Shown here in pieces: positions 1 to 64,000 of a DNA stretch of 64,000 bases. The translations under genes and the position numbers were made by a program. Position 1 is the first letter of the stretch. Each line of letters opens with the position of its first letter. The notes below the pieces were generated by a model. That model was given only the letters and a program-made list of their open reading frames with translations, was not told the DNA's origin and searched no databases. The DNA is taken from positions 1 to 64,000 of the forward strand of contig JHYJ01000013.1 of assembly GCA_000621425.1 (NCBI GenBank), read 5' to 3'. The DNA comes from Lachnospiraceae bacterium AB2028. Lineage in GTDB: Bacteria; Bacillota; Clostridia; Lachnospirales; Lachnospiraceae.

Positions 1-88
1 TGAAGACTGGATAAAGCTTCCGGCCTTCGGCATCAAGAATACAGCAGTCATGCTTGTCCTTGGCAATATCGATACCAACATAGATCAT
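1..88 (-). CDS. IS110-family transposase, 5' end only
   Basis: The reverse strand from 88 down reads MIYVGIDIAKDKHDC and continues to the window edge, so only about 29 codons are visible. The start MxYVGIDIAKxKH is typical of IS110-family transposases; the Asp of GIDIAK is the first acidic residue of their RuvC-like DEDD domain. A strong AAGGAGG ribosome-binding site lies on the minus strand about 10 bases before the ATG. The rest of the gene, including the Ser catalytic domain, is outside the window, so whether the element is intact cannot be judged. The upstream non-coding end (about 120-335) is described separately. Confidence 0.85.
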   Translation of the reverse strand, partial: MIYVGIDIAKDKHDCCILDAEGRKLYPVF

Positions 89-119
89 AAATGTGATCCT
101 CCTTAAAAAGTATTTGATG

Positions 120-335
120 CTGCTGCTATAAAGATCCACAGGGCTCTTTGCATGCTGTAACCTCGTTCTACATAAACCGTCATGCGGTATCTAACTGATT
201 AACAATTAAACAAAGAGACTGTGGTTGGAGCCTTTCAACAACCGTCTGTGCGGTAGGAGGCTAAAACCAATCCACAGCATCTTCAACAGCATACCCTATA
301 CCTATAGAAAAGGTAAAGAATGGGTATGACTATAT
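120..335 (-). ncRNA. Candidate IS110 bridge RNA in the non-coding left end
   Basis: About 250 bases upstream of the transposase start contain no gene but are strongly folded. One stem-loop pairs 290-296 with 322-328 (CATACCC/GGGTATG). A second pairs 219-228 with 267-277 (CTGTGGTTGG, one bulge). Inside it, AGCCT (229-233) pairs with AGGCT (258-262), and ACCG (241-244) with CGGT (251-254), leaving an asymmetric internal loop (234-240 and 255-257). A third, imperfect hairpin lies at 130-149. Members of the IS110 group are known to transcribe a bridge RNA with such guide loops from the end upstream of the transposase. The exact RNA ends and the guide bases are inferred, not seen. Confidence 0.5.
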
Positions 336-414
336 AATACGAGGAGGCTGATCGGTTAGTAATAACCGGCAATTAAACTGTAAACTGCAAGCGAGTATTG
401 TGGATGGAAATAAT

Positions 415-632
415 ATGACAGCTAGAACAAATTTTTGCAAAAACAATAAAGAAACGAGAAGTTCAGATGGGGCTGAATATATGGGATGCTACAGTGAAAA
501 CAATTGAGGCTGGAAGATGAGAATGATGAGTTGAAGAAAGAATCAGCTGCAAAGGAGAAGGCTCTCGAAGAAAGCCGTAAAGAAATCGAAGCTTTGAAAG
601 CTCAAATAGCAGAACATAATTGTAATTCATAA
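415..632 (+). pseudogene. Remnant of a coiled-coil gene tail
   Basis: Codons from 510 to the TAA at 630-632 read as a charged coiled coil (LEDENDELKKE, then KALEESRKEIEALKAQIAEH). No credible start precedes them in frame, because a TGA lies at 495-497. A second short open stretch begins at ATG 415 and ends at TGA 505-507 in another frame. The two fit a frameshifted gene end. Such coiled-coil tails are common in transposase-like nuclease families of Lachnospiraceae, but nothing here proves that identity. The fragment lies directly beside the IS110 end, which suggests damage by mobile elements. Confidence 0.4.
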
Positions 633-763
633 AAAGTATAAAAAATGTTTTATAATTTAGGAGAGTTAAGTAAAAAGTTAAAATTCTTCAAATATTAAGT
701 AAATGATTTATTTTAAGGCTATTTTGGTGACACAAGTAAAGTTAATAACGGAGAGGAAAATTT

Positions 764-1159
764 ATGGATCAGATATGGGTTGATATGTATGATGCTGCAA
801 AGGCAGTATTAGGTGATCGTACAATATCGGATTATGTTACGGCTGGCGGAGTGTCGGCAGCTGTCCGGTCAAAATCAGGAAAAATTTATGTGGGTGTTTG
901 TATAGATACAAGCTCTACGCTGGGGATATGCGCTGAGCGTAATGCAATTTTTAATATGATCACAAACGGGGAATATGAAATAGACAGGGTTCTTTGTATA
1001 CCGCCGAATGAAGGGAAAGGCGCACCCTGTGGCGCCTGCAGGGAACTGATGGTTCAGCTTATGCCCGGCAGATACCAGGATATCGATATCATGATCGACT
1101 ATTCCAGGGACCGTGTTATGAAGCTGGGGGAACTGACCCCTGAATGGTGGATTGATTAG
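764..1159 (+). CDS. Cytidine/blasticidin-S deaminase-like protein
   Basis: This 131-residue protein carries the zinc-deaminase signature: Cys56-Ala-Glu58 (zinc ligand plus proton-shuttling Glu) and PCGAC with Cys89 and Cys92. The length is that of small homotetrameric cytidine deaminases (about 130 residues). The expected role is hydrolytic deamination of cytidine or deoxycytidine to uridine for pyrimidine salvage, in the cytoplasm. The spacing and the SSTLGICAERNA stretch also resemble blasticidin-S-type deaminases, so the substrate is uncertain. A GGAGAGG ribosome-binding site precedes the ATG. It stands alone among gene remnants, so it may be acquired cargo. Confidence 0.8.
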   Translation: MDQIWVDMYDAAKAVLGDRTISDYVTAGGVSAAVRSKSGKIYVGVCIDTSSTLGICAERNAIFNMITNGEYEIDRVLCIPPNEGKGAPCGACRELMVQLMPGRYQDIDIMIDYSRDRVMKLGELTPEWWID

Positions 1160-1197
1160 GAAACGGTTGGACATTTTTATAATTCAGGAAAACATCG

Positions 1198-1674
1198 ATG
1201 AAGATTCTGCCGAATAAAGAAGAGTGGAAAAAATCCAAAGTACGCGAATTATTGAAGGTTATAGCGGCTGCCGCTGCTATACTTGTGGCGATGTTTGCAG
1301 TCTTTTTTCTTCTTTGCAGCAATTATCTTTTCCATCGGGATGTCACGATAAATACAGAATATGGGATTTCTGATGTAACCTGGCAGTACGAATTAGATGA
1401 AGAACATAAGGAAAGCACAAGAAAATTTAAGCATTTTGCAAATTACGGTCTGTTCAGTTACAGGTTCGATCTTTATGTTAACGGTAAAACGATACCGGCT
1501 GAGATAAGTGTTATGAAGACGAATGATTGGGAGCATGATACGGTAATGATCGATATCGGTCCCGGTGATACTGATTCAGAAATCAAAGTAAATGTTCACG
1601 GCCAAAGAATCGGGGATAAGACCGAACAGTTTGATATCAGTGACGGAAAGATAAATTTACATATAGGGCCGTAG
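1198..1674 (+). CDS. Single-pass membrane protein, unknown
   Basis: The 158-residue product has a basic N-terminus followed by one hydrophobic segment at about residues 20-44 (IAAAAAILVAMFAVFFLL). An extracytoplasmic domain of about 110 residues rich in beta-prone sequence follows. I do not recognise the family. The ATG at 1198 has only a weak CAGGAAA ribosome-binding site. It begins 39 bases after the deaminase gene and may be co-transcribed with it. The sequence after its stop is the tail of another, broken gene. Confidence 0.55.
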   Translation: MKILPNKEEWKKSKVRELLKVIAAAAAILVAMFAVFFLLCSNYLFHRDVTINTEYGISDVTWQYELDEEHKESTRKFKHFANYGLFSYRFDLYVNGKTIPAEISVMKTNDWEHDTVMIDIGPGDTDSEIKVNVHGQRIGDKTEQFDISDGKINLHIGP

Positions 1675-1684
1675 GTGCTCCGAT

Positions 1685-1831
1685 AATTTCAAGGCAAAAG
1701 GTTTTGAGATAACCGAAATAGGAAATGCGTTAGGTGTTCCACCGTTAATTCTTATGCATGGAGGTGGTGTAGTCCACGCTTCATCACTTGATGAAAATGG
1801 TCATAAAATATGCAAGTGGGATGAATATTAG
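1685..1831 (+). pseudogene. C-terminal fragment of an unrecognised gene
   Basis: An open stretch of 48 codons ends at TAG 1829-1831 and reads NFKAKGFEITEIGNALG, then LILMHGGGVVHASS, then KICKWDEY. It lacks a start codon. Coding-like composition and its position just before a SUKH-type immunity gene suggest the tail of a polymorphic toxin, but the domain is not recognisable, so this is inference only. Confidence 0.35.
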
Positions 1832-1854
1832 ATGTTTAGGAGGGCGGTGACATT

Positions 1855-2330
1855 ATGTTCGTAGGTCTTGTTACGGTTCGGATAGAAAAAGATAAGAATT
1901 ACCTCAAGTATATTAAGATGATCAGAGAGTATGATAATTCGCTGACAATTGCTGATCTGAAAAAAGCAATAGATAACGGCGATGTGGTTTTTTCTTTTGA
2001 TTCTGAAAACAATCTCATTCAAAGAGTTTTTCTGTTGGAATAGAGAATGAAGAGTTACTGGATAGAACTGAGGTTTGTGTTTATGGTGCAAAAGATCTTA
2101 TAAAATCACAGGCAGGTTATTCATATAATCCTGTTGAGAAAAAAGATATTGAGGATTGGAACCCTAATTTTGTCGTGATCGCTGATATGGAAGCTGACCC
2201 CTTTTGTATTGACATTACTGCAGAGAATTCGCCGGTATTTTATGCTGAGCATGGACTGGATGAATGGGACTGGGATGTATACAGTGACTCTTTTGAAGAA
2301 TTTCTGGAACTGCTTGGTATAGAGGATTAA
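1855..2330 (+). pseudogene. SUKH (SMI1/KNR4)-like immunity gene, frameshifted
   Basis: A strong ribosome-binding site (GGAGGGCGG) precedes ATG 1855. The first frame (MFVGLVTVRIEKDK) stops at 2041. The adjacent frame reads on from about 2020 to TAA 2328-2330 as SVGIENEELLDRTEV and then FVVIADMEADPFCID, SPVFYAEHGLDEWDWD and SFEEFLELLG. The second half matches the end of SUKH/SMI1-KNR4 domains (GDPF-x-hydrophobic-D, PVYY, SFEEFL), a family of contact-toxin immunity proteins. Start and stop are out of phase by two bases, so one indel near 2010-2030 breaks the gene. A sequencing error would make it an intact protein of about 158 residues. Confidence 0.6.
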
Positions 2331-2456
2331 CTTTTCGTATCTAAGTGTGCTTTATAATTTGAAAAAGGATCTGAAAACTGATTTCTGTAAGCGAAGAAAG
2401 CCCCTTGTTGTATATAGGATTGTAGGGTAAAATTATAATATATTGTCATTCATATG

Positions 2457-2476
2457 CTGTCGGAAGGAACCGACAG
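2457..2476 (+). promoter_or_regulatory. Leader hairpin with AAGGAA loop
   Basis: CTGTCGG (2457-2463) pairs perfectly with CCGACAG (2470-2476) and displays AAGGAA in the loop. A second A-N-GGA site is the ribosome-binding site itself (AAGGAGG, about 2510-2516). A GGA in a hairpin loop plus a GGA at the Shine-Dalgarno sequence is the arrangement used by CsrA on flagellar leaders. This is inference from pattern only. A weak promoter (TTGTTG, 17 bases, TAAAAT) lies just upstream at about 2407-2435. Confidence 0.3.
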
Positions 2477-2520
2477 TTCTTAAGGGAACCGCCGCGGGTT
2501 CTGAGCAAGGAGGCGAGATT

Positions 2521-3426
2521 ATGAACATTTCTGTCAATAATTTTCAGGAGCAGAAGAATAATGTCATGCCGGGGTTTGCACGGCCTGATGCACTTTCGCA
2601 GAATGGTGCCGGAAAGAGCGGAAATATTTTTGCGGGCAATCTAAAGCTGGGCTATGATCCTAAAGATGAGGTGCTTGCGAAAGCAAGGAAACAGGCTTAC
2701 AAGGTGGTTTCGGATGCATTTGAGGCAGACCGGAATGTTGATAAACAGCTGCAGGAGATAAAGGATTTTTCAAGGGTTCAGCAGGAGAAAAAGACAGCGG
2801 CGGCCAAAGACAAGGCGGCTGCAGAGGAAATGATACAGAACCTGAAGGATGAGTACCAGGTTGATCCGGAGTATCAGTCGAGGATACTTGAGGCAAATAG
2901 TCAGCTGGATGCTGCAAAGACGCGCATGGATGAGGCTGATAAGGCAATGATGGCAGCGAGACAGACACTGACTGATGCCGAGACGGAAAAGAATAAAACC
3001 CACGCTATGGCTGATGCACAGGATGAGTCAGAGGCTATAATGGCAGAAGCAGAGAAAGCTGTCATAGGCATGGCAATGAACGAGGCGAAAGAACATATAG
3101 AGGAGAAGGCTCAGGAAGAGCAGGAAAAAGTCCAGGAGAAGAAGGAAGAAAAAGAAGAGCAGGAAGAGATCGAGGCAGAGCGGGAAGAAAAGAAAGCTAT
3201 ACAGGAGGCACTTGTGGAGGGCACGAAGGAGAGCGTGCAGGAAGCAAGGGAGGACAGCAGGAAACGCAAGGCTGATGACATAGACTTAACGGATGTAATA
3301 GGCACTGATCCTGTTCACAGGCTTGAAAATGCCGGTGATGTCCAGGCGGCCCTTAACGAGATAAAGAACAAGATGGCACTGGTGGATGCAGACTTAAAGG
3401 GTATCAAGGTGGATGAGATACTGTAG
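2521..3426 (+). CDS. Cytoplasmic coiled-coil protein, unknown
   Basis: The 301-residue product begins MNISVNNFQEQ. ATG 2521 is preferred because AAGGAGG sits 5 bases upstream; an in-frame start further upstream has no such site. Residues from about 60 to 260 are almost wholly charged helix, with long Glu/Lys/Gln-rich stretches (KEEKEEQEEIEAEREEKK), and the ends are less charged. No signal peptide or membrane segment is visible. The Asn-rich N-terminus recalls that of the large FliK-like protein at 12061, so a flagellar role is possible but unproven. It is followed by a clear terminator and looks monocistronic. Confidence 0.6.
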   Translation: MNISVNNFQEQKNNVMPGFARPDALSQNGAGKSGNIFAGNLKLGYDPKDEVLAKARKQAYKVVSDAFEADRNVDKQLQEIKDFSRVQQEKKTAAAKDKAAAEEMIQNLKDEYQVDPEYQSRILEANSQLDAAKTRMDEADKAMMAARQTLTDAETEKNKTHAMADAQDESEAIMAEAEKAVIGMAMNEAKEHIEEKAQEEQEKVQEKKEEKEEQEEIEAEREEKKAIQEALVEGTKESVQEAREDSRKRKADDIDLTDVIGTDPVHRLENAGDVQAALNEIKNKMALVDADLKGIKVDEIL

Positions 3427-3489
3427 TCGACCGGACAGTAGGCTGACCTATAAAAATAGTCTTATGTACTTTGCTGTACATTATATGGT

Positions 3490-3519
3490 AATCCGGCAGC
3501 TCATTCTGCCGGATTTTTT
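3490..3519 (+). terminator. Rho-independent terminator after the coiled-coil gene
   Basis: AATCCGGCAG pairs with CTGCCGGATT (10 bp, 6-base loop), followed by a T run. It separates the upstream gene from the fatty-acid operon. Confidence 0.85.
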
Positions 3520-3570
3520 ATTGTTCATAAAAAGTTAAAAAATCTTTCTAAAAAAATCCGGGAAAATATC

Positions 3571-3599
3571 TTGACAATCAAAATAAATTGTATTATTCT
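3571..3599 (+). promoter_or_regulatory. Promoter of the fatty-acid operon
   Basis: TTGACA (3571-3576), 17-base spacer, TATTCT (3594-3599). The three operator palindromes start about 20 bases downstream, where a bound repressor would block early elongation or initiation. Confidence 0.75.
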
Positions 3600-3620
3600 C
3601 TTGTTCGTGGTTCGAAAAAC

Positions 3621-3665
3621 TTTGAAATTCAAAATACTTTGAAATTCAAAATACTTGAAAATCAA
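3621..3665 (+). promoter_or_regulatory. Three tandem FabT-like operators
   Basis: TTTGAAATTCAAA occurs at 3621-3633 and again at 3638-3650, exactly 17 bases apart. A third, diverged copy (TTGAAAATCAA) lies at 3655-3665, again about 17 bases on. Each is a palindrome of the TTTGA-N-TCAAA type bound by FabT, the MarR-family repressor of streptococcal fab genes. The last gene of this operon encodes a MarR protein, so autoregulated feedback control is the natural reading. Confidence 0.7.
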
Positions 3666-3682
3666 ACAAAGGAGAAAAGAAA

Positions 3683-3913
3683 ATGGAAAAATTAATCGCT
3701 ATCATCGAAGAGAAGTTAAATGTTGAAGGCAAGGAGATCACTGCTGAGAGCAGATTCAAGGAGGATCTTGAGGCAGATTCACTCGATCTTTTCGAGCTTG
3801 TAATGGCACTTGAAGAGGAGTACGGAGTAGAGATCCCTTCAGAGCAGCTTGAGAACTTCACAACTGTAGGTTCCGTTGCTGACTATCTTAAAGAGAAGAA
3901 CATTGAGCTTTAA
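3683..3913 (+). CDS. acpP: Acyl carrier protein
   Basis: The product is 76 residues, acidic and all-helical, with the phosphopantetheine attachment motif EADSLDLFEL around Ser33. It carries growing acyl chains between FAS-II enzymes in the cytoplasm. AAAGGAG lies 8 bases before the ATG. It is the first gene after the operon promoter and operators. A 12-bp hairpin after its stop probably makes an abundant short acpP transcript alongside readthrough into fabK. Confidence 0.95.
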   Translation: MEKLIAIIEEKLNVEGKEITAESRFKEDLEADSLDLFELVMALEEEYGVEIPSEQLENFTTVGSVADYLKEKNIEL

Positions 3914-3932
3914 AAATAGCCTGCAGAATAAG

Positions 3933-3966
3933 AAAGGAACTGTGAAATGCTTACCACAGTTCCTTT
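3933..3966 (+). terminator. Intercistronic hairpin after acpP (partial terminator)
   Basis: AAAGGAACTGTG (3933-3944) pairs perfectly with CACAGTTCCTTT (3955-3966), followed by only a short TTAAAAA. The weak T tract suggests partial termination or 3'-end stabilisation, giving more acpP than downstream mRNA. Confidence 0.6.
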
Positions 3967-4040
3967 TAAAAATCAGGGCTGTCCCTGATCTCATTTCTTT
4001 CAACTGAACGTTGATGCCGAAAGCGGCAGAAAGAGGAAAA

Positions 4041-4967
4041 ATGAAGAACAGAATAACTGATTTACTGAAAACGGAATATCCCATCATACAGGGTGGAATG
4101 GCATGGGTGGCTGAGCACAATCTGGCTGCAGCCGTATCAAATGCCGGCGGACTCGGCATTATCGGAGCTGCCTCCGCACCCGCTGAGGTGGTTCGTGAAG
4201 AGATAAAGAAATGCAAGGAGCTTACTGACAAGCCTTTCGGTGTCAATGTCATGCTCCTTAATCCCAACGCTGATGATGTAGCAAAGATCATCATTGAAGA
4301 AGGCGTTAAGGTAGTTACTACCGGTGCAGGAAATCCCGGCAAGTTCATGGATGCCTGGAAAGAAGCGGGCGTGGTAGTAATCCCGGTAGTAGCAAGCACG
4401 GCAATGGCAATTATGATGGAGCGTGCAGGCGCTGATGCGGTAGTTGCAGAAGGAATGGAGAGCGGCGGACATATTGGTGTGACCACTTCTTTTGCGCTTA
4501 TTCCCCAGGTTGTGGATGCAGTAAGCATTCCCGTGATCGCAGCCGGCGGAATAGCTGACGGACGCGGCATGGCTGCAGCATTCATGCTGGGAGCTGAAGG
4601 CATACAGATGGGCACAAGGTTCGTAGCTGCCAAGGAATCCATCGTGCATGCGGCATACAAGGAAAAGATCGTAAAGGCAAAGGATATCGATTCCGTAGTA
4701 ACCGGTACCACAACCGGTCATCCCGTAAGGTGCTTAAAGAACCGCATGACCAAGGAATATGTAAAGCTTGAGCGTGAGGGCGCAGACTTTATGGAGCTTG
4801 AAAAGCTGACGCTTGGCTCCCTTAGGAAGGCAGTAATAGATGGTGATGTGGTAAACGGAACGCTTATGGCCGGACAGATCGCAGGCCTTATCAAGAGCGA
4901 GGAGAGCTGCGCGGACATAATTTCATCCATTTCGGATGAGGCAGAAAAGCTTATGAAGCTTGCATAG
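4041..4967 (+). CDS. fabK: Enoyl-ACP reductase II (FMN-dependent)
   Basis: This 308-residue TIM-barrel flavoprotein catalyses the last reduction of each elongation cycle (trans-2-enoyl-ACP to acyl-ACP). It replaces FabI in many Firmicutes. Diagnostic stretches are PIIQGGMAWV, the GGLGIIGA loop, the flavin-site ESGGHIG with a conserved His near residue 144, and the AAGGIADGRG phosphate loop. ATG 4041 is chosen because GAGGAAAA stands just upstream and the family starts close to here. The nitronate monooxygenase relatives share the fold, but the operon context makes FabK the better call. Confidence 0.92.
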   Translation: MKNRITDLLKTEYPIIQGGMAWVAEHNLAAAVSNAGGLGIIGAASAPAEVVREEIKKCKELTDKPFGVNVMLLNPNADDVAKIIIEEGVKVVTTGAGNPGKFMDAWKEAGVVVIPVVASTAMAIMMERAGADAVVAEGMESGGHIGVTTSFALIPQVVDAVSIPVIAAGGIADGRGMAAAFMLGAEGIQMGTRFVAAKESIVHAAYKEKIVKAKDIDSVVTGTTTGHPVRCLKNRMTKEYVKLEREGADFMELEKLTLGSLRKAVIDGDVVNGTLMAGQIAGLIKSEESCADIISSISDEAEKLMKLA

Positions 4968-4978
4968 TTGGAGGAAAC

Positions 4979-5914
4979 ATGGGAAAGACAGCATTTATCT
5001 TCCCTGGTCAGGGGGCACAGTATCCCGGCATGGGAAAGGATTTTTTCGAAAAATACGAAGAGGCGCAGGAGATATTCAAAAAGTCTTCCGAGGCTACAGG
5101 ACTGGATCTTGAGGCTCTCTGCTTCAGCGAAAATGATGAGCTGAACCAGACAGAGTATACACAGATTGCCATGATCACTGCAGAGCTTGCCATGTGGAAA
5201 GTTGTAACTGCAAAGGGTATCAAGGCTGATGTGTGTGCGGGCTTAAGCCTTGGCGAGTATGCGGCTCTTGCTGCATCAGGTGTTATGGAGCCGGCAGATA
5301 TTTTCCCTGTAGTTCGTAAGCGCGGAATATATATGCAGAACGCTTATCCTAACGGCGGCGGCATGACGGCAGTACTGGGGCTTTCGCCTGAGCAGGCAGA
5401 CGCAGCCTGCAAAAAGATAGCTGACGAGACAGGCAAGCCTGTATCAGTTGCAAACTACAACTGCCCCGGCCAGATAGTTATCACCGGCGCAAAAGAAGCT
5501 GTGGACAAGGCAGCTGAGGAGTGCCAGGCAGCCGGCGCAAAGCGCTGTGTTCCTTTAAATGTAAGCGGTCCCTTCCATTCAGAGCTCCTTAAGGAAGCGT
5601 CTGAACTCTTGGCAAAAGAGCTGGAGCAGGTAAACATTTCCGATCCCCGGATCCCTTACATTACGAATGTGACAGCTGAGCCTGTTACAAAGGCAGACGG
5701 AATAAAGGAGCTCCTTGCGGCGCAGATCTGCTCGCCTGTTAAGTGGCAGCAGAGCGTTGAGAAAATGATCGCTGACGGAGTGGACTGTTTCATAGAGATC
5801 GGCCCAGGCAAGACATTAGCAGGATTTATGAAGCGTATTAATAAAGAAGCAAAGGTCTTCAATGTTGGTACTGTTGAAGAATTAGATAAGTTATTGGAGG
5901 AACTTGGATGTTAA
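4979..5914 (+). CDS. fabD: Malonyl-CoA:ACP transacylase
   Basis: The 311-residue product has FPGQGAQYPGMG near the N-terminus and the nucleophile motif GLSLGEY with Ser at about residue 90. GPFHSELL supplies the catalytic His near 199. It moves malonyl groups from CoA to ACP. GGAGGAAAC directly precedes the ATG. Its last codons overlap the fabG start by 7 bases (ATGTTAA), showing translational coupling. Confidence 0.95.
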   Translation: MGKTAFIFPGQGAQYPGMGKDFFEKYEEAQEIFKKSSEATGLDLEALCFSENDELNQTEYTQIAMITAELAMWKVVTAKGIKADVCAGLSLGEYAALAASGVMEPADIFPVVRKRGIYMQNAYPNGGGMTAVLGLSPEQADAACKKIADETGKPVSVANYNCPGQIVITGAKEAVDKAAEECQAAGAKRCVPLNVSGPFHSELLKEASELLAKELEQVNISDPRIPYITNVTAEPVTKADGIKELLAAQICSPVKWQQSVEKMIADGVDCFIEIGPGKTLAGFMKRINKEAKVFNVGTVEELDKLLEELGC

Positions 5915-6648
5915 GCGGAAAGACAGCATTAGTCACAGGCGCAGGCAGGGGCATAGGAAAAGCCATTGCCAAGAAACTGGCGTCCCTTGGTGCTACGGTG
6001 GTAGTTAACTACAGCGGATCCAAAGAAAAAGCAGAGGAAACCGTGGCAGAGATAGTTGCTGCAGGCGGCAGTGCAGAGGCAATCCAGTGCGATGTTTCTG
6101 ATTTCAAGGCCTGCGAGGAGCTGGCAAAGTCAGTGGTTGCAAAGTACGGAAAGCTGGACATCCTGGTAAACAATGCGGGTGTTACCAGGGACGGACTGCT
6201 GATGGGAATGTCAGAAGATGACTATGACAGGGTGCTTGATACGAACCTTAAGGGTGCCTTCAATATGACAAGGCATTTTTCAAGGGTGTTCTTAAAGCAG
6301 AGGTCAGGCAGGATCATAAACATTTCTTCCGTAAGCGGAGTCATGGGAAATGCCGGCCAGGCTAACTACAGCGCATCAAAGGCAGGACTTATCGGACTGA
6401 CCAAGAGCGTGGCAAGGGAGCTTGCAGGCAGGGGCGTATGCGTGAATGCAGTAGCACCGGGATTCATTGAGACGGACATGACCAACGCTATGAAGGAAGA
6501 TGCCAAGACAAAGCTTATAGAAAACATTCCTTTAGGAAGGATAGGAAAGCCTGATGACATCGCGGAAGCGGTAGCTTTCCTGGCAGGGGACGCGTCTTCG
6601 TACATTACGGGACAGGTTCTTTGCGTAGACGGCGGAATGGCAATATAA
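5908..6648 (+). CDS. fabG: 3-oxoacyl-ACP reductase
   Basis: This is a 246-residue short-chain dehydrogenase. The NADP-binding TGAGRGIG motif is at the N-terminus and NNAG follows near residue 90. The catalytic Ser-Tyr-Lys set is in NISSVSG and YSASKAG. The C-terminal VDGGMAI is typical of FabG. It reduces 3-ketoacyl-ACP with NADPH. The start overlaps the fabD stop, and GGAGG lies in the end of fabD. Confidence 0.95.
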   Translation: MLSGKTALVTGAGRGIGKAIAKKLASLGATVVVNYSGSKEKAEETVAEIVAAGGSAEAIQCDVSDFKACEELAKSVVAKYGKLDILVNNAGVTRDGLLMGMSEDDYDRVLDTNLKGAFNMTRHFSRVFLKQRSGRIINISSVSGVMGNAGQANYSASKAGLIGLTKSVARELAGRGVCVNAVAPGFIETDMTNAMKEDAKTKLIENIPLGRIGKPDDIAEAVAFLAGDASSYITGQVLCVDGGMAI

Positions 6649-6663
6649 ATGGGAGGAGGAGAT

Positions 6664-7902
6664 ATGATGAACAGGCGGGTAGTTGTGACAGGACTTGGTG
6701 CAGTGACACCCATAGGCAATGATGTGGAAAGTTTCTGGAATGCTGTGAAAGAGGGAAAGACAGGCTTTGGCCCCATCACTGCTTTTGACACTACTGACTA
6801 CAAGGCAAAGCTTGCAGCAGAGGTCAAGGATTATGATCCTACTCTCAGCATGGATAAAAAATCGGCAAAGCGCATGGAACGTTTTTCACAGTTCGCAGTA
6901 ACTGTGGCAGGCGAGGCGCTGAAGGATTCAGGGCTTGATATGGAAAAAGAGGATCCCTTCCGCGTGGGCTGTGCAATAAGCAGCGGCGTAGGAAGCCTGC
7001 AGACTGTAGAGAGGGAATACCAGAGGATCATCGACAGAGGCCCCGGTAAGGTTGGCCCGCTCATGGTTCCCCTTATGATATCAAATATGGCCGCAGGAAA
7101 TGTCAGCATTGCATACGGCCTTAAGGGAAAGAACATAGATGTGGTGACTGCCTGTGCATCAGGTACTCATTCAATCGGTGAGGCAATGCGTACCATACAG
7201 TACGGCGATGCGGATGTTATGCTTGCCGGCGGAACTGAATCCGCTATCTGTCCTGTAGGCGTGGCTGGATTTACGGCGCTTACGGCACTCAGTACTTCCG
7301 ATGATCCGGAGAGCTGCTCGCTTCCCTTTGATGCAAGAAGAAGCGGTTTCGTAATGGGTGAAGGTGCAGGCATCGTGGTTCTGGAAGAATACGAGCATGC
7401 TAAGAAGCGCGGCGCAAAGATACTTGCAGAGTTAGTAGGCTACGGTGCAACAGCGGATGCTTATCATATCACTTCCCCTGCGGAGGACGGTTCGGGTGCG
7501 GCTACGGCAATGAAGTTTGCGATAGCTGATGCTGGCATAAAGCCTGAAGATGTGGATTACATCAATGCCCATGGCACGGCAACACATTATAATGACCTGT
7601 TTGAGACCAGGGCACTGAAGCTTGCATTCGGTGAGCATGCATATAAGTTAAAGATCAATTCGACCAAGTCAATGATCGGTCATCTCTTAGGCGCAGCCGG
7701 TGCGGTGGAATTCGTTGTTACCGTAAAGGAGATTCAGGAAGGCTTCCTGCATAAGACTGTAGGTTATAAGGAAAAAGACGAGGAGCTTGATCTGGACTAC
7801 TGTGCCGAGGAATACAGGGGCGATATAAAGTATGCCCTGTCGGATTCGTTAGGATTCGGCGGCCACAATGCGGCACTTGTAATAAAGAAATTTTCGGAAT
7901 AA
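6664..7902 (+). CDS. fabF: 3-oxoacyl-ACP synthase II
   Basis: This condensing enzyme of about 412 residues has the catalytic triad Cys164 (VTACASGTHS), His303 (NAHGTATHYND) and His340 (MIGHLLGAAG). It elongates acyl-ACP with malonyl-ACP. An ATG at 6649 contains the GGAGGAGG ribosome-binding site itself, so translation must begin at 6664 or 6667 (MNRRVVVTGLG). It follows fabG by 15 bases. Confidence 0.95.
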   Translation: MMNRRVVVTGLGAVTPIGNDVESFWNAVKEGKTGFGPITAFDTTDYKAKLAAEVKDYDPTLSMDKKSAKRMERFSQFAVTVAGEALKDSGLDMEKEDPFRVGCAISSGVGSLQTVEREYQRIIDRGPGKVGPLMVPLMISNMAAGNVSIAYGLKGKNIDVVTACASGTHSIGEAMRTIQYGDADVMLAGGTESAICPVGVAGFTALTALSTSDDPESCSLPFDARRSGFVMGEGAGIVVLEEYEHAKKRGAKILAELVGYGATADAYHITSPAEDGSGAATAMKFAIADAGIKPEDVDYINAHGTATHYNDLFETRALKLAFGEHAYKLKINSTKSMIGHLLGAAGAVEFVVTVKEIQEGFLHKTVGYKEKDEELDLDYCAEEYRGDIKYALSDSLGFGGHNAALVIKKFSE

Positions 7903-7950
7903 AAAATCTTTCGCCGGATGTGATGCCGGCCATGAAGAGAGGAGCGGACA

Positions 7951-8382
7951 ATGTCTGTTTACAGCACTAAAGAAATCATGGAAATAATTCCCCATAGGTC
8001 ACCGTTCTTACTGATCGATACCATAGAGGAACTGGAGCCCGGAGTAAGGGTAGTTGGTAAAAAATGCGTAAGCTTTAACGAGCCATTTTTTGCAGGCCAC
8101 TTTCCCGGAAATCCGGTAATGCCCGGAGTACTTATTATAGAAGCAATGGCTCAGACCGGAGCCGTAGCGCTTCTTGGACTTCCCCAGTGGAAGGGAAAGA
8201 CTGCTTACTTCGTAGGCATAGACAAGGCAAAGTTCAGCAGGAAGGTTGTTCCCGGTGATGTGCTTATGTTTGAGGTAAACATCGTAAAGCAGAAAGGCCC
8301 CTTCGGAATTGCGGAGGCTGTTGCAAAGGTAGACGGCGAGACTGCAGTAAAAGCAGAGCTTACATTCGCAGTGGGCGACTGA
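7951..8382 (+). CDS. fabZ: 3-hydroxyacyl-ACP dehydratase
   Basis: This 143-residue hot-dog-fold protein has GHFPGNPVMPGV (catalytic His at about 50) and IIEAMAQTGA (catalytic Glu at about 64). It dehydrates 3-hydroxyacyl-ACP to trans-2-enoyl-ACP. The N-terminal EIMEIIPHRSPFLLID is typical of FabZ rather than FabA. GAGAGGAG precedes the ATG. In many Clostridia accB lies between fabF and fabZ and accC after fabZ; neither is present here. Confidence 0.95.
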   Translation: MSVYSTKEIMEIIPHRSPFLLIDTIEELEPGVRVVGKKCVSFNEPFFAGHFPGNPVMPGVLIIEAMAQTGAVALLGLPQWKGKTAYFVGIDKAKFSRKVVPGDVLMFEVNIVKQKGPFGIAEAVAKVDGETAVKAELTFAVGD

Positions 8383-8395
8383 TGAGGTGTGACAG

Positions 8396-10108
8396 ATGAA
8401 TGTGATAATGGGTTTGCAGAAATTCTGGGAAGAGCGCAAGTTCTTAAAAAAGGAAGATACACCTGTTGAGACAGGCCTTATCAAATGCCCGAAGTGCGGC
8501 AAGATGGTTGATAAGGCGCAGGTCGCAAAGCGCAGGTATATCTGTTACGAGTGTGGCGGGTACTTCCGCGTAAAGACCAGCAACCGTCTTAGGATGGTGG
8601 CGGATCCCGGTACTTTTGAGGAATGGTTTACGGATATGGAGGTATCCAATCCGCTGGATTACAAGGGCTATGAGGACAAGCTGGCAGAGGCCAGGGAAAA
8701 GACCGGACTCAAGGAAGCCTTTACCGTAGGAAAGTGCAAGATATTCGGAGAGGAAGCTGTAGTCGGCGTCTGTGACTCCCGTTTCATGATGGCCAGCATG
8801 GGCCATGTGGTGGGCGAGCGTGTTACAGCAGCAATAGAACGGGCTACCAAGGAAAAACTTCCCGTATTTATCTTCTGCTGTTCAGGAGGAGCCAGGATGC
8901 AGGAGGGAATCATCTCCCTTATGCAGATGGCGAAGACATCGGCAGCAATAAAACGGCACGGTGATGCAGGACTTTTTTACTGCACCATCCTGACGGATCC
9001 CACAACAGGCGGCGTGACTGCAAGCTTTGCAATGCTGGGTGATGTCATCATGGCTGAACCGGGAGCGCTTATCGGTTTTGCAGGTCCTAGGGTCATAAGG
9101 CAGACCTTAGGACAGGAACTTCCCGAAGGATTCCAGACAGCTGAGTTCCTTGTGGAGCACGGCTTCGTGGACGGAATCATTCCCAGAAGAAGTCTGAAAA
9201 AGATAATGTACCTTCTGATAAGGAGCCACAACGGCGCAAACAGGAAGACCTGGGCAGATTTCCGCGGAGAAGAGTTCCACTTCCATATGACGGAAATTCT
9301 GAAGGAGCGTGTATGGCTCGACAGGTACAAGTCAGCCTGGGAAAAGGTTAAGGGTGTACGCCGGATAGAGAGGGCATCAGCGCTTGACTACATGGAGCAT
9401 ATTTTTGACAGCTTTGTTGAGGCTCACGGCGACAGGTATTTTGCGGATGACCCGGCCATCGTAGGCGGCGTAGGCTTTATCGCAGAACAGCCTGTAACGG
9501 TAATCGCTGATATAAGAGGCTCCAATGCAAAGGAATGCCGTGAAAGGAATTTCGGCATGCCGAAGCCTGAAGGATACCGCAAGGCCCTGCGTCTTATGAA
9601 GCAGGCAGAGAAATTCAACCGCCCCATAGTAAGCTTCGTAAATACCAGCGGCGCTTTCTGCGGCATAGAAGCTGAGGAAAGAGGTCAGGGCGAGGCCATA
9701 GCAAGGAACCTTATGGAGATGTCGGCACTTAAAGTTCCTGTACTGGTAATCCTTATCGGTGAAGGCGGAAGCGGCGGAGCACTTGCTACTGCTGTGGGAA
9801 ATGAAGTATGGATGCTTGAAAATGCGACTTACTCCATTCTTTCTCCCGAAGGCTTTGCTTCTATATTATGGAAGGATGCAGGCAGGGCAAAGGAAGCCAG
9901 CGAAGTGATGAACATCACCGCTCAGGACTTAAAGCGTCTCAAGGTAATAGAGGAGATCATTCCGGAATTCGGCGGTGCCGACAAGGATACTGCAAAGGGC
10001 ATTGGCGAGTACATGAAGGAAAAGATCATGGACTTCTTAAAGAAGTACGACGGAATGACCCCGGAAGAGATTGTTGCGCAGAGATACGACAGGTTCAGGG
10101 CATTCTGA
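8396..10108 (+). CDS. accDA: Acetyl-CoA carboxylase carboxyltransferase, AccD-AccA fusion
   Basis: The 570-residue product joins both carboxyltransferase subunits in one chain. Residues 1-285 are AccD-like: a zinc ribbon (Cys31, Cys34, Cys50, Cys53), then the crotonase-fold core with [11 protein letters not shown] and [18 protein letters not shown]. Residues from about 315 to 570 are AccA-like: [23 protein letters not shown], read in short pieces, and [10 protein letters not shown], then [20 protein letters not shown]. It transfers CO2 from carboxybiotin on AccB to acetyl-CoA, forming malonyl-CoA. No internal stop or frameshift is visible. The biotin carrier and biotin carboxylase are not in this operon. 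Confidence 0.93.
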
Positions 10109-10156
10109 TATAGCGGTAACACCCGCAAGACTTTGAACAGTTATGAAAGGTGAATT

Positions 10157-11131
10157 ATGGCAATTACTATAAAAGGAACGGGCAGCTGTCTGCCCAAAAA
10201 GGTTTTAACAAATTTTGACCTGGAAAAGATGGTGGATACATCCGACGCATGGATCCGTGAGCGCACGGGTATGTCGGAAAGGCATATTGCGGAGAATGAG
10301 ACAGTGGCATCCCTGGCAACAGAGGCTGCAAAAAAAGCGCTGGAAGATGCAGGCAGGTCAGCATCTGATGTGGACCTGATAATCGTTGCCACTTGTACCG
10401 GCGAAGTAATGGTTCCCTGCACGGCATGCAAGGTACAGGCAGACATAGGCGCTGACAACGCAGTGGCATTCGACATCAATTCAGCATGCTCAGGATTCCT
10501 CTTCGCGCTCCAGACAGCAAGTGCCTATATTGCATCAGGTATGCATAAAAATGCGCTGGTAATAGGATCCGAAGTGCTTTCAAGCATAATAAACTGGGAA
10601 GACAGGAGCACCTGCGTGCTTTTCGGTGACGGCGCCGGTGCCGTATTTGTGGAAGACTGTGCAGAAGAAGGCCGTGGAATCCTTAGCATGGTTCAGGGAA
10701 GCAGCGGTTCAAAGGGCGGAGTGCTCTATTTCAGGAAAAAGGAAGCAGATCCTGACAAGGAAGATGAATACGAAGGCAAGGACGCATTCGTTCATATGAA
10801 CGGTGCTGAGGTTTATAAGTTTGCAGTACGCCAGGTGCCTGAATGCATCGAGAAAGCACTTTCGGATGCAGGCATTACGGCATCTGATGTGGATCTCTTC
10901 GTACTCCATCAGGCAAACATCCGTATAATAGAGGCAATATCAAAGCGTCTCGGTGCAGGCATGGAGCATTTTCCGGTGAATATCCACAAGACCGGGAATA
11001 CATCATCGGCTTCGATACCGTTATTGCTTGATGAACTGAATAAAGAGGGTAAGATAAAAGACGGAGATACTATGGTGCTGTCAGGCTTTGGCGGCGGGCT
11101 TACCTATGGTGCCTGCGTGCTTAAGTGGTAA
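10157..11131 (+). CDS. fabH: 3-oxoacyl-ACP synthase III
   Basis: This 324-residue initiating condensing enzyme has the catalytic Cys111 in NSACSGFLFAL, a His in VLHQANIRI and an Asn in HKTGNTSSASIP. It starts fatty acid synthesis by joining acetyl-CoA (or a branched starter) to malonyl-ACP. AAAGGTG lies upstream of the ATG. In many Firmicutes fabH opens the operon next to the regulator; here both are at the end. Confidence 0.95.
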   Translation: MAITIKGTGSCLPKKVLTNFDLEKMVDTSDAWIRERTGMSERHIAENETVASLATEAAKKALEDAGRSASDVDLIIVATCTGEVMVPCTACKVQADIGADNAVAFDINSACSGFLFALQTASAYIASGMHKNALVIGSEVLSSIINWEDRSTCVLFGDGAGAVFVEDCAEEGRGILSMVQGSSGSKGGVLYFRKKEADPDKEDEYEGKDAFVHMNGAEVYKFAVRQVPECIEKALSDAGITASDVDLFVLHQANIRIIEAISKRLGAGMEHFPVNIHKTGNTSSASIPLLLDELNKEGKIKDGDTMVLSGFGGGLTYGACVLKW

Positions 11132-11158
11132 TGCAGTCAGTTGAGTGAGGGATAAAAA

Positions 11159-11611
11159 ATGGCTAGACGGGGCGGTGCGGTAGAATTAAATGAATTGCTG
11201 GTTAATCTGTTTAACCGTGTGATGAATGCGGAATCAAAGGCAGTCATTACTGAGGAATTCCGCGATATTTCTAATAACGACATGCACATTATGGAAGCTA
11301 TCGGCGTGAGGGAGCCACAGAATGTGTCCACCATTGCCGGAAAGCTTTTTGTGACGGTGGGCACGCTTACGGTCAATATGAACAGCCTGGAGAAAAAGGG
11401 CTACATAGAGCGCAAGCGCAGCACGGAAGACAAGCGCGTGGTTTTGGTTACCCTTACTGAGAAGGGCAGGAAGGCATTCTTCCATCACAGGGATTTCCAT
11501 AAGGCCATGATCCATGCGGCGGTTAAGAACCTGGACCAGGATGAGATGAAAGCCCTGATCAACTGCCTGAACAAGCTGAACACTTTTTTTGAAGAAAAAC
11601 AGAACGAATGA
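11159..11611 (+). CDS. MarR-family regulator of fatty-acid genes (FabT-like)
   Basis: The 150-residue winged-helix protein reads TIAGKLFVTVGTLTVNMNSLEKKGYIERKR in the recognition region, then STEDKRVVLVTLTEKG in the wing, as in MarR proteins. FabT is the MarR repressor that binds acyl-ACP and shuts down fab operons in streptococci. Three TTTGA-N-TCAAA palindromes sit at the promoter of this operon, which supports the same role and autoregulation. The final A of its TGA stop is the first base of the long hairpin repeat that follows, so the repeat inserted exactly at the gene end. Confidence 0.85.
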   Translation: MARRGGAVELNELLVNLFNRVMNAESKAVITEEFRDISNNDMHIMEAIGVREPQNVSTIAGKLFVTVGTLTVNMNSLEKKGYIERKRSTEDKRVVLVTLTEKGRKAFFHHRDFHKAMIHAAVKNLDQDEMKALINCLNKLNTFFEEKQNE

Positions 11612-11870
11612 AACTTCCCATATACAGTCTATGGAATCCAAACGACGACTCGCACCGTTCCGGAACCGATGCAACGCTCCGGGAAACTAATCGCTAACAG
11701 CCCGTAATTACCCGTCGTATGCGAGCCGACCAAAAGCGTGTCGTCTCGCAACCCTACAACGGTTAATAACGGGCTGTAAGCACTGGATTTCCCCGGAGCT
11801 AAAACCGCATCGTGATTGTTCCGAAACATGTGCGAGTGTCGTTCTGTATAGTATTGTGAGTGGGAAGTTT
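11611..11870. repeat. 260-bp near-palindromic repeat element (type A)
   Basis: The two ends are inverted copies: AAACTTCCCA at 11611 against TGGGAAGTTT ending at 11870. Complementarity continues almost to the centre (ACTCGCAC with GTGCGAGT, CGATGC with GCATCG, CAGCCCGT with ACGGGCTG). The whole sequence would fold into one very long, interrupted hairpin. A 59-bp shortened relative lies at 44018-44076. No gene is inside. It fits a miniature inverted-repeat element or a mobile structured RNA. It occupies most of the 449-base gap between marR and the next gene. Confidence 0.75.
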
Positions 11871-11899
11871 ATATGAAAAGGTCTGAAATACAGGGCAGT

Positions 11900-11926
11900 T
11901 AATTATCTTACGGTTTTAGCCGAAAT
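11900..11926 (+). promoter_or_regulatory. Possible sigma-28-type promoter
   Basis: TAAT (11900-11903), 15 bases, GCCGAAAT (11919-11926) resembles the flagellar sigma-28 pattern TAAA-N15-GCCGATAA, and flagellin lies downstream. However, a terminator-like hairpin begins two bases later, so it would have to work with readthrough. Two TATAAT boxes nearer the gene (about 12011 and 12031) are alternatives. Confidence 0.3.
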
Positions 11927-11927
11927 A

Positions 11928-11958
11928 AATACTACAGGAGCAGTCCTGTAGTATTTTT
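11928..11958 (+). terminator. Terminator of the fatty-acid operon
   Basis: AATACTACAGGA pairs perfectly with TCCTGTAGTATT (12 bp, GCAG loop) and runs into TTTTTG. It most likely ends the fab transcript that reads through the type A repeat. Confidence 0.8.
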
Positions 11959-12060
11959 GTGTGTGAGCATTCATAAACAGCAATGCAGAACAGGGATTCC
12001 CCACCGGGTGATATAATATGATTGTGGGGATATAATACATGATCAGATTGGGGTGTGTAC

Positions 12061-15000
12061 ATGAACGGCAACGAGATCGGCAACATCATACAGCATAACA
12101 GGAACGGCAATAATTACGGTGCGGACGCACTGACGCATACATTAAATAATTCAAATAAGGTCAAGGACCACGAGGCTGTTGCGAAATCCGGAGCCGCAGG
12201 CTTTACCCTTAATATCGGGGACGGCATGGGCCAGGGCATGATGCCGGTGATTGATGTGGACAAGAAAAGCGCCGCATCCACACTGCGCCAGGCCACATCA
12301 GGAGTGCCGGAAGATGTCATGAAGGACAAGATGATAGTCATGTCCAACACCATGTCTGATGAGGCATACAAAAAAGCGGCAGAGAACGGCTATTCCTTAA
12401 GCGAAATGGATCCGGAAGAGGCTGTCACCATTGCTGACGAGATAAAGATCACCATGGCTAAGGCCGGCGTAGTCATAAAGGGCTACAATGATGACCTGAC
12501 AGCTGAGCAGCTGGAGGCCGTGACCGGCAGCGTGGCGATGGCAAATGAAATCTCTGAGAGCCTTCACGCCGCAGGTGTTCCGGCTACTGAAACAAATGTG
12601 AAGGATATGAAGGAACTTGTGGACATGGCGGAAAGCCTGGAGGCGCCTTCACATGAAGTAAAAAATTATCTTGTGGAAAATGAACTTCCCCCCACTATTC
12701 AGAATATCTATTACGCTGAGCACAGCGTAAGCGGAGCCGGAAACATCAACACCGGTTCAGCAGACAGCGCCATTGACAGCAGCGAGACCATTAAGAACCA
12801 GATCGAGAAGATCATCAGGTCTGCAGGCTTTGAGGCAGACAGTGAAAACTACGACATCGCAAAGCAGATGGTACATGACGGCCTGGTCCTTGACGAGAAG
12901 AGTTTCACGGCTATGCGTGAGCTGCAGGATATGGAATTCCCTATTGACCGCGAGAAACTGCTTAAGTCCGGAGCGGACGCCGTTGCATCGGGACTCAGTG
13001 CCCTGCAGGCAGATCCCGTTCATGAAGGTTCCCTGATAGAAAGAGCCATAAAGGCAGCAGATGTGGTGGAGGCAGCCGCATCTGATGTAAGGTATGTCCG
13101 TGAGCTGGTTGACAGGGACATGATGCTCAATGTCAAAAACCTTGAGGCCCTTACGGAGGAGCTACCTGACATCGCAGAAGAGGATAAGGTTTCTGTAAGC
13201 AACGCATTAGCCAATCTTGGAGAAAATCAGGATACATCCGTTCAGGATGACACTCATGTCCTTCAGCTGACAGCTGAATCTTTCAATAATGATGCAAAGT
13301 ACATCACCGCTTACCGCCGCATGGAGGAAGTCCGCCTTTCAATGACCGTTGAGGCTAACCTTTCCATCCTGCGCATGGGCGTGGACATAGATATCACCGA
13401 GCTTTCGGATTTAGTGGACCAGTTAAAGCTTGCCGAGGCAGAGATAAATAAGAAGAAATTCGGAACTGATGACGGCGTGGTCGCTTCCGAAAGGGCATCC
13501 ATATACAAAGAAACGATGCAGACTGTTTCCGAGCTGCCAAGGCTCCCGGTTTCCGTGATAGGCAGCGTGGCGTTTGCAAGCGAGGAGGAAGCGCTTTTCC
13601 AGGCTAATTACGGTATCAGTAATGTTACTCTCGAAGACTTCTCGGCCAGGGGCCGTGAGCAGAGGAGCCGTTACGAGCTGGCAGGCGAGGCATACGAAAG
13701 CCTGCAGACTGAAGTCAGGGCTGACTTAGGCGATTCCATACAGAAGGCATTTGCCCATGCGGACAGCCTGCTTAAGGAACTTGGCATAGAGGCAAGCGAC
13801 AGCAATCTCCGTGCAGCCAGGGTACTTGGCTACAACCATATGGAGATAAGCGACGAGAATATCGCGCTGATTAATGAAACCTGCAGCGTTGTTGACAATA
13901 TAATAGAAAAAATGAATCCGGCAGCTACCCTGGATATGATACGGAACGGCATCAATCCTATGAAGCTTTCCATGAAGGAGCTGGAGGAAAAGCTGGATGC
14001 CCTTGAGGCCGGGGACACCGGCGAAAAGTACAGCGAGTATTTGGTACGCATGCAGGACAGGGGCCTTATCACTGATGAAGAGGCTGAATCCTTTGTGGGA
14101 ATTTACCGCATGATGCACCAGACAGAGCTTAAGGACGGGGCGGCCATAGGCACACTTCTGTCCCAGGGCAGGGAAGTAAGCTTTACCAACATCCTTTCCG
14201 CCATCCGCAGCGGCCACAGTGCAGGTATGGATGTGTCCGTGGATGACGGCTTCGGCGGAATGGAAAGTAATATAGACAAAAATATCGAGGCACAGATAGA
14301 GACGGCTTTCAGGCAGGTGCAGGCTGAGAGCATGGCAGAGAACATAAGGGATGCAGCCGACGCTTCTACCCAGATATACAGGGAGCTGGTGGAGAGCGAA
14401 GTCATTGCTACTGCCGAGCATGTAAAGGGACTTAAGCGCTTAAGGTCCGACAGGGGCGAGGTCTTTGATGACATAAGGAAGATCGCATCCGCAGGCGGCG
14501 ACGACTGGCTTATAACTTCCAGCTACAAGAGAGTCCTGGATAATTTTGATAATGAGGATTCTGCTAAGTCCGTGTATAATGAGATCATGAACATTATGGG
14601 GGCAGTGGTACGGCAGTTCTCAGCAGGCGAAGGCGAGGACATTGATGTACGGCAGTATAGCCTGACAATGGCACAGCTTTCCGTAGCCGGCAGCCTTTCA
14701 AAGAACGAGTCCTACGAGATTCCCATGGAGATAGATGGGGAGCTGACAGCCGTTACCGTTAAGATACTGCATGGAAGCGGGAAAACACCGGCAACGGACA
14801 TTTCCTTAAAGACTGAAAAATTCGGTAATATAAAGGCGCGCTTTGAAATGTCCGGTGACGGCACAGGCCTGACAGGTCTTGCCGTAAGCGACAGGGAGGG
14901 CGCGGCTGATGTCCTTCAGACGCTTTCAGAAAGGCTTTTATCCCGCTTTGCGGAAAACGGACTTAATGTCACGGAGTTCAGCTTTGCGATATCGTCGCGG

Positions 15001-15111
15001 ACTGATGTTAATTTATCCGGCAGAAATGCCGAAAAAAATAATAGCAATGTCGATACGGCATCTCTCTACAGGACGGCAAAGACTTTCCTGCAGACAGTTG
15101 GAGAGGCATAA
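12061..15111 (+). CDS. Large FliK-like protein upstream of flagellin
   Basis: The product is about 1016 residues and soluble, with a disordered Asn/Gly-rich N-terminus (MNGNEIGNIIQHNRNG). A long helical middle (about 80-860) contains many short degenerate repeats with EELxDMAESLEA-like patterns. The final 130 residues are beta-rich (YEIPMEIDGELTAVTVKI, then LSERLLSRFAENGLNV). That end resembles the C-terminal domain of hook-length control proteins, where a secreted ruler measures the hook. The position directly before flagellin supports a flagellar role. ATG 12061 follows a GGGG purine site; a GTG at 12055 is possible. It is far longer than classical FliK (about 400-500). Confidence 0.55.
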   Translation: MNGNEIGNIIQHNRNGNNYGADALTHTLNNSNKVKDHEAVAKSGAAGFTLNIGDGMGQGMMPVIDVDKKSAASTLRQATSGVPEDVMKDKMIVMSNTMSDEAYKKAAENGYSLSEMDPEEAVTIADEIKITMAKAGVVIKGYNDDLTAEQLEAVTGSVAMANEISESLHAAGVPATETNVKDMKELVDMAESLEAPSHEVKNYLVENELPPTIQNIYYAEHSVSGAGNINTGSADSAIDSSETIKNQIEKIIRSAGFEADSENYDIAKQMVHDGLVLDEKSFTAMRELQDMEFPIDREKLLKSGADAVASGLSALQADPVHEGSLIERAIKAADVVEAAASDVRYVRELVDRDMMLNVKNLEALTEELPDIAEEDKVSVSNALANLGENQDTSVQDDTHVLQLTAESFNNDAKYITAYRRMEEVRLSMTVEANLSILRMGVDIDITELSDLVDQLKLAEAEINKKKFGTDDGVVASERASIYKETMQTVSELPRLPVSVIGSVAFASEEEALFQANYGISNVTLEDFSARGREQRSRYELAGEAYESLQTEVRADLGDSIQKAFAHADSLLKELGIEASDSNLRAARVLGYNHMEISDENIALINETCSVVDNIIEKMNPAATLDMIRNGINPMKLSMKELEEKLDALEAGDTGEKYSEYLVRMQDRGLITDEEAESFVGIYRMMHQTELKDGAAIGTLLSQGREVSFTNILSAIRSGHSAGMDVSVDDGFGGMESNIDKNIEAQIETAFRQVQAESMAENIRDAADASTQIYRELVESEVIATAEHVKGLKRLRSDRGEVFDDIRKIASAGGDDWLITSSYKRVLDNFDNEDSAKSVYNEIMNIMGAVVRQFSAGEGEDIDVRQYSLTMAQLSVAGSLSKNESYEIPMEIDGELTAVTVKILHGSGKTPATDISLKTEKFGNIKARFEMSGDGTGLTGLAVSDREGAADVLQTLSERLLSRFAENGLNVTEFSFAISSRTDVNLSGRNAEKNNSNVDTASLYRTAKTFLQTVGEA

Positions 15112-15164
15112 TGACTCAACGATGATCCGAAATCGTAGCCACTAAAGCGGCAGAAAGGGAAAAC

Positions 15165-16304
15165 ATGAGAATAAATTACAATGCAAGCGCAATGCACACC
15201 AACAAGGCACTTAACCGTACCGATAATCTGATGACGCAGTCAATGCAGCGTCTTTCTTCAGGATTAAAGATCAATTACGCTAAGGACAATCCTGCGGGCC
15301 TTGCCATCGCAAACCGCATGAATGCACAGATAGAGGGCTTAGGCGTAGGCTCCAGGAATACCAATGACGGCATCTCCGTAGTGGAAACCGCAGACGGTGC
15401 CCTTTCGGAAGTTACTTCCATACTTCAGAGAATGAACGAGCTTGCCGTTCAGGCAGCTACGGATACCAAGACTGATTACGACAGGGAGCTTATCCAGACT
15501 GAGATAGAGCAGCTCCAGAAGGAAATCACCCGTATCGCAAAGGATACGGAATTCAACGGCCAGCCTCTTTTGGACGGCACATTTGACCTGAAGGGATATT
15601 CTGACAATCCCGATGTAAAGGTAAACTATTACACAGAGGATGTGGATCCCGGAAAATACACAGTAGATATCGGCTCGCTTCTTAATGGAGACGGCACTGT
15701 AAACTTAAGCGCCCTGGGTCCGGAATTCCCTAATGTAGGAACCCTTACCGGAACTGCAGAACAGATTACTGACATTAACGGAAATCCGGTAGAGACAAGG
15801 TACAAGATACTTGGTACCGGCGGATTCGAGCTGAACTTTACGGCGGCGCAAGGTGCATCAGGCACGGTTGAGCTGGATATTACCGGCATTGGCGCCATGA
15901 AGATACAGACCGGCGCAAACGAGGGCAACGAGCTGGCAATCCAGATCAGGACGGTTTCCTTAGAGAATATGGGCATCCCCGATGATCCTAAGAATCCCCT
16001 GCGAATGGATCTTTCCACACAGGAAGGTGCATCAAAGGCAATAGATGCCATATCCGGCGCGCTGGAATATATCAGCAGTGTACGCTCAAAGCTTGGTGCA
16101 TACCAGAACCGTCTGGAGCACAACGAGGCCAGCGTAAAGGTTTCCGAGGAAAACATGACTTCATCCTACTCCAGGATAATGGATGTGGACATGGCTGAGG
16201 AAATGACCGAATATACCACACAGCAGGTACTCACCCAGGCCGGCATCTCCATGCTTGCACAGGCTAACGAGAGACCCCAGCAGGTACTGCAGCTGTTACA
16301 GTAA
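15165..16304 (+). CDS. Flagellin
   Basis: This is a 379-residue flagellar filament protein. The conserved D0/D1 domain is at the N-terminus (residues 1-140: INYNASAMHTNKALNRT, then SSGLKINYAKDNPAGLAIANR and TTDGISVVETA-like sequence). The matching helix is at the C-terminus (about 295-379, ending QANERPQQVLQLLQ). The short variable middle (about 140-290) corresponds to D2. AAAGGG lies 5 bases before the ATG and only 53 bases separate it from the preceding gene. A small CGAT/ATCG hairpin lies in that gap. Exported by the flagellar type III apparatus, with FliS as the likely chaperone. Confidence 0.95.
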   Translation: MRINYNASAMHTNKALNRTDNLMTQSMQRLSSGLKINYAKDNPAGLAIANRMNAQIEGLGVGSRNTNDGISVVETADGALSEVTSILQRMNELAVQAATDTKTDYDRELIQTEIEQLQKEITRIAKDTEFNGQPLLDGTFDLKGYSDNPDVKVNYYTEDVDPGKYTVDIGSLLNGDGTVNLSALGPEFPNVGTLTGTAEQITDINGNPVETRYKILGTGGFELNFTAAQGASGTVELDITGIGAMKIQTGANEGNELAIQIRTVSLENMGIPDDPKNPLRMDLSTQEGASKAIDAISGALEYISSVRSKLGAYQNRLEHNEASVKVSEENMTSSYSRIMDVDMAEEMTEYTTQQVLTQAGISMLAQANERPQQVLQLLQ

Positions 16305-16389
16305 TTGTCAATTTTCCGGGATGCCGCATTGATCCGGAAGTAAACAGTGCAGCATCCGGTATATATACTTTAAATAGGAGGGCATACAC

Positions 16390-16881
16390 ATGACAGGCGA
16401 GAAGAAACAGGAATTCATGCTGCGAATCAGCGAGGCCAACAGGAGCCGTATGGTTGTCATCCTCTATGACATGTTTCTTACCTATGTAAAAGAGGCAGAG
16501 AACAGCCGCGCAGGAGAGGAATTCACCCTTGAGGACATGAATACCTACAAGACCGGCATCAGGAATGCCAAGGCTGTACTCAGGGAACTGATTGACTCCC
16601 TTAATATGGAATATGACCTTGCACGCCGCACATACCAGATATACCGCTTCGTGGAGCGGGAGCTGATAATGGCAGATATCCGCAGGGATCCCGCAGGGCT
16701 TGGTGAGGCTGAAAAGATAATGAAGAGCTTAAGGGACGCTTACGCCAGCGCTGCCGAATCAGACAGCTCGGAGCCCATAATGAAAAATACCGACACTATC
16801 TACGCCGGCATGACCTATTCCAGGGGAAAGCTTACCACAGACAGTGCGGCAAGCTGTACAAACAGAGGTTTTCTTGTATAA
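16390..16881 (+). CDS. FliS-like flagellin export chaperone
   Basis: The 163-residue helical protein begins MTGEKKQEFMLRISEANRSR and has MVVILYDMFLTYVKEAE, the helix pattern of the FliS family found next to flagellin in Lachnospiraceae. FliS binds the C-terminal D0 region of flagellin in the cytoplasm and stops premature assembly. It has a longer tail than classical FliS (about 130 residues). A strong AGGAGGG site precedes the ATG. A leader stem (16316-16324 with 16352-16359) exposes CCGGAAG in its loop. A terminator follows. Confidence 0.75.
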   Translation: MTGEKKQEFMLRISEANRSRMVVILYDMFLTYVKEAENSRAGEEFTLEDMNTYKTGIRNAKAVLRELIDSLNMEYDLARRTYQIYRFVERELIMADIRRDPAGLGEAEKIMKSLRDAYASAAESDSSEPIMKNTDTIYAGMTYSRGKLTTDSAASCTNRGFLV

Positions 16882-16896
16882 AAAACGTAAAACAGA

Positions 16897-16935
16897 ACAC
16901 GGTAATTGGGAAACAGTTCCCAAAACCGTGTTTTT
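16897..16935 (+). terminator. Terminator after the FliS-like gene
   Basis: ACACGG and TTGGGAA pair with TTCCCAA and CCGTGT around an ACAG loop, followed by TTTTT. It closes the flagellin transcript. Confidence 0.85.
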
Positions 16936-17314
16936 CTTATGCAGGCATTTTTTGCCGGAAACGTACCGTAATCGTACCCTCAGGCAGGGAAAAATTATGC
17001 TTTGCCGGTGATTTAATCCCGGATTTTTTCTTTTATGGGCATTTTCGGCTTTATTCTATGGGAAACAGTTATAATTTTGGGGATTTTTATTGTGATTTTT
17101 GCTAAAAATCTCATTATAATCATCTTTTTTTTGTGTAAAAAATCACAAAAATCATATAAAATAAAAAAAGTAGTCGAAAAAGGGGAAAATATTCGGTTTT
17201 GGGTACGATAGGGAGATTATAATGACATCAACGTAGGAAAGTACCCGCTTTACCTGCGGGGAAAAGTAGATCAGGACCGATAATTAAAAGTGAGAGAAAA
17301 AAGGAGGTAGCACA
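16936..17314. other. AT-rich intergenic region before the giant protein gene
   Basis: No gene is visible in these 379 bases. The middle is A/T-tract rich (17000-17180). A TATAAT at 17218-17223 could be a -10 box, though no good -35 precedes it. A hairpin CCCGC/GCGGG lies at 17244-17260 in the presumed leader, and AAGGAGG at 17301-17307 serves the next gene. Confidence 0.5.
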
Positions 17315-20300
17315 TTGGACAACAATATGATGCATAAGCTGCAGAAGGTTGATGAGCAAACAGAATACAACCTTAATTATCAGAAGAATGCCAATGAAGA
17401 GCAGATCAGGAATTACGTAACTACACGTGTTCCGCTTAAGACACAGGAAGAATTTGGCCAGGGGGATGCTCAGCAGCATGCTGAATTCCTTCAGCAGGAG
17501 ATCATGAAAACAGGTGTGGTCATGGGTGAGCAGAATCAGATGCTTTACCAATATAGCCAGCGGGAATTTGAGGAAGCTGACGAGACCCAGACAGAGAAGG
17601 ATAGTGCATTCAAAAATGTGCTTCCGTCACAGAGAGGCTATTGGAAGGATCGCAGGGCTGAAAAGAAACAGATTAATAAGCTCCGCAGGGAAACCAATGA
17701 GAAAGTTGATACGAACACTATCCGTGAGAAGAAGGATCTGGATTTCTATACCAAGTACCGCAGAGGATTTCTTGACCGTCATAAGGGCTATGCATCAAAG
17801 CTCTATGAGAATGCTGAAACCAAGTACGGTGTACCTCAGGCAACAGTTAAGGACGGCCTGCTCCCCTTCATGCATGTGTATAAGAGGAAATGGGATACTT
17901 TCAGAAAGAAGTCTATGGACGGCTATTCTGCATCCCCCAGTGCCAATAAGACCATGTTCAAAAACTATTTCAATAAGGGCGGGCTTCTGGATTCTATAAA
18001 GAGCTTTTTCTATGAGATAGCAAATGGCTGCAACTGGCTATTAAGCAAGCTTCATATCACCCAGAGAAAGACACGTTCCCTCAGGATTGATACCCTGAAT
18101 AAGTGTCTGGCCATGGTTCTCGAAAATCCTATCACAATGGATATGCTTACCGACAAGTATTATGCAAAGCATGCTGTTGAGTTTGAGGCACGTCTTGCCA
18201 GAATAAAGGGATTCAACATTCTTTTGAATGACAACAGGGAAGAGTGGTTTTCCAAGCTGCCTAAATCAGTACAGGACGTTGTAGAGCATCTTGTTATTAA
18301 AATGGAAAAGCCTCTTGAGGATTTCATGAACAGGCATAAGGAAATACACTGCCTTAAGCAGGGGCCTGATGATGGGGAAGTCAAGGGTGAAGTTAAGAAG
18401 GCTTATAATAACAGGCACGAGATCGTTGGAGGTGAAGATTACAAGTATAAACCTGTTGAAATTGAGCGTGAAGAGAATGAGTCTGATAAGCACTATGAAA
18501 AGCGCAAAAAGGACGCAGAGGCAGCTCACTTTGCAAAGATCGAGGCTGATAAGAATGCCATGACAGAGGAGAATATCCAGACATCCTGGGCAGCTATCCG
18601 TGAGCAGCAGCTTAGGGCTCAGGAGGTTATGACCGGCCTTATCAATGAAGGAACAGCCAAGCTTCTTGGCAGCGTTGAGAATGATGCAAAGAAAGCACGT
18701 AATAAGAGGGTAAGCAAAGCACAGAAAAAGAACCAGGCTCTCGACGAAACTGTATTTAAGTATGATGTTACCGGTGAGCTGGGCCAGAAGGTTGCAAGCC
18801 TGCAGACATTGATTGCCAGCAATGAGAGCTCATTCCATATGCTGGGCTTAGAGATAAATACCGTATTTGAGAAGTTCTACCGCCTGACCACTGTAATGGA
18901 CGAGCTTAAGGCCCGGGAGGTAATCCTTGGGAAGGAAAAGTCACTTCTCAGCAAGACCGATATCGAGAGCCCTATCATGAAGGCAATGTTCCAGTCTCAG
19001 CGTATTGTTGAGCTTCGCAGAAATAAGCAGAAGCAGGCTGTTATCCAGGACCGTATGAATGCTTATGAAAATGCCCTGAGGTTCCTTGCCAGCGGCGGAG
19101 AGGGAGAGCTTACAGCAAATGCAAAGGCACTGCTTAAGGCAGAGGGATTCCCTTATGTAGAGCATTTCCCTCAGTGGAAGAAGAACTATGCTGTGCTGTA
19201 TAAGGACGGTCTTGGAAAGGATCCCGCAGCCCTTAATGATGCCGAGATGGCAGATCATTTCTGGGAGATGCGCAGGGTGACCAGGACCCAGGCTAATCTT
19301 AAGGCGCAGCTTGAGGCAGAGAAGGCTAATGAGCAGCAGCCTCTCAATGCTCTGGAAATAGATTATAAGGAATTCTCAAAATTCAATATTACCAGTATTT
19401 CCAAGCTTATGAATGCAGAAGGCCTTAAGACCTACAGAAAGGTTAAATGTCTGACCGATTTCGCCAAGAGATTTGATGAGATGACTGAAGAGCAGAAGAT
19501 GGCGGAATTCGACACTGAAGAGAAGAGAATAGATGCCGAGGTAAGGGCAGATGCATTCCGCAAATACGGAGCAAAGTGGATAACTTTCTTCGAGCGTGCC
19601 CTTGAGCCTAAGTATTATATGCCTGTTACCACACTGTCCCAGCTGAATGGTGAGGCACTTGAAAATGCAGAGAATAAGCTCACCGAGAAGTATCCTCAGA
19701 AGGAAGGGGAACTTACAAAGGATGAGCAGCAGATTCAGGAACTGATACAGGAAGTTAAGAACCAGCGTGCCGTTTACAGTGCTGATAACGCGTTCGAGTA
19801 CTTCAGCGAAGGTGTTTACGAGAACCGCCGCCGCCATTTCCAGGATCAGATCAAGTGGAAGTTTATCCGCTATAACAACAATGCATTTGCTGACAAGACC
19901 ATTGTTGATATACAGTCATCCATCAGAAAATTCCAGTCAGATCAGGTTAGACCCGAGGCAGAGCGTGTTGATGCCAAGATTGCAGCTGGTAAGGCAAAGG
20001 ATGGAAAGGATCCGGAAGCAAGGGAGAAGGCTCAGCAGTTCGTTAACCAGAGAATATCTGCTTTCCTGAATATTAAGCTTGATCCTGCCGCATTGGAGAT
20101 GGCTCATTTCCATACCAATATCAGGGATTATCTCAATATCGTACAGAGCTACCGTGAGATGAAGTCCCTGATGAAGAATCCTGATCTGAAGGAATACTTC
20201 GATACCTATGCCGATGTTAAGGATATGCTGGAGTCCCGCCTCAATAATGGTGCCATGGAGGCTATCGATCAGGCTGTTTCCAAGTATCTGAAGAGTTTCG

Positions 20301-22744
20301 GATTCAAGGACAATCTGTCCGGTGATTTTGAGGAGAAGCTGGGCGAAAAGGATCTCGGACTTGTGGGCATGACAGAAGAAAAGCGCAAGGAAGAGTGGGA
20401 GAAGCGCTTTGGAGCTATATATAAGGAGTCTGAAGAAGCTCTCAAGAAGGCAAAGCAGAAGAGCGCAGAGCTTAAGGCTGCTGAGCAGTCACTGGCATCC
20501 AACGAGCTCTTTAACCTGCTTTATGAAAAGAGCAAGAATATCCAGGGATTCGATCAGAGTGAATGGCAGCAGGCTCTCAGGGATATTGTTGAGCAGAAAA
20601 AGTGGAAAGGCAAGCTTGAAAAGTCAGAGGGACTGCGTGCACTGGTTATCGCTGAGGCAGAACGCCGCCTGAAGGCCGGTCCTAATGCAATGAACGACTA
20701 CTTTGAATTCCAGCTCAGAAAGAATATATCTATGGATTTCGCAAAGCGTCTGGGTGAGCTGAACTACAAGATAGACGAGGATGCTGCAGCTCAGATCTTC
20801 GAGACCTCACAGGGAGTTATGGATGCGACTGCAATGCAGTACAGGGTGCTTGATATTGATACCGACAGCCGTCTGCAGGAGGCAATCAACAAGAGGAACG
20901 AAGAGAATAAGGAAAAGGATAAGGAAGCGGAGAAGATAGATATTAAATCTTTCAGATTGCTGCTTCGTGACGTATACAGACAGCAGAACGGTCTGGCTAT
21001 CAACCAGCAGTCCGAGGAGGATTTCAAGAAGAACAATGCGGATATAATGGATTATCTGAAAGGTAATAAGTACAATTTCCTGAAGCAGGCAACAGACCAG
21101 ATCCTAAGCTTTACGCTGACTGAAGACATGTTCAAGTATGAAAATATCAGAGCAAACTTCAAGGATCTGTACAAGAATGCACTCCGTATAGAAGCCTTTG
21201 CACAGATCTATAACTCCGAAAAGGCATTCTTTGCGAGTGATGCGCTGCCTAAAGAAGTAAGGGATGAACTGAAATGGCGTTACAGCAAGCTGGCAGGTGG
21301 TGCATACTTATCATTCGTTGACATGATCAAGGCTTATGTAAGCTCCCAGGGCGTGGATGAGTACGGACAGCCCGGCATGGGTATTGATTTCGCCCAGGCT
21401 GAGAAGGATAAGGAAAGGCGTGACAAGACCATTAAGTGGTACAACGTATATGAGAAGCTTGTTAAGTTCTCTACAGGCTCATACAGACATAATAAGTCAG
21501 TGGGCTTAAAGATAGAGGCTAAGAAGAATGAGGCTCTTGGCGAATTCGAAAAGGCATATGAGGAAGCCAAGATGCCGTTTATGGAGATGGAAGCTGCAAA
21601 TGCCCTTAGAACTGTTAACCAGCAGTATTCACGCAGCATCGGCAAATCGACTGTCATAGGTCTTGCTGAGTATATCGGCGTGAAGGATAAAGCGCAGTTT
21701 GCAGATGTTAAATATCTCTTTACTCCGTATCCGATAAATGATAAGGCCGGCGAAGTTGAGGCGATGGGAAAGAATTCCGAGATGATCGATAAGTTAAAGG
21801 ATGCTAACGATAGGTCGATCGTCCGCAATGAAAATAACTTCAGCAGGCGCCAGTTTGCAAAGGATATGCAGTTCTTCGCCCCGATGGCAGGTCAAATGAA
21901 TGCTATCATGAAGAAACTTAAGGATGTCAAGCTTACCAGTGAAGATGATGTGCGCAAGCTGATCACTCCTGAGCTTTATATTGAGTTTAAGAAGCTTAAC
22001 GCATATCTGATGCTGGCTGAAGGACACAGAGGTGAATGGCGAAGCGGCAAATTACTCCGCAGTTACCAGGCCTTTAACGAAAAGAACTCTCACTTCAAGG
22101 GTGATAAGAAGATCAATCTGGGTGTAAGCCAGGATGATATGGCAGAAATGTGTGATTTTGCAGGTGCTCTTATGGATGGCCAGTTCATCGCAAGGATGAG
22201 AAGCTTCACCAAGATCATGGATATCTATGCAGATTATGTAGGTGTTGCTTCAGACGGAACACTTTTCAGAGATGATGTGGACGCAAAAGTGGGCAAGGAT
22301 CAGACTGATAAGTATAAGGTTGAGATCATCGAAGAGAGCCGCAGGAAGCGTAAAGAGTACTTCAATGCAGTCCTTAATGTAATGAATACAGAGAAGGTAC
22401 CGGATCTTGCTCTTGAATATGGATCAGAAGGCGAAAAAGCTATGTATCTGAAGAATAAGGAAATAGAGGAGCAGGAGAAGTCCAAGGAAGAGGTTAAGAG
22501 AAAGAAAGAAGAGGAAAAGCAGAAGGCTGCGCAGAAAAAAGCGGAAGAAAAGGCTGCGAAGGAACGCCTGGATAATGAAAAGGCAATGAAGAATCGCAAC
22601 AAGAAGGCTGATAAGCAGGAAGCGGAAGAAAAGGCTAAGAAAGAAAAGAAGAAGAAGAAAGAGGAAGCTAAACAAAGAAAGACCGTAGAGCAGAAACCGG
22701 AGGGAGAGAAAAAAAGCGGCTGGTTCAGCTGGGGCAAGAAGTAA
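17315..22744 (+). CDS. Giant cytoplasmic coiled-coil protein, unknown
   Basis: The 1809-residue product is highly charged and predicted almost wholly helical. It starts at TTG 17315, because AAGGAGG stands 7 bases upstream and no better start is near. There is no signal peptide, and the only strongly hydrophobic patch is short (SIKSFFYEIANGCNWLLSK, near residue 235). The final 110 residues are a Lys/Glu-rich helix (EEKQKAAQKKAEEKAAKE) ending in GWFSWGKK. I recognise no domain or catalytic motif. The codon use is even throughout and no internal duplication is obvious. The next gene encodes an acetyltransferase, which may act on it; that is a guess. Confidence 0.7.
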   Translation: MDNNMMHKLQKVDEQTEYNLNYQKNANEEQIRNYVTTRVPLKTQEEFGQGDAQQHAEFLQQEIMKTGVVMGEQNQMLYQYSQREFEEADETQTEKDSAFKNVLPSQRGYWKDRRAEKKQINKLRRETNEKVDTNTIREKKDLDFYTKYRRGFLDRHKGYASKLYENAETKYGVPQATVKDGLLPFMHVYKRKWDTFRKKSMDGYSASPSANKTMFKNYFNKGGLLDSIKSFFYEIANGCNWLLSKLHITQRKTRSLRIDTLNKCLAMVLENPITMDMLTDKYYAKHAVEFEARLARIKGFNILLNDNREEWFSKLPKSVQDVVEHLVIKMEKPLEDFMNRHKEIHCLKQGPDDGEVKGEVKKAYNNRHEIVGGEDYKYKPVEIEREENESDKHYEKRKKDAEAAHFAKIEADKNAMTEENIQTSWAAIREQQLRAQEVMTGLINEGTAKLLGSVENDAKKARNKRVSKAQKKNQALDETVFKYDVTGELGQKVASLQTLIASNESSFHMLGLEINTVFEKFYRLTTVMDELKAREVILGKEKSLLSKTDIESPIMKAMFQSQRIVELRRNKQKQAVIQDRMNAYENALRFLASGGEGELTANAKALLKAEGFPYVEHFPQWKKNYAVLYKDGLGKDPAALNDAEMADHFWEMRRVTRTQANLKAQLEAEKANEQQPLNALEIDYKEFSKFNITSISKLMNAEGLKTYRKVKCLTDFAKRFDEMTEEQKMAEFDTEEKRIDAEVRADAFRKYGAKWITFFERALEPKYYMPVTTLSQLNGEALENAENKLTEKYPQKEGELTKDEQQIQELIQEVKNQRAVYSADNAFEYFSEGVYENRRRHFQDQIKWKFIRYNNNAFADKTIVDIQSSIRKFQSDQVRPEAERVDAKIAAGKAKDGKDPEAREKAQQFVNQRISAFLNIKLDPAALEMAHFHTNIRDYLNIVQSYREMKSLMKNPDLKEYFDTYADVKDMLESRLNNGAMEAIDQAVSKYLKSFGFKDNLSGDFEEKLGEKDLGLVGMTEEKRKEEWEKRFGAIYKESEEALKKAKQKSAELKAAEQSLASNELFNLLYEKSKNIQGFDQSEWQQALRDIVEQKKWKGKLEKSEGLRALVIAEAERRLKAGPNAMNDYFEFQLRKNISMDFAKRLGELNYKIDEDAAAQIFETSQGVMDATAMQYRVLDIDTDSRLQEAINKRNEENKEKDKEAEKIDIKSFRLLLRDVYRQQNGLAINQQSEEDFKKNNADIMDYLKGNKYNFLKQATDQILSFTLTEDMFKYENIRANFKDLYKNALRIEAFAQIYNSEKAFFASDALPKEVRDELKWRYSKLAGGAYLSFVDMIKAYVSSQGVDEYGQPGMGIDFAQAEKDKERRDKTIKWYNVYEKLVKFSTGSYRHNKSVGLKIEAKKNEALGEFEKAYEEAKMPFMEMEAANALRTVNQQYSRSIGKSTVIGLAEYIGVKDKAQFADVKYLFTPYPINDKAGEVEAMGKNSEMIDKLKDANDRSIVRNENNFSRRQFAKDMQFFAPMAGQMNAIMKKLKDVKLTSEDDVRKLITPELYIEFKKLNAYLMLAEGHRGEWRSGKLLRSYQAFNEKNSHFKGDKKINLGVSQDDMAEMCDFAGALMDGQFIARMRSFTKIMDIYADYVGVASDGTLFRDDVDAKVGKDQTDKYKVEIIEESRRKRKEYFNAVLNVMNTEKVPDLALEYGSEGEKAMYLKNKEIEEQEKSKEEVKRKKEEEKQKAAQKKAEEKAAKERLDNEKAMKNRNKKADKQEAEEKAKKEKKKKKEEAKQRKTVEQKPEGEKKSGWFSWGKK

Positions 22745-22769
22745 TACCGGCTGAAGGGTAATCAGCAAA

Positions 22770-22795
22770 GGCAGACCGCAGTCCTGTGGTCTGCC
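22770..22795 (+). terminator. Hairpin after the giant protein gene
   Basis: GGCAGACC-CA pairs with TG-GGTCTGCC around a short loop. No T run follows, so it may stabilise the 3' end or slow transcription rather than terminate, leaving the next gene co-transcribed. Confidence 0.5.
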
Positions 22796-22858
22796 GTAAC
22801 TGATGAAAACAATTAGGGGTTTGATAGTTACCACACAAGAATAGGAGAAAAAACCGAT

Positions 22859-23998
22859 ATGGCAATGAATTTTGATATGAAAGTAAAAAGGATCACGCAG
22901 AACAACATAGAGTATTTTAGAAATCTCTTTGCCCCTGAAGTGGCAGATCTGATAGCTGCCGGTGCTCCGATCACTGCTCTTGGAGCATTCTCAGACGGTA
23001 TATGTCATGGCGCTATTGCCGGAGCTCTTTCGGATGATTATGTGTTCACCATTTTATCATTGTATGTTGCTCCTTCCGCAAGACGTAAAGGAGCAGGTAC
23101 GCTGCTTGTTGAAAGTATCAACAATATGCTAATACCTTTTAGTGCCCGTGTGGAGATCGAGTACAATGAGCTTGAAATGGAGCAGGAGATCCTGACAGAG
23201 TTCCTTCTGGTAAGCGGTTATGAATTTGATTCAGCAGTGGATGCGGCTTATTTCATGACTACCCTTGATAAGATTCTTGAATCACCTGTTATCAAGAGTC
23301 TGGATAAGGATATCACTGATGGCGAGATAACACCATTTGAATCAGTACTTGCCCGCAGGCTTACTGCCGCAAATGACAATGCTGAGAAGACAGGAGCACC
23401 TGTTCCCGAAGGCGGACTGGCAGCAGAAACGGTTGATAAGGATATCAGCATGGCATATGTCAAGGATGATGAAGTACAGGCATATATTGCTATCGAGAAG
23501 TTAGCAGATGACCTTCTGGATGTTTCTGCTGTATATGACGGAAAGGGCGGCCCTATCGTTCTGATAGCTATGATAAAGAAGGCGTTGAAGGCAGCAGCTA
23601 AGAGATATTCCCCTGCTACAAAGGTGGTTACATGTGCGATAAATGACAGTTCCGAGAAGCTTATGGACCAGCTCTTTGACGGCAATGTGATCAGCAGAAA
23701 GCTTTACAGACGTGCAGAGCCTCTGTTCTCTGAAGTTGAGATCGAGCGCTTCGTTGACAGAACAATTGAGGCAGACGAGCAGGGCTATGTAAACATGAGC
23801 GACGTTTTTGTAGAGGGAGACATAAGCGAGTTCACCACGCCGGGCGAGGATGATCCCGATGATATCTTTGCAGATATTGAATATGATCCGGATATCCTTA
23901 AGGGTGACGAGAAGGAAACAGTCTATATCGGAAAGCATGGTGCTGACTTCATGATGGATGAGGATCTCGGGGACGAGGACGAGGATGAGGATGAGTAA
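22859..23998 (+). CDS. GNAT-family acetyltransferase with acidic tail
   Basis: The 379-residue product has the acetyl-CoA-binding motif A of GNAT enzymes near residues 60-85 (ILSLYVAPSARRKGAGTLLV: the V-x-P-x-x-R-x-x-G-x-G pattern). A second, similar half (about 190-290) may be a degenerate GNAT repeat. The C-terminus is strongly acidic and ends DEDLGDEDEDEDE. Target unknown. The preceding giant protein is exceptionally Lys-rich, which makes it a conceivable substrate. ATG 22859 follows AGGAGAAAA; 22865 is an alternative. Confidence 0.7.
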   Translation: MAMNFDMKVKRITQNNIEYFRNLFAPEVADLIAAGAPITALGAFSDGICHGAIAGALSDDYVFTILSLYVAPSARRKGAGTLLVESINNMLIPFSARVEIEYNELEMEQEILTEFLLVSGYEFDSAVDAAYFMTTLDKILESPVIKSLDKDITDGEITPFESVLARRLTAANDNAEKTGAPVPEGGLAAETVDKDISMAYVKDDEVQAYIAIEKLADDLLDVSAVYDGKGGPIVLIAMIKKALKAAAKRYSPATKVVTCAINDSSEKLMDQLFDGNVISRKLYRRAEPLFSEVEIERFVDRTIEADEQGYVNMSDVFVEGDISEFTTPGEDDPDDIFADIEYDPDILKGDEKETVYIGKHGADFMMDEDLGDEDEDEDE

Positions 23999-24040
23999 GT
24001 GATCCCATCCCCTACTTAGCAGAAAGTTAAAAACTGTTCA

Positions 24041-24070
24041 GGGGCCGGCACAATAGTGCCGGTCCTTTTT
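24041..24070 (+). terminator. Terminator after the acetyltransferase gene
   Basis: GGGCCGGCAC pairs with GTGCCGGTCC around an AATA loop and runs into TTTTT. Confidence 0.85.
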
Positions 24071-24078
24071 GATTTACA

Positions 24079-24116
24079 TAACTGATTATGTCTTTTATGC
24101 CGAAAAGTTGTATAAT
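24079..24116 (+). promoter_or_regulatory. Promoter region of the signalling operon
   Basis: TAAC (24079), 16 bases, GCCGAAAA (24099) is sigma-28-like, and a TATAAT at 24111-24116 could serve the main sigma factor. Either would start transcription inside an apparent upstream extension of the coding frame, which supports ATG 24151 as the kinase start. Confidence 0.35.
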
Positions 24117-24150
24117 TTATACAGTGTTGGCTTTAAACGGTGTGATCATC

Positions 24151-27100
24151 ATGGCAGACATATTAGAGAAGTTTAATTTTAAGCTGAATAAACGCAGTGT
24201 TGCGATGATTGTCTTAGGGGTGATAATCAATATCATGGGGCGAAGCATAGCCCTTTATTACCACCTTCCTTTATTCCTTGATTCCATAGGAACATTCCTT
24301 GTGGCAATAGTACTGGGTCCGGTAGGAGGCGCCATATCCGGCACCATCATGAATTTCATCGTGGCGGCATGGCCGTCATGGGAGTGGTCCTACTGTCTGG
24401 TAAGTATTGCAGGCGCAATAGTGGTGGGGCTTATTTTATATAAAAGGGAACGGATGGATTCCTTTACCATTGTTGGATGCAGCGTGCTTACAGGCATCGT
24501 TATGACCGTGGTATCCACGCCCCTTAACCTGCTCATAAGGGACGGAATGACCGGCAATGACTGGGGCGACGCAATGGTAGAGCTGCTGGAGCAGTACATC
24601 AGCCTTAAGAGCCTGTGCTGCATAGCCGGCGAGCTGATAGTGAATATTCCGGACAAGATAATCATTCTTATCTTCCTGTCCTTCGGCATAGTAATGTTCA
24701 GGAAAGCCGGCATAACCATGATTCCTGAAAAGGACGGAGAAAAGAAGGAAAAATCTTCATCAAATAAGATACCTATGATTATCGTTGCCATAGCAGTGCC
24801 TTTGATAGCCCTCAGCTTTTCAAAGCCGGTACTGGCGTCTGTTGAGGATTTCGTGTCAGATTATGCGACCACCGTTTATGGTGTATATGAGGGCTTGAGT
24901 TCTGCGGAGATTAATACGGTGACCCAGACCGGTGACGGATACATTTGGGCCGGCGCCTATTCGGGACTCTACAGATATAACGGCACTAATTTTGAACAGA
25001 TGGATTTAGATCCCAGGATCAGCAATGCCATAGTGCTGCGCACCGATAAAAAGGGGCGCCTTTGGATTGGAACTAATGACAGCGGTGTGGCTTGCTATGA
25101 TACCTATCGGGATACAATAAGGTTTTTCACTTCTGAGGATGGTCTTCCATCTGATTCCATCAGGGAAATCTGTGAAGACGGCCAGGGAAATATCTATGTG
25201 GCAACGGCATCATATATCTGCAGGATCGACGCGCTTTCCGGAAGCCAGACTGCCGGCGATACGGAAGTGGATGCGGAGGTCATTGAAAACAACGCTGATG
25301 TGAATATCACGGTCTATGATTCCCTTACCGATATTACTTCAGTTTATTCAATGGTTTGTTTAGAGGATGGCAGCATCTGCGGCGTCACTGCCACGGGAAC
25401 ACTGTTCCTTATGCGTGACGGCGAGATTGTTTATTCCCTTGAAAGCAAGACGGATGGCCAGCCTTATACCTGCGTGGCATACAGGGGCGAAGGGCATTAC
25501 CTGGTGGGGACCGCCGGAGATACCATGGAGTTCCTGCATTTAGAGGATGGCGGATTCGTAAAAACAAAGACTATTAAGACGGATATGTCCGGCTTTAACC
25601 GTATGTATTATTCAGAGCGTTACGGCGGATACTTTGTGACCGCGATTTCCGGCTTATGCTTTGTAAGCGCAAGCGGCGTAGTGCAGGATCTTTCAATGGA
25701 AGGATTCAATACATCTGTGGAGGACCTTCTGATAGACAAGCAGGGGAATGTCTGGTTTTCTTCCAGCAAGCAGGGAATCCTTAAGCTTTCAAAGAATCCT
25801 TTTTCTGATCTGTATAAGCGCATAGGCCAGCCTGCACAGGTGGTGAACGCCATAATCATAGACGGGGACTACGCCTACATTGGAACGGACAATGGCGCGG
25901 TAAAGGTAGACCTTAAGAACAACATAAGGATAAGCGACGAAATTTTAGAGGACTTAGGCGAGGTCCGTATCAGGGATATCATGCAGGATTCAAAGGGAAA
26001 TCTTTGGTTCTGTACATACGGCGAAGAGGGACTGGTGCGCATCGATCCCAATGGGAATAAAAAGTCATTTACGGAAGAAACTGACAGCTCGGTATTGGGC
26101 TCAAGGTTCCGCCTGGCAAAGGAGTTAAGTGACGGACGGATCTTTGCAGTATCCACATCCGGCATTAATTTTATCGACGGTGACAAAGTGGTTCTGACCA
26201 TAGGCGCGGATGACGGCATGGCAGTGCCCAAGGCGCTTTCAGTAGTAGAGGCTGTGGACGGAACGCTTTGGGTAGGAACTGACGGCGACGGAGTATATAC
26301 CATAGTCGATGATAAAGTGAAGGGCCACTGGGGCAGGGACGAAGGACTTTTATCCGGTGTCGTAATGAAGATGGTTGCCTGCAGGGGAGGAAGGCTGTAT
26401 GTGACCAGCAACGGCCTTTACTACCACTCGGACAAGGGAATCACCAAGCTGGACAACTTCCCTTATAACAATGTATATGACGCGTACATAACTGAAGACG
26501 GCACTGCGTACATTACATCAAGCGCAGGACTCTATGTTACCAGGGAAGACGACCTGCTTAAAAATGATGAAGACTATACATATGCGCTTTTAAACAGCAA
26601 GCGTGGTCTTACCACCACCTTTACCGCAAATTCCTTCAACTGCGTGGAGGGAGACCGCATGCTTTTCTGCTGTACTGACGGCGTGCAGATACTTAATACG
26701 GATGCGTACAGGAATTTTGACGAGCACTATCAGATAGTAATAAAGGAAATGTCAAAAGAAGGCGTTCCCATCAATATCGAGAACGGCGTCTACAATATAC
26801 CTGCAGGTGCCGGCAGCGTGATGATCACGCCGGGAATACTCAACTATACTGTTTCCGATCCCTTGGTAAAGGTGACCCTTGTGGGCGTTGATACCGAGGG
26901 AAGGATAATGAGGCAGTCTGCAATGGAAAGCATCTACTATCCGTCTTTGGCTCCCGGAGACTATAAGCTTTCCGTGCAGGTAATGGATGATGCGGGAGTG
27001 AAGCCGGAAAAGGAAATGGATTTCATTATCCACAAGGACGCAAGGCTTTACGAACAGCCCTACTACAAGACCTACATAGTTGTGGTAATAACTATAATGA

Positions 27101-29088
27101 TAGCCTTTATAGTATGGCTGATGTCCAAGATGGGCAATATGGCAGTCATCAACCGCCAGTACGACCAGATACGGGCCGCAAAGGAAGAGGCCGAATATGC
27201 CAACCAGGCTAAGTCCAAATTCCTGGCACAGATGTCCCATGAGATCAGAACTCCCATAAATGCCGTAATGGGAATGGACGAGATGATACTTAGGGAAAGC
27301 AGGGATCCCGACATCAGGGCATATGCCCGTGACATATACGATGCCGGCAATGTGCTGCTTTCGCTTATTAACGATATTCTTGATACCACAAAGATAGAGT
27401 CAGGCAAGATGGAGATCGTTCCTGTTGAGTACGGAATGAAAAAGCTGATCCAGGATCTTGTGAACCTGACATCCCAGCGTGCCCAGGCCAAGGACATAAA
27501 GCTTGAGCTGGAGATAGATCCCGACCTGCCTAAAGTCCTGTACGGTGACGATGTGCGCATCAGGCAGGTAATAACCAATATCCTTACGAATGCCGTGAAA
27601 TATACTATGACCGGCACGGTGTGGTTCAGGATAAAGGGTGCAAGGAGCGGGGAGAAGATACGCCTGCATGTGGAGGTGGAAGACACCGGCATAGGCATAA
27701 AGGAAGAAGACCTGCCGAAACTCTTTGAGGAATACCGCAGGATAGAAGAGGGCAGGAACCGCAGCATCGAAGGCACTGGCCTTGGAATGACCATAACCGT
27801 GAAGCTCCTTAAGCTTATGGGAAGCAGGCTGGAAGTAAGCAGCATATACGGAAAGGGCTCGAAATTCTATTTTGACCTGGACCAGAAAGTTATAGACAGT
27901 ACGCCCATAGGCTATATCGGAACCAAGAGCCGGACAGAAGAAGTATATGCGGCAAGCTACGAGCCTTTTACCGCTGAAGAGGCCAAGGTACTTGTGGTGG
28001 ATGACAATTCCATGAACCGCAAGGTATTCAGGAACCTGTTAAAGCCTACAAGAGTAAGGGTTAGCGAGGCTGCCAGCGGTCCGGAATCCTTAGTAATGGT
28101 AGAGAACGAACACTACGATGTGATATTTATGGACCACATGATGCCGGAGATGGATGGCGTGGAGACCATGCAGCGCATGAGGAAAATGGAATGCTGCAAT
28201 GGCATACCTATTTATGTTCTCACTGCGAATGTTATGTCCGGCGCAAAAGAGTCCTATATGTCAATGGGTTTTGACGGATTTATTTCTAAGCCTATAATTG
28301 CAGGCAATCTTGAGGATACGCTCCGGGCGGCCCTTCCTGCCGAATATGTTCATCCTTTGTCTGATGAGGAAAAGGAAGCGCTTAGGGCTGACAGTCGTAC
28401 AGCGGGAAATCCCCTACCGGAAGACCTGCCGGATGTGGAAGGCCTTGACTGGAATTACGCATGGCTCCATCTTCCTGAAAGGGATATGCTGCGCGGAAGC
28501 GTTGAATCCTTCTACGAAGTGATCAATGCCCAGGCTGACAGGCTGCAGGAGCTTTATGTGGATCTTGTGACTCATGCAGGAAACATGAATGCCGCGACAT
28601 TAAAAGGTGACGGCGAGAACAGCAATGGCAGTGCAGACGATCCCGTAGCCGTATACAGGATACAGGTTCACAGCATGAAGAGTTCGGCTGCAACCATAGG
28701 CATAGTGCCCCTTGCGGGAATGGCAAATGTCCTTGAGTCAGCAGCCCGGAATAACGATATAGAGATTATCAGGGCCCTGCACGGACCATTCATAAAGGAG
28801 TGGAAATCCTATGAAGAAAAGATGCGCGGTGCTTTCGGACTGGGACTTAAAGCAAAGACAGAAGCCGTAAAGGAAGATGTGGAAGTGCTGAAAGCCATGC
28901 TAGACTTACTGGAGCCCAAGATCAGCGAACTGGATGTGGACGGTGCTGATGAGATAATGGAAAAGATGAAGAAGTGCAGTTTTGCTCCGGAAGTAGACGA
29001 ACTAATACCGAAGCTTGGAGCGGCGGTTATGGATCTCAATGAGGAACTGGCAGTCAATATCATAAACGAAATGCGTGGGTTGTTATAA
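24151..29088 (+). CDS. Hybrid sensor histidine kinase: membrane module, propeller, HK, receiver, HPt
   Basis: The 1645-residue protein holds an entire phosphorelay. Residues 1-190 form a 5-6 helix membrane module (PLFLDSIGTFLVAIVLGPVG) like ECF-transporter S subunits. Residues from about 230 to 870 are beta-propeller repeats of the Reg_prop type (IWAGAYSGLYRYNG, LWIGTNDSG), followed by a Y_Y_Y-like domain and one transmembrane helix near 975. The dimerisation domain has MSHEIRTP with His1030. The ATPase domain has the GTGLGM motif. The receiver has Asp1328 (DVIFMDHMMPEMDG). The end is an HPt domain with His1507 (HSMKSSAA). The ligand is unknown; propeller-kinases of gut bacteria often sense glycans. 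A response regulator and HD-GYP gene follow. Confidence 0.88.
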   Translation: MADILEKFNFKLNKRSVAMIVLGVIINIMGRSIALYYHLPLFLDSIGTFLVAIVLGPVGGAISGTIMNFIVAAWPSWEWSYCLVSIAGAIVVGLILYKRERMDSFTIVGCSVLTGIVMTVVSTPLNLLIRDGMTGNDWGDAMVELLEQYISLKSLCCIAGELIVNIPDKIIILIFLSFGIVMFRKAGITMIPEKDGEKKEKSSSNKIPMIIVAIAVPLIALSFSKPVLASVEDFVSDYATTVYGVYEGLSSAEINTVTQTGDGYIWAGAYSGLYRYNGTNFEQMDLDPRISNAIVLRTDKKGRLWIGTNDSGVACYDTYRDTIRFFTSEDGLPSDSIREICEDGQGNIYVATASYICRIDALSGSQTAGDTEVDAEVIENNADVNITVYDSLTDITSVYSMVCLEDGSICGVTATGTLFLMRDGEIVYSLESKTDGQPYTCVAYRGEGHYLVGTAGDTMEFLHLEDGGFVKTKTIKTDMSGFNRMYYSERYGGYFVTAISGLCFVSASGVVQDLSMEGFNTSVEDLLIDKQGNVWFSSSKQGILKLSKNPFSDLYKRIGQPAQVVNAIIIDGDYAYIGTDNGAVKVDLKNNIRISDEILEDLGEVRIRDIMQDSKGNLWFCTYGEEGLVRIDPNGNKKSFTEETDSSVLGSRFRLAKELSDGRIFAVSTSGINFIDGDKVVLTIGADDGMAVPKALSVVEAVDGTLWVGTDGDGVYTIVDDKVKGHWGRDEGLLSGVVMKMVACRGGRLYVTSNGLYYHSDKGITKLDNFPYNNVYDAYITEDGTAYITSSAGLYVTREDDLLKNDEDYTYALLNSKRGLTTTFTANSFNCVEGDRMLFCCTDGVQILNTDAYRNFDEHYQIVIKEMSKEGVPINIENGVYNIPAGAGSVMITPGILNYTVSDPLVKVTLVGVDTEGRIMRQSAMESIYYPSLAPGDYKLSVQVMDDAGVKPEKEMDFIIHKDARLYEQPYYKTYIVVVITIMIAFIVWLMSKMGNMAVINRQYDQIRAAKEEAEYANQAKSKFLAQMSHEIRTPINAVMGMDEMILRESRDPDIRAYARDIYDAGNVLLSLINDILDTTKIESGKMEIVPVEYGMKKLIQDLVNLTSQRAQAKDIKLELEIDPDLPKVLYGDDVRIRQVITNILTNAVKYTMTGTVWFRIKGARSGEKIRLHVEVEDTGIGIKEEDLPKLFEEYRRIEEGRNRSIEGTGLGMTITVKLLKLMGSRLEVSSIYGKGSKFYFDLDQKVIDSTPIGYIGTKSRTEEVYAASYEPFTAEEAKVLVVDDNSMNRKVFRNLLKPTRVRVSEAASGPESLVMVENEHYDVIFMDHMMPEMDGVETMQRMRKMECCNGIPIYVLTANVMSGAKESYMSMGFDGFISKPIIAGNLEDTLRAALPAEYVHPLSDEEKEALRADSRTAGNPLPEDLPDVEGLDWNYAWLHLPERDMLRGSVESFYEVINAQADRLQELYVDLVTHAGNMNAATLKGDGENSNGSADDPVAVYRIQVHSMKSSAATIGIVPLAGMANVLESAARNNDIEIIRALHGPFIKEWKSYEEKMRGAFGLGLKAKTEAVKEDVEVLKAMLDLLEPKISELDVDGADEIMEKMKKCSFAPEVDELIPKLGAAVMDLNEELAVNIINEMRGLL

Positions 29089-29119
29089 AGTTTGAAAGAA
29101 AATCTCAAACGGAGGAAGT

Positions 29120-29884
29120 ATGAAGAAACTTTTGATCATCGGAAAAATGAATGATGTCATGAAGAACCTTGCGGAGTATATGCAGAAATACTTCCGGGTC
29201 CAGCTGTGCATGGAAAACACCCAGCATGCATCCGCAATAATGAAAGTCGTGGAGCCCGACCTGGTGATCATACTTCTTGTGGGCGTTTATGAGATAGACA
29301 TGAATATCTTTGATGCGCTGGCGAAGGATTTCTCCGGTGTGCCGGTTATCACCATAGGAACCCAGAGGGAGTATGACAGTTTTTCTGCCCACCTGAAGGG
29401 CGTAAACTGTGAAAACATCATAAGGCCTGTTAACAATACGGATATACTGCAGGCTGTCTGCAGGAAGCTGGGCATGAGCGAAGACGGAATGCTTTCTGAC
29501 CGGGATAAAGATAAGCGCAAGCATATACTCCTTGTGGATGATGACCCTGCGTCACTGCGCAGCATCAAGTCCATGCTTGATGACAAATACCGCATATCGC
29601 TTGCTAATTCCGGCACAAAGGCGATGGTATCCATAGGAAAGGACAGGCCGGATCTGATACTTTTAGACTACGAGATGCCGGTGTGCGACGGCAGGCAGAC
29701 CCTCATTATGATAAGGGAGGATGATGACCTTAAGGATATACCTGTTATTTTCCTTACAGGTGTCAATGACAGGAAGAATATCGAAGCGGTGCTTATGCTA
29801 AAGCCTGCAGGCTATATATTAAAACCGCCGGTACCGGAGAGGCTTAAGTCTTCTATTGAGAAGGCTCTTTCGGAAAATAATTGA
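29120..29884 (+). CDS. Response regulator with pseudo-receiver and receiver
   Basis: The 254-residue product has two receiver-like halves and no DNA-binding domain. Residues 1-125 look like a receiver fold but lack an Asp at the phosphorylation position (EPDLVIILLVGVYEID). Residues from about 137 to 254 are a normal receiver: acidic pocket LLVDDDPAS, phospho-acceptor Asp183 (LILLDYEMP), conserved Thr in FLTG and Lys in LKPP. It is the likely phosphate acceptor from the HPt domain of the preceding kinase, 31 bases upstream. GGAGGAAG precedes the ATG. Output must be through protein contact, perhaps with the HD-GYP protein encoded next. Confidence 0.85.
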   Translation: MKKLLIIGKMNDVMKNLAEYMQKYFRVQLCMENTQHASAIMKVVEPDLVIILLVGVYEIDMNIFDALAKDFSGVPVITIGTQREYDSFSAHLKGVNCENIIRPVNNTDILQAVCRKLGMSEDGMLSDRDKDKRKHILLVDDDPASLRSIKSMLDDKYRISLANSGTKAMVSIGKDRPDLILLDYEMPVCDGRQTLIMIREDDDLKDIPVIFLTGVNDRKNIEAVLMLKPAGYILKPPVPERLKSSIEKALSENN

Positions 29885-29920
29885 TATCATCCTGCATGAT
29901 ATCAGGAGGCATAAACGGAA

Positions 29921-32101
29921 ATGGATAAAGAAAAAAATAAATCAGTCAGCATTAAAAAAATAAATTATATGAAGAACATGCACAGATGGCAGCTGGTACT
30001 GCCTGCAGTTCTGTGCGTGATCGGAATAATGCTAAACCTTGGCGGAAAGATGACAGCCACATATATGGGACTGCCTTTCTATTTAGAGAGTGCGGGAACC
30101 ATACTGGCATCAGCGCTGGGCGGCTATATTCCCGGCATACTGGCAGCGCTTATCACTAACCAGATAATTATTCTTACTAATCCTGACTATATTTATTTTG
30201 CGCCCATATCCGTGATCATCGCGATCATAACGGCTCTGGCATATTCCAAGGGTTATCTGTCAAAATTCAGGCATCTTGTGATGTATACCCTGCTTATATC
30301 TGCTGTTTCGCTGGGAATCGGTGCAACTACCGAATGGGTACTGAACGGTGCTGTGGCTGATGTGAGAAGGGCAGGATTTATAGACTTCTTTACCGCAAGG
30401 GGAATGGATGAGTTTTTCTCATGGTTTACCGTTGAAGTGCTGGCAGAATTTGCCGACAAGATAATCTCTGTATGCTTTGTCCGGCTGATACTGTTCCTGA
30501 TTCCGAGGAATCTCTGGTCTAAGTTTGAGATGACCTTGTGGATGCAGGATCCTGAGGCAGTCAAGAAAGAAGACAGCGGTGAACAGGCAAACGGAACAAG
30601 GCACGGCCTGTCTGTTAAAGCTAAGCTGGTTACCTGCCTGATACTGATATCCGTTACGATAGCTACCTGCGGCATCAGCATCTGCCTGATGCTCTTCAGG
30701 GACTATTCAGTGCAGCAGCATACATACCTTGCTGAAGGTGTTGCGGCCCTGGCAGCGTCCGTGGTAGACGGAGACCGGGTAGATGATTATCTGAACAATG
30801 GAGAAGATACAGAGGGATATAGGGAGACGGAAAAGCTTCTGGAAGATATTCAGAAGAATACTGCAGATGTTGAGTATGTATATGTATATAAGATAAAGAC
30901 TGACGGCTGCCATGTGGTATTTGATACGGATCCCAGCTATGATATGCGCGGCAAGGTAGGCACAGTCATTCCTTTTGATGAATCCTTTATGACAGTGGTT
31001 CCGGATCTTTTAAGCGGCAAGCGTATTGAACCGCGGATATCTAATGATACATACGGATGGCTGCTTAGCGCTTATGAGCCTATATATGATTCAAGCGGAG
31101 AGTGCGTGTGCTATGCGGCTGCGGACATTACTATGAAAGGACTGGCAGGTTACGAGAAGGATTTCCTTTACAAGCAGATCTGTCTTTTCATAGGATTCTT
31201 TGCGCTGATAGTTGCTGTTACACTATGGATAGCACAGTACTTCCTGCTGCTTCCGCTTAATACAATGGCCCGTGTAGCATCGGGATTCGGCTATGATGAT
31301 GAATACGCAAGGCGTGAAAACATACAGAAGATTACCCAGCTTGACATTGGTACCGGTGATGAGGTTGAGAACCTGTACCGTGCCCTTATTAAAACCACCG
31401 AAGAAAGTACCAGATTCTTTGAAGAGAACAAGCAGAACAATGAAAAGATTTCCGCACTGCAGAGCGGACTGGTGCTTGTGCTTGCGGACATGGTGGAAAA
31501 CAGGGACGGATCTACCGGTGACCATGTAAGAAAGACTGCAGCCTATGTGGGAGTAACTGCAAGGAAGATGAAGGAGCTTGGCTACTACAAGGATCAGCTC
31601 AGCGAACAGTTCATAGATGATATTGTCCGTTCAGCGCCGCTCCATGATATAGGAAAGATTGCCATACCTGATGCAGTGTTAAATAAGCCGGGTAAGCTTA
31701 ATGATGAAGAGTTTGAGATAATGAAGACCCATGCTGCGAAAGGGCGGCTGGTAATAGAACAGGTTATAGCTTCCATGCCGGATGCGGACTATCTGGAAGA
31801 GGCTAAGAATGTAGCCGGTTATCACCACGAGAAGTGGAACGGAAAAGGATATCCGGAAGGGCTGGCGGGAGAGGACATACCTCTTGCAGCCAGGATAATG
31901 GCTGTTGCGGATGTTTTCGACGCGCTGGTATCAAAGAGGTGCTACAAGGATGCTTTCGCATACGATACGGCACTGGACATCTTGAAGAAGGATGCCGGCA
32001 GCCACTTTGATCCGCTGGTTGTGGATGCCTTCATCAAATCAAAGGAAGAGGTACTGGCAATAGCGGAGATGTTTAAGGAGAATGATGGGAAGGTAGTGTA
32101 G
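29921..32101 (+). CDS. Membrane HD-GYP c-di-GMP phosphodiesterase
   Basis: The 726-residue protein starts with a membrane module (about 20-205) that resembles the one in the nearby kinase (GLPFYLESAGTILASALGGYIPG). A helix at about 227-255, an extracytoplasmic sensor of about 150 residues, another helix at about 410-435 and a HAMP-like linker follow. The HD-GYP domain lies at about 515-720: APLHDIGKIAIPD, YHHEKWNGKGYPEGL with the GYP motif, and VADVFDAL. HD-GYP enzymes hydrolyse c-di-GMP and favour motility over attachment. AGGAGG lies upstream of the ATG. It is the last gene of the operon. Confidence 0.9.
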   Translation: MDKEKNKSVSIKKINYMKNMHRWQLVLPAVLCVIGIMLNLGGKMTATYMGLPFYLESAGTILASALGGYIPGILAALITNQIIILTNPDYIYFAPISVIIAIITALAYSKGYLSKFRHLVMYTLLISAVSLGIGATTEWVLNGAVADVRRAGFIDFFTARGMDEFFSWFTVEVLAEFADKIISVCFVRLILFLIPRNLWSKFEMTLWMQDPEAVKKEDSGEQANGTRHGLSVKAKLVTCLILISVTIATCGISICLMLFRDYSVQQHTYLAEGVAALAASVVDGDRVDDYLNNGEDTEGYRETEKLLEDIQKNTADVEYVYVYKIKTDGCHVVFDTDPSYDMRGKVGTVIPFDESFMTVVPDLLSGKRIEPRISNDTYGWLLSAYEPIYDSSGECVCYAAADITMKGLAGYEKDFLYKQICLFIGFFALIVAVTLWIAQYFLLLPLNTMARVASGFGYDDEYARRENIQKITQLDIGTGDEVENLYRALIKTTEESTRFFEENKQNNEKISALQSGLVLVLADMVENRDGSTGDHVRKTAAYVGVTARKMKELGYYKDQLSEQFIDDIVRSAPLHDIGKIAIPDAVLNKPGKLNDEEFEIMKTHAAKGRLVIEQVIASMPDADYLEEAKNVAGYHHEKWNGKGYPEGLAGEDIPLAARIMAVADVFDALVSKRCYKDAFAYDTALDILKKDAGSHFDPLVVDAFIKSKEEVLAIAEMFKENDGKVV

Positions 32102-32110
32102 ACACTATAG

Positions 32111-32146
32111 ACGGCTTATCAGATAAATCTGATAAGCCGTTTTTTA
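32111..32146 (+). terminator. Terminator of the signalling operon
   Basis: ACGGCTTATCAGA pairs perfectly with TCTGATAAGCCGT (13 bp, TAAA loop), then a T run. Confidence 0.92.
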
Positions 32147-32221
32147 TTTGTATATGTTCAGTACCGATAGCTAAGTGAAAACTGTAATTATGAACAATGT
32201 GTGTTTTTTATGTAAATCGTA

Positions 32222-32249
32222 TTGAAAACAGAATTCAAGTGCTTATAAT
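32222..32249 (+). promoter_or_regulatory. Promoter of the MacAB-like efflux operon
   Basis: TTGAAA (32222-32227), 16 bases, TATAAT (32244-32249). The first gene starts 67 bases downstream. Confidence 0.65.
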
Positions 32250-32315
32250 AGGAAAATGTATTCAATTGCCATAAATTAAGGAATAAAAATATTTTTGAAG
32301 TATGAGAGGGAGAGT

Positions 32316-33824
32316 ATGAAAAAGAAAAAGAAATTTAAGATCAGATGGATTGTGATCCCGGTAGTTATCATAGTGATTATTATTCTTATTGTGGCCGCTA
32401 TGGCTGGTGCATCTAAGAAAATGATGGCTACTGAGGTGGTTACCAATAGGGATATTATGACATATCATAGTTTTACCGGTGTGGTTAAGCCTGTTGATGA
32501 AGAGGAGCTGATGCCTGCTGATAAGGATATGAAGATCCTCAGCATAGAGGTTGAAGAAGGCGACATGGTAAAACCCGGCGATGTCATCATGTATCTGGAC
32601 CGCAAGTCCATAGAGGACCAGATAGCTGAGCTTGAGACTTCCATGTCAGTGAATGCGGCAGGTTCTGCACTTAAAATACAGCAGGCAAGGACCGATTATA
32701 CAAATTACAAAAAGGATCTTGAAGAAGGACTCAACCCGGAGATAATCTCTGCAGAGCAGTCAATGAAAAAAGCAGAGTTAGCCATGAACAGTGCCGTAAG
32801 AAATTATGAAGACACGGTCAGCATGAATTCTGCCGGTATAAACCAGACTCTTTTAAAGGCAAAGTCCAGTGTGGACAGTGCATATCTCAGCGTGCGCAAA
32901 GCACAGGAAAACCTTAACCTGGCTGATTACAATAAGCGTCATAACAATAATACGGCTACACAGACAGAATACGAGCTGGCTGAAAAAAACCTTGAGGCTG
33001 AATGGATAAACTATAATAATGCTGTGGCAGCTTCTAAGGCAGTGGCTATCACAGAGGAAACAAATCTGGTTAACCTTTACGAAGATATGGTAGCTGCTCA
33101 GAGCACATACCTTGCATCTGTTGATTCTTATAATGCAACAGTAAGGGCTACGGAAGAGAAGCTTGAAAACTACAGGCTTCAGTATCAGGTAGCGCTTCAG
33201 GGAGCTGACACTTCAGTTGATGACCTTAAGCTTGCAAGGCTTTATGAAAAGCTTGATGACTGCACCATAAGGGCTTCCATAAGCGGTGAGGTTACAAGCA
33301 TCCCGGTTGAGGAAGGCGCTATGACAGAAGCAAGCAAGTCAGTTGCTACCATTACCAATTTTTCCAAATTAAAGATAGACATCAAGATCAATGAGTATGA
33401 CATAAAGGGCGCATCCGTAGGTGAAGATGTTACCGTTATACTGAATGCAGTAGGAACAGAGTATGACGGAAAGATCACAAAGATCAGCCGTAATGCAAAA
33501 TCGGAGAACGGTGTTTCATACTTTGAATCCGAAGTTGAGTTTGAAGGAGATGCGGATGTGCGAAGCGGCATGAGCGTGGAAGTACACCTGATTACCAATG
33601 ACCTTCATGATGTTCCCACACTTCCCAATGATGTGATACAGCTCCGTGATGACGGAACAGCATATGTACTTGTATACACCGAGGATCACAAGACCACAGA
33701 AGAGCGTGATATCGAATGTGGCGTAACAGACGGTATGTATACGGAAATCACATCTGGACTTAAGACAGGGGATGAGATTGTGTATATCCCCCTGATGACA
33801 GGTGATGTGGAAGTGATGATGTAA
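32316..33824 (+). CDS. Efflux adaptor (MacA/HlyD family)
   Basis: The 502-residue product has a Lys-rich start and a single membrane anchor at about residues 8-32 (IPVVIIVIIILIVAAMAG). Then come a lipoyl-like half motif (MKILSIEVEEGDMVKPGDVI), a long helical hairpin at about 110-300, and the returning lipoyl half (CTIRASISGEVTSIPVEEG). Beta-barrel and membrane-proximal domains follow. This is the layout of periplasmic-type adaptors that link a MacB/YknZ permease to substrate export in Gram-positives. ATG 32316 is chosen because GAGGGAGAG lies directly upstream; an in-frame TTG 21 bases earlier contains no such site. Substrate unknown (peptide, lipid or antibiotic). Confidence 0.88.
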   Translation: MKKKKKFKIRWIVIPVVIIVIIILIVAAMAGASKKMMATEVVTNRDIMTYHSFTGVVKPVDEEELMPADKDMKILSIEVEEGDMVKPGDVIMYLDRKSIEDQIAELETSMSVNAAGSALKIQQARTDYTNYKKDLEEGLNPEIISAEQSMKKAELAMNSAVRNYEDTVSMNSAGINQTLLKAKSSVDSAYLSVRKAQENLNLADYNKRHNNNTATQTEYELAEKNLEAEWINYNNAVAASKAVAITEETNLVNLYEDMVAAQSTYLASVDSYNATVRATEEKLENYRLQYQVALQGADTSVDDLKLARLYEKLDDCTIRASISGEVTSIPVEEGAMTEASKSVATITNFSKLKIDIKINEYDIKGASVGEDVTVILNAVGTEYDGKITKISRNAKSENGVSYFESEVEFEGDADVRSGMSVEVHLITNDLHDVPTLPNDVIQLRDDGTAYVLVYTEDHKTTEERDIECGVTDGMYTEITSGLKTGDEIVYIPLMTGDVEVMM

Positions 33825-33875
33825 TACGGAGCGGCGGGGCAATCCTGCTGTAAGCGTGAAGGTGTAGGGATAAAT

Positions 33876-35078
33876 ATGATTGGATTTTCAGTAATACGGC
33901 AGAGCATAAAAATGGCTTTGCAGAATATAAAAGCAAATAAGATGAGATCCTTTCTGACCATGTTAGGTATTGTCATCGGTGTTGCGGCAGTTATTGCCCT
34001 GATGACAATAGTGCAGATGGTATCGGAAAGCGTAATGGGACAGATGTCAGGCCTTGGTGCAGGTACGCTTACCATTGCTACTATGCAGTCCCCCATGAAG
34101 GAGGGATTGTCGGAAAAGGATATAAAGATCCTTGATGAAATTGAAGGAGTAGATGGCGTGTCGCCTACTCTTTCATTTACATCAACTTCAGTTTACAATG
34201 GCGAGGTTTATGACAAGACGGATGTCCAGGGAAAAACGGATCTTTATTTTAAGCATAATGAGGATATCATGGGCGGCGGCAGAGGTCTCAATGAAATGGA
34301 TATGTCCGGAGATGTCTATGTATGCGTAGTGGATCCCCAGTATGTAAAAACAGTCCTGTTAGGCAAACAGGTAATAGGCAACAAGATTCTTATAGGCGGA
34401 TATGAATATACCATAGTGGGCGTGAGGAAAACGGATGAGAGTATTTCCAGCTACATGTCCGATAACAGCACCCATCACGGTACTGTGATCATTCCTTACA
34501 AGAATGCGCTCTCCATGTCCGGTAAGGGTTTTGTGGATAATGCGGAAGTATATATTGAAGAAGGTCACAGTGTAAATGATGTGGAAAAAGCCTTAAGGCA
34601 GGGCCTGAAAAACATATACAACGGAAGCGAGGATTTCTTCTATATCATAAATATGGAATCCCTTATGACCATGATGGCATCTGTTCAGGGAATGATGGGA
34701 ACGCTGCTCGGCGGTATAGCATCAATTTCGCTGGTAGTTGGCGGTATAGGCATAATGAATATGATGCTTACCACAGTGACGGAGAGAACCAAAGAGATCG
34801 GTCTTCGTAAAGCTTTGGGTGCGGAGCCCTTCAGGATACAGGCTCAGTTCCTTATCGAGTCTGTAGTGCTTTCCGTGTGCGGCGGAATAATAGGCATTAT
34901 TCTCGGACTGCTTATAGCTTTAATAGCGGCAAAGCTTCTGCAGACTGATTTTTCGCTTTCAATGACCGCCATACTTTTGGGATTCGGATTTTCCGGCGGC
35001 GTTGGCGTCATATTCGGATGGATGCCGGCAAAGCGTGCCAGTGAGCTTAATCCTATTGATGCCCTGAGGGCAGACTGA
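33876..35078 (+). CDS. MacB/FtsX-type ABC permease
   Basis: The 400-residue product has a first helix near residues 25-50 (MLGIVIGVAAVIALMTIV), a large extracytoplasmic domain (about 55-270), and three further helices. The last two thirds carry the family sequence GGIGIMNMMLTTVTERTKEIGLRKALGA, in parts. It ends with PAKRASELNPIDALRAD, as in MacB/YknZ permeases. With the adaptor and ATPase it forms a mechanotransmission-type exporter. It begins 51 bases after the adaptor gene. Confidence 0.9.
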   Translation: MIGFSVIRQSIKMALQNIKANKMRSFLTMLGIVIGVAAVIALMTIVQMVSESVMGQMSGLGAGTLTIATMQSPMKEGLSEKDIKILDEIEGVDGVSPTLSFTSTSVYNGEVYDKTDVQGKTDLYFKHNEDIMGGGRGLNEMDMSGDVYVCVVDPQYVKTVLLGKQVIGNKILIGGYEYTIVGVRKTDESISSYMSDNSTHHGTVIIPYKNALSMSGKGFVDNAEVYIEEGHSVNDVEKALRQGLKNIYNGSEDFFYIINMESLMTMMASVQGMMGTLLGGIASISLVVGGIGIMNMMLTTVTERTKEIGLRKALGAEPFRIQAQFLIESVVLSVCGGIIGIILGLLIALIAAKLLQTDFSLSMTAILLGFGFSGGVGVIFGWMPAKRASELNPIDALRAD

Positions 35079-35123
35079 TTTTGCAGGGATCACATCCGTG
35101 GTTTCTGTTCGTGGAGATAAAAT

Positions 35124-35822
35124 ATGGAAAACTCAGAAATAATATTAAGCATGAAGAATATAGTCAAGGAATATGAGATGGGTGAGGAAGTTTTCCGCGC
35201 CCTGGATGATGTATCCCTTGAGGTGCGGAAGGGTGAGTTCCTTGCTGTTCTCGGTCCCTCCGGTTCCGGTAAGTCAACGCTTATGAATATCATAGGCTGT
35301 CTGGATACGCCTACATCAGGTGAATATATACTGAATGGCGAGCATGTGGCAGATCTGGATGAAAGGCAGCTTGCCCACATCAGGAATAAGGAGATAGGCT
35401 TTATCTTCCAGTCCTTCCATCTCCTGCAGAGGCAGACGGCCCAGGAGAATGTGGAGCTTGCGCTTATCTACGCCAATCAGGACGGCAAGAAAATGCATAA
35501 GAGGTCAGAGGAGCTGCTTACCAAGGTAGGCCTTGAGGACAAGATAAAGAGCCTTCCGAACCAGCTGTCCGGCGGCCAGCAGCAGAGAGTGGCCATAGCC
35601 CGTGCGATTGCCAATAACCCTACCATACTACTTGCGGATGAACCTACCGGTGCCCTGGACCAGAAGACCGGCGCCCAGGTTATGCAGCTTTTCCATGAGC
35701 TGAATGAAGAGGGCCGTACCATAATAATGATCACCCATGATTCAAAGATAGCTTCCCATGCGGGCCGTATAGTTAAGATCCTTGACGGACGCATAAGTGA
35801 AGGCGAGCTTGAGGATGCGTAA
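35124..35822 (+). CDS. ABC transporter ATPase (MacB/LolD type)
   Basis: The 232-residue ATPase has Walker A GPSGSGKST, Q-loop FIFQSFHLL, signature LSGGQQQRVAIARA, Walker B ILLADEPTGALD and the switch His in MITHD. The short length and the insert after the Q-loop are typical of ATPases that serve FtsX-like permeases. It powers the permease encoded just upstream (45 bases). Confidence 0.93.
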   Translation: MENSEIILSMKNIVKEYEMGEEVFRALDDVSLEVRKGEFLAVLGPSGSGKSTLMNIIGCLDTPTSGEYILNGEHVADLDERQLAHIRNKEIGFIFQSFHLLQRQTAQENVELALIYANQDGKKMHKRSEELLTKVGLEDKIKSLPNQLSGGQQQRVAIARAIANNPTILLADEPTGALDQKTGAQVMQLFHELNEEGRTIIMITHDSKIASHAGRIVKILDGRISEGELEDA

Positions 35823-35924
35823 GGCACTGCGGCAGCTTTTACCGTTTATGCATCAATATCAACCGTTTACTCTTTCTCTATAGAATTTTCCAGTTGTCCT
35901 TGTATAAAATAAGCATAACTCGTA

Positions 35925-35963
35925 AACCCGGTACAGATAAGTATCGGGTTAGGGTTTGTTTTT
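35925..35963 (+). terminator. Probable terminator after the efflux operon
   Basis: AACCCGGTAC pairs with GTATCGGGTT (10 bp with one G-U, AGATAA loop). A TTTGTTTTT stretch follows about 8 bases on, so termination may be incomplete. Confidence 0.5.
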
Positions 35964-36007
35964 GGCAGTTCCATAAGATTCAGATAATTGTGGTATGGAG
36001 GATTGTT

Positions 36008-36958
36008 ATGAAGGATTTTATAAAAAAGCTTATGCGTGGGCTGATGTTATTTAGCATGCTGCTTGCTGCGGCCGGTATTGTCAGTTTCGGTTCGGGGATA
36101 ATTGCCGTTGCGGATTCCTATGGCGGTGATGACGGAGACCTGCCGACTGACAGAGAATACTGGGAAAAAGAAATGGAGTCCATAGGTCTTCGTGATTATA
36201 TTTATGTTGAGTATGAGCCCAGTGGGAACTGTGATGAAGATTGCAATTGCAATGACGGCTCGGTTAAGAAAAAGACTATGAGCAAGAAAAAATTTTTAGA
36301 GACTTTGCCCGAGATGAAAAAATTAAAATATGTAAGTTTCGAGCCAAGTGAGCCAGTGGTAAACGAAAAGAATAACAATGACACGGAAACTGTTCAGGAT
36401 AAGGATACAGAGGAATCTTCCAAGGAAACAACCGATGCAGATGAGAAGCAGGCTACAGAAGATACAAAGGTGTCAGATGCAGTGCAGGATGACCATGCAC
36501 CTAAGAATGTGGAAGTAACCTTCACCGGTACGGAGACGGATGGGGACGGCCAGAAATGGCTGGTCGTAGAGGTTTCATGGGATGCGGACAGCGGCATTCA
36601 TTATAATGAGATTTATCCGCTCCTGCTGGATCCGGCTACGGGTGGTGCGTATATCATTCCCAGCTCTGCTGGTCAGACTATAGGAAATGCGCCGGATGTT
36701 CCGGAGGCAGTGAGATATACTACTGAAAATGGCAGGAATAAATATACCTTAAGGGTAGCCGTGATCAATTCGGGAGAAGCGCAGATCGGGAATTCTGAAG
36801 CGGGTACATTTGCCTATGGCGTCAGGGAAGGGGACACCCTGGGGATAATGATGACTTCGGTAACCGATCCGCAGAACTGGACGGAGTCAGCGCCTTGCGA
36901 AATAATTGAGGCTAAGTATACAGAGGAAGCTGTAGCGCAGAAGAAGACATTCAAATAA
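36008..36958 (+). CDS. Secreted or membrane-anchored acidic protein, unknown
   Basis: The product is 316 residues from ATG 36008, which follows TGGAGG; in-frame codons further upstream lack a site. A signal peptide or anchor spans about 8-35 (LMRGLMLFSMLLAAAGIV). A short region with CDEDCNCNDG could bind metal or form disulfides. A disordered Asp/Glu/Thr-rich linker (about 120-165) follows, then a beta-rich domain (about 170-305: VEVTFTGTETDGDGQKWLVVEV) resembling an immunoglobulin-like fold. I do not recognise the family. No sorting signal is visible at the C-terminus. Confidence 0.5.
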   Translation: MKDFIKKLMRGLMLFSMLLAAAGIVSFGSGIIAVADSYGGDDGDLPTDREYWEKEMESIGLRDYIYVEYEPSGNCDEDCNCNDGSVKKKTMSKKKFLETLPEMKKLKYVSFEPSEPVVNEKNNNDTETVQDKDTEESSKETTDADEKQATEDTKVSDAVQDDHAPKNVEVTFTGTETDGDGQKWLVVEVSWDADSGIHYNEIYPLLLDPATGGAYIIPSSAGQTIGNAPDVPEAVRYTTENGRNKYTLRVAVINSGEAQIGNSEAGTFAYGVREGDTLGIMMTSVTDPQNWTESAPCEIIEAKYTEEAVAQKKTFK

Positions 36959-37005
36959 AATTGGTCATAAATATTCATATAACGAAAAATAGTTTACAAA
37001 AACAC

Positions 37006-37034
37006 TTGACATAGTATTGAAAACTACATATGAT
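37006..37034 (+). promoter_or_regulatory. Promoter of degV
   Basis: TTGACA (37006-37011), 17 bases, TATGAT (37029-37034). The start codon lies about 100 bases downstream; the leader between shows a weak fold (AGTCGGTTAA with TTGACC-like ends) of unknown meaning. Confidence 0.75.
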
Positions 37035-37137
37035 TTAGTCGGTTAATAGTCCATGATCCATGTCTTTATTGAGGCAGTAAAGTACTTCAGTATTGGGATC
37101 AGGGCTGACCGGCTAAATTTTTATGAGGTATTGGACT

Positions 37138-38061
37138 ATGAGCGGCTATACATATGAGATTTTTACGGATTCTGCAAGCAACCTTACGGATGACCTGATA
37201 AAAAACGGAAACATCCGGATGATAAGCTATATCAGTACCATAGACGGAAAAAAGTTCAGGTGCTACAAGGAAGGCCGCGACTATGAGGAAGCAGGCCGTA
37301 AATTCTACAATGCAATGCGCCGGGGAGCTGATGTACACACTTCCCTTATAGATATGGAGACGCTGCGGACTGCCTTTGAGCCAGTGGTTAAGGAAGGTAA
37401 GGATATCATATTCGTTGGAATATCCGGCGGACTGTCCGGAACGGTACAGGCTGCACGCATTGTGGCAAATGACCTTATGGAAGAGTATGAAGGCCGTATC
37501 ATCCGCTGCATAGATTCAATGTCTGCATCGCTGGGCGAGGGACTGCTTGTAATGCAGCTTTCAAGGCTCAGGGATTCAGGAGCAACTCTTGAAGAGGCTG
37601 CTGAATATTATGAGAGCCACAAGATGAAGATGAACCACATTTTCACTGTAGGTGACCTGGCATACCTGAAAAAAGGCGGCCGCATCTCACCGGCAGAGGC
37701 TCTGATCGGCAATCTCATAGGAATAAAGCCCATACTTAAGGCAAATGATGACGGCAAGATAGTAGTACATGGAAAAGTCCGCATGCGCAGGAAAGCTTTG
37801 GACTATCTGGTGGACATGACCTGCGAGCGCATAGTCCGTCCCGAGTCCCAGGTAATTTCTATCTGCCACTGTGATGCACCTTCGGATGCGGCTTATGTAG
37901 CGGACAAGCTTCGCACGGCACTTCCGGTAAAAGATATTATCGTAAGGTACTACGATCTTTGTACAGGGTCCCATGTGGGTCCTGGTACTGTTGCCATATT
38001 CTTCATGGGTGAAAACCGCATGGAGAACATGAAGGCCGCAAACACATCAACAGTGGCGTAA
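37138..38061 (+). CDS. DegV-family fatty-acid-binding protein
   Basis: The product is 307 residues. The N-terminal EIFTDSASNLTDDLI and the middle FVGISGGLSGTVQAA are the DegV hallmarks that hold the fatty-acid carboxylate. GDLAYLKKGGRISPAEALIG and IGIKPIL follow as in the family. DegV/FakB proteins present a fatty acid to the FakA kinase for phospholipid synthesis; whether this one does so is unknown. ATG 37138 is preferred over the ATG 15 bases earlier because that earlier ATGAGG forms the ribosome-binding site. Monocistronic between a promoter and a terminator. Confidence 0.88.
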   Translation: MSGYTYEIFTDSASNLTDDLIKNGNIRMISYISTIDGKKFRCYKEGRDYEEAGRKFYNAMRRGADVHTSLIDMETLRTAFEPVVKEGKDIIFVGISGGLSGTVQAARIVANDLMEEYEGRIIRCIDSMSASLGEGLLVMQLSRLRDSGATLEEAAEYYESHKMKMNHIFTVGDLAYLKKGGRISPAEALIGNLIGIKPILKANDDGKIVVHGKVRMRRKALDYLVDMTCERIVRPESQVISICHCDAPSDAAYVADKLRTALPVKDIIVRYYDLCTGSHVGPGTVAIFFMGENRMENMKAANTSTVA

Positions 38062-38083
38062 AGAGTTCAATCGTTTTTTCTGG

Positions 38084-38112
38084 CACACCGGGCCTTTCCC
38101 GGTGTGTTTTTT
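38084..38112 (+). terminator. Terminator after degV
   Basis: CACACCGGG pairs perfectly with CCCGGTGTG around CCTTT, followed by TTTTTT. Confidence 0.9.
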
Positions 38113-38279
38113 ATTTTGTACTTTACACATGAAATTCTCCGTGATAGCTGTTTTACGTTTTTGGAAATATCCACGGCATTAGCCGCATTTTTCCAAGAAA
38201 ATCCGGTTGAAGTGGCTAACTATGGTATTTATAATGAAAGGAAAGATGAATGGACGAAATCAACAGGGCGGAGGAAAGA

Positions 38280-39185
38280 ATGAATATAACACAGATAAAA
38301 TATGTACTGGAAATTGCAGCGTCTTCATCCATGCGGGAAGCGGCCACGAAACTCTTCGTGTCGCAGCCTGCTCTTTCTGCCAGTGTAAGCGAATTGGAGG
38401 ATGAGCTGGGGATACTCATATTTGAAAGGACCAACAAGGGAATCTCTCTTACTGCAGAGGGACGTGAGTTCATAACGTACGCGAAAAAAGCAGTAGGCCA
38501 GTACGAGATCCTTGAGGACAGGTATCTGTCAAAGGACAGCGACAAGGAAAGATTTTCCGTATCTACCCAGCATTACAATTTTGCCATAAAAGCCTTCACT
38601 GCAGTGCTTAAGGATAACTATCCGGATAAGTTCGTTTTTTCCATACACGAGACAAAGACGAGAAATGTGCTTGATGATGTCCGCAGCATGAAGAGCGAAG
38701 TGGGCATCATATCCTTTTCCGGCGCAAATGAAAGAGTGATAAAAAAACTATTTAAAGAATACCAGCTGGAATTCATGCCGCTTATGAAAAGGGATACATA
38801 TGCTTATGTATGGAAGGACCATAAATTCGCAAAGCGGAAGACCATTTCATTAGAGGAGCTTTCGGATTATCCCTGTGTATCCTTTGACCAGAGTGATGAC
38901 AGCAACTTCTACCTGACGGAAGAGGCTATGGCGGATTACGACTTCAAAAAAATGATAAAGTCCGACGATCGCGCAACCACTATGGAAATCCTGGCAGAGC
39001 TGCATGGATACTCGATAGGATCGGGAATGTTAGCCGGGGATGAGGCAATCCTTCAGGGCATGGTATCAATCAAGCTTAAGGAAGAGGATCCGCTTATCAT
39101 TGGATATATAGTTCGTAAAGGCAGCAGAATGTCCGTGTACGGTGAGGCGTATGTGGAAGAGCTGCTGAAGTACAAAGAATTGTAA
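38280..39185 (+). CDS. LysR-family transcriptional regulator
   Basis: The 301-residue product has the N-terminal winged helix MNITQIKYVLEIAASSSMRE, then KLFVSQPALSASVSELEDELG, as in LysR proteins. A two-lobed effector domain follows (about 90-295). ATG 38280 fits the family start and follows GGAGG; an ATG at 38250 also has an AAAGGAAAG site, so a 10-residue extension is possible. It lies just before metY-cysK, so control of sulfur amino-acid genes is plausible (CysB-like logic). A short inverted repeat AGCAA-TTC-TTGCT at about 39562-39575 could be an operator. Confidence 0.85.
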   Translation: MNITQIKYVLEIAASSSMREAATKLFVSQPALSASVSELEDELGILIFERTNKGISLTAEGREFITYAKKAVGQYEILEDRYLSKDSDKERFSVSTQHYNFAIKAFTAVLKDNYPDKFVFSIHETKTRNVLDDVRSMKSEVGIISFSGANERVIKKLFKEYQLEFMPLMKRDTYAYVWKDHKFAKRKTISLEELSDYPCVSFDQSDDSNFYLTEEAMADYDFKKMIKSDDRATTMEILAELHGYSIGSGMLAGDEAILQGMVSIKLKEEDPLIIGYIVRKGSRMSVYGEAYVEELLKYKEL

Positions 39186-39272
39186 GAATCGCGACGCCGA
39201 CGGTCTCGCAAAACTTCAGTCGCTCGCTACCGATTTGCTATACATATGGCAGACTGTAGAACTTACACATAT

Positions 39273-39493
39273 ACCCCACCGTATAGCCTCTCCTGACGGT
39301 GTAAAGTGAGCTTTAGCATCTCTCGGAAATGTATATGTAGTATAGGGATGGCCCGCCACGGAGGGCGGGACAAGTGAACAACGCTACACGGATGTAGCGT
39401 GTGAACGGTCCCGAAAACATTACACAGATTTTGGCATTTCCGTAAGAGATGCTTAGCGAACGACCCCACCGGCAGGAGAGCTATCGGTGGGGT
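39273..39493 (+). repeat. 221-nt structured repeat, type B copy 1
   Basis: The outer stem ACCCCACCG (39273-39281) pairs perfectly with CGGTGGGGT (39485-39493). Inner arms around 39306-39330 and 39450-39476 (AGCATCTCTCGGAAATG against CATTTCCGTAAGAGATGCT) continue the helix. Two small hairpins sit at the tip: CCCGCC-ACGGA-GGGCGGG (39352-39369) and CGCTACA-CGGA-TGTAGCG (39382-39399). An inverted copy lies at 43770-43992 with different but still complementary outer-stem bases. No gene is inside. With the leader ORF it fills most of the gap between lysR and metY. Confidence 0.75.
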
Positions 39494-39612
39494 AATGCAG
39501 AAGTGATCCCGCGATAAGTAAAACTTATCACACACGATAAAATCAATTGAATTTTCAAACAAAGCAATTCTTGCTAAGATGAATCCAGAACAGAGGAAAG
39601 GAGGTGCGGATG

Positions 39613-39735
39613 ATGATAAGCACAAAGATCACAGATTGGAAATACTGTATGTGTTGTCGAATGTTTAACTCCCGGGTGGAAGAGATGGCCCGGATGAGCG
39701 GTGAGTCCGCATGTCCGGAAGAGATACGATGTTGA
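39613..39735 (+). CDS. Cys/Met-rich leader peptide (probable attenuation peptide)
   Basis: A 40-codon ORF follows an excellent AAAGGAGGTG site (39597-39606; 8 bases to ATG 39613, or 5 to the ATG at 39610). It reads MISTKITDWKYCMCCRMFN and ends in EEIRC. Codons 12-15 are TGT ATG TGT TGT (39646-39657), giving a Cys-Met-Cys-Cys run, with further Cys at 34 and 40 and further Met at 17, 25 and 28. The Cys run ends 11 bases before an RNA arm (39669-39679) that can disarm a downstream terminator. This is the logic of amino-acid attenuation, here for cysteine (and methionine), upstream of metY and cysK. Confidence 0.6.
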   Translation: MISTKITDWKYCMCCRMFNSRVEEMARMSGESACPEEIRC

Positions 39736-39793
39736 AACAGGTATCGTGAAGTGTGCCAGCCACCCGGGAGCTTAGAGGAGCCCCGGTTTTTTT
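39669..39793 (+). promoter_or_regulatory. Attenuator: competing antiterminator and terminator
   Basis: CTCCCGGGTGG (39669-39679) is perfectly complementary to CCACCCGGGAG (39760-39770). The same 3' arm also forms the terminator CCGGGAGCT (39764-39772) with AGCCCCGG (39779-39786, one bulged A), followed by seven Ts. The two structures exclude each other. A ribosome stalled on the Cys codons of the leader would leave the 5' arm free to form the antiterminator. A ribosome reading through would mask it and allow termination. Another stem, CCGGA-GCGG with CCGC-TCCGG (about 39690-39718), lies between. Confidence 0.65.
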
Positions 39794-39992
39794 ATTATCG
39801 CACGGACGGCATAAGGAAATTTTCGGCTTACGCCGAACGCAGTCCGGCGGGGCGAGCAGGGTGATTTCATCACCCGGGCTCGATTATAAAAAAACAGAGG
39901 GCAGGCACAAAAAACAAACACCCGGAAGTGATGAGCCGGATGAAAACAAAGAACACAAAACAAAAATTCAGAAAAGATAAGGAGATAAAAAA

Positions 39993-41273
39993 ATGAGCGA
40001 TTACAGATTTGAAACATTACAGTTACACGTAGGTCAGGAACAGGCAGATCCCGCAACGGATTCCCGTGCAGTTCCCATTTATCAGACAACATCATATGTT
40101 TTCCATAACAGTAAGCATGCAGCAGACAGATTCGGACTTGCAGATCCCGGAAACATTTACGGAAGACTTACAAACAGCACACAGGATGTTCTCGAAAAGA
40201 GAGTAGCAGCACTTGAAGGCGGAAGCGCTGCACTGGCTGTAGCATCCGGAGCAGCTGCAATCACATATACAATAGAAGCACTTGCAGCAAATGGTGGACA
40301 CATCGTAGCACAGAAGACAATATACGGCGGAAGTTACAATCTCCTTGAGCACACACTTCCCCAGTACAATATAGAGACAACATTCGTTGATGCACATAAC
40401 CTTCAGGAAGTTGAGGGCGCCATCAAGGATAACACCAGGGCAATCTATCTGGAGACACTTGGAAATCCTAACAGTGATATTCCTGACATTGATGCGATCG
40501 CAGAGATAGCACACAAGCACGGACTTCCTCTTGTAGTAGATAACACATTCGGAACCCCTTACCTTATCAGGCCTATCGAGCACGGCGCAGATATCGTGGT
40601 TCACTCCGCAACAAAGTTCCTTGGCGGACACGGCACCACACTGGGCGGCGTTATCGTAGAGGCAGGGAAGTTTAACTGGAAGGCAAGCGGAAAGTACAAG
40701 GGAATCGCAGAAGCAAATCCCAGCTACCATGGCGTATCCTTCTATGATGTAGTAGGACCGGCAGCATTCGTTACATACATAAGAGCCATACTTCTCAGGG
40801 ACACAGGCGCTAGCATTTCACCCTTCAATGCATTCCTCCTCTTGCAGGGTGTTGAGACCCTGTCCCTGAGACTGGAGAGGCATGCAGAAAATACCAAGAA
40901 AGTGGTAGAATATCTCTCGAAGAATCCGAAGGTTGCAAAGGTAAACCATCCTTCACTTTCAGACCACCCTGATCATGCACTGTATGAGAAGTATTTCCCC
41001 AACGGAGGCGGATCAATATTTACATTCGATATAAAGGGTGGAAAGGAAGAGGCATGGAAGTTCATCGACAGCCTGGAGATCTTCTCACTGCTTGCAAATG
41101 TAGCTGATGTAAAGAGCCTTGTTATACATCCGGCATCCACAACACACTCACAGCTTTCTGATGAGGAGCTGCAGGATCAGGGCATAAATCAGAGTACAAT
41201 AAGGCTTTCCATAGGTACAGAGCATATTGACGACATCATCGCTGACCTTGAGAAGGGCTTTGCAGCAATCTAA
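39993..41273 (+). CDS. metY: O-acetylhomoserine sulfhydrylase
   Basis: The 426-residue PLP enzyme of the Cys/Met-metabolism class starts FETLQLHVGQEQADPATDSRAVPIYQ, in parts, and has YGRLTNSTQDVLEKR. The PLP-binding Lys (about residue 208) is in VHSATKFLGGHGTTLGG. The length (about 425) and the GGSIFTFDIKGG insert separate it from the shorter cystathionine lyases and synthases. It makes homocysteine from O-acetylhomoserine and sulfide; related enzymes also make cysteine. AAGGAGATAA precedes the ATG. A 257-base leader with the attenuator lies upstream, so expression likely depends on sulfur amino-acid supply. Confidence 0.92.
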   Translation: MSDYRFETLQLHVGQEQADPATDSRAVPIYQTTSYVFHNSKHAADRFGLADPGNIYGRLTNSTQDVLEKRVAALEGGSAALAVASGAAAITYTIEALAANGGHIVAQKTIYGGSYNLLEHTLPQYNIETTFVDAHNLQEVEGAIKDNTRAIYLETLGNPNSDIPDIDAIAEIAHKHGLPLVVDNTFGTPYLIRPIEHGADIVVHSATKFLGGHGTTLGGVIVEAGKFNWKASGKYKGIAEANPSYHGVSFYDVVGPAAFVTYIRAILLRDTGASISPFNAFLLLQGVETLSLRLERHAENTKKVVEYLSKNPKVAKVNHPSLSDHPDHALYEKYFPNGGGSIFTFDIKGGKEEAWKFIDSLEIFSLLANVADVKSLVIHPASTTHSQLSDEELQDQGINQSTIRLSIGTEHIDDIIADLEKGFAAI

Positions 41274-41321
41274 TTGTGAAACTAAACTCTGCAGCAGGCA
41301 GATAAAAATAATGAAAAAATA

Positions 41322-41358
41322 GTAACCGCCCGGATGGCATAAGCAACCGGACGGTTAC
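41322..41358 (+). other. Intercistronic hairpin between metY and cysK
   Basis: GTAACCGCCCGG pairs with CCGGACGGTTAC (12 bp, one mismatch) around a 13-base loop. No T run follows, so it probably marks mRNA processing or stability rather than termination; the cysK ribosome-binding site is 15 bases on. Confidence 0.55.
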
Positions 41359-41385
41359 ATCAAACCAGGAAAGAGGTAAAAAAAC

Positions 41386-42318
41386 ATGTCTAAGATTTAC
41401 AAAGGAACATTAGGACTTATAGGAAACACACCCCTTGTTGAGGTGGTAAATATTGAGAAGGAGCTGGGACTTGAAGCTACCATCTTAGTTAAGCTCGAGT
41501 ATTTCAATCCCGCAGGAAGCGTTAAGGACCGTATCGCAAAGGCTATGATAGAGGACGCTGAGGAAAAGGGACTCCTGAAAGAAGGTTCAGTCATCATCGA
41601 GCCCACATCCGGAAATACAGGTATCGGACTTGCGGCTATCGCAGCGTCAAAGGGATATCGCATCATCCTTACCATGCCTGAGACCATGAGCGTGGAGAGA
41701 AGAAACATCCTGAAGGCATACGGCGCAGAGCTCGTACTTACAGAAGGCTCAAAGGGCATGAAGGGTGCTATTGCAAAGGCAGAAGAACTTTCAAAGGAAA
41801 TCCCTAACAGCTTTATTCCCGGCCAGTTCGTTAACCCTGCAAACCCTGCAGTGCATAAGGCAACAACAGGTCCGGAGATCTGGAACGATACAGACGGAAA
41901 GGTTGACATCTTCATCGCAGGCGTAGGTACCGGCGGAACAGTAACCGGAACAGGCGAGTATCTCAAGGAGCAGAATCCTAACATTAAGGTAGTTGCACTT
42001 GAGCCGGAAGATTCCCCTGTGCTTTCAGAGGGCAGAGCCGGTGCACACAAGATCCAGGGTATCGGTGCAGGCTTCGTTCCTGATGTACTTAACACAAAGG
42101 TTTATGACGAGGTATTCAAGGCGCCCAACCAGGCAGCATTCGAGACCGCAAAGCTTCTTGCAAAGAAGGAAGGTATCTCTGTAGGCATTTCTTCCGGCGC
42201 ATCACTTTACGGAGCAATAGAGCTTGCAAAGAGACCGGAGAACAAGGGCAAGACAATAGTTGCGCTTCTTCCTGACAGCGGAGACAGGTATTACTCCACA
42301 GCTCTGTTTACGGAATAA
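41386..42318 (+). CDS. cysK: Cysteine synthase
   Basis: This 310-residue PLP enzyme joins O-acetylserine and sulfide to cysteine. Lys47 in NPAGSVKDR binds [14 protein letters not shown] holds the substrate carboxylate, [17 protein letters not shown] holds the phosphate, and ISSGAS follows. AAAGAGG precedes the ATG. It follows metY by 112 bases and is most likely under the same attenuator. Confidence 0.95.
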
Positions 42319-42371
42319 GCCGGACAGACCGTGCAATACCGAATTTGTAAGGCCTTAATTTGAAAAAAATA

Positions 42372-42400
42372 TTGACAATGTTTTTTTCACCCTGTACAAT
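42372..42400 (+). promoter_or_regulatory. Promoter of the trp operon
   Basis: TTGACA (42372-42377), 17 bases, TACAAT (42395-42400). Transcription would start near 42407, at the base of the T-box leader. Confidence 0.85.
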
Positions 42401-42409
42401 TCAAGACAA

Positions 42410-42717
42410 CTGAATAAATTAAACCTGTGAAGCGGAAGAAAAAGCATTTTATCGCCGGAGTAGAATTCCAAGCGAGTCCGGGACGGTGAGAGCCGGATGG
42501 TATGAGGGGTGCGTGAGATCAGAAATCTCTTATATGGGCCGCTGAGGGCATGGGGAAAGAGCAATCGAGTATCCGTGACGTAAGGCATACGTTAGTTGCC
42601 GGGGATATGAAGGTATCCCGCAAGGGCACGGATCAAACCGTGAATCAAGGTGGCACCGCGGATATAGAATTAGTATTCGTCCTTGACAGAATGAATAGTT
42701 CTGTCAGGGGCGTTTTT
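42410..42717 (+). promoter_or_regulatory. Tryptophan T-box leader with terminator
   Basis: The T-box sequence AAGGTGGCACCGCG is at 42647-42660, with TGGCACC as the tRNA-acceptor-binding bulge. Stem I begins with AGCGG (about 42430) pairing with CCGCT (42539-42543). The specifier loop just before that 3' strand contains TGG (42535-42537), the Trp codon. The terminator CGTCCTTGACAGAA pairs with TTCTGTCAGGGGCG (42678-42712), then TTTTT. Uncharged tRNA-Trp would hold the antiterminator and turn on the trp genes. The exact specifier register is inferred from the stem. Confidence 0.92.
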
Positions 42718-42744
42718 ATTTACACAAAAAAGGAGGCAGCAGCA

Positions 42745-43761
42745 ATGATCAAGGAAGCAATCGTAAAAATCGTAAACAAAGAGGATTTAAGCTATGATGA
42801 AGCTTACAGCGTCATGAATGAGATCATGAGCGGTGAGACTTCACCTACGCAGAATGCGGCATTCCTGTCCGCTCTTTCCACAAAGAGTGCAAGGGCAGAG
42901 ACTACTGATGAGATAGCAGGCTGTGCGGCAGCGATGCGCGACCATGCTACAAAGGTGGATACCGGAATGGATGTGCTGGAGATCGTGGGAACCGGCGGAG
43001 ACAATGCGGGAAGTTTCAATATCTCTACAACCACAGCTATCATTGCTGCGGCAGCAGGTATAAAAGTTGCAAAGCATGGTAACCGCGCAGCATCATCACT
43101 TTGCGGAACAGCTGACTGCTTAGAGGCACTTGGCGTAAACATTGACCAGAGCCCTGAGCTTTGCGTAAAACTTCTTCAGGAAGCAGGAATGTGTTTCTTC
43201 TTTGCACAGAAGTATCACACATCAATGAAGTATGTTGGCGCTATCAGAAAGGAGCTGGGATTCAGGACAGTGTTCAATGTCCTTGGACCGCTTACAAACC
43301 CTGCATCCCCTTCAATGCAGCTACTTGGCGTATATGACGAGTATCTTGTAGAGCCCCTTGCACAGGTTCTTGTAAGCCTCGGCATAAAGCGCGGCATGGT
43401 AGTATACGGAATGGACAAGCTGGATGAGATATCGCTCTCCGCACCCACAAAGATCTGCGAGATCAAGGACGGATGGTTTAAGACAAGCGTTATCAAGCCT
43501 GAAGACTTCGGTTTTGAGAGATGCGAAAAGAGTGACCTTAAGGGCGGTGCACCTGCAGAGAATGCGCAGATTACCAGGGACATCTTAAGCGGTGCAAAGG
43601 GTCACAAGAGGAATGCAGTGCTTATGAATGCCGGTGCTGCACTTTACATCGGTGGCAAGGCTGATAGCATGAAGGACGGCGTGGCAAAGGCTGCGGAGAT
43701 CATCGATTCCGGTAAGGCTACTGAGACGCTGGAGAAGATCATTGCGGTAAGTAATAGTTAA
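42745..43761 (+). CDS. trpD: Anthranilate phosphoribosyltransferase
   Basis: The product is 338 residues from ATG 42745, which follows AGGAGG; an in-frame ATG 195 bases earlier lies in the T-box leader and is not a start. [14 protein letters not shown] binds PRPP, and [21 protein letters not shown] is the anthranilate site, given here in the usual family order. It attaches phosphoribose to anthranilate. It is not fused to TrpG, which is encoded at the far end of the operon. First gene after the T-box. A 398-base gap with repeats follows. Confidence 0.95.
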
Positions 43762-43769
43762 CTGAGCTG

Positions 43770-43992
43770 TTCCCTGCCGACAGGTCTCCTGTCGGTGGTG
43801 CCGTTCGCTAAGCAGTTCTTACAGAAATGATATAGTCTGTGCGTGTCGTCCGGAACCGTTCACACGCTACATCCGTGTAGCGTTGTTCACTCGCCCCGTC
43901 ATCCTTGACGGTCCGTCCCTGCGATGCTTGATCATTTCCGAGACCCGCTAAGCTCACTTAAACACCGACAGGAGATACTGTACGGCAGGGAA
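43770..43992 (-). repeat. 223-nt structured repeat, type B copy 2 (inverted)
   Basis: Read on the minus strand, it matches the element at 39273-39493. The outer stem is TTCCCTGCCG (43770-43779) with CGGCAGGGAA (43983-43992). The tip hairpin CGCTACA/TGTAGCG is identical (43865-43882), and a second hairpin, CCGTCA/TGACGG (43896-43911), corresponds in place but differs in sequence. The loops are CGGA and AGGA on the minus strand. It begins 8 bases after the trpD stop and lies inside the trp operon without obvious terminator character. Confidence 0.75.
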
Positions 43993-44017
43993 GAAAGTCC
44001 GTTAACCGCGTTTTGTG

Positions 44018-44076
44018 AAAGTTCCCCTAAACACTTGCGAGTGTCGTTCCGACACAGTCCTGTGAGTGGGAAGTTT
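44018..44076 (+). repeat. 59-bp shortened type A repeat
   Basis: The 3' half (TGCGAGTGTCGTTC, then GTGAGTGGGAAGTTT) is nearly identical to the end of the element at 11611-11870. The 5' end AAAGTTCCC matches the AAACTTCCC terminus with one change. The interior is missing, so this looks like an internal deletion derivative. It lies 26 bases from the type B repeat; together they fill most of the trpD-trpC gap. Confidence 0.65.
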
Positions 44077-44159
44077 AGATTAACTGATGTTGAGAAAATA
44101 GAGTGTTGTAAGACAGTGGGACAGTTCTTCTGTCGTACAATCAATAAGAAGTGGAGTAG

Positions 44160-44942
44160 ATGATGACCATACTTGATGAAATAGCTGCATATGCAAGGGA
44201 AAGAGTTAAAGCTGCGAAAGAGGTGAGGCCGCTTTCTGACGTTATGGAGGAGGCGTACAAGATGCCTAAGGGAGAGCTTGTATTTAAGCAGGCTCTGCTG
44301 AAGGATGACATTTCGTTCATTTGTGAGTGCAAGAAAGCTTCTCCTTCAAAGGGCGTGATCGCTGAGGAGTTTCCCTATCTGGAGATTGCACGTGACTATG
44401 AGAAGGCCGGAGCCGATGCAATATCCGTGCTTACTGAGCCAAAGTGGTTTCTGGGAAAGGATGAGTATCTGAAAGAAATTACTTCGACAGTAAATATCCC
44501 GGTGCTTCGCAAGGACTTCACTGTTGACGAGTACATGATATATGAGGCAAAGCTTTTAGGTGCGTCGGCAGTTCTCCTGATAGTTGCCATTCTTTCCGAT
44601 GAAGAGCTGAAAAGGTATTCGGCCATTTGTGACGAGCTGGGACTCTCTGCACTGGTTGAATGCCATGACGAGAATGAGATCGAAAAGGCACTTAATGCAG
44701 GTGCGGGAATCATCGGTGTAAACAACAGGAACCTTAAGGATTTCTCTGTGGACATAAGCCTTGGGAAGAAGCTCAGGAAATGCGTGCCGGAGGGTGTGGC
44801 CTATGTCTCTGAAAGCGGAGTGAAGGAAAAGGCTGACATAGACCTGCTTCGTGAGATCGGTGCGGATGCCGTGCTTGTGGGCGAGACACTGATGCGGGCT
44901 GAGGATAAGAAAGAGAAACTTGAATACCTGCGCGGAAAATAA
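44160..44942 (+). CDS. trpC: Indole-3-glycerol phosphate synthase
   Basis: The product is a 260-residue TIM barrel. FICECKKASPSKG holds the catalytic Lys, then VLTEPKWFLGKDEYL, VLRKDFTVDEYMIYEA, and the phosphate loop GVNNRNLKDFSVD with VSESGV. It closes the indole ring from carboxyphenylamino-deoxyribulose phosphate. The ATG has a modest GTGGAG site. It is a separate protein, not fused to TrpF. Confidence 0.95.
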   Translation: MMTILDEIAAYARERVKAAKEVRPLSDVMEEAYKMPKGELVFKQALLKDDISFICECKKASPSKGVIAEEFPYLEIARDYEKAGADAISVLTEPKWFLGKDEYLKEITSTVNIPVLRKDFTVDEYMIYEAKLLGASAVLLIVAILSDEELKRYSAICDELGLSALVECHDENEIEKALNAGAGIIGVNNRNLKDFSVDISLGKKLRKCVPEGVAYVSESGVKEKADIDLLREIGADAVLVGETLMRAEDKKEKLEYLRGK

Positions 44943-44998
44943 GTACGCTGGTTTTTGGAGCAGTTGTTCATACCAGGCTGATAAAAGGAATTACAACA

Positions 44999-45670
44999 AT
45001 GACAAAGGTAAAATTCTGCGGCATAACAAGGGAACAGGACATAGAAGTGATCAACCGTCTGAAGCCTGATTACATCGGATTTGTCTTTGCAAAGAAGAGC
45101 AAACGGTATGTGACTAAGGAAAGGGCAGCAGAACTTAAGGCAAAGCTTGATCACGGAATAAAGGCCGTGGGAGTCTTCGTTGATGAAGATGTGAATGTAG
45201 TTGCAGAGCTTCTGAATGAAGGCATCATCGAAGTGGCCCAGCTTCATGGGAATGAGGATGAGGACTATATCGGACAGCTGAGAAAACTAACGAGAATAAA
45301 TTATGCTGCAAAGTTTTGTGGGTTTGATGAGGAAGCAGAAATCGCAACTTTATTGGAGCCAATAAACTGCTACATAATAAAAGCCTTCCGGATCAAAAGC
45401 GGGGCTGACCTGCAGGCAGCAGAAAAAAGTACGGCAGACATGATACTGTTAGATGCAGGTAAGGGCGAAGGTAAGACTTTCGAGTGGAACCTGCTTAAAG
45501 ATTTCAAGAAACCTTATTTTCTGGCCGGCGGTTTGGATACGAACAATGTGACGGAAGCACTGAAACTCCTTAATCCCTATGGACTGGATGTCAGCTCAGG
45601 CATAGAACGGGACGGAGTGAAGGATGAAGCGTTGATGGAGCGTTTCATTTCTGCGGTGAGGTTGTTTTAA
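44999..45670 (+). CDS. trpF: Phosphoribosylanthranilate isomerase
   Basis: The product is a 223-residue TIM barrel. KVKFCGITREQDIE carries the catalytic Cys, then GFVFAKKSKRYV, QLHGNEDEDY, LLDAGKGEGKTFEW with the catalytic Asp, and LAGGLDTNNV. It isomerises phosphoribosyl-anthranilate. The ATG follows AAAGGAAT. Confidence 0.94.
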   Translation: MTKVKFCGITREQDIEVINRLKPDYIGFVFAKKSKRYVTKERAAELKAKLDHGIKAVGVFVDEDVNVVAELLNEGIIEVAQLHGNEDEDYIGQLRKLTRINYAAKFCGFDEEAEIATLLEPINCYIIKAFRIKSGADLQAAEKSTADMILLDAGKGEGKTFEWNLLKDFKKPYFLAGGLDTNNVTEALKLLNPYGLDVSSGIERDGVKDEALMERFISAVRLF

Positions 45671-45781
45671 GTATTATTTGTAGAAAAGAATATAATATGT
45701 GTTTGAAAGAATAATCAATTGAATGGTATCACACCGTGTGAACAAGATAAGCGATTAATCATAAAAAGAAAGGAACCAACC

Positions 45782-46978
45782 ATGAGCGAAAACAAGAAAG
45801 GACGTTTCGGCGTGCACGGCGGACAGTACATTCCCGAAACTCTTATGAATGCCGTGATCGAACTGGAGGAGGCTTACGAAAGAATAGGAAAGTCCCCGGA
45901 ATTCAAAAAGGAACTGTCAGAGCTTTTTAATGATTATGCAGGCAGGCCTTCCAGATTATATTATGCAAAAAAGATGACCGAGGATCTTGGTGGCGCAAAG
46001 ATCTATCTTAAGCGCGAGGACTTGAACCACACCGGCGCACATAAGATAAACAACGTGCTGGGTCAGGCTCTCCTTGCTAAGAAGATGGGCAAGACCAGGC
46101 TCATAGCGGAGACCGGTGCAGGCCAGCACGGCGTGGCAACTGCTACGGCTGCAGCGCTCATGGGAATGGAATGCGTAGTGTTCATGGGAGAAGAGGACAC
46201 CAAGCGCCAGGCTTTGAATGTATATAGGATGCGTCTTTTAGGATCGGAAGTTATTCCTGTCAAGACCGGTACAGCAACATTAAAGGATGCCGTGTCCGAG
46301 GCGATGCGTGAATGGACCAGAAGAATAGATGATACCCACTACTGCCTTGGTTCTGTAATGGGACCCCATCCTTTCCCCACCATAGTAAGGGATTTCCAGG
46401 CAGTAATTTCTGAAGAGATAAAGACGCAGATAATGGAAAAAGAGGGAAGGCTTCCTGATGCAGTACTTGCCTGCGTAGGCGGCGGCTCAAATGCGATCGG
46501 AACTTTCTATCATTTTATTGAAGATAAGGATGTGCGCCTCATCGGTTGCGAGGCTGCCGGCAGGGGCGTAGACACATTCGAGACTGCAGCTACTATCGCG
46601 ACAGGCCGTGAGGGAATATTCCACGGAATGAAGTCATACTTCTGCCAGGATGAGTTCGGCCAGATCGCGCCTGTTTATTCCATATCCGCAGGTCTTGACT
46701 ATCCCGGTATCGGACCGGAACATGCATATCTACACGATACAGGACGTGCAGAGTATGTGGCAATCACTGACGAAGAAGCAGTGCAGGCATTTGAATATCT
46801 GGCAAAGACTGAAGGTATAATACCTGCCATTGAATCTGCACATGCGATTGCACATGCGAGAAAGATCGCACCGCAGATGGGCAAGGATCAGATAATAGTA
46901 GTTACTGTGTCCGGCAGAGGCGACAAAGACTGCGCAGCCATTGCAAGATACAGAGGCGAGGAGGGAATCCATGAGTAA
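45782..46978 (+). CDS. trpB: Tryptophan synthase beta subunit
   Basis: This 398-residue PLP enzyme has the PLP-Lys motif [15 protein letters not shown] and [17 protein letters not shown], with GGGSNAIG for the phosphate. It joins indole and serine. ATG 45782 ([15 protein letters not shown]) follows AAAGGAACC and matches the family start; an in-frame start 63 bases upstream is not supported. Its stop overlaps the trpA start by 8 bases. Confidence 0.95.
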
Positions 46979-47747
46979 GATAAGCAAAGCATTCGAAAAC
47001 GGCAAGGCGTTCATACCTTTCATAACCTGTGGCGATCCGGATCTTGAGACCACGAAGAAATGTGTTCTTGAGATGGTAAAGGCCGGTGCAGACCTTGTTG
47101 AGTTAGGAATTCCTTTTTCGGATCCTACGGCAGAAGGCCCTGTAATACAGGAAGCTAACGAGCGTGCATTAAAAGCGGGCACCACTACAGACAAAATTTT
47201 TGAGTTCGTGAAGGATCTTCGTAAAGAGACGGATGTGCCAATGGTCTTTATGACTTATGCAAATGTAGTATATTCCTACGGTTCGGAAAAATTCATGAAA
47301 AATTGCAAAGAGGCCGGGATTGACGGTGTGATCCTTCCGGATCTTCCTTATGAGGAAAAAGAAGAGTTCCTGCCTGTGTGCCATGAGTATGGCATTGACC
47401 TTATCTCTCTTATTGCACCTACTTCCAAGGATAGGATCGCAATGATCGCTAAGGAAGCAGAAGGCTTTATCTATCTGGTATCAAGCCTTGGTGTTACCGG
47501 AATGAGGAGCGAGATTACGACTGACTTAGATTCCATAGTTAAACTTATCCGTGAGAATTCAAGTGTACCCTGTGCAATCGGTTTCGGTATATCAAAGCCT
47601 GAGCAGGCTGCAAAGATGGCAGCAATATCAGATGGAGCTATCGTGGGATCGGCTATCATAAAGCTTATAAATGAAGATAAGGATACTGCACCTCAGCGCG
47701 TAGGCGAGTATGTGAAGTCAATGAAGGATGCTGTATTGAGCGTGTGA
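46971..47747 (+). CDS. trpA: Tryptophan synthase alpha subunit
   Basis: This 258-residue TIM barrel has catalytic residues in [19 protein letters not shown] (Glu and Asp) and the phosphate site GFGISKPEQ, then [10 protein letters not shown]. It splits indole-glycerol phosphate and passes indole to TrpB. ATG 46971 follows GAGGAGGG and overlaps the trpB stop, so the two subunits are translationally coupled. Confidence 0.95.
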
Positions 47748-47810
47748 CTTGAATACCCCACAGATAGGAGAAATTAAGCGCACATATTTCCCGAGAAAGG
47801 AAACACTACC

Positions 47811-49277
47811 ATGAAGATTTTACCCGAAGTAAATAAGATAAAGGAGTATTCAGCAGACGGGCAGTACAAGGTAATGCCTGTCTACACTGAGCTGCTGTCA
47901 GACTTTATCACGCCAATAGAGACACTTAAGGTCCTTAAAAATGTCTCAAAGCACTGCTACATGCTTGAATCCGCAGGTGCTGACATGCGCTGGGGACGTT
48001 ACACATTTTTAGGCTATGACCCGAAGCTTTCCATCACATGTACTGATGGCGACCTTAAGATCGGGGATGTACATATAAAGACAGATAATCCGTCCGGGCA
48101 GATCCGACAGGTGCTGGCAGAATATAAAAGTCCCAAGGTGGAAGAACTGCCTTCATTCACTGGCGGATTCGTGGGATATTTTTCATTCGATTATCTTCGC
48201 TACAGTGAGCCTGAGGCAGGTGGGGACGTACAGGATACGGAAGGCTTTAACGACGTGGACCTGATGCTTTTCGACAAGGTTATCGCATTTGATAATGTAA
48301 AGCAGAAAATCATCCTTATAGTAAATATGAAACTGGATGAAGGCGAGGCCGGATACAATAAGGCTGCCCTTGAGCTTAAGAACTTAGCAGAGCTTATCAA
48401 GCATGGCGAGAAGATTAAGGAAAAGCCGGGTAACATGAAGAGCGACATCACGCCACTTTTCAACAAGGAAGAGTTCTGCGAGATGGTGGAGCGTGGCAAG
48501 AGCCACATAAAAGAAGGAGATATTTTCCAGATAGTGCTTTCCAATAGGTTGAGCATAGACTATGAAGGAAGTCTGCTGAACACCTATAGGATGCTCCGTA
48601 CGGTAAATCCTTCGCCCTATATGTTCTATTTTTCCGGTACCGACATGGAAGTGGCAGGTGCGTCGCCTGAGACTCTGGTAAAGCTTGAGAACGGTGTGGT
48701 ACATACTTTCCCATTGGCAGGTACAAGACCCAGGGGAAAAAATGAGGCAGAGGATAAGCGCCTTGAAAAGGAACTTCTTGCCGATGAGAAGGAACTGGCT
48801 GAGCACAACATGCTGGTGGACCTTGGAAGGAATGACTTGGGCAAGATAAGCAGGTTCGGAACAGTGGAAGTTGAAAAGCTTAGATGCATAGAGAGATTTT
48901 CTCACGTTATGCACATCGGATCCACTGTGCGCGGTGAGATCAGGGATGACAAGGATGCGCTGGATGCCATCGAGGCAGTACTGCCGGCAGGAACCCTTTC
49001 CGGGGCACCAAAGATAAGGGCCTGCCAGCTGATCGGTGAGTTGGAGAATAACAAGCGTGGAATCTACGGCGGTGCCATCGGTTACATAGACCTTACCGGA
49101 AATATGGACACCTGCATAGCCATCCGCATAGTTTATAAAAAGAACGGAAAGGCTTTCGTAAGAAGCGGAGCCGGAATCGTGGCTGACTCTGATCCCGAGA
49201 AGGAGTTCGAGGAGTGCATGAACAAGGCCATGGCGTCGCTTACGGCTCTGAGGCTGGCACAGGAAGTGGAGGATTGA
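47811..49277 (+). CDS. trpE: Anthranilate synthase component I
   Basis: The product is 488 residues. The N-terminal region holds the Trp feedback site (LLESAGADMRWGRYTFLG-like sequence). The chorismate domain has FQIVLSNRL, AGASPETLVKLENG, TFPLAGTRPRG, LPAGTLSGAPKIRA and YGGAIGYIDLTGNMD. It makes anthranilate from chorismate with TrpG-supplied ammonia. It stands sixth in this operon; in the usual order it is first. GAAAGGAAA precedes the ATG. Confidence 0.95.
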   Translation: MKILPEVNKIKEYSADGQYKVMPVYTELLSDFITPIETLKVLKNVSKHCYMLESAGADMRWGRYTFLGYDPKLSITCTDGDLKIGDVHIKTDNPSGQIRQVLAEYKSPKVEELPSFTGGFVGYFSFDYLRYSEPEAGGDVQDTEGFNDVDLMLFDKVIAFDNVKQKIILIVNMKLDEGEAGYNKAALELKNLAELIKHGEKIKEKPGNMKSDITPLFNKEEFCEMVERGKSHIKEGDIFQIVLSNRLSIDYEGSLLNTYRMLRTVNPSPYMFYFSGTDMEVAGASPETLVKLENGVVHTFPLAGTRPRGKNEAEDKRLEKELLADEKELAEHNMLVDLGRNDLGKISRFGTVEVEKLRCIERFSHVMHIGSTVRGEIRDDKDALDAIEAVLPAGTLSGAPKIRACQLIGELENNKRGIYGGAIGYIDLTGNMDTCIAIRIVYKKNGKAFVRSGAGIVADSDPEKEFEECMNKAMASLTALRLAQEVED

Positions 49278-49346
49278 GTTTTCCCTTACAAGAGTTGATA
49301 CATTATGTAAGTGGAAAACGACAATGGCATAGCAGAAGGAGAAACT

Positions 49347-49922
49347 ATGATATTACTTATAGATAACTATGACAGCTTTTCATATAACCTGTACCAGTAC
49401 TTAGGGGAGCTGAAGGCTGACATAAAGGTAATCCGTAATGATGAACTGAGCGTTGAAGAGATCAGGGCTCTCAATCCCGATAAGATTGTAATCTCCCCGG
49501 GGCCTGGGCGTCCTGAGGATGCGGGCATCATCATAGAGGCAGTAAAAGAGCTGGGAAAGGACATTCCCATTCTGGGAGTATGCCTGGGGCATCAGGCCAT
49601 CTGTGCGGCTTTTGGCGCTAAGATAACTTATGCATCAAGGCTCATGCATGGCAAACAGTCACTGACGGACCTGGATACCAAGCAGCCGATATTCAAGGAC
49701 TGCCCGGAGAAAACGCCGGTGGCAAGGTACCACTCGCTTGTAGCCGATGAGAGCACACTGCCGGCAGAACTCAAGGTGATCGCCAGGGCAGATGACGGCG
49801 AAGTCATGGCAGTAAGGCACGAAAGCTATCCTATCTACGGTCTGCAGTTCCATCCGGAGTCCATCCTTACACCGGAGGGAAAGAAGATGCTGGGGAACTT
49901 CCTGCATTGTTTATTGCTTTAA
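49347..49922 (+). CDS. trpG: Anthranilate synthase glutaminase component
   Basis: This 191-residue class I glutamine amidotransferase begins MILLIDNYDSFSYNL. The triad is Cys in GVCLGHQAI and His-Glu in LQFHPESILTPEG. It provides ammonia to TrpE and may also serve PabB. ATG 49347 follows AAGGAGA; the ORF extension upstream is not supported. Last gene of the operon, followed by a terminator. Confidence 0.95.
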   Translation: MILLIDNYDSFSYNLYQYLGELKADIKVIRNDELSVEEIRALNPDKIVISPGPGRPEDAGIIIEAVKELGKDIPILGVCLGHQAICAAFGAKITYASRLMHGKQSLTDLDTKQPIFKDCPEKTPVARYHSLVADESTLPAELKVIARADDGEVMAVRHESYPIYGLQFHPESILTPEGKKMLGNFLHCLLL

Positions 49923-49945
49923 TATGACTTTGGATTTATAATGAA

Positions 49946-49987
49946 AGCGTATGGGCAAAGTTATGTCTACCTATACGCTGTTTTTTA
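49946..49987 (+). terminator. Terminator of the trp operon
   Basis: AGCGTATGGG pairs with CCTATACGCT (one mismatch) and runs into TTTTTT. Confidence 0.8.
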
Positions 49988-50033
49988 CGTATTATAAAGG
50001 CTCTCGCTGGTTTACAATAATCGGCGAGTTGTT

Positions 50034-50927
50034 GTGTTTGTAAAAGATATGGGAAAAAAAAGAATATTTTTCATCGTTATGACGGTGGTATTCATAATGA
50101 TGGCAGTAGTCGGAGCGGTTATCTTTGTATCAAGGTGGAACAATAATCGCCGGGCAAATATGGAATATTCGCAGTTGGAGGAAGATGTTAATCCGTCAGT
50201 AATCGCTACTGATGCACCGGATGAGGTGCCGGATGAGCTACCGGATGAATTGCCGGATACGCATCAAGAGAGTGATGACAGCGGACTGTTTGATGATAAA
50301 GAAGAAAGCGATGATTTTCAGGGCGAGATTCCGGTAAAAGAAATAGATTGGGAAGCCCTTCATGAGAAAAATGAAGATATTTATGCATGGATCTTCGTGC
50401 CTGATACAAAGGTGGATTACCCGGTCCTTCAGGACCCGGATGATCCGGCGTATTACCTTAATCACAATATCGACGGCAGCAAAGGTCTGCCTGGGTGTAT
50501 ATACACGGAAAATTATAATAAAAAAGACTTTTCCGATCCTAATACCGTAATATATGGGCATAATATGAAAAACGGAACGATGTTTGCATCGCTCCACAGT
50601 CTGGAAAAAACAGAGCTTACAAAGGAAGATCATTATTTTTATATTTATACGGAGGATAGTACATATACATACCTGATATTTGCTGTTTATGAATTTCCTG
50701 CAAGACACTTGTTGCTGAATTATGATCTGGAAAATGAATATGTATATGAACAGTATCAGCAGGATATACTGAATGGTTTCGAAACCAGGCCCGGGGGCGT
50801 GAATAATATACGAGAAGATATTGAGCTTGACAGCGATGATAGGATGGTTACACTGTCTACCTGCGTAAGAGATGGCAATAAATCATATCGATTTCTTGTT
50901 GCAGGAAAACTCATGGCAGTTGAGTAG
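50034..50927 (+). CDS. Class B sortase
   Basis: The product is 297 residues from GTG 50034, or 292 from ATG 50049; neither has a strong ribosome-binding site. An N-terminal membrane anchor spans about 10-35. An acidic linker with a repeated PDELPDELPD-like stretch follows, then the sortase barrel. DYPVLQDPDDPAYYLNHNIDG and YGHNMKNGTMFASL (catalytic His176) are class B features. TLSTCV holds Cys277 and Arg286 completes the site. It anchors secreted proteins to the wall. The gene two places downstream encodes a protein ending in SPQTG, the kind of motif clostridial SrtB enzymes accept. Confidence 0.92.
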   Translation: MFVKDMGKKRIFFIVMTVVFIMMAVVGAVIFVSRWNNNRRANMEYSQLEEDVNPSVIATDAPDEVPDELPDELPDTHQESDDSGLFDDKEESDDFQGEIPVKEIDWEALHEKNEDIYAWIFVPDTKVDYPVLQDPDDPAYYLNHNIDGSKGLPGCIYTENYNKKDFSDPNTVIYGHNMKNGTMFASLHSLEKTELTKEDHYFYIYTEDSTYTYLIFAVYEFPARHLLLNYDLENEYVYEQYQQDILNGFETRPGGVNNIREDIELDSDDRMVTLSTCVRDGNKSYRFLVAGKLMAVE

Positions 50928-50969
50928 GCACACAGATTACTGTCAGGGAATTAAGTTTGTACATAAATT

Positions 50970-52064
50970 ATGCTTGAAAAAGAGGAAACAATAGAAAAAA
51001 AGAAAACAGGAATTGTCGTGCGTTTGATGATTACCCTGTTGCTGATGGTGTCTGTGTTAGCTGGGATAGTTGTTGTACTCCGGGTGTTAGGTAGGGAAAA
51101 CGTCATGACGGCAGTAGCCGGAAGTGATGAACTGATTGCACAGCTTGGTGAACAGCCATCTTCAAATAGTGCAGCAACCCTGCAGGAAGGTCACATACTT
51201 TATAACGGTCAAGAGTATGCACTTAATGAAGATATTATTACTATTCTTGTAATGGGAATAGACAAGGAAACCGTGAATGAAATCGGCGGACAAAGCTGGT
51301 CTTCTGACGAGGATGAATATCAAGGCGGACAGGCGGACGCACTATTTCTAGTGATTATAAATCCGCATGATGAGAGTATCAAAGTAGTTGCAATAAATCG
51401 AAATGCCATGACTGATGTTGATGTATGGGGAGCAGATGGAAGATATGATGGTGTCTATACAAAACAGGTAGCATTACAGCATGGATATGGAGATGGCGGA
51501 CCCAAAAGCTGTGAGCATCAGGTGAAGTGTGTATCCAGGATGTTTCACGGAATAAAAATAAATGCATATGCAGCCATAAGTATGGATGCTGTTCCGGAGC
51601 TTAATGATGCAGTTGGCGGGGTGACACTGGATGTGCTGGAGGATATCGTGTATCCGGAGTACGATATGGATCTCCATAAAGGTGATAAGGTAACGTTGCA
51701 GGGAAAAAAGGCGTATTGGTACGTGCGGCTCAGAGATGAGAATGCATTTGGATCCAATGAACAACGTCTTATGCGGCAAAAACAATATCTGACTGCTTTT
51801 GTATCTACGGCCAAAAAACAATCCATGTCTGATGTAAGGGTGGCTGTAACTATGTACCAAACGATGCAGAAGTATATGGTAACGGATATAGACATTAGTA
51901 GTTTTACGTATCTTGCAACAGAATATATGGGATATGAGTTTGATGACGAACATATATATACATTAAAGGGTGAAACAATTATGGGTAGTCAGTTTGAGGA
52001 GTTCTATATAGATGAGAATGAGTTGGAAGATATGATCGTTGAATTGTTTTTTGAGCCTGTATGA
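50970..52064 (+). CDS. LytR-CpsA-Psr family wall-polymer ligase
   Basis: The 364-residue product has one membrane helix (about 15-42) and an outside LCP domain. ADALFLVIINPHDESIKVVAINRNAM contains the Asp and Arg region that binds the polyprenyl pyrophosphate. INAYAAISMDAVPELNDAVGGVTLDV and YWYVRLRDENAFGSNEQRLMRQKQYL follow as in the family. LCP proteins transfer wall teichoic acid or capsule to peptidoglycan, which fits the polysaccharide cluster downstream. The start ATG lacks a clear Shine-Dalgarno sequence. NRNAM replaces the more usual PRD of the family. Confidence 0.85.
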   Translation: MLEKEETIEKKKTGIVVRLMITLLLMVSVLAGIVVVLRVLGRENVMTAVAGSDELIAQLGEQPSSNSAATLQEGHILYNGQEYALNEDIITILVMGIDKETVNEIGGQSWSSDEDEYQGGQADALFLVIINPHDESIKVVAINRNAMTDVDVWGADGRYDGVYTKQVALQHGYGDGGPKSCEHQVKCVSRMFHGIKINAYAAISMDAVPELNDAVGGVTLDVLEDIVYPEYDMDLHKGDKVTLQGKKAYWYVRLRDENAFGSNEQRLMRQKQYLTAFVSTAKKQSMSDVRVAVTMYQTMQKYMVTDIDISSFTYLATEYMGYEFDDEHIYTLKGETIMGSQFEEFYIDENELEDMIVELFFEPV

Positions 52065-52149
52065 AGCGGTGTTATATAATTTGTATATCAAATCCGGAGA
52101 TGATCGGATCAGATATAAACAGTGTTTATGAAAAAGGAGGAAAAGCATA

Positions 52150-52848
52150 ATGAAAAAGAAAGCATTGGCATTATTGTTTGCGCTCGTTCTTGCCATCGGG
52201 ACTACAATGACTGTTTATGCAGACAGCCCTGCAGTTGGTACCACTGAGCAGCCTGTAGAAACACAGGAGGCATCTACGACGGTTGAACAGAGCAAAACCA
52301 CAGATGAGTATGCAAAAACTACGGTTACGACATCTGAATTTGTTATTGCTAAAGTGAGTGACACAACTGTACAGTCAGCAGGTGTAGCAACTCAGAATCT
52401 GGTATTGAATGATCTGGAAAAAACCGGAACATTGCTTGGCCGGTCAGATATAACTGTAGCAGCAAGTGATCCTAATGCTGTTGTAAAAGCAACAATACTG
52501 ACAACTGTTGATGTCAGTCCCAAAACAGCAGTAAAGGATGCAGATGGATACTATAATGTAACTGTTGGAGTCGATTCCGTTAAAGAAGGTGATGCTATAG
52601 TTGTACTCCATTATACCGGAAGCGGCTGGGAGGTTATAGTGCCTGGTGCTGTTGCGAATGGATCTGTATTCTTCAAAACTAAAAACCTGTCTCCTATTAG
52701 TATAGTAAAGATTTCGGTTACTACTGCCCAGGCTGAAGTTCCTTCACCACAGACAGGGGAAAGCGTACCGTATGCGATCATAATAATGATGATCGTAGGT
52801 TGTGCAGGTGCTGCTGTTTGCGGTAACTTATCCAGAAAAAAGAAGTAA
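52150..52848 (+). CDS. Sortase-anchored surface protein (SPQTG)
   Basis: The 232-residue product has a signal peptide (about 1-25, cleavage after VYA) and a Thr-rich segment. One compact beta-rich domain (about 75-185: VVLHYTGSGWEVIVPGAV) follows, then SPQTG at 199-203, a hydrophobic helix and a final RKKK. This is a complete cell-wall sorting signal with SPxTG instead of LPxTG, the type used by clostridial class B sortases. It is probably the substrate of the sortase encoded 1.2 kb upstream. AAGGAGGAAAA precedes the ATG. Function of the domain unknown. Confidence 0.85.
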   Translation: MKKKALALLFALVLAIGTTMTVYADSPAVGTTEQPVETQEASTTVEQSKTTDEYAKTTVTTSEFVIAKVSDTTVQSAGVATQNLVLNDLEKTGTLLGRSDITVAASDPNAVVKATILTTVDVSPKTAVKDADGYYNVTVGVDSVKEGDAIVVLHYTGSGWEVIVPGAVANGSVFFKTKNLSPISIVKISVTTAQAEVPSPQTGESVPYAIIIMMIVGCAGAAVCGNLSRKKK

Positions 52849-52857
52849 TTGCCCGGT

Positions 52858-54048
52858 ATGACGAATGACAGTGGTGGGATAAACAAAGTTCTGATAGTAA
52901 CAGTAATCAGTGGATTTCTGCCGCAGTTTGAGTATAATGACGTAAAGTTATTACAGAAAATGGGATGTGAAGTGCATTACGCATCAAATTTCACGAATCC
53001 TGTCTACCGTTGTAACGAAAAGGAATTGCTTGATGCGGGAATACACATTCATAGGCTTACGGTGGAAAAAAGTCCGATGAAGGTGCTTGATAATTTACGG
53101 ACTGTCAGGGATCTAATACATATTATAGATCGTGAAAAGATACGTTTTATTCACTGCCACAATCCAATGGGCGGGGTGACAGCAAGGCTGGCGGCCTGGC
53201 TGAGTAGGCAGAAACCCTATGTGCTATACACCGCTCATGGTCTGCATTTTTATAAAGGGGCTCCTTTTTTTAACAGGATAATTTACTATCCTGCTGAGTG
53301 GTTGTTTGCAAATCTTACTGATGCAATGATCACTATAAACGAGGAAGATTATAGGAATGCAGGAAAACTGCCGTTACGAAGAAAAAATCATGTAATGCGA
53401 ATACATGGTGTGGGTGTGGACGATAAAGTATACCGTCCGCATAGAGAGATTGCAGCGGCAAAAAGAAAAGAATTGGGAATACCGGAAAATGCGGTGCACA
53501 TAGTGACCGCTGCGGAACTGAATGATAATAAAAATCAGAGCGTGGTGATAGAGGCTCTTGCCAAGCTGAATGATAAAAATATCTATTATAGTATATGCGG
53601 CAGAGGCAAGGATGCACATAAGCTACAGTGTTTGATTCGGGAAAAGGGGCTTGAAGACAGAGTAAGATTGACCGGATACAGATATGATATGGCTGATGTG
53701 CTGCAATGTGCCGATATATTTGCTTTTCCATCAAAAAGAGAAGGTTTAGGAGTAGCGGCAGTAGAGGCTTTGCTTTGTGGAATCCCGCTTATAGTTGCGG
53801 ACAACAGGGGTACACGCGAATATGCAAGAAACGGGGTTAATGCGATAGTTTGCAGGTCCGGAAAAGCAGAGGAATATGCATCTGCTATAGGCAGAATGGC
53901 ACATGACGAAAAGCTTAGAAAAAAATTTGCCGGAAGATGTCGCGACTCTGCAGCGGAATTTACGCTGAAAGAGGTGGAAAAAAGCATGAAGAGGATATAT
54001 GGTAAGACACTCAGGGAGGCGGGAGTGTCAGTTTTGAGGAGGGGATGA
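52858..54048 (+). CDS. Glycosyltransferase family 4
   Basis: The product is about 396 residues. The N-terminal half binds acceptor (FLPQFEYNDVKLLQKMG, then HCHNPMGGVTARLAA and YTAHGLHFYKG). The C-terminal half has the nucleotide-sugar site FAFPSKREGLGVAAVEALLCGIPLI with the Glu-x7-Glu pattern. GT4 retaining enzymes use GDP- or UDP-sugars; similar proteins act in exopolysaccharide operons. Translation starts at ATG 52858 or TTG 52849, just after the previous stop. It overlaps the next gene by 4 bases. Confidence 0.9.
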   Translation: MTNDSGGINKVLIVTVISGFLPQFEYNDVKLLQKMGCEVHYASNFTNPVYRCNEKELLDAGIHIHRLTVEKSPMKVLDNLRTVRDLIHIIDREKIRFIHCHNPMGGVTARLAAWLSRQKPYVLYTAHGLHFYKGAPFFNRIIYYPAEWLFANLTDAMITINEEDYRNAGKLPLRRKNHVMRIHGVGVDDKVYRPHREIAAAKRKELGIPENAVHIVTAAELNDNKNQSVVIEALAKLNDKNIYYSICGRGKDAHKLQCLIREKGLEDRVRLTGYRYDMADVLQCADIFAFPSKREGLGVAAVEALLCGIPLIVADNRGTREYARNGVNAIVCRSGKAEEYASAIGRMAHDEKLRKKFAGRCRDSAAEFTLKEVEKSMKRIYGKTLREAGVSVLRRG

Positions 54049-54992
54049 AAAACGTGCACAGACCTTTGATATCCGTAATAATGGGTGTTCATAATCCGAA
54101 GGACCGAAATGTGCTTTATAGTGCGGTTCAGTCTGTTTTGGATCAGAGTTATGATAATTTTGAATTCATTATATGGAATGACGGCTCTGATGCTGATACT
54201 GTATGTTTTTTAAATGATCTGCCCAAAATGGATGATAGGATATTTCTTGCCGGACTCAATGTAAACAGAGGTCTGGCTTTTTCTTTGAATGAGTGTATTC
54301 GTCTGGCAAAGGGAAAGTATATTGCAAGAATGGATGCAGATGATTTTTCGCTGCCTGACAGGCTGGCAGAACAGGTGGCTTTTCTTGAGGAGCATCCGGA
54401 ATACAGCTGGTGCGGATGTGCTGCTGAATTGTTTGATGAAGAAGGAATATGGGGATTCAGAAGGATGCCGTTGGAACCAAAACCGACGGATTACTATCGT
54501 TATTCACCTTATATACATCCGTCTGTCATGTTCAGGGCGGAAGTTTTCGATGAAACAAAAGGATATCTTGAAACAGAAGAAACCCTTCGTTGTGAGGATT
54601 ATGAGATATTCATGCGGCTTACACAGCGGGGACTTAAAGGATATAATCTCCAGGATGCGCTTTTCTGTTATCGCGAAAATAGGGAATCTTATGCAAAAAG
54701 AAAGATGTGTTACAGAATCAATGAAATGAAGATGCGTTTTTACGGTTATAAACAGATGGGGATCATATTTCCATTTGGCTGGATTTACGCATTGAGGCCG
54801 GTGGCGGCAGGCTTGTTTCCACCTGCGCTGCTGGGGATGCTAAAGCGCAAAGAGGGAGCAGCATTTTTGAGAATGCGCGATTCGGAGGAAAAAGATTGTG
54901 AACGACAGGGCAGAGTACACGGAACGTATGAAGTATTATCAAAAGTGCCTGAAGGAAATTCCTGTCTTACGTATGGCGTCAGAGCGTGCTGA
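54045..54992 (+). CDS. Glycosyltransferase family 2
   Basis: The 315-residue product has the GT-A fold: ISVIMGVHNPKDRNVLYSAVQSVLDQSY, then WNDGSDADT, the metal-binding ARMDADD (DxD) and CEDYEIFMRL. This is an inverting enzyme of the AmsE/capsule type. The ATG overlaps the previous stop (ATGA), showing coupling. The last 95 bases are shared with the next gene in another frame, an unusually long overlap. Confidence 0.88.
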   Translation: MKNVHRPLISVIMGVHNPKDRNVLYSAVQSVLDQSYDNFEFIIWNDGSDADTVCFLNDLPKMDDRIFLAGLNVNRGLAFSLNECIRLAKGKYIARMDADDFSLPDRLAEQVAFLEEHPEYSWCGCAAELFDEEGIWGFRRMPLEPKPTDYYRYSPYIHPSVMFRAEVFDETKGYLETEETLRCEDYEIFMRLTQRGLKGYNLQDALFCYRENRESYAKRKMCYRINEMKMRFYGYKQMGIIFPFGWIYALRPVAAGLFPPALLGMLKRKEGAAFLRMRDSEEKDCERQGRVHGTYEVLSKVPEGNSCLTYGVRAC

Positions 54993-56259
54993 TGTTATTG
55001 ATATCGGAGATGAAAACGAAGAGATATTTATTGCTGTTTACGCCCCGGTAATTACTCTTTTTGCTGAGCATACACTTCTAAGCGCAAAAGAAAGAGGCAT
55101 AGAACGTTTATACTTCCTGGCACGTGACGGATGGCTGATATATCTGGCTGCGCGTGAACTGGAAAAAAAACTGAATACAGGTGTGGAATTAAAGTATTTG
55201 AATGTCTCAAGATATGCATTGCGGCTGGCTGAATACAGTTTGCCGGAAACAGATGTTGAGAGTTTGATATGTATGGGGGGGATGACGGTTACTTTTGAAT
55301 CCCTTATGAGACGCGGAGCACTTTCGGATGAAGAAACAGCAGATATTTCCGATAGAACAGGTTATAAAGGAAGAGAAAAGGAAATTCTGTCATATAAAAA
55401 AATAAGGGAACTGTGTGCTACATTGCGGAATGTTCCGCAGTTTTCAAAGTATGTTAAGACACATTCACAGAAGTCGATAGGAAATACACTGGACTACCTT
55501 AAGCAGGAGGGCTTGTGTGATGATCTTAAATATGCAGTTGTGGACAGCGGATGGATAGGAACTGTTCAGAGAAGCATAGGAAGGTTGACGGCTGCGGCAA
55601 ACAATCCCAAAGACTTTGAAGGGTATTATTTTGGTATGTATGACCTGCCGATTGGAGTTGATCTTGATAGGTATAATGCTTATTATATTCGGCCGGGGTG
55701 TAATATAAAACGCAGGTCATCGTTTTGTATTTGTTTATTTGAAGCCGTATGTTCTTCTGCAGATGGGATGACGTTAGGATATGAAAAAGATGAATCGGGA
55801 CATACCTATGCCGTAAAAGGCCCAAATAATCCGAACTTTGAGATAATAAATAAGAATGAAAAAGTATTTTTAAGATACCTTTCTGAGATTGAAATATCAG
55901 ATGAATTTGACTTAGGAAAAGCGTTAAGACTGAGCGAGAACATTCTTTCAAAGCATATGGGCAATCCTTGTTTAAGAGAGGCTGAATTGTATGGGGGTCT
56001 TCAGTTCAGTGATGATGTATTTGAGAAAGAAATGCAGGATGTGGCAGTATTGTGGAATCGTACTGACATACATAACAACAATGTCATTAACAAAGTCCTT
56101 ACTAAGTGTTCGTTAGGCAGCAGTCTGCCAAGGCCGAGCGGATGGCCTGAAGGAAGTATTGTCAGATGTATGAAGGAAAAGTCAGGTCTCTCATTATGGC
56201 ACGAGAGGACATATAAAAAGCTTGCTTATATGGGAAAGGCAACATTTTATCATGGATGA
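54898..56259 (+). CDS. HAD-associated FLARDG-family protein of polysaccharide clusters
   Basis: The 453-residue product starts at GTG 54898, because CGGAGGAAAAAG stands just upstream inside the previous gene. IERLYFLARDGWLIYLAA and LKYLNVSRYALRL match the second part of large HAD-like proteins found in capsule operons. In those the first part carries the nucleophile motif SFDxFDTL; that part is absent here. It may therefore be a non-catalytic domain or a partner of another HAD protein. Soluble, no signal peptide. Exact role unknown. Confidence 0.6.
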   Translation: MNDRAEYTERMKYYQKCLKEIPVLRMASERADVIDIGDENEEIFIAVYAPVITLFAEHTLLSAKERGIERLYFLARDGWLIYLAARELEKKLNTGVELKYLNVSRYALRLAEYSLPETDVESLICMGGMTVTFESLMRRGALSDEETADISDRTGYKGREKEILSYKKIRELCATLRNVPQFSKYVKTHSQKSIGNTLDYLKQEGLCDDLKYAVVDSGWIGTVQRSIGRLTAAANNPKDFEGYYFGMYDLPIGVDLDRYNAYYIRPGCNIKRRSSFCICLFEAVCSSADGMTLGYEKDESGHTYAVKGPNNPNFEIINKNEKVFLRYLSEIEISDEFDLGKALRLSENILSKHMGNPCLREAELYGGLQFSDDVFEKEMQDVAVLWNRTDIHNNNVINKVLTKCSLGSSLPRPSGWPEGSIVRCMKEKSGLSLWHERTYKKLAYMGKATFYHG

Positions 56260-57073
56260 GAAAAAAGAGGGGCAGGAAAATGAGAAACTGAAAACAGAAA
56301 AAAACGGCCGCGGAGGACTGTGGCAGTATTTTTTTGTAATACACGAACTTACGTTAAGAGAAATCAAACGTAAATATGCCAGGAGTGCATTGGGAATACT
56401 ATGGAGTGTTCTTAATCCGCTCATGACCATGGTTGTAATGTCACTGATCTTTTCCACAATGTTCAGTAGAAGTATAGAAAATTTCCCCATATATTATCTT
56501 ACGGGACAGATATTCTGGACACTTTTTTCCACTGCTACCAATCAGTCAATGACCGCTTTGGTGGACAATAAGAACTTGTTAATAAAAGTTAAGCTTCCAA
56601 AACAGACTTTTGTTCTTTCCAGAATATACACGGCTCTGGTGAATTTTACATACACGAGCATAGCGTATTTGTTTATGCTTGCTGTTTTCAAAGTAACACC
56701 TAATGTTACTATGTTGTTATTTTTTGTGGATGTAATATTTATGCTGATCTTTTCGACGGGTATAGGATATATTCTGTCGATTGAGTTTGTTTTCTTTGCA
56801 GATATCAAGTATCTTTATGGAGTATTTTTGACACTGCTTATGTATATGTCGGCAATTTTTTATCCGGTTGACGGATTGTCGGAGTGGATGCAGAAGGTTA
56901 TAAGCTTTAATCCCATATATTCAATGATCGCTTTCGCAAGAGAATGTGTAATGTACGGAAGGATACCGGATGAGAGCATCTGGATAAATATAGTAGCATG
57001 GAGTACGGTTAGCATTGTTTCAGGCATGGTAGTTTTCAGGCTCAATGAAAACAAGGTGATGCAGAAAATATGA
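56252..57073 (+). CDS. Polysaccharide ABC-2 exporter permease (Wzm/TagG-like)
   Basis: The 273-residue permease has six helices. The N-terminal [24 protein letters not shown] is the hallmark of O-antigen/teichoic-acid exporters. [21 protein letters not shown] and [23 protein letters not shown] follow, and [23 protein letters not shown] lies near the end. It moves lipid-linked glycan across the membrane with the ATPase encoded next, whose ATG overlaps its stop. ATG 56252 overlaps the preceding stop. Confidence 0.9.
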
Positions 57074-58914
57074 AGAGTGTTAAAAGAAAAATCAATGTTC
57101 TCATTTTGCCTCTGATCATAGTTCTGCTTTTACCTATGTGGGTTCGTGCAGATGATGCGTCGGTAGTGCTTGGATCAAACTGGTATGAACGGAAAATTGG
57201 TTCTTCTTTTTTGGTGGGAGTATATTTAAAGACTCCGAAGGGAGCTGGGAAATATACAGTAACGTTCTCCTATGATACAGATCTGCTTGAATATGATAGC
57301 GGTGCTTCGTCTGTTGACAAGAAGCGCGGAAGAGTGACCCTTAGTGGATATGGCAACGGAAGCAAAAAAGAAGGTATATATGTACGATTTAAGGCGATAA
57401 AGGCCGGAGAGGGAACCATAGCTATTGAGAGTGCTGAGGTGCATCTTCCTGCGGGTGCCAATGGAGAAGATGCCGGTACATATAATATTGTAAGTTTAAG
57501 CTCATCTCCTTTGGTCATAATAGATCCTGATAATCCGCCTACGCCAACGGCAACTCCAACCCCGAAGCCAACAGCAACACCAACGGCAACTCCAACCCCA
57601 ACTCCAACAGCTACGCCCACGGCGACACCAACAGCCACTCCTACACCAACAGCTACTCCGACTCCGACAGCTACGTCTACACCGACGCCCACTGCAACGC
57701 CGACGGCTGCGCCGACAGCAACACCAACCCCAACTCCGGCAGTTACGGCAACACCAACGGCAACACCAACGGCTACGCCCACAGCGACGTCAACGCCTAC
57801 GCCTACATCCGCTGCAGCAATAGATACGAATATTGCGAGTCCAACGGCTGAACCATCAGTAACTCCGTCACCGACTCCGACAGCGGCGACGGAACCAACA
57901 GAAAAGCCCTTTGTATATAACATATATTTTGTGGGTATCGTCGGGATCATTTTATTGATCATAATAGGCGAACTGATACATCTGGCTGCGAAGAAGATAA
58001 TAGAACACAGTACAAACGGTGATATAAGGAAACTCTTTGGAAACGGAAAAACCGATTCCCAGCTGCCGGCTGATGTTAACATACTGGATCTTGATGTAAA
58101 CAGCGAGACGAGTCCTGAACTGCACAGAATGATAGAGCAGGTCCATTGGGAAAAAAAGGGTGTAACGGAGCCTGTCATTTCTGTTAATGATGTGACAATG
58201 GAATTCCATCTGTCATCATCAAATCCTTCGGGAATAAAAGATTATCTTATACAGTTTCTTAAGCGGAAGATAAAATACAGAAGACTGTATGCATTGTATC
58301 ATGTGAGCTTTGATGTATATCCCGGAGAGGTAGTAGGCATTATAGGCACGAATGGATCCGGTAAGTCCACGCTGCTCAAGATCGTATCAGGAGCATTAAA
58401 GCCTACAAAGGGTACCGTGAAAGTGGACCGAAAAAAGGTACAGCTACTGACACTGGGAACAGGTTTTGATATGGAGCTGACCGCCAGGGAAAATGTATAT
58501 CTCAACGGGGCGATAATAGGATATTCCAAGAGTTTTCTTGATCAGCACTATCAGGATATCGTGGAATTTGCCGAATTACAGGATTTTATGGAGGAAAAGG
58601 TAAAGAACTTTTCCAGCGGTATGGTATCGCGCCTTGGATTTGCAATCGCTACCGCAGGATCAGCTGCTGAGATACTGATACTTGATGAGGTTCTCAGTGT
58701 AGGTGATGAGTTCTTCAGAAAAAAAAGCCTACAGCGTATAAAGGAGCTCATACACGGTGGCAGTACCGTGCTTATGGTTAGTCATGGAATGGGAACCATA
58801 CTTGATAATTGCAGCAAATGCGTTTGGATCGAAAAAGGTGAGCTAAAGATGATCGGTGATCCTAAAAATGTGTGCGAAGCATATAGAAAGTATGGGGGAG
58901 AAGGGAATAATTAG
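57070..58914 (+). CDS. Secreted cohesin-like domain - TP linker - TM - Wzt-type ATPase fusion
   Basis: This 614-residue protein joins parts that normally occur on opposite sides of the membrane. Residues 1-27 form a signal peptide (cleavage after VRA). Residues from about 30 to 151 are a beta-sandwich like cohesin/CBM-type modules ([30 protein letters not shown]). Residues 157-278 are a Thr-Pro-Ala linker. A membrane helix spans about 283-303 ([15 protein letters not shown]). Residues 368-614 are a polysaccharide-exporter ATPase: Walker [10 protein letters not shown] (426-434), signature FSSGMVSR, Walker [10 protein letters not shown], switch His572. The topology is consistent: domain outside, ATPase inside. 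The usual C-terminal glycan-binding domain of Wzt is absent. The frame is continuous. Confidence 0.9.
57538..57815 (+). repeat. Thr-Pro-Ala codon repeat tract
   Basis: Six-base-pattern repeats (ACN CCN, with GCN codons mixed in) encode the linker of the fusion protein. Codon third positions vary from unit to unit, so the tract is maintained for its protein sequence rather than being a fresh slippage product. The opposite strand is open by composition only. Confidence 0.85.
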
Positions 58915-58925
58915 GAAAGAAAATT

Positions 58926-60149
58926 ATGAACGATAAAACAGAAATGAATCACATCCCAAAGGTTTCAGTTATCATTCCGGTCTATAATGAAGAAAAATAT
59001 CTGAGACAGTGTATGGACAACATTATAAGTCAAACACTGAGAGATATAGAAATAATATGTATAGATGATGGTTCAACAGACGATTCGTTTAGAATACTGC
59101 AGGAATACGAAAAAAAAGATTCCAGGGTATTAGTGATAAGGGAGGAGAATAAAGGTGCCGGTGCGGCAAGGAACACAGGAATACAGAAGGCAGGGGGACG
59201 TTATCTGTATTTTCCGGATGCAGATGATTATTGCGAACCATCTTTATTGGAGATTGCCTATAAAAAAGCAGAGGATACGGAGGCTGATGTTACGGTTTTC
59301 AGATCGAGACAGATTGACGTGGAAACCGGAAAAAGCAGTCCATGTCGGTATTCTGTATATATAGATAAACTTCCGGCTAAATGCCCATTTCAAATAAGTG
59401 ATGTACAAGGAAATTTTTTCCGCTTTATTATGGGATGGGCCTGGGATAAATTGTTTAGAAAAAGTTTCATAGAGACAAATAATATTCTGTTTCAAGAACA
59501 AAGGACTACCAATGACATGTATTTTACCTACACTGCATTGATGAAAGCCCAAAGAATAACTACGCTTGATACAGAATTATATAATCATAGAATAAATATA
59601 ACCGCATCGTTGTCTATGACAAGAAATGATTCATTCAGATGTTTTTATGATGCTTTGATAAAAGTGCAGGATGAAATTAAGAAAATGGGACTGGAAGATA
59701 AATACCGTCAGGTATTTGTTGATTATGCGCTGCATTGTTGTCTGGCAAATTTGAATGTGCTGGATGGAGATTCGGCCAGGGAATTACATGGCTTACTAAA
59801 TTCAGAGTATTTTAGAGAATTAGGAATTTATGACGCACCTTCGGAATGGTTTACATCTTCGAATGAGTATTCGGAATATTTGATCATAATAGATGAAAAG
59901 GAAGGCTATGATGGATATGAAAAGTATCATCTACGGCAAATGCTTATAAGTTCAAAAAAAGAAAATGAATTATTAAAGAAGGAAATTACAGATATTCGTG
60001 AAGAAAATAAAAAATTGGAAGGTATACAAGCAGAAAGAGATCACTATAAGTATTGCCTTGATGAAGTGTGGAAGTCAAAATCGTTAAAAATCGGAAGAGC
60101 AATAACATGGATACCGAGAAAAATAAGCGGAAAGGAACAAAACTCATGA
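58926..60149 (+). CDS. Glycosyltransferase family 2 with coiled-coil tail
   Basis: The 407-residue product has VSVIIPVYNEEKYLRQCMDN, ICIDDGSTDDS, GAGAARNTGI and FPDADDYCEP (DxD metal site) as in GT2 enzymes. A helical coiled coil follows (about 335-380). The C-terminal tail is YCLDEVWKSKSLKIGRAI-TWIPRKI. The same tail ends the next protein. It starts 11 bases after the ATPase gene. Donor and acceptor unknown. Confidence 0.88.
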   Translation: MNDKTEMNHIPKVSVIIPVYNEEKYLRQCMDNIISQTLRDIEIICIDDGSTDDSFRILQEYEKKDSRVLVIREENKGAGAARNTGIQKAGGRYLYFPDADDYCEPSLLEIAYKKAEDTEADVTVFRSRQIDVETGKSSPCRYSVYIDKLPAKCPFQISDVQGNFFRFIMGWAWDKLFRKSFIETNNILFQEQRTTNDMYFTYTALMKAQRITTLDTELYNHRINITASLSMTRNDSFRCFYDALIKVQDEIKKMGLEDKYRQVFVDYALHCCLANLNVLDGDSARELHGLLNSEYFRELGIYDAPSEWFTSSNEYSEYLIIIDEKEGYDGYEKYHLRQMLISSKKENELLKKEITDIREENKKLEGIQAERDHYKYCLDEVWKSKSLKIGRAITWIPRKISGKEQNS

Positions 60150-63061
60150 TGGGGGATATGGCAAAATTTGATGAGCAGATAGAACTTGCTATGATATGTG
60201 ATGCGAATTACATGATACCTACTATGGTGGCTATTTATTCGCTGTTTTGCAATAGAAATGTTCAAAGGTCTTATCATATATCTGTTATATGTAGTGAGGG
60301 TGAGTTAGTTGAACTTAAACCATTATGTTCATTTAATACTACAGGGTTCGAAGTGAGCATAATAGAAGCAAGTAGGGACAGAATACAAAATCTGTCTAAA
60401 AGTACTGGTAAAAGTTATGCAATGGCAACGGAAAACGCATTGTATAAGATAGTCTTACCGGAATTGTTGATCAATATATCAAAAGTGTTATATATCGATG
60501 GAGATATAATTGTCAAAAAAAATATTGATGAGTTATATCTAATGGATGTCTCTGATTGTTGCGGCGTTGTTGTAAAGGACAGCGGCAAGTTATATTCAAA
60601 TAGGAAGATTGTTAGAAAAAAGGATAATTATTTTAATACCGGGGTTATGCTCCTGAATTTAGATAAAATGAGAGGATATACTGAAAAACTTATAGAAGAA
60701 AAAATGACGCAGGAAGACTGTACGCTAATGGATCAGGACGTGTTTAACAGTGTGATAGGGGATATGATCAAGACTGTTGATAATAGATACAACCTGTTGT
60801 ACACAAATCTGACCCGCTCCAGAGCAAAGTTTACAATGGACCGATTGAATGATTTTTATGGATATCAATATAAAAACCTGCGTGATTTGTATGAAGATGC
60901 ATGTATTGTTCATTTTGCATCCAAAGATAAACCATGGAAGAATACATCATCTCCCATGTCACGCATTTGGTATAAGTATTATCAGGAAATGAAAAAGGAA
61001 TTAAATCCTAATGAGAATTATATTCAGGAATTCGAGAGTAAAAAGCAAAAGGATACCGCATTACATAATTGTTTGACAGGGAAGACTAACATTGCAGATA
61101 GAAACTTGATTGTATCGTTTACGACCTATCCAGGTAGAATAGAGTTGTTAACAAAGATGATTAATTCATTGTTATCACAAATAGAAATTCCGGATAAGAT
61201 AGTCGTTGCGTTGACAAAAGAGGAATTTCAAAATGGAGAAAGCGATCTGCCTAATGAAATAAAGGATCTAGTTGCATTGGGAAAACTGGAAATAATTTGG
61301 GGTGAAAGAAATCTCAAGTCACATAATAAGTATTTTTATACTATGAAAAAATATCCCAATGACATAGTTATCACTGTGGATGATGATAATGTTTATTCTG
61401 AAGAATTGACCTGGTATTTGTATCAGTCATATATGAAATGCCCGGATAGTGTGTCGACAATGAGGGCGCATTTTATCGAATTTGAAAATGAAAAGATTAA
61501 AAAGTATGTCTGTTGGAAACAAGAGTTGGAAGCGCCGGTATTTCAGCCGGAAATGAGTTTTCTGGCAACCGGTGTTGCCGGGTGCCTATATCCACCAAAT
61601 TCAATGCACACGGATCTGTTTAACGATGAGCTGATGATGAAGTTGTGCCCTACAACAGATGATTTATGGTTGAAAATAATGCAGATCAGGGTAGGAACAT
61701 CTGTGGCTATAGCATATCCAAACATGGAATTGGGAATTATTAAAGAAACCCAAAAAACAGCATTATACAGGCTAAATAGACAGGGTGGTGGAAATGATAA
61801 TAATCTGAAAAGTGTGTTGGATCATTATAGTGATGAAAAGCTTGAGGAAAAACTGTTTAGGAAGTTTGAATCCATATCAGAAGAAGTATATCAACCGATT
61901 ATATCTGTTGTACTGGCTGTATGTGATAATAAGGCTAGTATAAGAAAGTGCATTGAAAGTCTTATCAGACAGACATTAAAGAATGTGGAAATCATAATTG
62001 TTGATAACGGTTCAAAATCAAAGATACTTAACGAGTTTGCTACCAAGCATTCTAATATAGAGCTGATAATAAATAAAAAATACAATGCTGCCGAAGCTGC
62101 GAACAGGGGGATGCTGGAAGCAAAAGGCAAGTATATATTATTTGCGGATTCAAATACATGTTATGAATTGGATTATTTAAAAAAGGCGTATTACAACATT
62201 AGTAAAGGCGATGCAGATGTTCTGATTGCCAAGGTTGATTATCATAACGGTGATGGGGGACTCTGCAAAAAAAAAGGTTGGGATAAAGAAATGTATCTAT
62301 TGCCCAAAGAAATCGTTTTTTCTTTTGATGATATAAAAAAAGATAGGTTCAATACAATATCATACAGATATGATGACAAGCTTTTCAGACGAGAACATAT
62401 AATCAAGTATTCTTTTGATACTAATATGAATTTATATGGGGATATGATGTGTATTGAGAAGTCTATACTGGAGGCAGAACGTTTATCTTATTATGACTGT
62501 GTGGTTGGTCACGCACTGTATGTCTCCGATAATCCACATTATAAGAAATTCCCATGGGAAGGGGTAAAGAAGAGCATGGAGACTTTTGGGGAATACTTGC
62601 AATGCGATTTGGGGTATCAAAAATACTATAATGATTACAGGTTCTTTATTTTGGCTACTATTTTCAGAGAATATGATCTGATAGATGATCTGGGATATGC
62701 AGAAAAAAGGTATGGTCAGATACGCGAAGATATTGAATATTTTGGAATTGATGAGTCTCTAAATGAATTAAAATCAAATGATGATTTGTATAAGGAGTAT
62801 CTGTTCGTTATGTCATTTGATTTCCCGAGGGAGATGATAAAAAAGTATATACATTTGGATGATAGCAGATGGCAAAATTCTAAAGAGTCTATTGAAATAA
62901 AACAGAAGGAAATAGAAGAAAAAAATCATATAATCAAGCAATTGAGTTATGACAGCTATTGTTTAAATGAGATAAGGAAATCTAAAAGCTATAAAATCGG
63001 GTTGTTTATAACTGCCGTTCCAAGGAAAATTATACTGATGATGAAAAAAAATAAAGGATAA
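60146..63061 (+). CDS. Three-domain glycosyltransferase (GT8 - GT-like - GT2)
   Basis: The product is about 971 residues from ATG 60146, which overlaps the previous stop (ATGA) and follows AAAGGA; two in-frame starts upstream (60068 GTG, 60107 ATG) are possible. Residues from about 10 to 290 are GT8-like (YMIPTMVAIYSLF, VLYIDGDIIVKKN with DxD, YFNTGVMLLNL). Residues from about 335 to 600 form a second transferase-like domain (IVSFTTYPGRIELLTKMINS, VITVDDDNVY). Residues from about 610 to 800 are GT2-like (ISVVLAVCDNKASIRK, IIVDNGS). The GT2-like part has FADSNTC where DxD is expected, so it may be inactive. A coiled coil and the KSKSYKIG-PRKI tail close it. Confidence 0.82.
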   Translation: MMGDMAKFDEQIELAMICDANYMIPTMVAIYSLFCNRNVQRSYHISVICSEGELVELKPLCSFNTTGFEVSIIEASRDRIQNLSKSTGKSYAMATENALYKIVLPELLINISKVLYIDGDIIVKKNIDELYLMDVSDCCGVVVKDSGKLYSNRKIVRKKDNYFNTGVMLLNLDKMRGYTEKLIEEKMTQEDCTLMDQDVFNSVIGDMIKTVDNRYNLLYTNLTRSRAKFTMDRLNDFYGYQYKNLRDLYEDACIVHFASKDKPWKNTSSPMSRIWYKYYQEMKKELNPNENYIQEFESKKQKDTALHNCLTGKTNIADRNLIVSFTTYPGRIELLTKMINSLLSQIEIPDKIVVALTKEEFQNGESDLPNEIKDLVALGKLEIIWGERNLKSHNKYFYTMKKYPNDIVITVDDDNVYSEELTWYLYQSYMKCPDSVSTMRAHFIEFENEKIKKYVCWKQELEAPVFQPEMSFLATGVAGCLYPPNSMHTDLFNDELMMKLCPTTDDLWLKIMQIRVGTSVAIAYPNMELGIIKETQKTALYRLNRQGGGNDNNLKSVLDHYSDEKLEEKLFRKFESISEEVYQPIISVVLAVCDNKASIRKCIESLIRQTLKNVEIIIVDNGSKSKILNEFATKHSNIELIINKKYNAAEAANRGMLEAKGKYILFADSNTCYELDYLKKAYYNISKGDADVLIAKVDYHNGDGGLCKKKGWDKEMYLLPKEIVFSFDDIKKDRFNTISYRYDDKLFRREHIIKYSFDTNMNLYGDMMCIEKSILEAERLSYYDCVVGHALYVSDNPHYKKFPWEGVKKSMETFGEYLQCDLGYQKYYNDYRFFILATIFREYDLIDDLGYAEKRYGQIREDIEYFGIDESLNELKSNDDLYKEYLFVMSFDFPREMIKKYIHLDDSRWQNSKESIEIKQKEIEEKNHIIKQLSYDSYCLNEIRKSKSYKIGLFITAVPRKIILMMKKNKG

Positions 63062-63096
63062 AGAAGATTATATGCACGGAAAGAGGATTATGAGAA

Positions 63097-63975
63097 ATGT
63101 ATTATATTGATAAAGTAGCAACAGAAACACTGATCGCACAACAGAAAAAAAATAAAATAAATCAAATTAACCTATTTAATGAATTAATAAATGGGAAGGA
63201 TTATGCTGAAATAAAAAATGATATTGATATACTTCGAACGGGAAATAAAATATTCTTCGACAAGGAGAGACAATTTACAAAGTACGATGAGATTACCCTG
63301 GCGGAAAAAGGAATTAATAGATTGATGGGACTAAAAAAAAGATACCCATTTATAAATTTGGAATCATATTGCGATATAGGCTGTGGTTATGGTGAGAATC
63401 CTAGAGCGGCAGTGTTTTTAGGAAGTAAGCATGCTGTCGGGATTGATATAGCTCCCAAATGGGAAAATTTCGGAGAAAATTCGGATTCGCGGTTGTTATT
63501 TGTACAAAGCGATATATCAAAAAAGGCTATAAATGAAAAATTTACGCTTGTGACTTCGTACGCATCATTTGAACACTTTGATTCTCCGGAACTGATGCTG
63601 GAAAGAATGATTGATATGGTAGAAGAGAAAGGGTGTTTATTTATTAATTTTTCCCCTATTTGGGGTTCGACGGATGGTCATCATATGTATAGAAAAATAC
63701 AGTTTCCGTATTATCATCTTATATTTGATGAAAAAATAATCTCTGATTATTATAAGGAAAACAATTGGCACAACCCGAATCAGTTTAATTATTGGAGTGC
63801 TTTTGATTTTATGAATCTTTTTATGCGGTGTCGCGGAATGGAAATCATACAGTTTTCACCAAAATATGAGTTGAAAGATGCGTATTTTGTTAATGAGTAT
63901 CCACAACTTTTTTCGGGATACAATTTTGAAAATTTGATGATTTCGGGGTTCAGTATTCTGTATAGAAAATTATAG
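63097..63975 (+). CDS. SAM-dependent methyltransferase
   Basis: The 292-residue class I methyltransferase has motif I CDIGCGYGENPRAA, the acidic VGIDIAPKW that holds the ribose, and VTSYASFEHFDSPELMLERM in motif IV/post-IV. It probably methylates a sugar or lipid in the glycan cluster. It lies 35 bases after the glycosyltransferase gene. Complete within the window. Confidence 0.8.
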   Translation: MYYIDKVATETLIAQQKKNKINQINLFNELINGKDYAEIKNDIDILRTGNKIFFDKERQFTKYDEITLAEKGINRLMGLKKRYPFINLESYCDIGCGYGENPRAAVFLGSKHAVGIDIAPKWENFGENSDSRLLFVQSDISKKAINEKFTLVTSYASFEHFDSPELMLERMIDMVEEKGCLFINFSPIWGSTDGHHMYRKIQFPYYHLIFDEKIISDYYKENNWHNPNQFNYWSAFDFMNLFMRCRGMEIIQFSPKYELKDAYFVNEYPQLFSGYNFENLMISGFSILYRKL

Positions 63976-64000
63976 TCGGATTCTAGATGCACAAACAAAT

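Follow-up and report, generated by a model that had tools for sequence, protein, structure and literature searches.

A predicted extracellular cohesin-fold domain on the ATPase of a Wzm/Wzt-type glycan exporter in Lachnospiraceae

Why should the ATPase of a glycan exporter begin with a signal peptide and carry, ahead of its transmembrane (TM) helix, a domain apparently destined for the outside of the cell? The question arose from a 64,000-nucleotide stretch of the genome of Lachnospiraceae bacterium AB2028 (positions 1 to 64,000 of contig JHYJ01000013.1, hereafter the window), in which the frame at 57070-58914 of the forward strand encodes 614 amino acids with no internal stop. Its ATG start overlaps the 3' end of the open reading frame of a Wzm-like permease by 4 bp, and its product comprises, in this order, a signal peptide, a cohesin-fold domain, a Thr/Pro/Ala linker, a TM helix and a Wzt/TagH-type ATPase (Table 1). 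A first-pass annotation made from the sequence had described both this unbroken frame and its position directly after the permease, and both are borne out here, with a linker of ~130 residues. Computation identifies the fusion protein as the ATPase subunit of an ABC exporter of the Wzm/Wzt (TagGH) type, encoded within a locus for a surface glycan: the ATPase domain scores 79.6 bits against PF00005 (cut-off 25), and its Walker A motif is invariant across nine aligned proteins. TagH is the best NCBIfam model for it, yet at 177.7 bits against an equivalog cut-off of 320. The domain extends to residue ~608 of 614, and there is thus no C-terminal extension and no C-terminal carbohydrate-binding domain.

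Table 1. Parts of the fusion protein and neighbouring genes in the window
Feature	Position	Strand	Basis
Sortase, class B-like	50034..50927	+	PF04203; TIGR03064 144.1 bits, below equivalog cut-off 153.75
LCP family glycopolymer transferase	50970..52064	+	PF03816 and TIGR00350, both above cut-off
Small secreted protein, SPQTG-type C-terminus (sortase substrate by appearance)	52150..52848	+	Sequence; present in part of the loci
GT4 glycosyltransferase	52849..54048	+	PF00534; conserved
GT2-type glycosyltransferase	54045..54992	+	Similar to the window GT2 at 58926; conserved
Conserved 453-aa enzyme, no Pfam/NCBIfam match	54898..56259	+	Fold match to 8a0m, 7shg
ABC-2 (Wzm-like) permease; start probably downstream of the listed TTG	56222..57073	+	PF01061 1.2e-13, 51.5 bits vs 26.9
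Signal-peptide-like segment, residues 1-27 (probable cleavage after VRA)	57070..57150	+	Hydropathy peak 7-25
Cohesin-fold ectodomain, residues 28-151	57151..57522	+	AlphaFold pLDDT 91.2; Foldseek and VIA best matches cohesins
Thr/Pro/Ala-rich stalk, residues about 152-281 (~130 aa)	57523..57912	+	Sequence; not conserved in relatives
TM helix, residues 285-303	57922..57978	+	Hydropathy 2.77 and charge count
Variable juxtamembrane segment, presumably cytoplasmic	57979..58167	+	Alignment of relatives
Wzt/TagH-type ATPase domain, residues about 367-608; Walker motif listing to 423-434	58168..58893	+	PF00005, NCBIfam, alignment
GT2 glycosyltransferase	58926..60149	+	PF00535
GT8 + GT2 glycosyltransferase	60068..63061	+	PF01501, PF00535

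The topology predicted from these parts places the ectodomain outside the membrane and the ATPase inside. This placement, already proposed in the first-pass annotation, is predicted from the signal peptide, which is probably cleaved after VRA, and from the one strong helix, both found by hydropathy. An N-terminal hydrophobic segment is found in 17 of 18 distinct fused proteins (absent from L049). Lysine and arginine residues number 1 in the 20 residues before the helix and 4 in the 20 after it; in a charge count on hydropathy-based topology they are more frequent after the helix in six of eight proteins checked and equal in two. The linker codons show synonymous variation at Thr, Pro and Ala, and the underlying DNA repeats are imperfect.

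A structure model of the ectodomain, built from an alignment of ten sequences, reached a mean pLDDT of 91.2 with AlphaFold. Foldseek returned as its best match the cohesin-like module 2jh2 of Clostridium perfringens (E 4.8e-7), and 46 of the 50 best matches listed carry cohesin or scaffoldin titles. In VIA comparisons the model aligned with 2w1n, from C. perfringens NagJ, at Z 14.4 and rmsd 2.2 over 119 residues, followed by 2jh2 (Z 14.3), 2vo8 (Z 13.9) and other cohesins at 12.8 and below. Searched with a profile, the PDB sequences yielded 14 matches at E<=10 (best E 0.0036), 13 of them cohesin-bearing by their titles and the shared NagJ name, the exception being 8wc1; the single ectodomain sequence found no cohesin among the same sequences, and its PF00963 score of 16.2 bits lies below the Pfam cut-off of 24.1. 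The cohesin-like domain of the first-pass annotation therefore stands by fold and falls short by Pfam score, and on the strength of the model we are confident in predicting a cohesin jelly-roll fold. The closest solved folds are the C. perfringens cohesin-like modules (NagJ 2jh2 and 2w1n, GH33 2vo8; Z 13.9-14.4, rmsd 2.0-2.2 over 117-119 residues, 16-20% identity), which belong to glycoside hydrolases, whereas the Lachnospiraceae domain belongs to a membrane exporter. Cohesins are protein-docking modules.

A search for the same fusion beside permease genes in other Lachnospiraceae, together with same-genus genomes, yielded 18 distinct fused proteins after removal of duplicates, the window's included: 17 in Lachnospiraceae and one in a 'Clostridia' MAG. 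Bacteria of both gut and rumen are among the carriers. The very protein of the window is also encoded by G003, a genome of the same genus, and by the Lachnospiraceae locus L028. The linkers of the relatives are wholly different (T/P-rich, Glu-rich, coiled-coil-like or Gly/Glu-rich), and since the fusion recurs with such unrelated linkers we rejected a misassembly or a frame error in the linker; the two outcomes that would have undone the first-pass proposal, misassembly and a gene pair normally separate, were looked for in related genomes and recurrence of the fusion was found instead. Across nine relatives (alignment A2), identity to the window protein is 28-38% for the N-terminal part and 73-89% for the ATPase.

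The distribution of the fusion is patchy, and the ectodomain is often absent. Surveying 397 genomes of the family, we recovered the ATPase subfamily (E<=1e-85) in 27, of which 10 have the fusion, 4 a TM segment only, 12 neither and 1 a fusion to the permease. The 16 loci of one search comprise eight with a continuous fusion (L027-L032, L037, L038), one whose two halves are separated by an in-frame stop (L033), one with ATPase and TM segment only (L036), three with an ATPase without ectodomain (L034, L035, L039) and three other matches (L040-L042). One fused protein (L049/L089) begins directly at the ectodomain, without a signal peptide; it lies near 7074 of L089, right after the permease, in G395, the only dockerin-bearing genome of the 13 that bear fusions. 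Beyond the family, the subfamily (E<=1e-80) was found in 5 of 391 genomes of the class, namely that of the window and four from other families, in which frames of 261-300 aa lack the ectodomain. On the ATPase tree the fusion is scattered, supported branches requiring at least 6 changes, or perhaps one fewer given that L033 was scored 'none'; a quick domain tree is compatible with a single origin, gains and losses not being separable. A further arrangement occurs in G075 (L015/L097, G075:C223), where an ectodomain and a TM helix sit on the N-terminus of a Wzm-like permease and not on the ATPase. Though a single case on a 3.9-kb contig, it indicates that the ectodomain belongs to the exporter as a whole and is not tied to its ATPase. 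We also considered relocation of the ectodomain to a separate gene in the genomes with TM-only ATPases and rejected it: the domain profile had no match at E<=0.01 in any of the four (G457, G191, G291, G058).

Where the ectodomain is present, substitution patterns show purifying selection at the sequence level, with dN/dS of 0.16 (L012/L014), 0.13 (L029/L037) and 0.04 (L031/L033), the last two with dS exceeding 1. For the linker, two pairs yield values of 0.35-0.44. Two further pairs had no usable value, the domain being identical in L029/L030 and dS saturated in L032/L029. In the L029/L030 pair the ectodomain DNA is identical (dS 0), the linker has dS 0.13 and the ATPase dS 0.21, a pattern that suggests recombination at the ectodomain.

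We then compared the gene neighborhoods of the ATPase in 34 loci, two of which are duplicates and some short. A permease relative is found in all 34; the GT4 and GT2 genes occur in 32 (absent from L038 and L097), as does the conserved 453-aa enzyme (absent from L038 and L100). The permease usually precedes the ATPase, the order being inverted in L082, L083 and L088. Two different permease genes lie beside the ATPase gene in L038, L083 and L088, which suggests a heterodimeric membrane part there. The sortase, LCP and SPQTG genes are grouped upstream in the window and in L027, L029-L033, L037 and L089. The model of the 453-aa enzyme (pLDDT 86) matches a capsular polysaccharide synthesis multienzyme (8a0m, E 2e-9) and a polysaccharide ribofuranosyl transferase (7shg, E 7e-8), and based on these fold matches the exported polymer may contain ribofuranose; a HAD label for this enzyme would be no more than a guess from a motif. 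In L032 a relative of the enzyme and the permease share one open frame (ORF at 5631, 759 aa). The window's genome encodes a second exporter ATPase, 43% identical (L002, G000:C5:190894-191607), with a 244-aa C-terminal extension that we take to resemble that of Wzt, and two unfused ATPases of the subfamily (L052 in G149, L053 in G478) have C-terminal tails of 80 and 131 aa whose repeats presumably resemble wall-binding, glycan-binding ones.

How does this architecture relate to known exporters? The first-pass annotation knew of no described system with such a layout, but for the Bacillus subtilis wall teichoic acid exporter TagGH, AlphaFold prediction has been described to show an ATPase continuing into a TM helix and then an SH3b-like domain outside the cell (PMC11466899). 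The general layout of an exporter ATPase with a predicted ectodomain is thus already described for TagH, and the likeness is close: a type V exporter whose ATPase is joined through one TM helix to a predicted extracellular, wall-facing domain on a linker. The TagH extension is C-terminal and SH3b-like, whereas that of Lachnospiraceae is N-terminal, of cohesin fold and provided with a signal peptide (PMC11466899). A TarGH homologue is described, in the part of the source available, without mention of such an extracellular domain (PMC7078476). The Wzm/Wzt O-antigen exporters with a carbohydrate-binding domain (PMC9445017) likewise combine an ABC-2 permease and an ATPase within a glycan locus; they carry a C-terminal domain, whereas the window ATPase has none and bears its extra domain at the N-terminus, predicted outside. 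In the titles, abstract openings and passages that searches of the open-licence PMC literature brought up, we saw no description of the fusion, of an extension at the N-terminus of such an ATPase, of a signal peptide or cohesin fold on it, or of a switch to the permease.

If the domain docks a protein, its genomic neighbors may name the partner. An LCP gene occurs in 13 of 16 distinct fused loci as against 4 of 14 unfused ones (Fisher p 0.005, kinship ignored); for this count L033 was taken as fused, and four loci were dropped: L038 for its short flank, L094 and L095 because they duplicate L031 and L037, and L097 as the permease fusion on a 3.9-kb contig. A tree-aware test of fusion against LCP had 5 independent pairs on supported branches, too few to weigh either way; on average 1.5 went the same way and 0.1 the other. 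The fetched flanks of the fused loci L090, L091 and L093 hold no LCP gene, and LCP genes are present without the ectodomain in L034 (none) and in L036, L081 and L083 (TM only).

Profile matches to the domain occur in 164 of the 397 family genomes (E<=1e-5), and we examined stand-alone relatives, which have the same cohesin-like domain without an ATPase, in 75 loci from 74 genomes; these are mostly high-scoring rows, with some skipped, and not a random sample, and several lie at contig ends, where neighbors can be missed. A C-terminal TM helix was present in 14 of 15 checked (L130-L144), and most of the 75 carry other domains or tails. An LCP gene, called with our own HMM from nine seeds, lies within 5 kb in 23 of the 75 loci and is the next upstream gene in 19, against an expectation of about 0.8 derived from 242 PF03816 matches in 100 genomes; 20 of the 23 cluster in a single branch of the domain tree, which has 27 rows and support 80, so that the binomial figure overstates their independence. 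The LCP gene lies directly upstream of the cohesin-type gene, with a gap of 0-209 bp, in L141, L143, L144, L147, L154-L156, L159 and L166, and likewise in L168, L177, L179, L181, L192 and L194-L198. In the domain tree, the smallest supported set around the window's domain has 29 rows. It takes in all 18 ATPase fusions and the one on the permease; three LCP-associated stand-alone proteins (L134, L138, L139), four dockerin-associated ones and three others make up the rest. The three LCP-associated proteins, among the domains nearest the fusions, all come from sortase/LCP loci.

A dockerin-like partner had been suggested in the first-pass annotation. The window's genome has no PF00404 match at E<=0.001, and at E<=1 a single one (0.42) in a 26-aa frame with stops; dockerins occur in one of 12 other fusion-bearing genomes (G395), as against 4 of 14 further genomes examined. 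The next upstream gene has a strict dockerin motif in eight of the 75 stand-alone loci, and eight more upstream genes look dockerin-like on inspection; PF00404 confirmed two of these (G184, G077). Stand-alone cohesin-type genes directly follow genes for dockerin or dockerin-like proteins in L135, L164, L142, L146, L161, L169, L171, L178, L180, L187 and others, and no cellulosome context was seen at these loci. A dockerin partner for the fusion ectodomain appears unlikely from these sequence searches.

The ectodomain would be an add-on to transport and not part of the motor, given the many subfamily members without it. We propose, tentatively and with a confidence just short of even, that it would serve for docking at the point where the polymer leaves the exporter: displayed outside, it would hold nearby a partner in the cell envelope, most likely the LCP glycan ligase of the same locus or else another secreted wall protein, and the lipid-linked polymer could be handed to the wall while still emerging. 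A transporter with two ATPases would display two such ectodomains. We count in favor of this docking role the recurrence in 18 proteins, the permease fusion, the cohesin fold, the purifying selection, the LCP neighborhoods and the TagH precedent, and against it the tree-aware test with its few pairs, the crowding of most LCP neighbors of stand-alone relatives into one branch, the dockerin-associated members of the tree, the fused loci without LCP, the loci with LCP but no ectodomain, L049 and the frequent absence of the ectodomain.

The main rival to docking is capture of the polymer itself, with the ectodomain as the outside counterpart of the cytoplasmic C-terminal carbohydrate-binding domain of Wzt, where it would ratchet or chaperone the chain on its way out. 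Polymer capture and the sensing of export were both raised in the first-pass annotation, and either may hold. The missing C-terminal domain of the window ATPase would fit, as would the tails that the unfused L052 and L053 carry instead, if these bind glycans as we presume from their look, and the much faster divergence of the N-terminal part relative to the ATPase is what a substrate reader should display. However, the fold is that of a protein-docking family, and elsewhere related domains are encoded next to LCP genes or to dockerin-bearing proteins; we regard polymer capture as rather unlikely, though a contender of some weight. The ectodomain might alternatively grip a wall-anchored protein such as the SPQTG sortase substrate and so fix the exporter in place, a tethering to which we give a small chance: the stalk is probably long enough to reach the wall and the sortase, LCP and SPQTG genes stand together upstream in the loci named above, but the SPQTG gene was not found in the fused loci L088, L090-L093 and L096 and is present in the TM-only loci L036, L081 and L083.

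A classical cohesin docking a dockerin-bearing protein is suggested by the dockerin genes right upstream of stand-alone cohesin proteins; with no dockerin in the window's genome and fewer in fusion-bearing genomes than in the others, we consider it very unlikely for the fusion. Finally, an accidental gene fusion with no outside function would account for the frequent absences, the TM-only forms, the in-frame stop of L033 and the missing signal peptide of L049, but 18 distinct proteins, low dN/dS on the ectodomain and the separate fusion to the permease make it highly improbable.

To our knowledge, it is poorly understood how Gram-positive bacteria hand lipid-linked wall polymers over from exporter to ligase, and a docking-type domain naturally fused to an exporter, variable among close relatives and once found on the permease, offers a ready system in which to study it. 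Together with TagH of B. subtilis, the present fusions suggest a common purpose for outside domains on exporter ATPases. It is conceivable, though in our estimate doubtful, that Lachnospiraceae glycan exporters have their own outside docking platform coupling export to wall attachment, in effect an exporter-ligase unit, and that Bacilli reached the same solution separately, using another fold attached at the opposite end of the ATPase. If this were true, ectodomain-bearing exporter ATPases would represent a recurrent design and not an oddity of B. subtilis.
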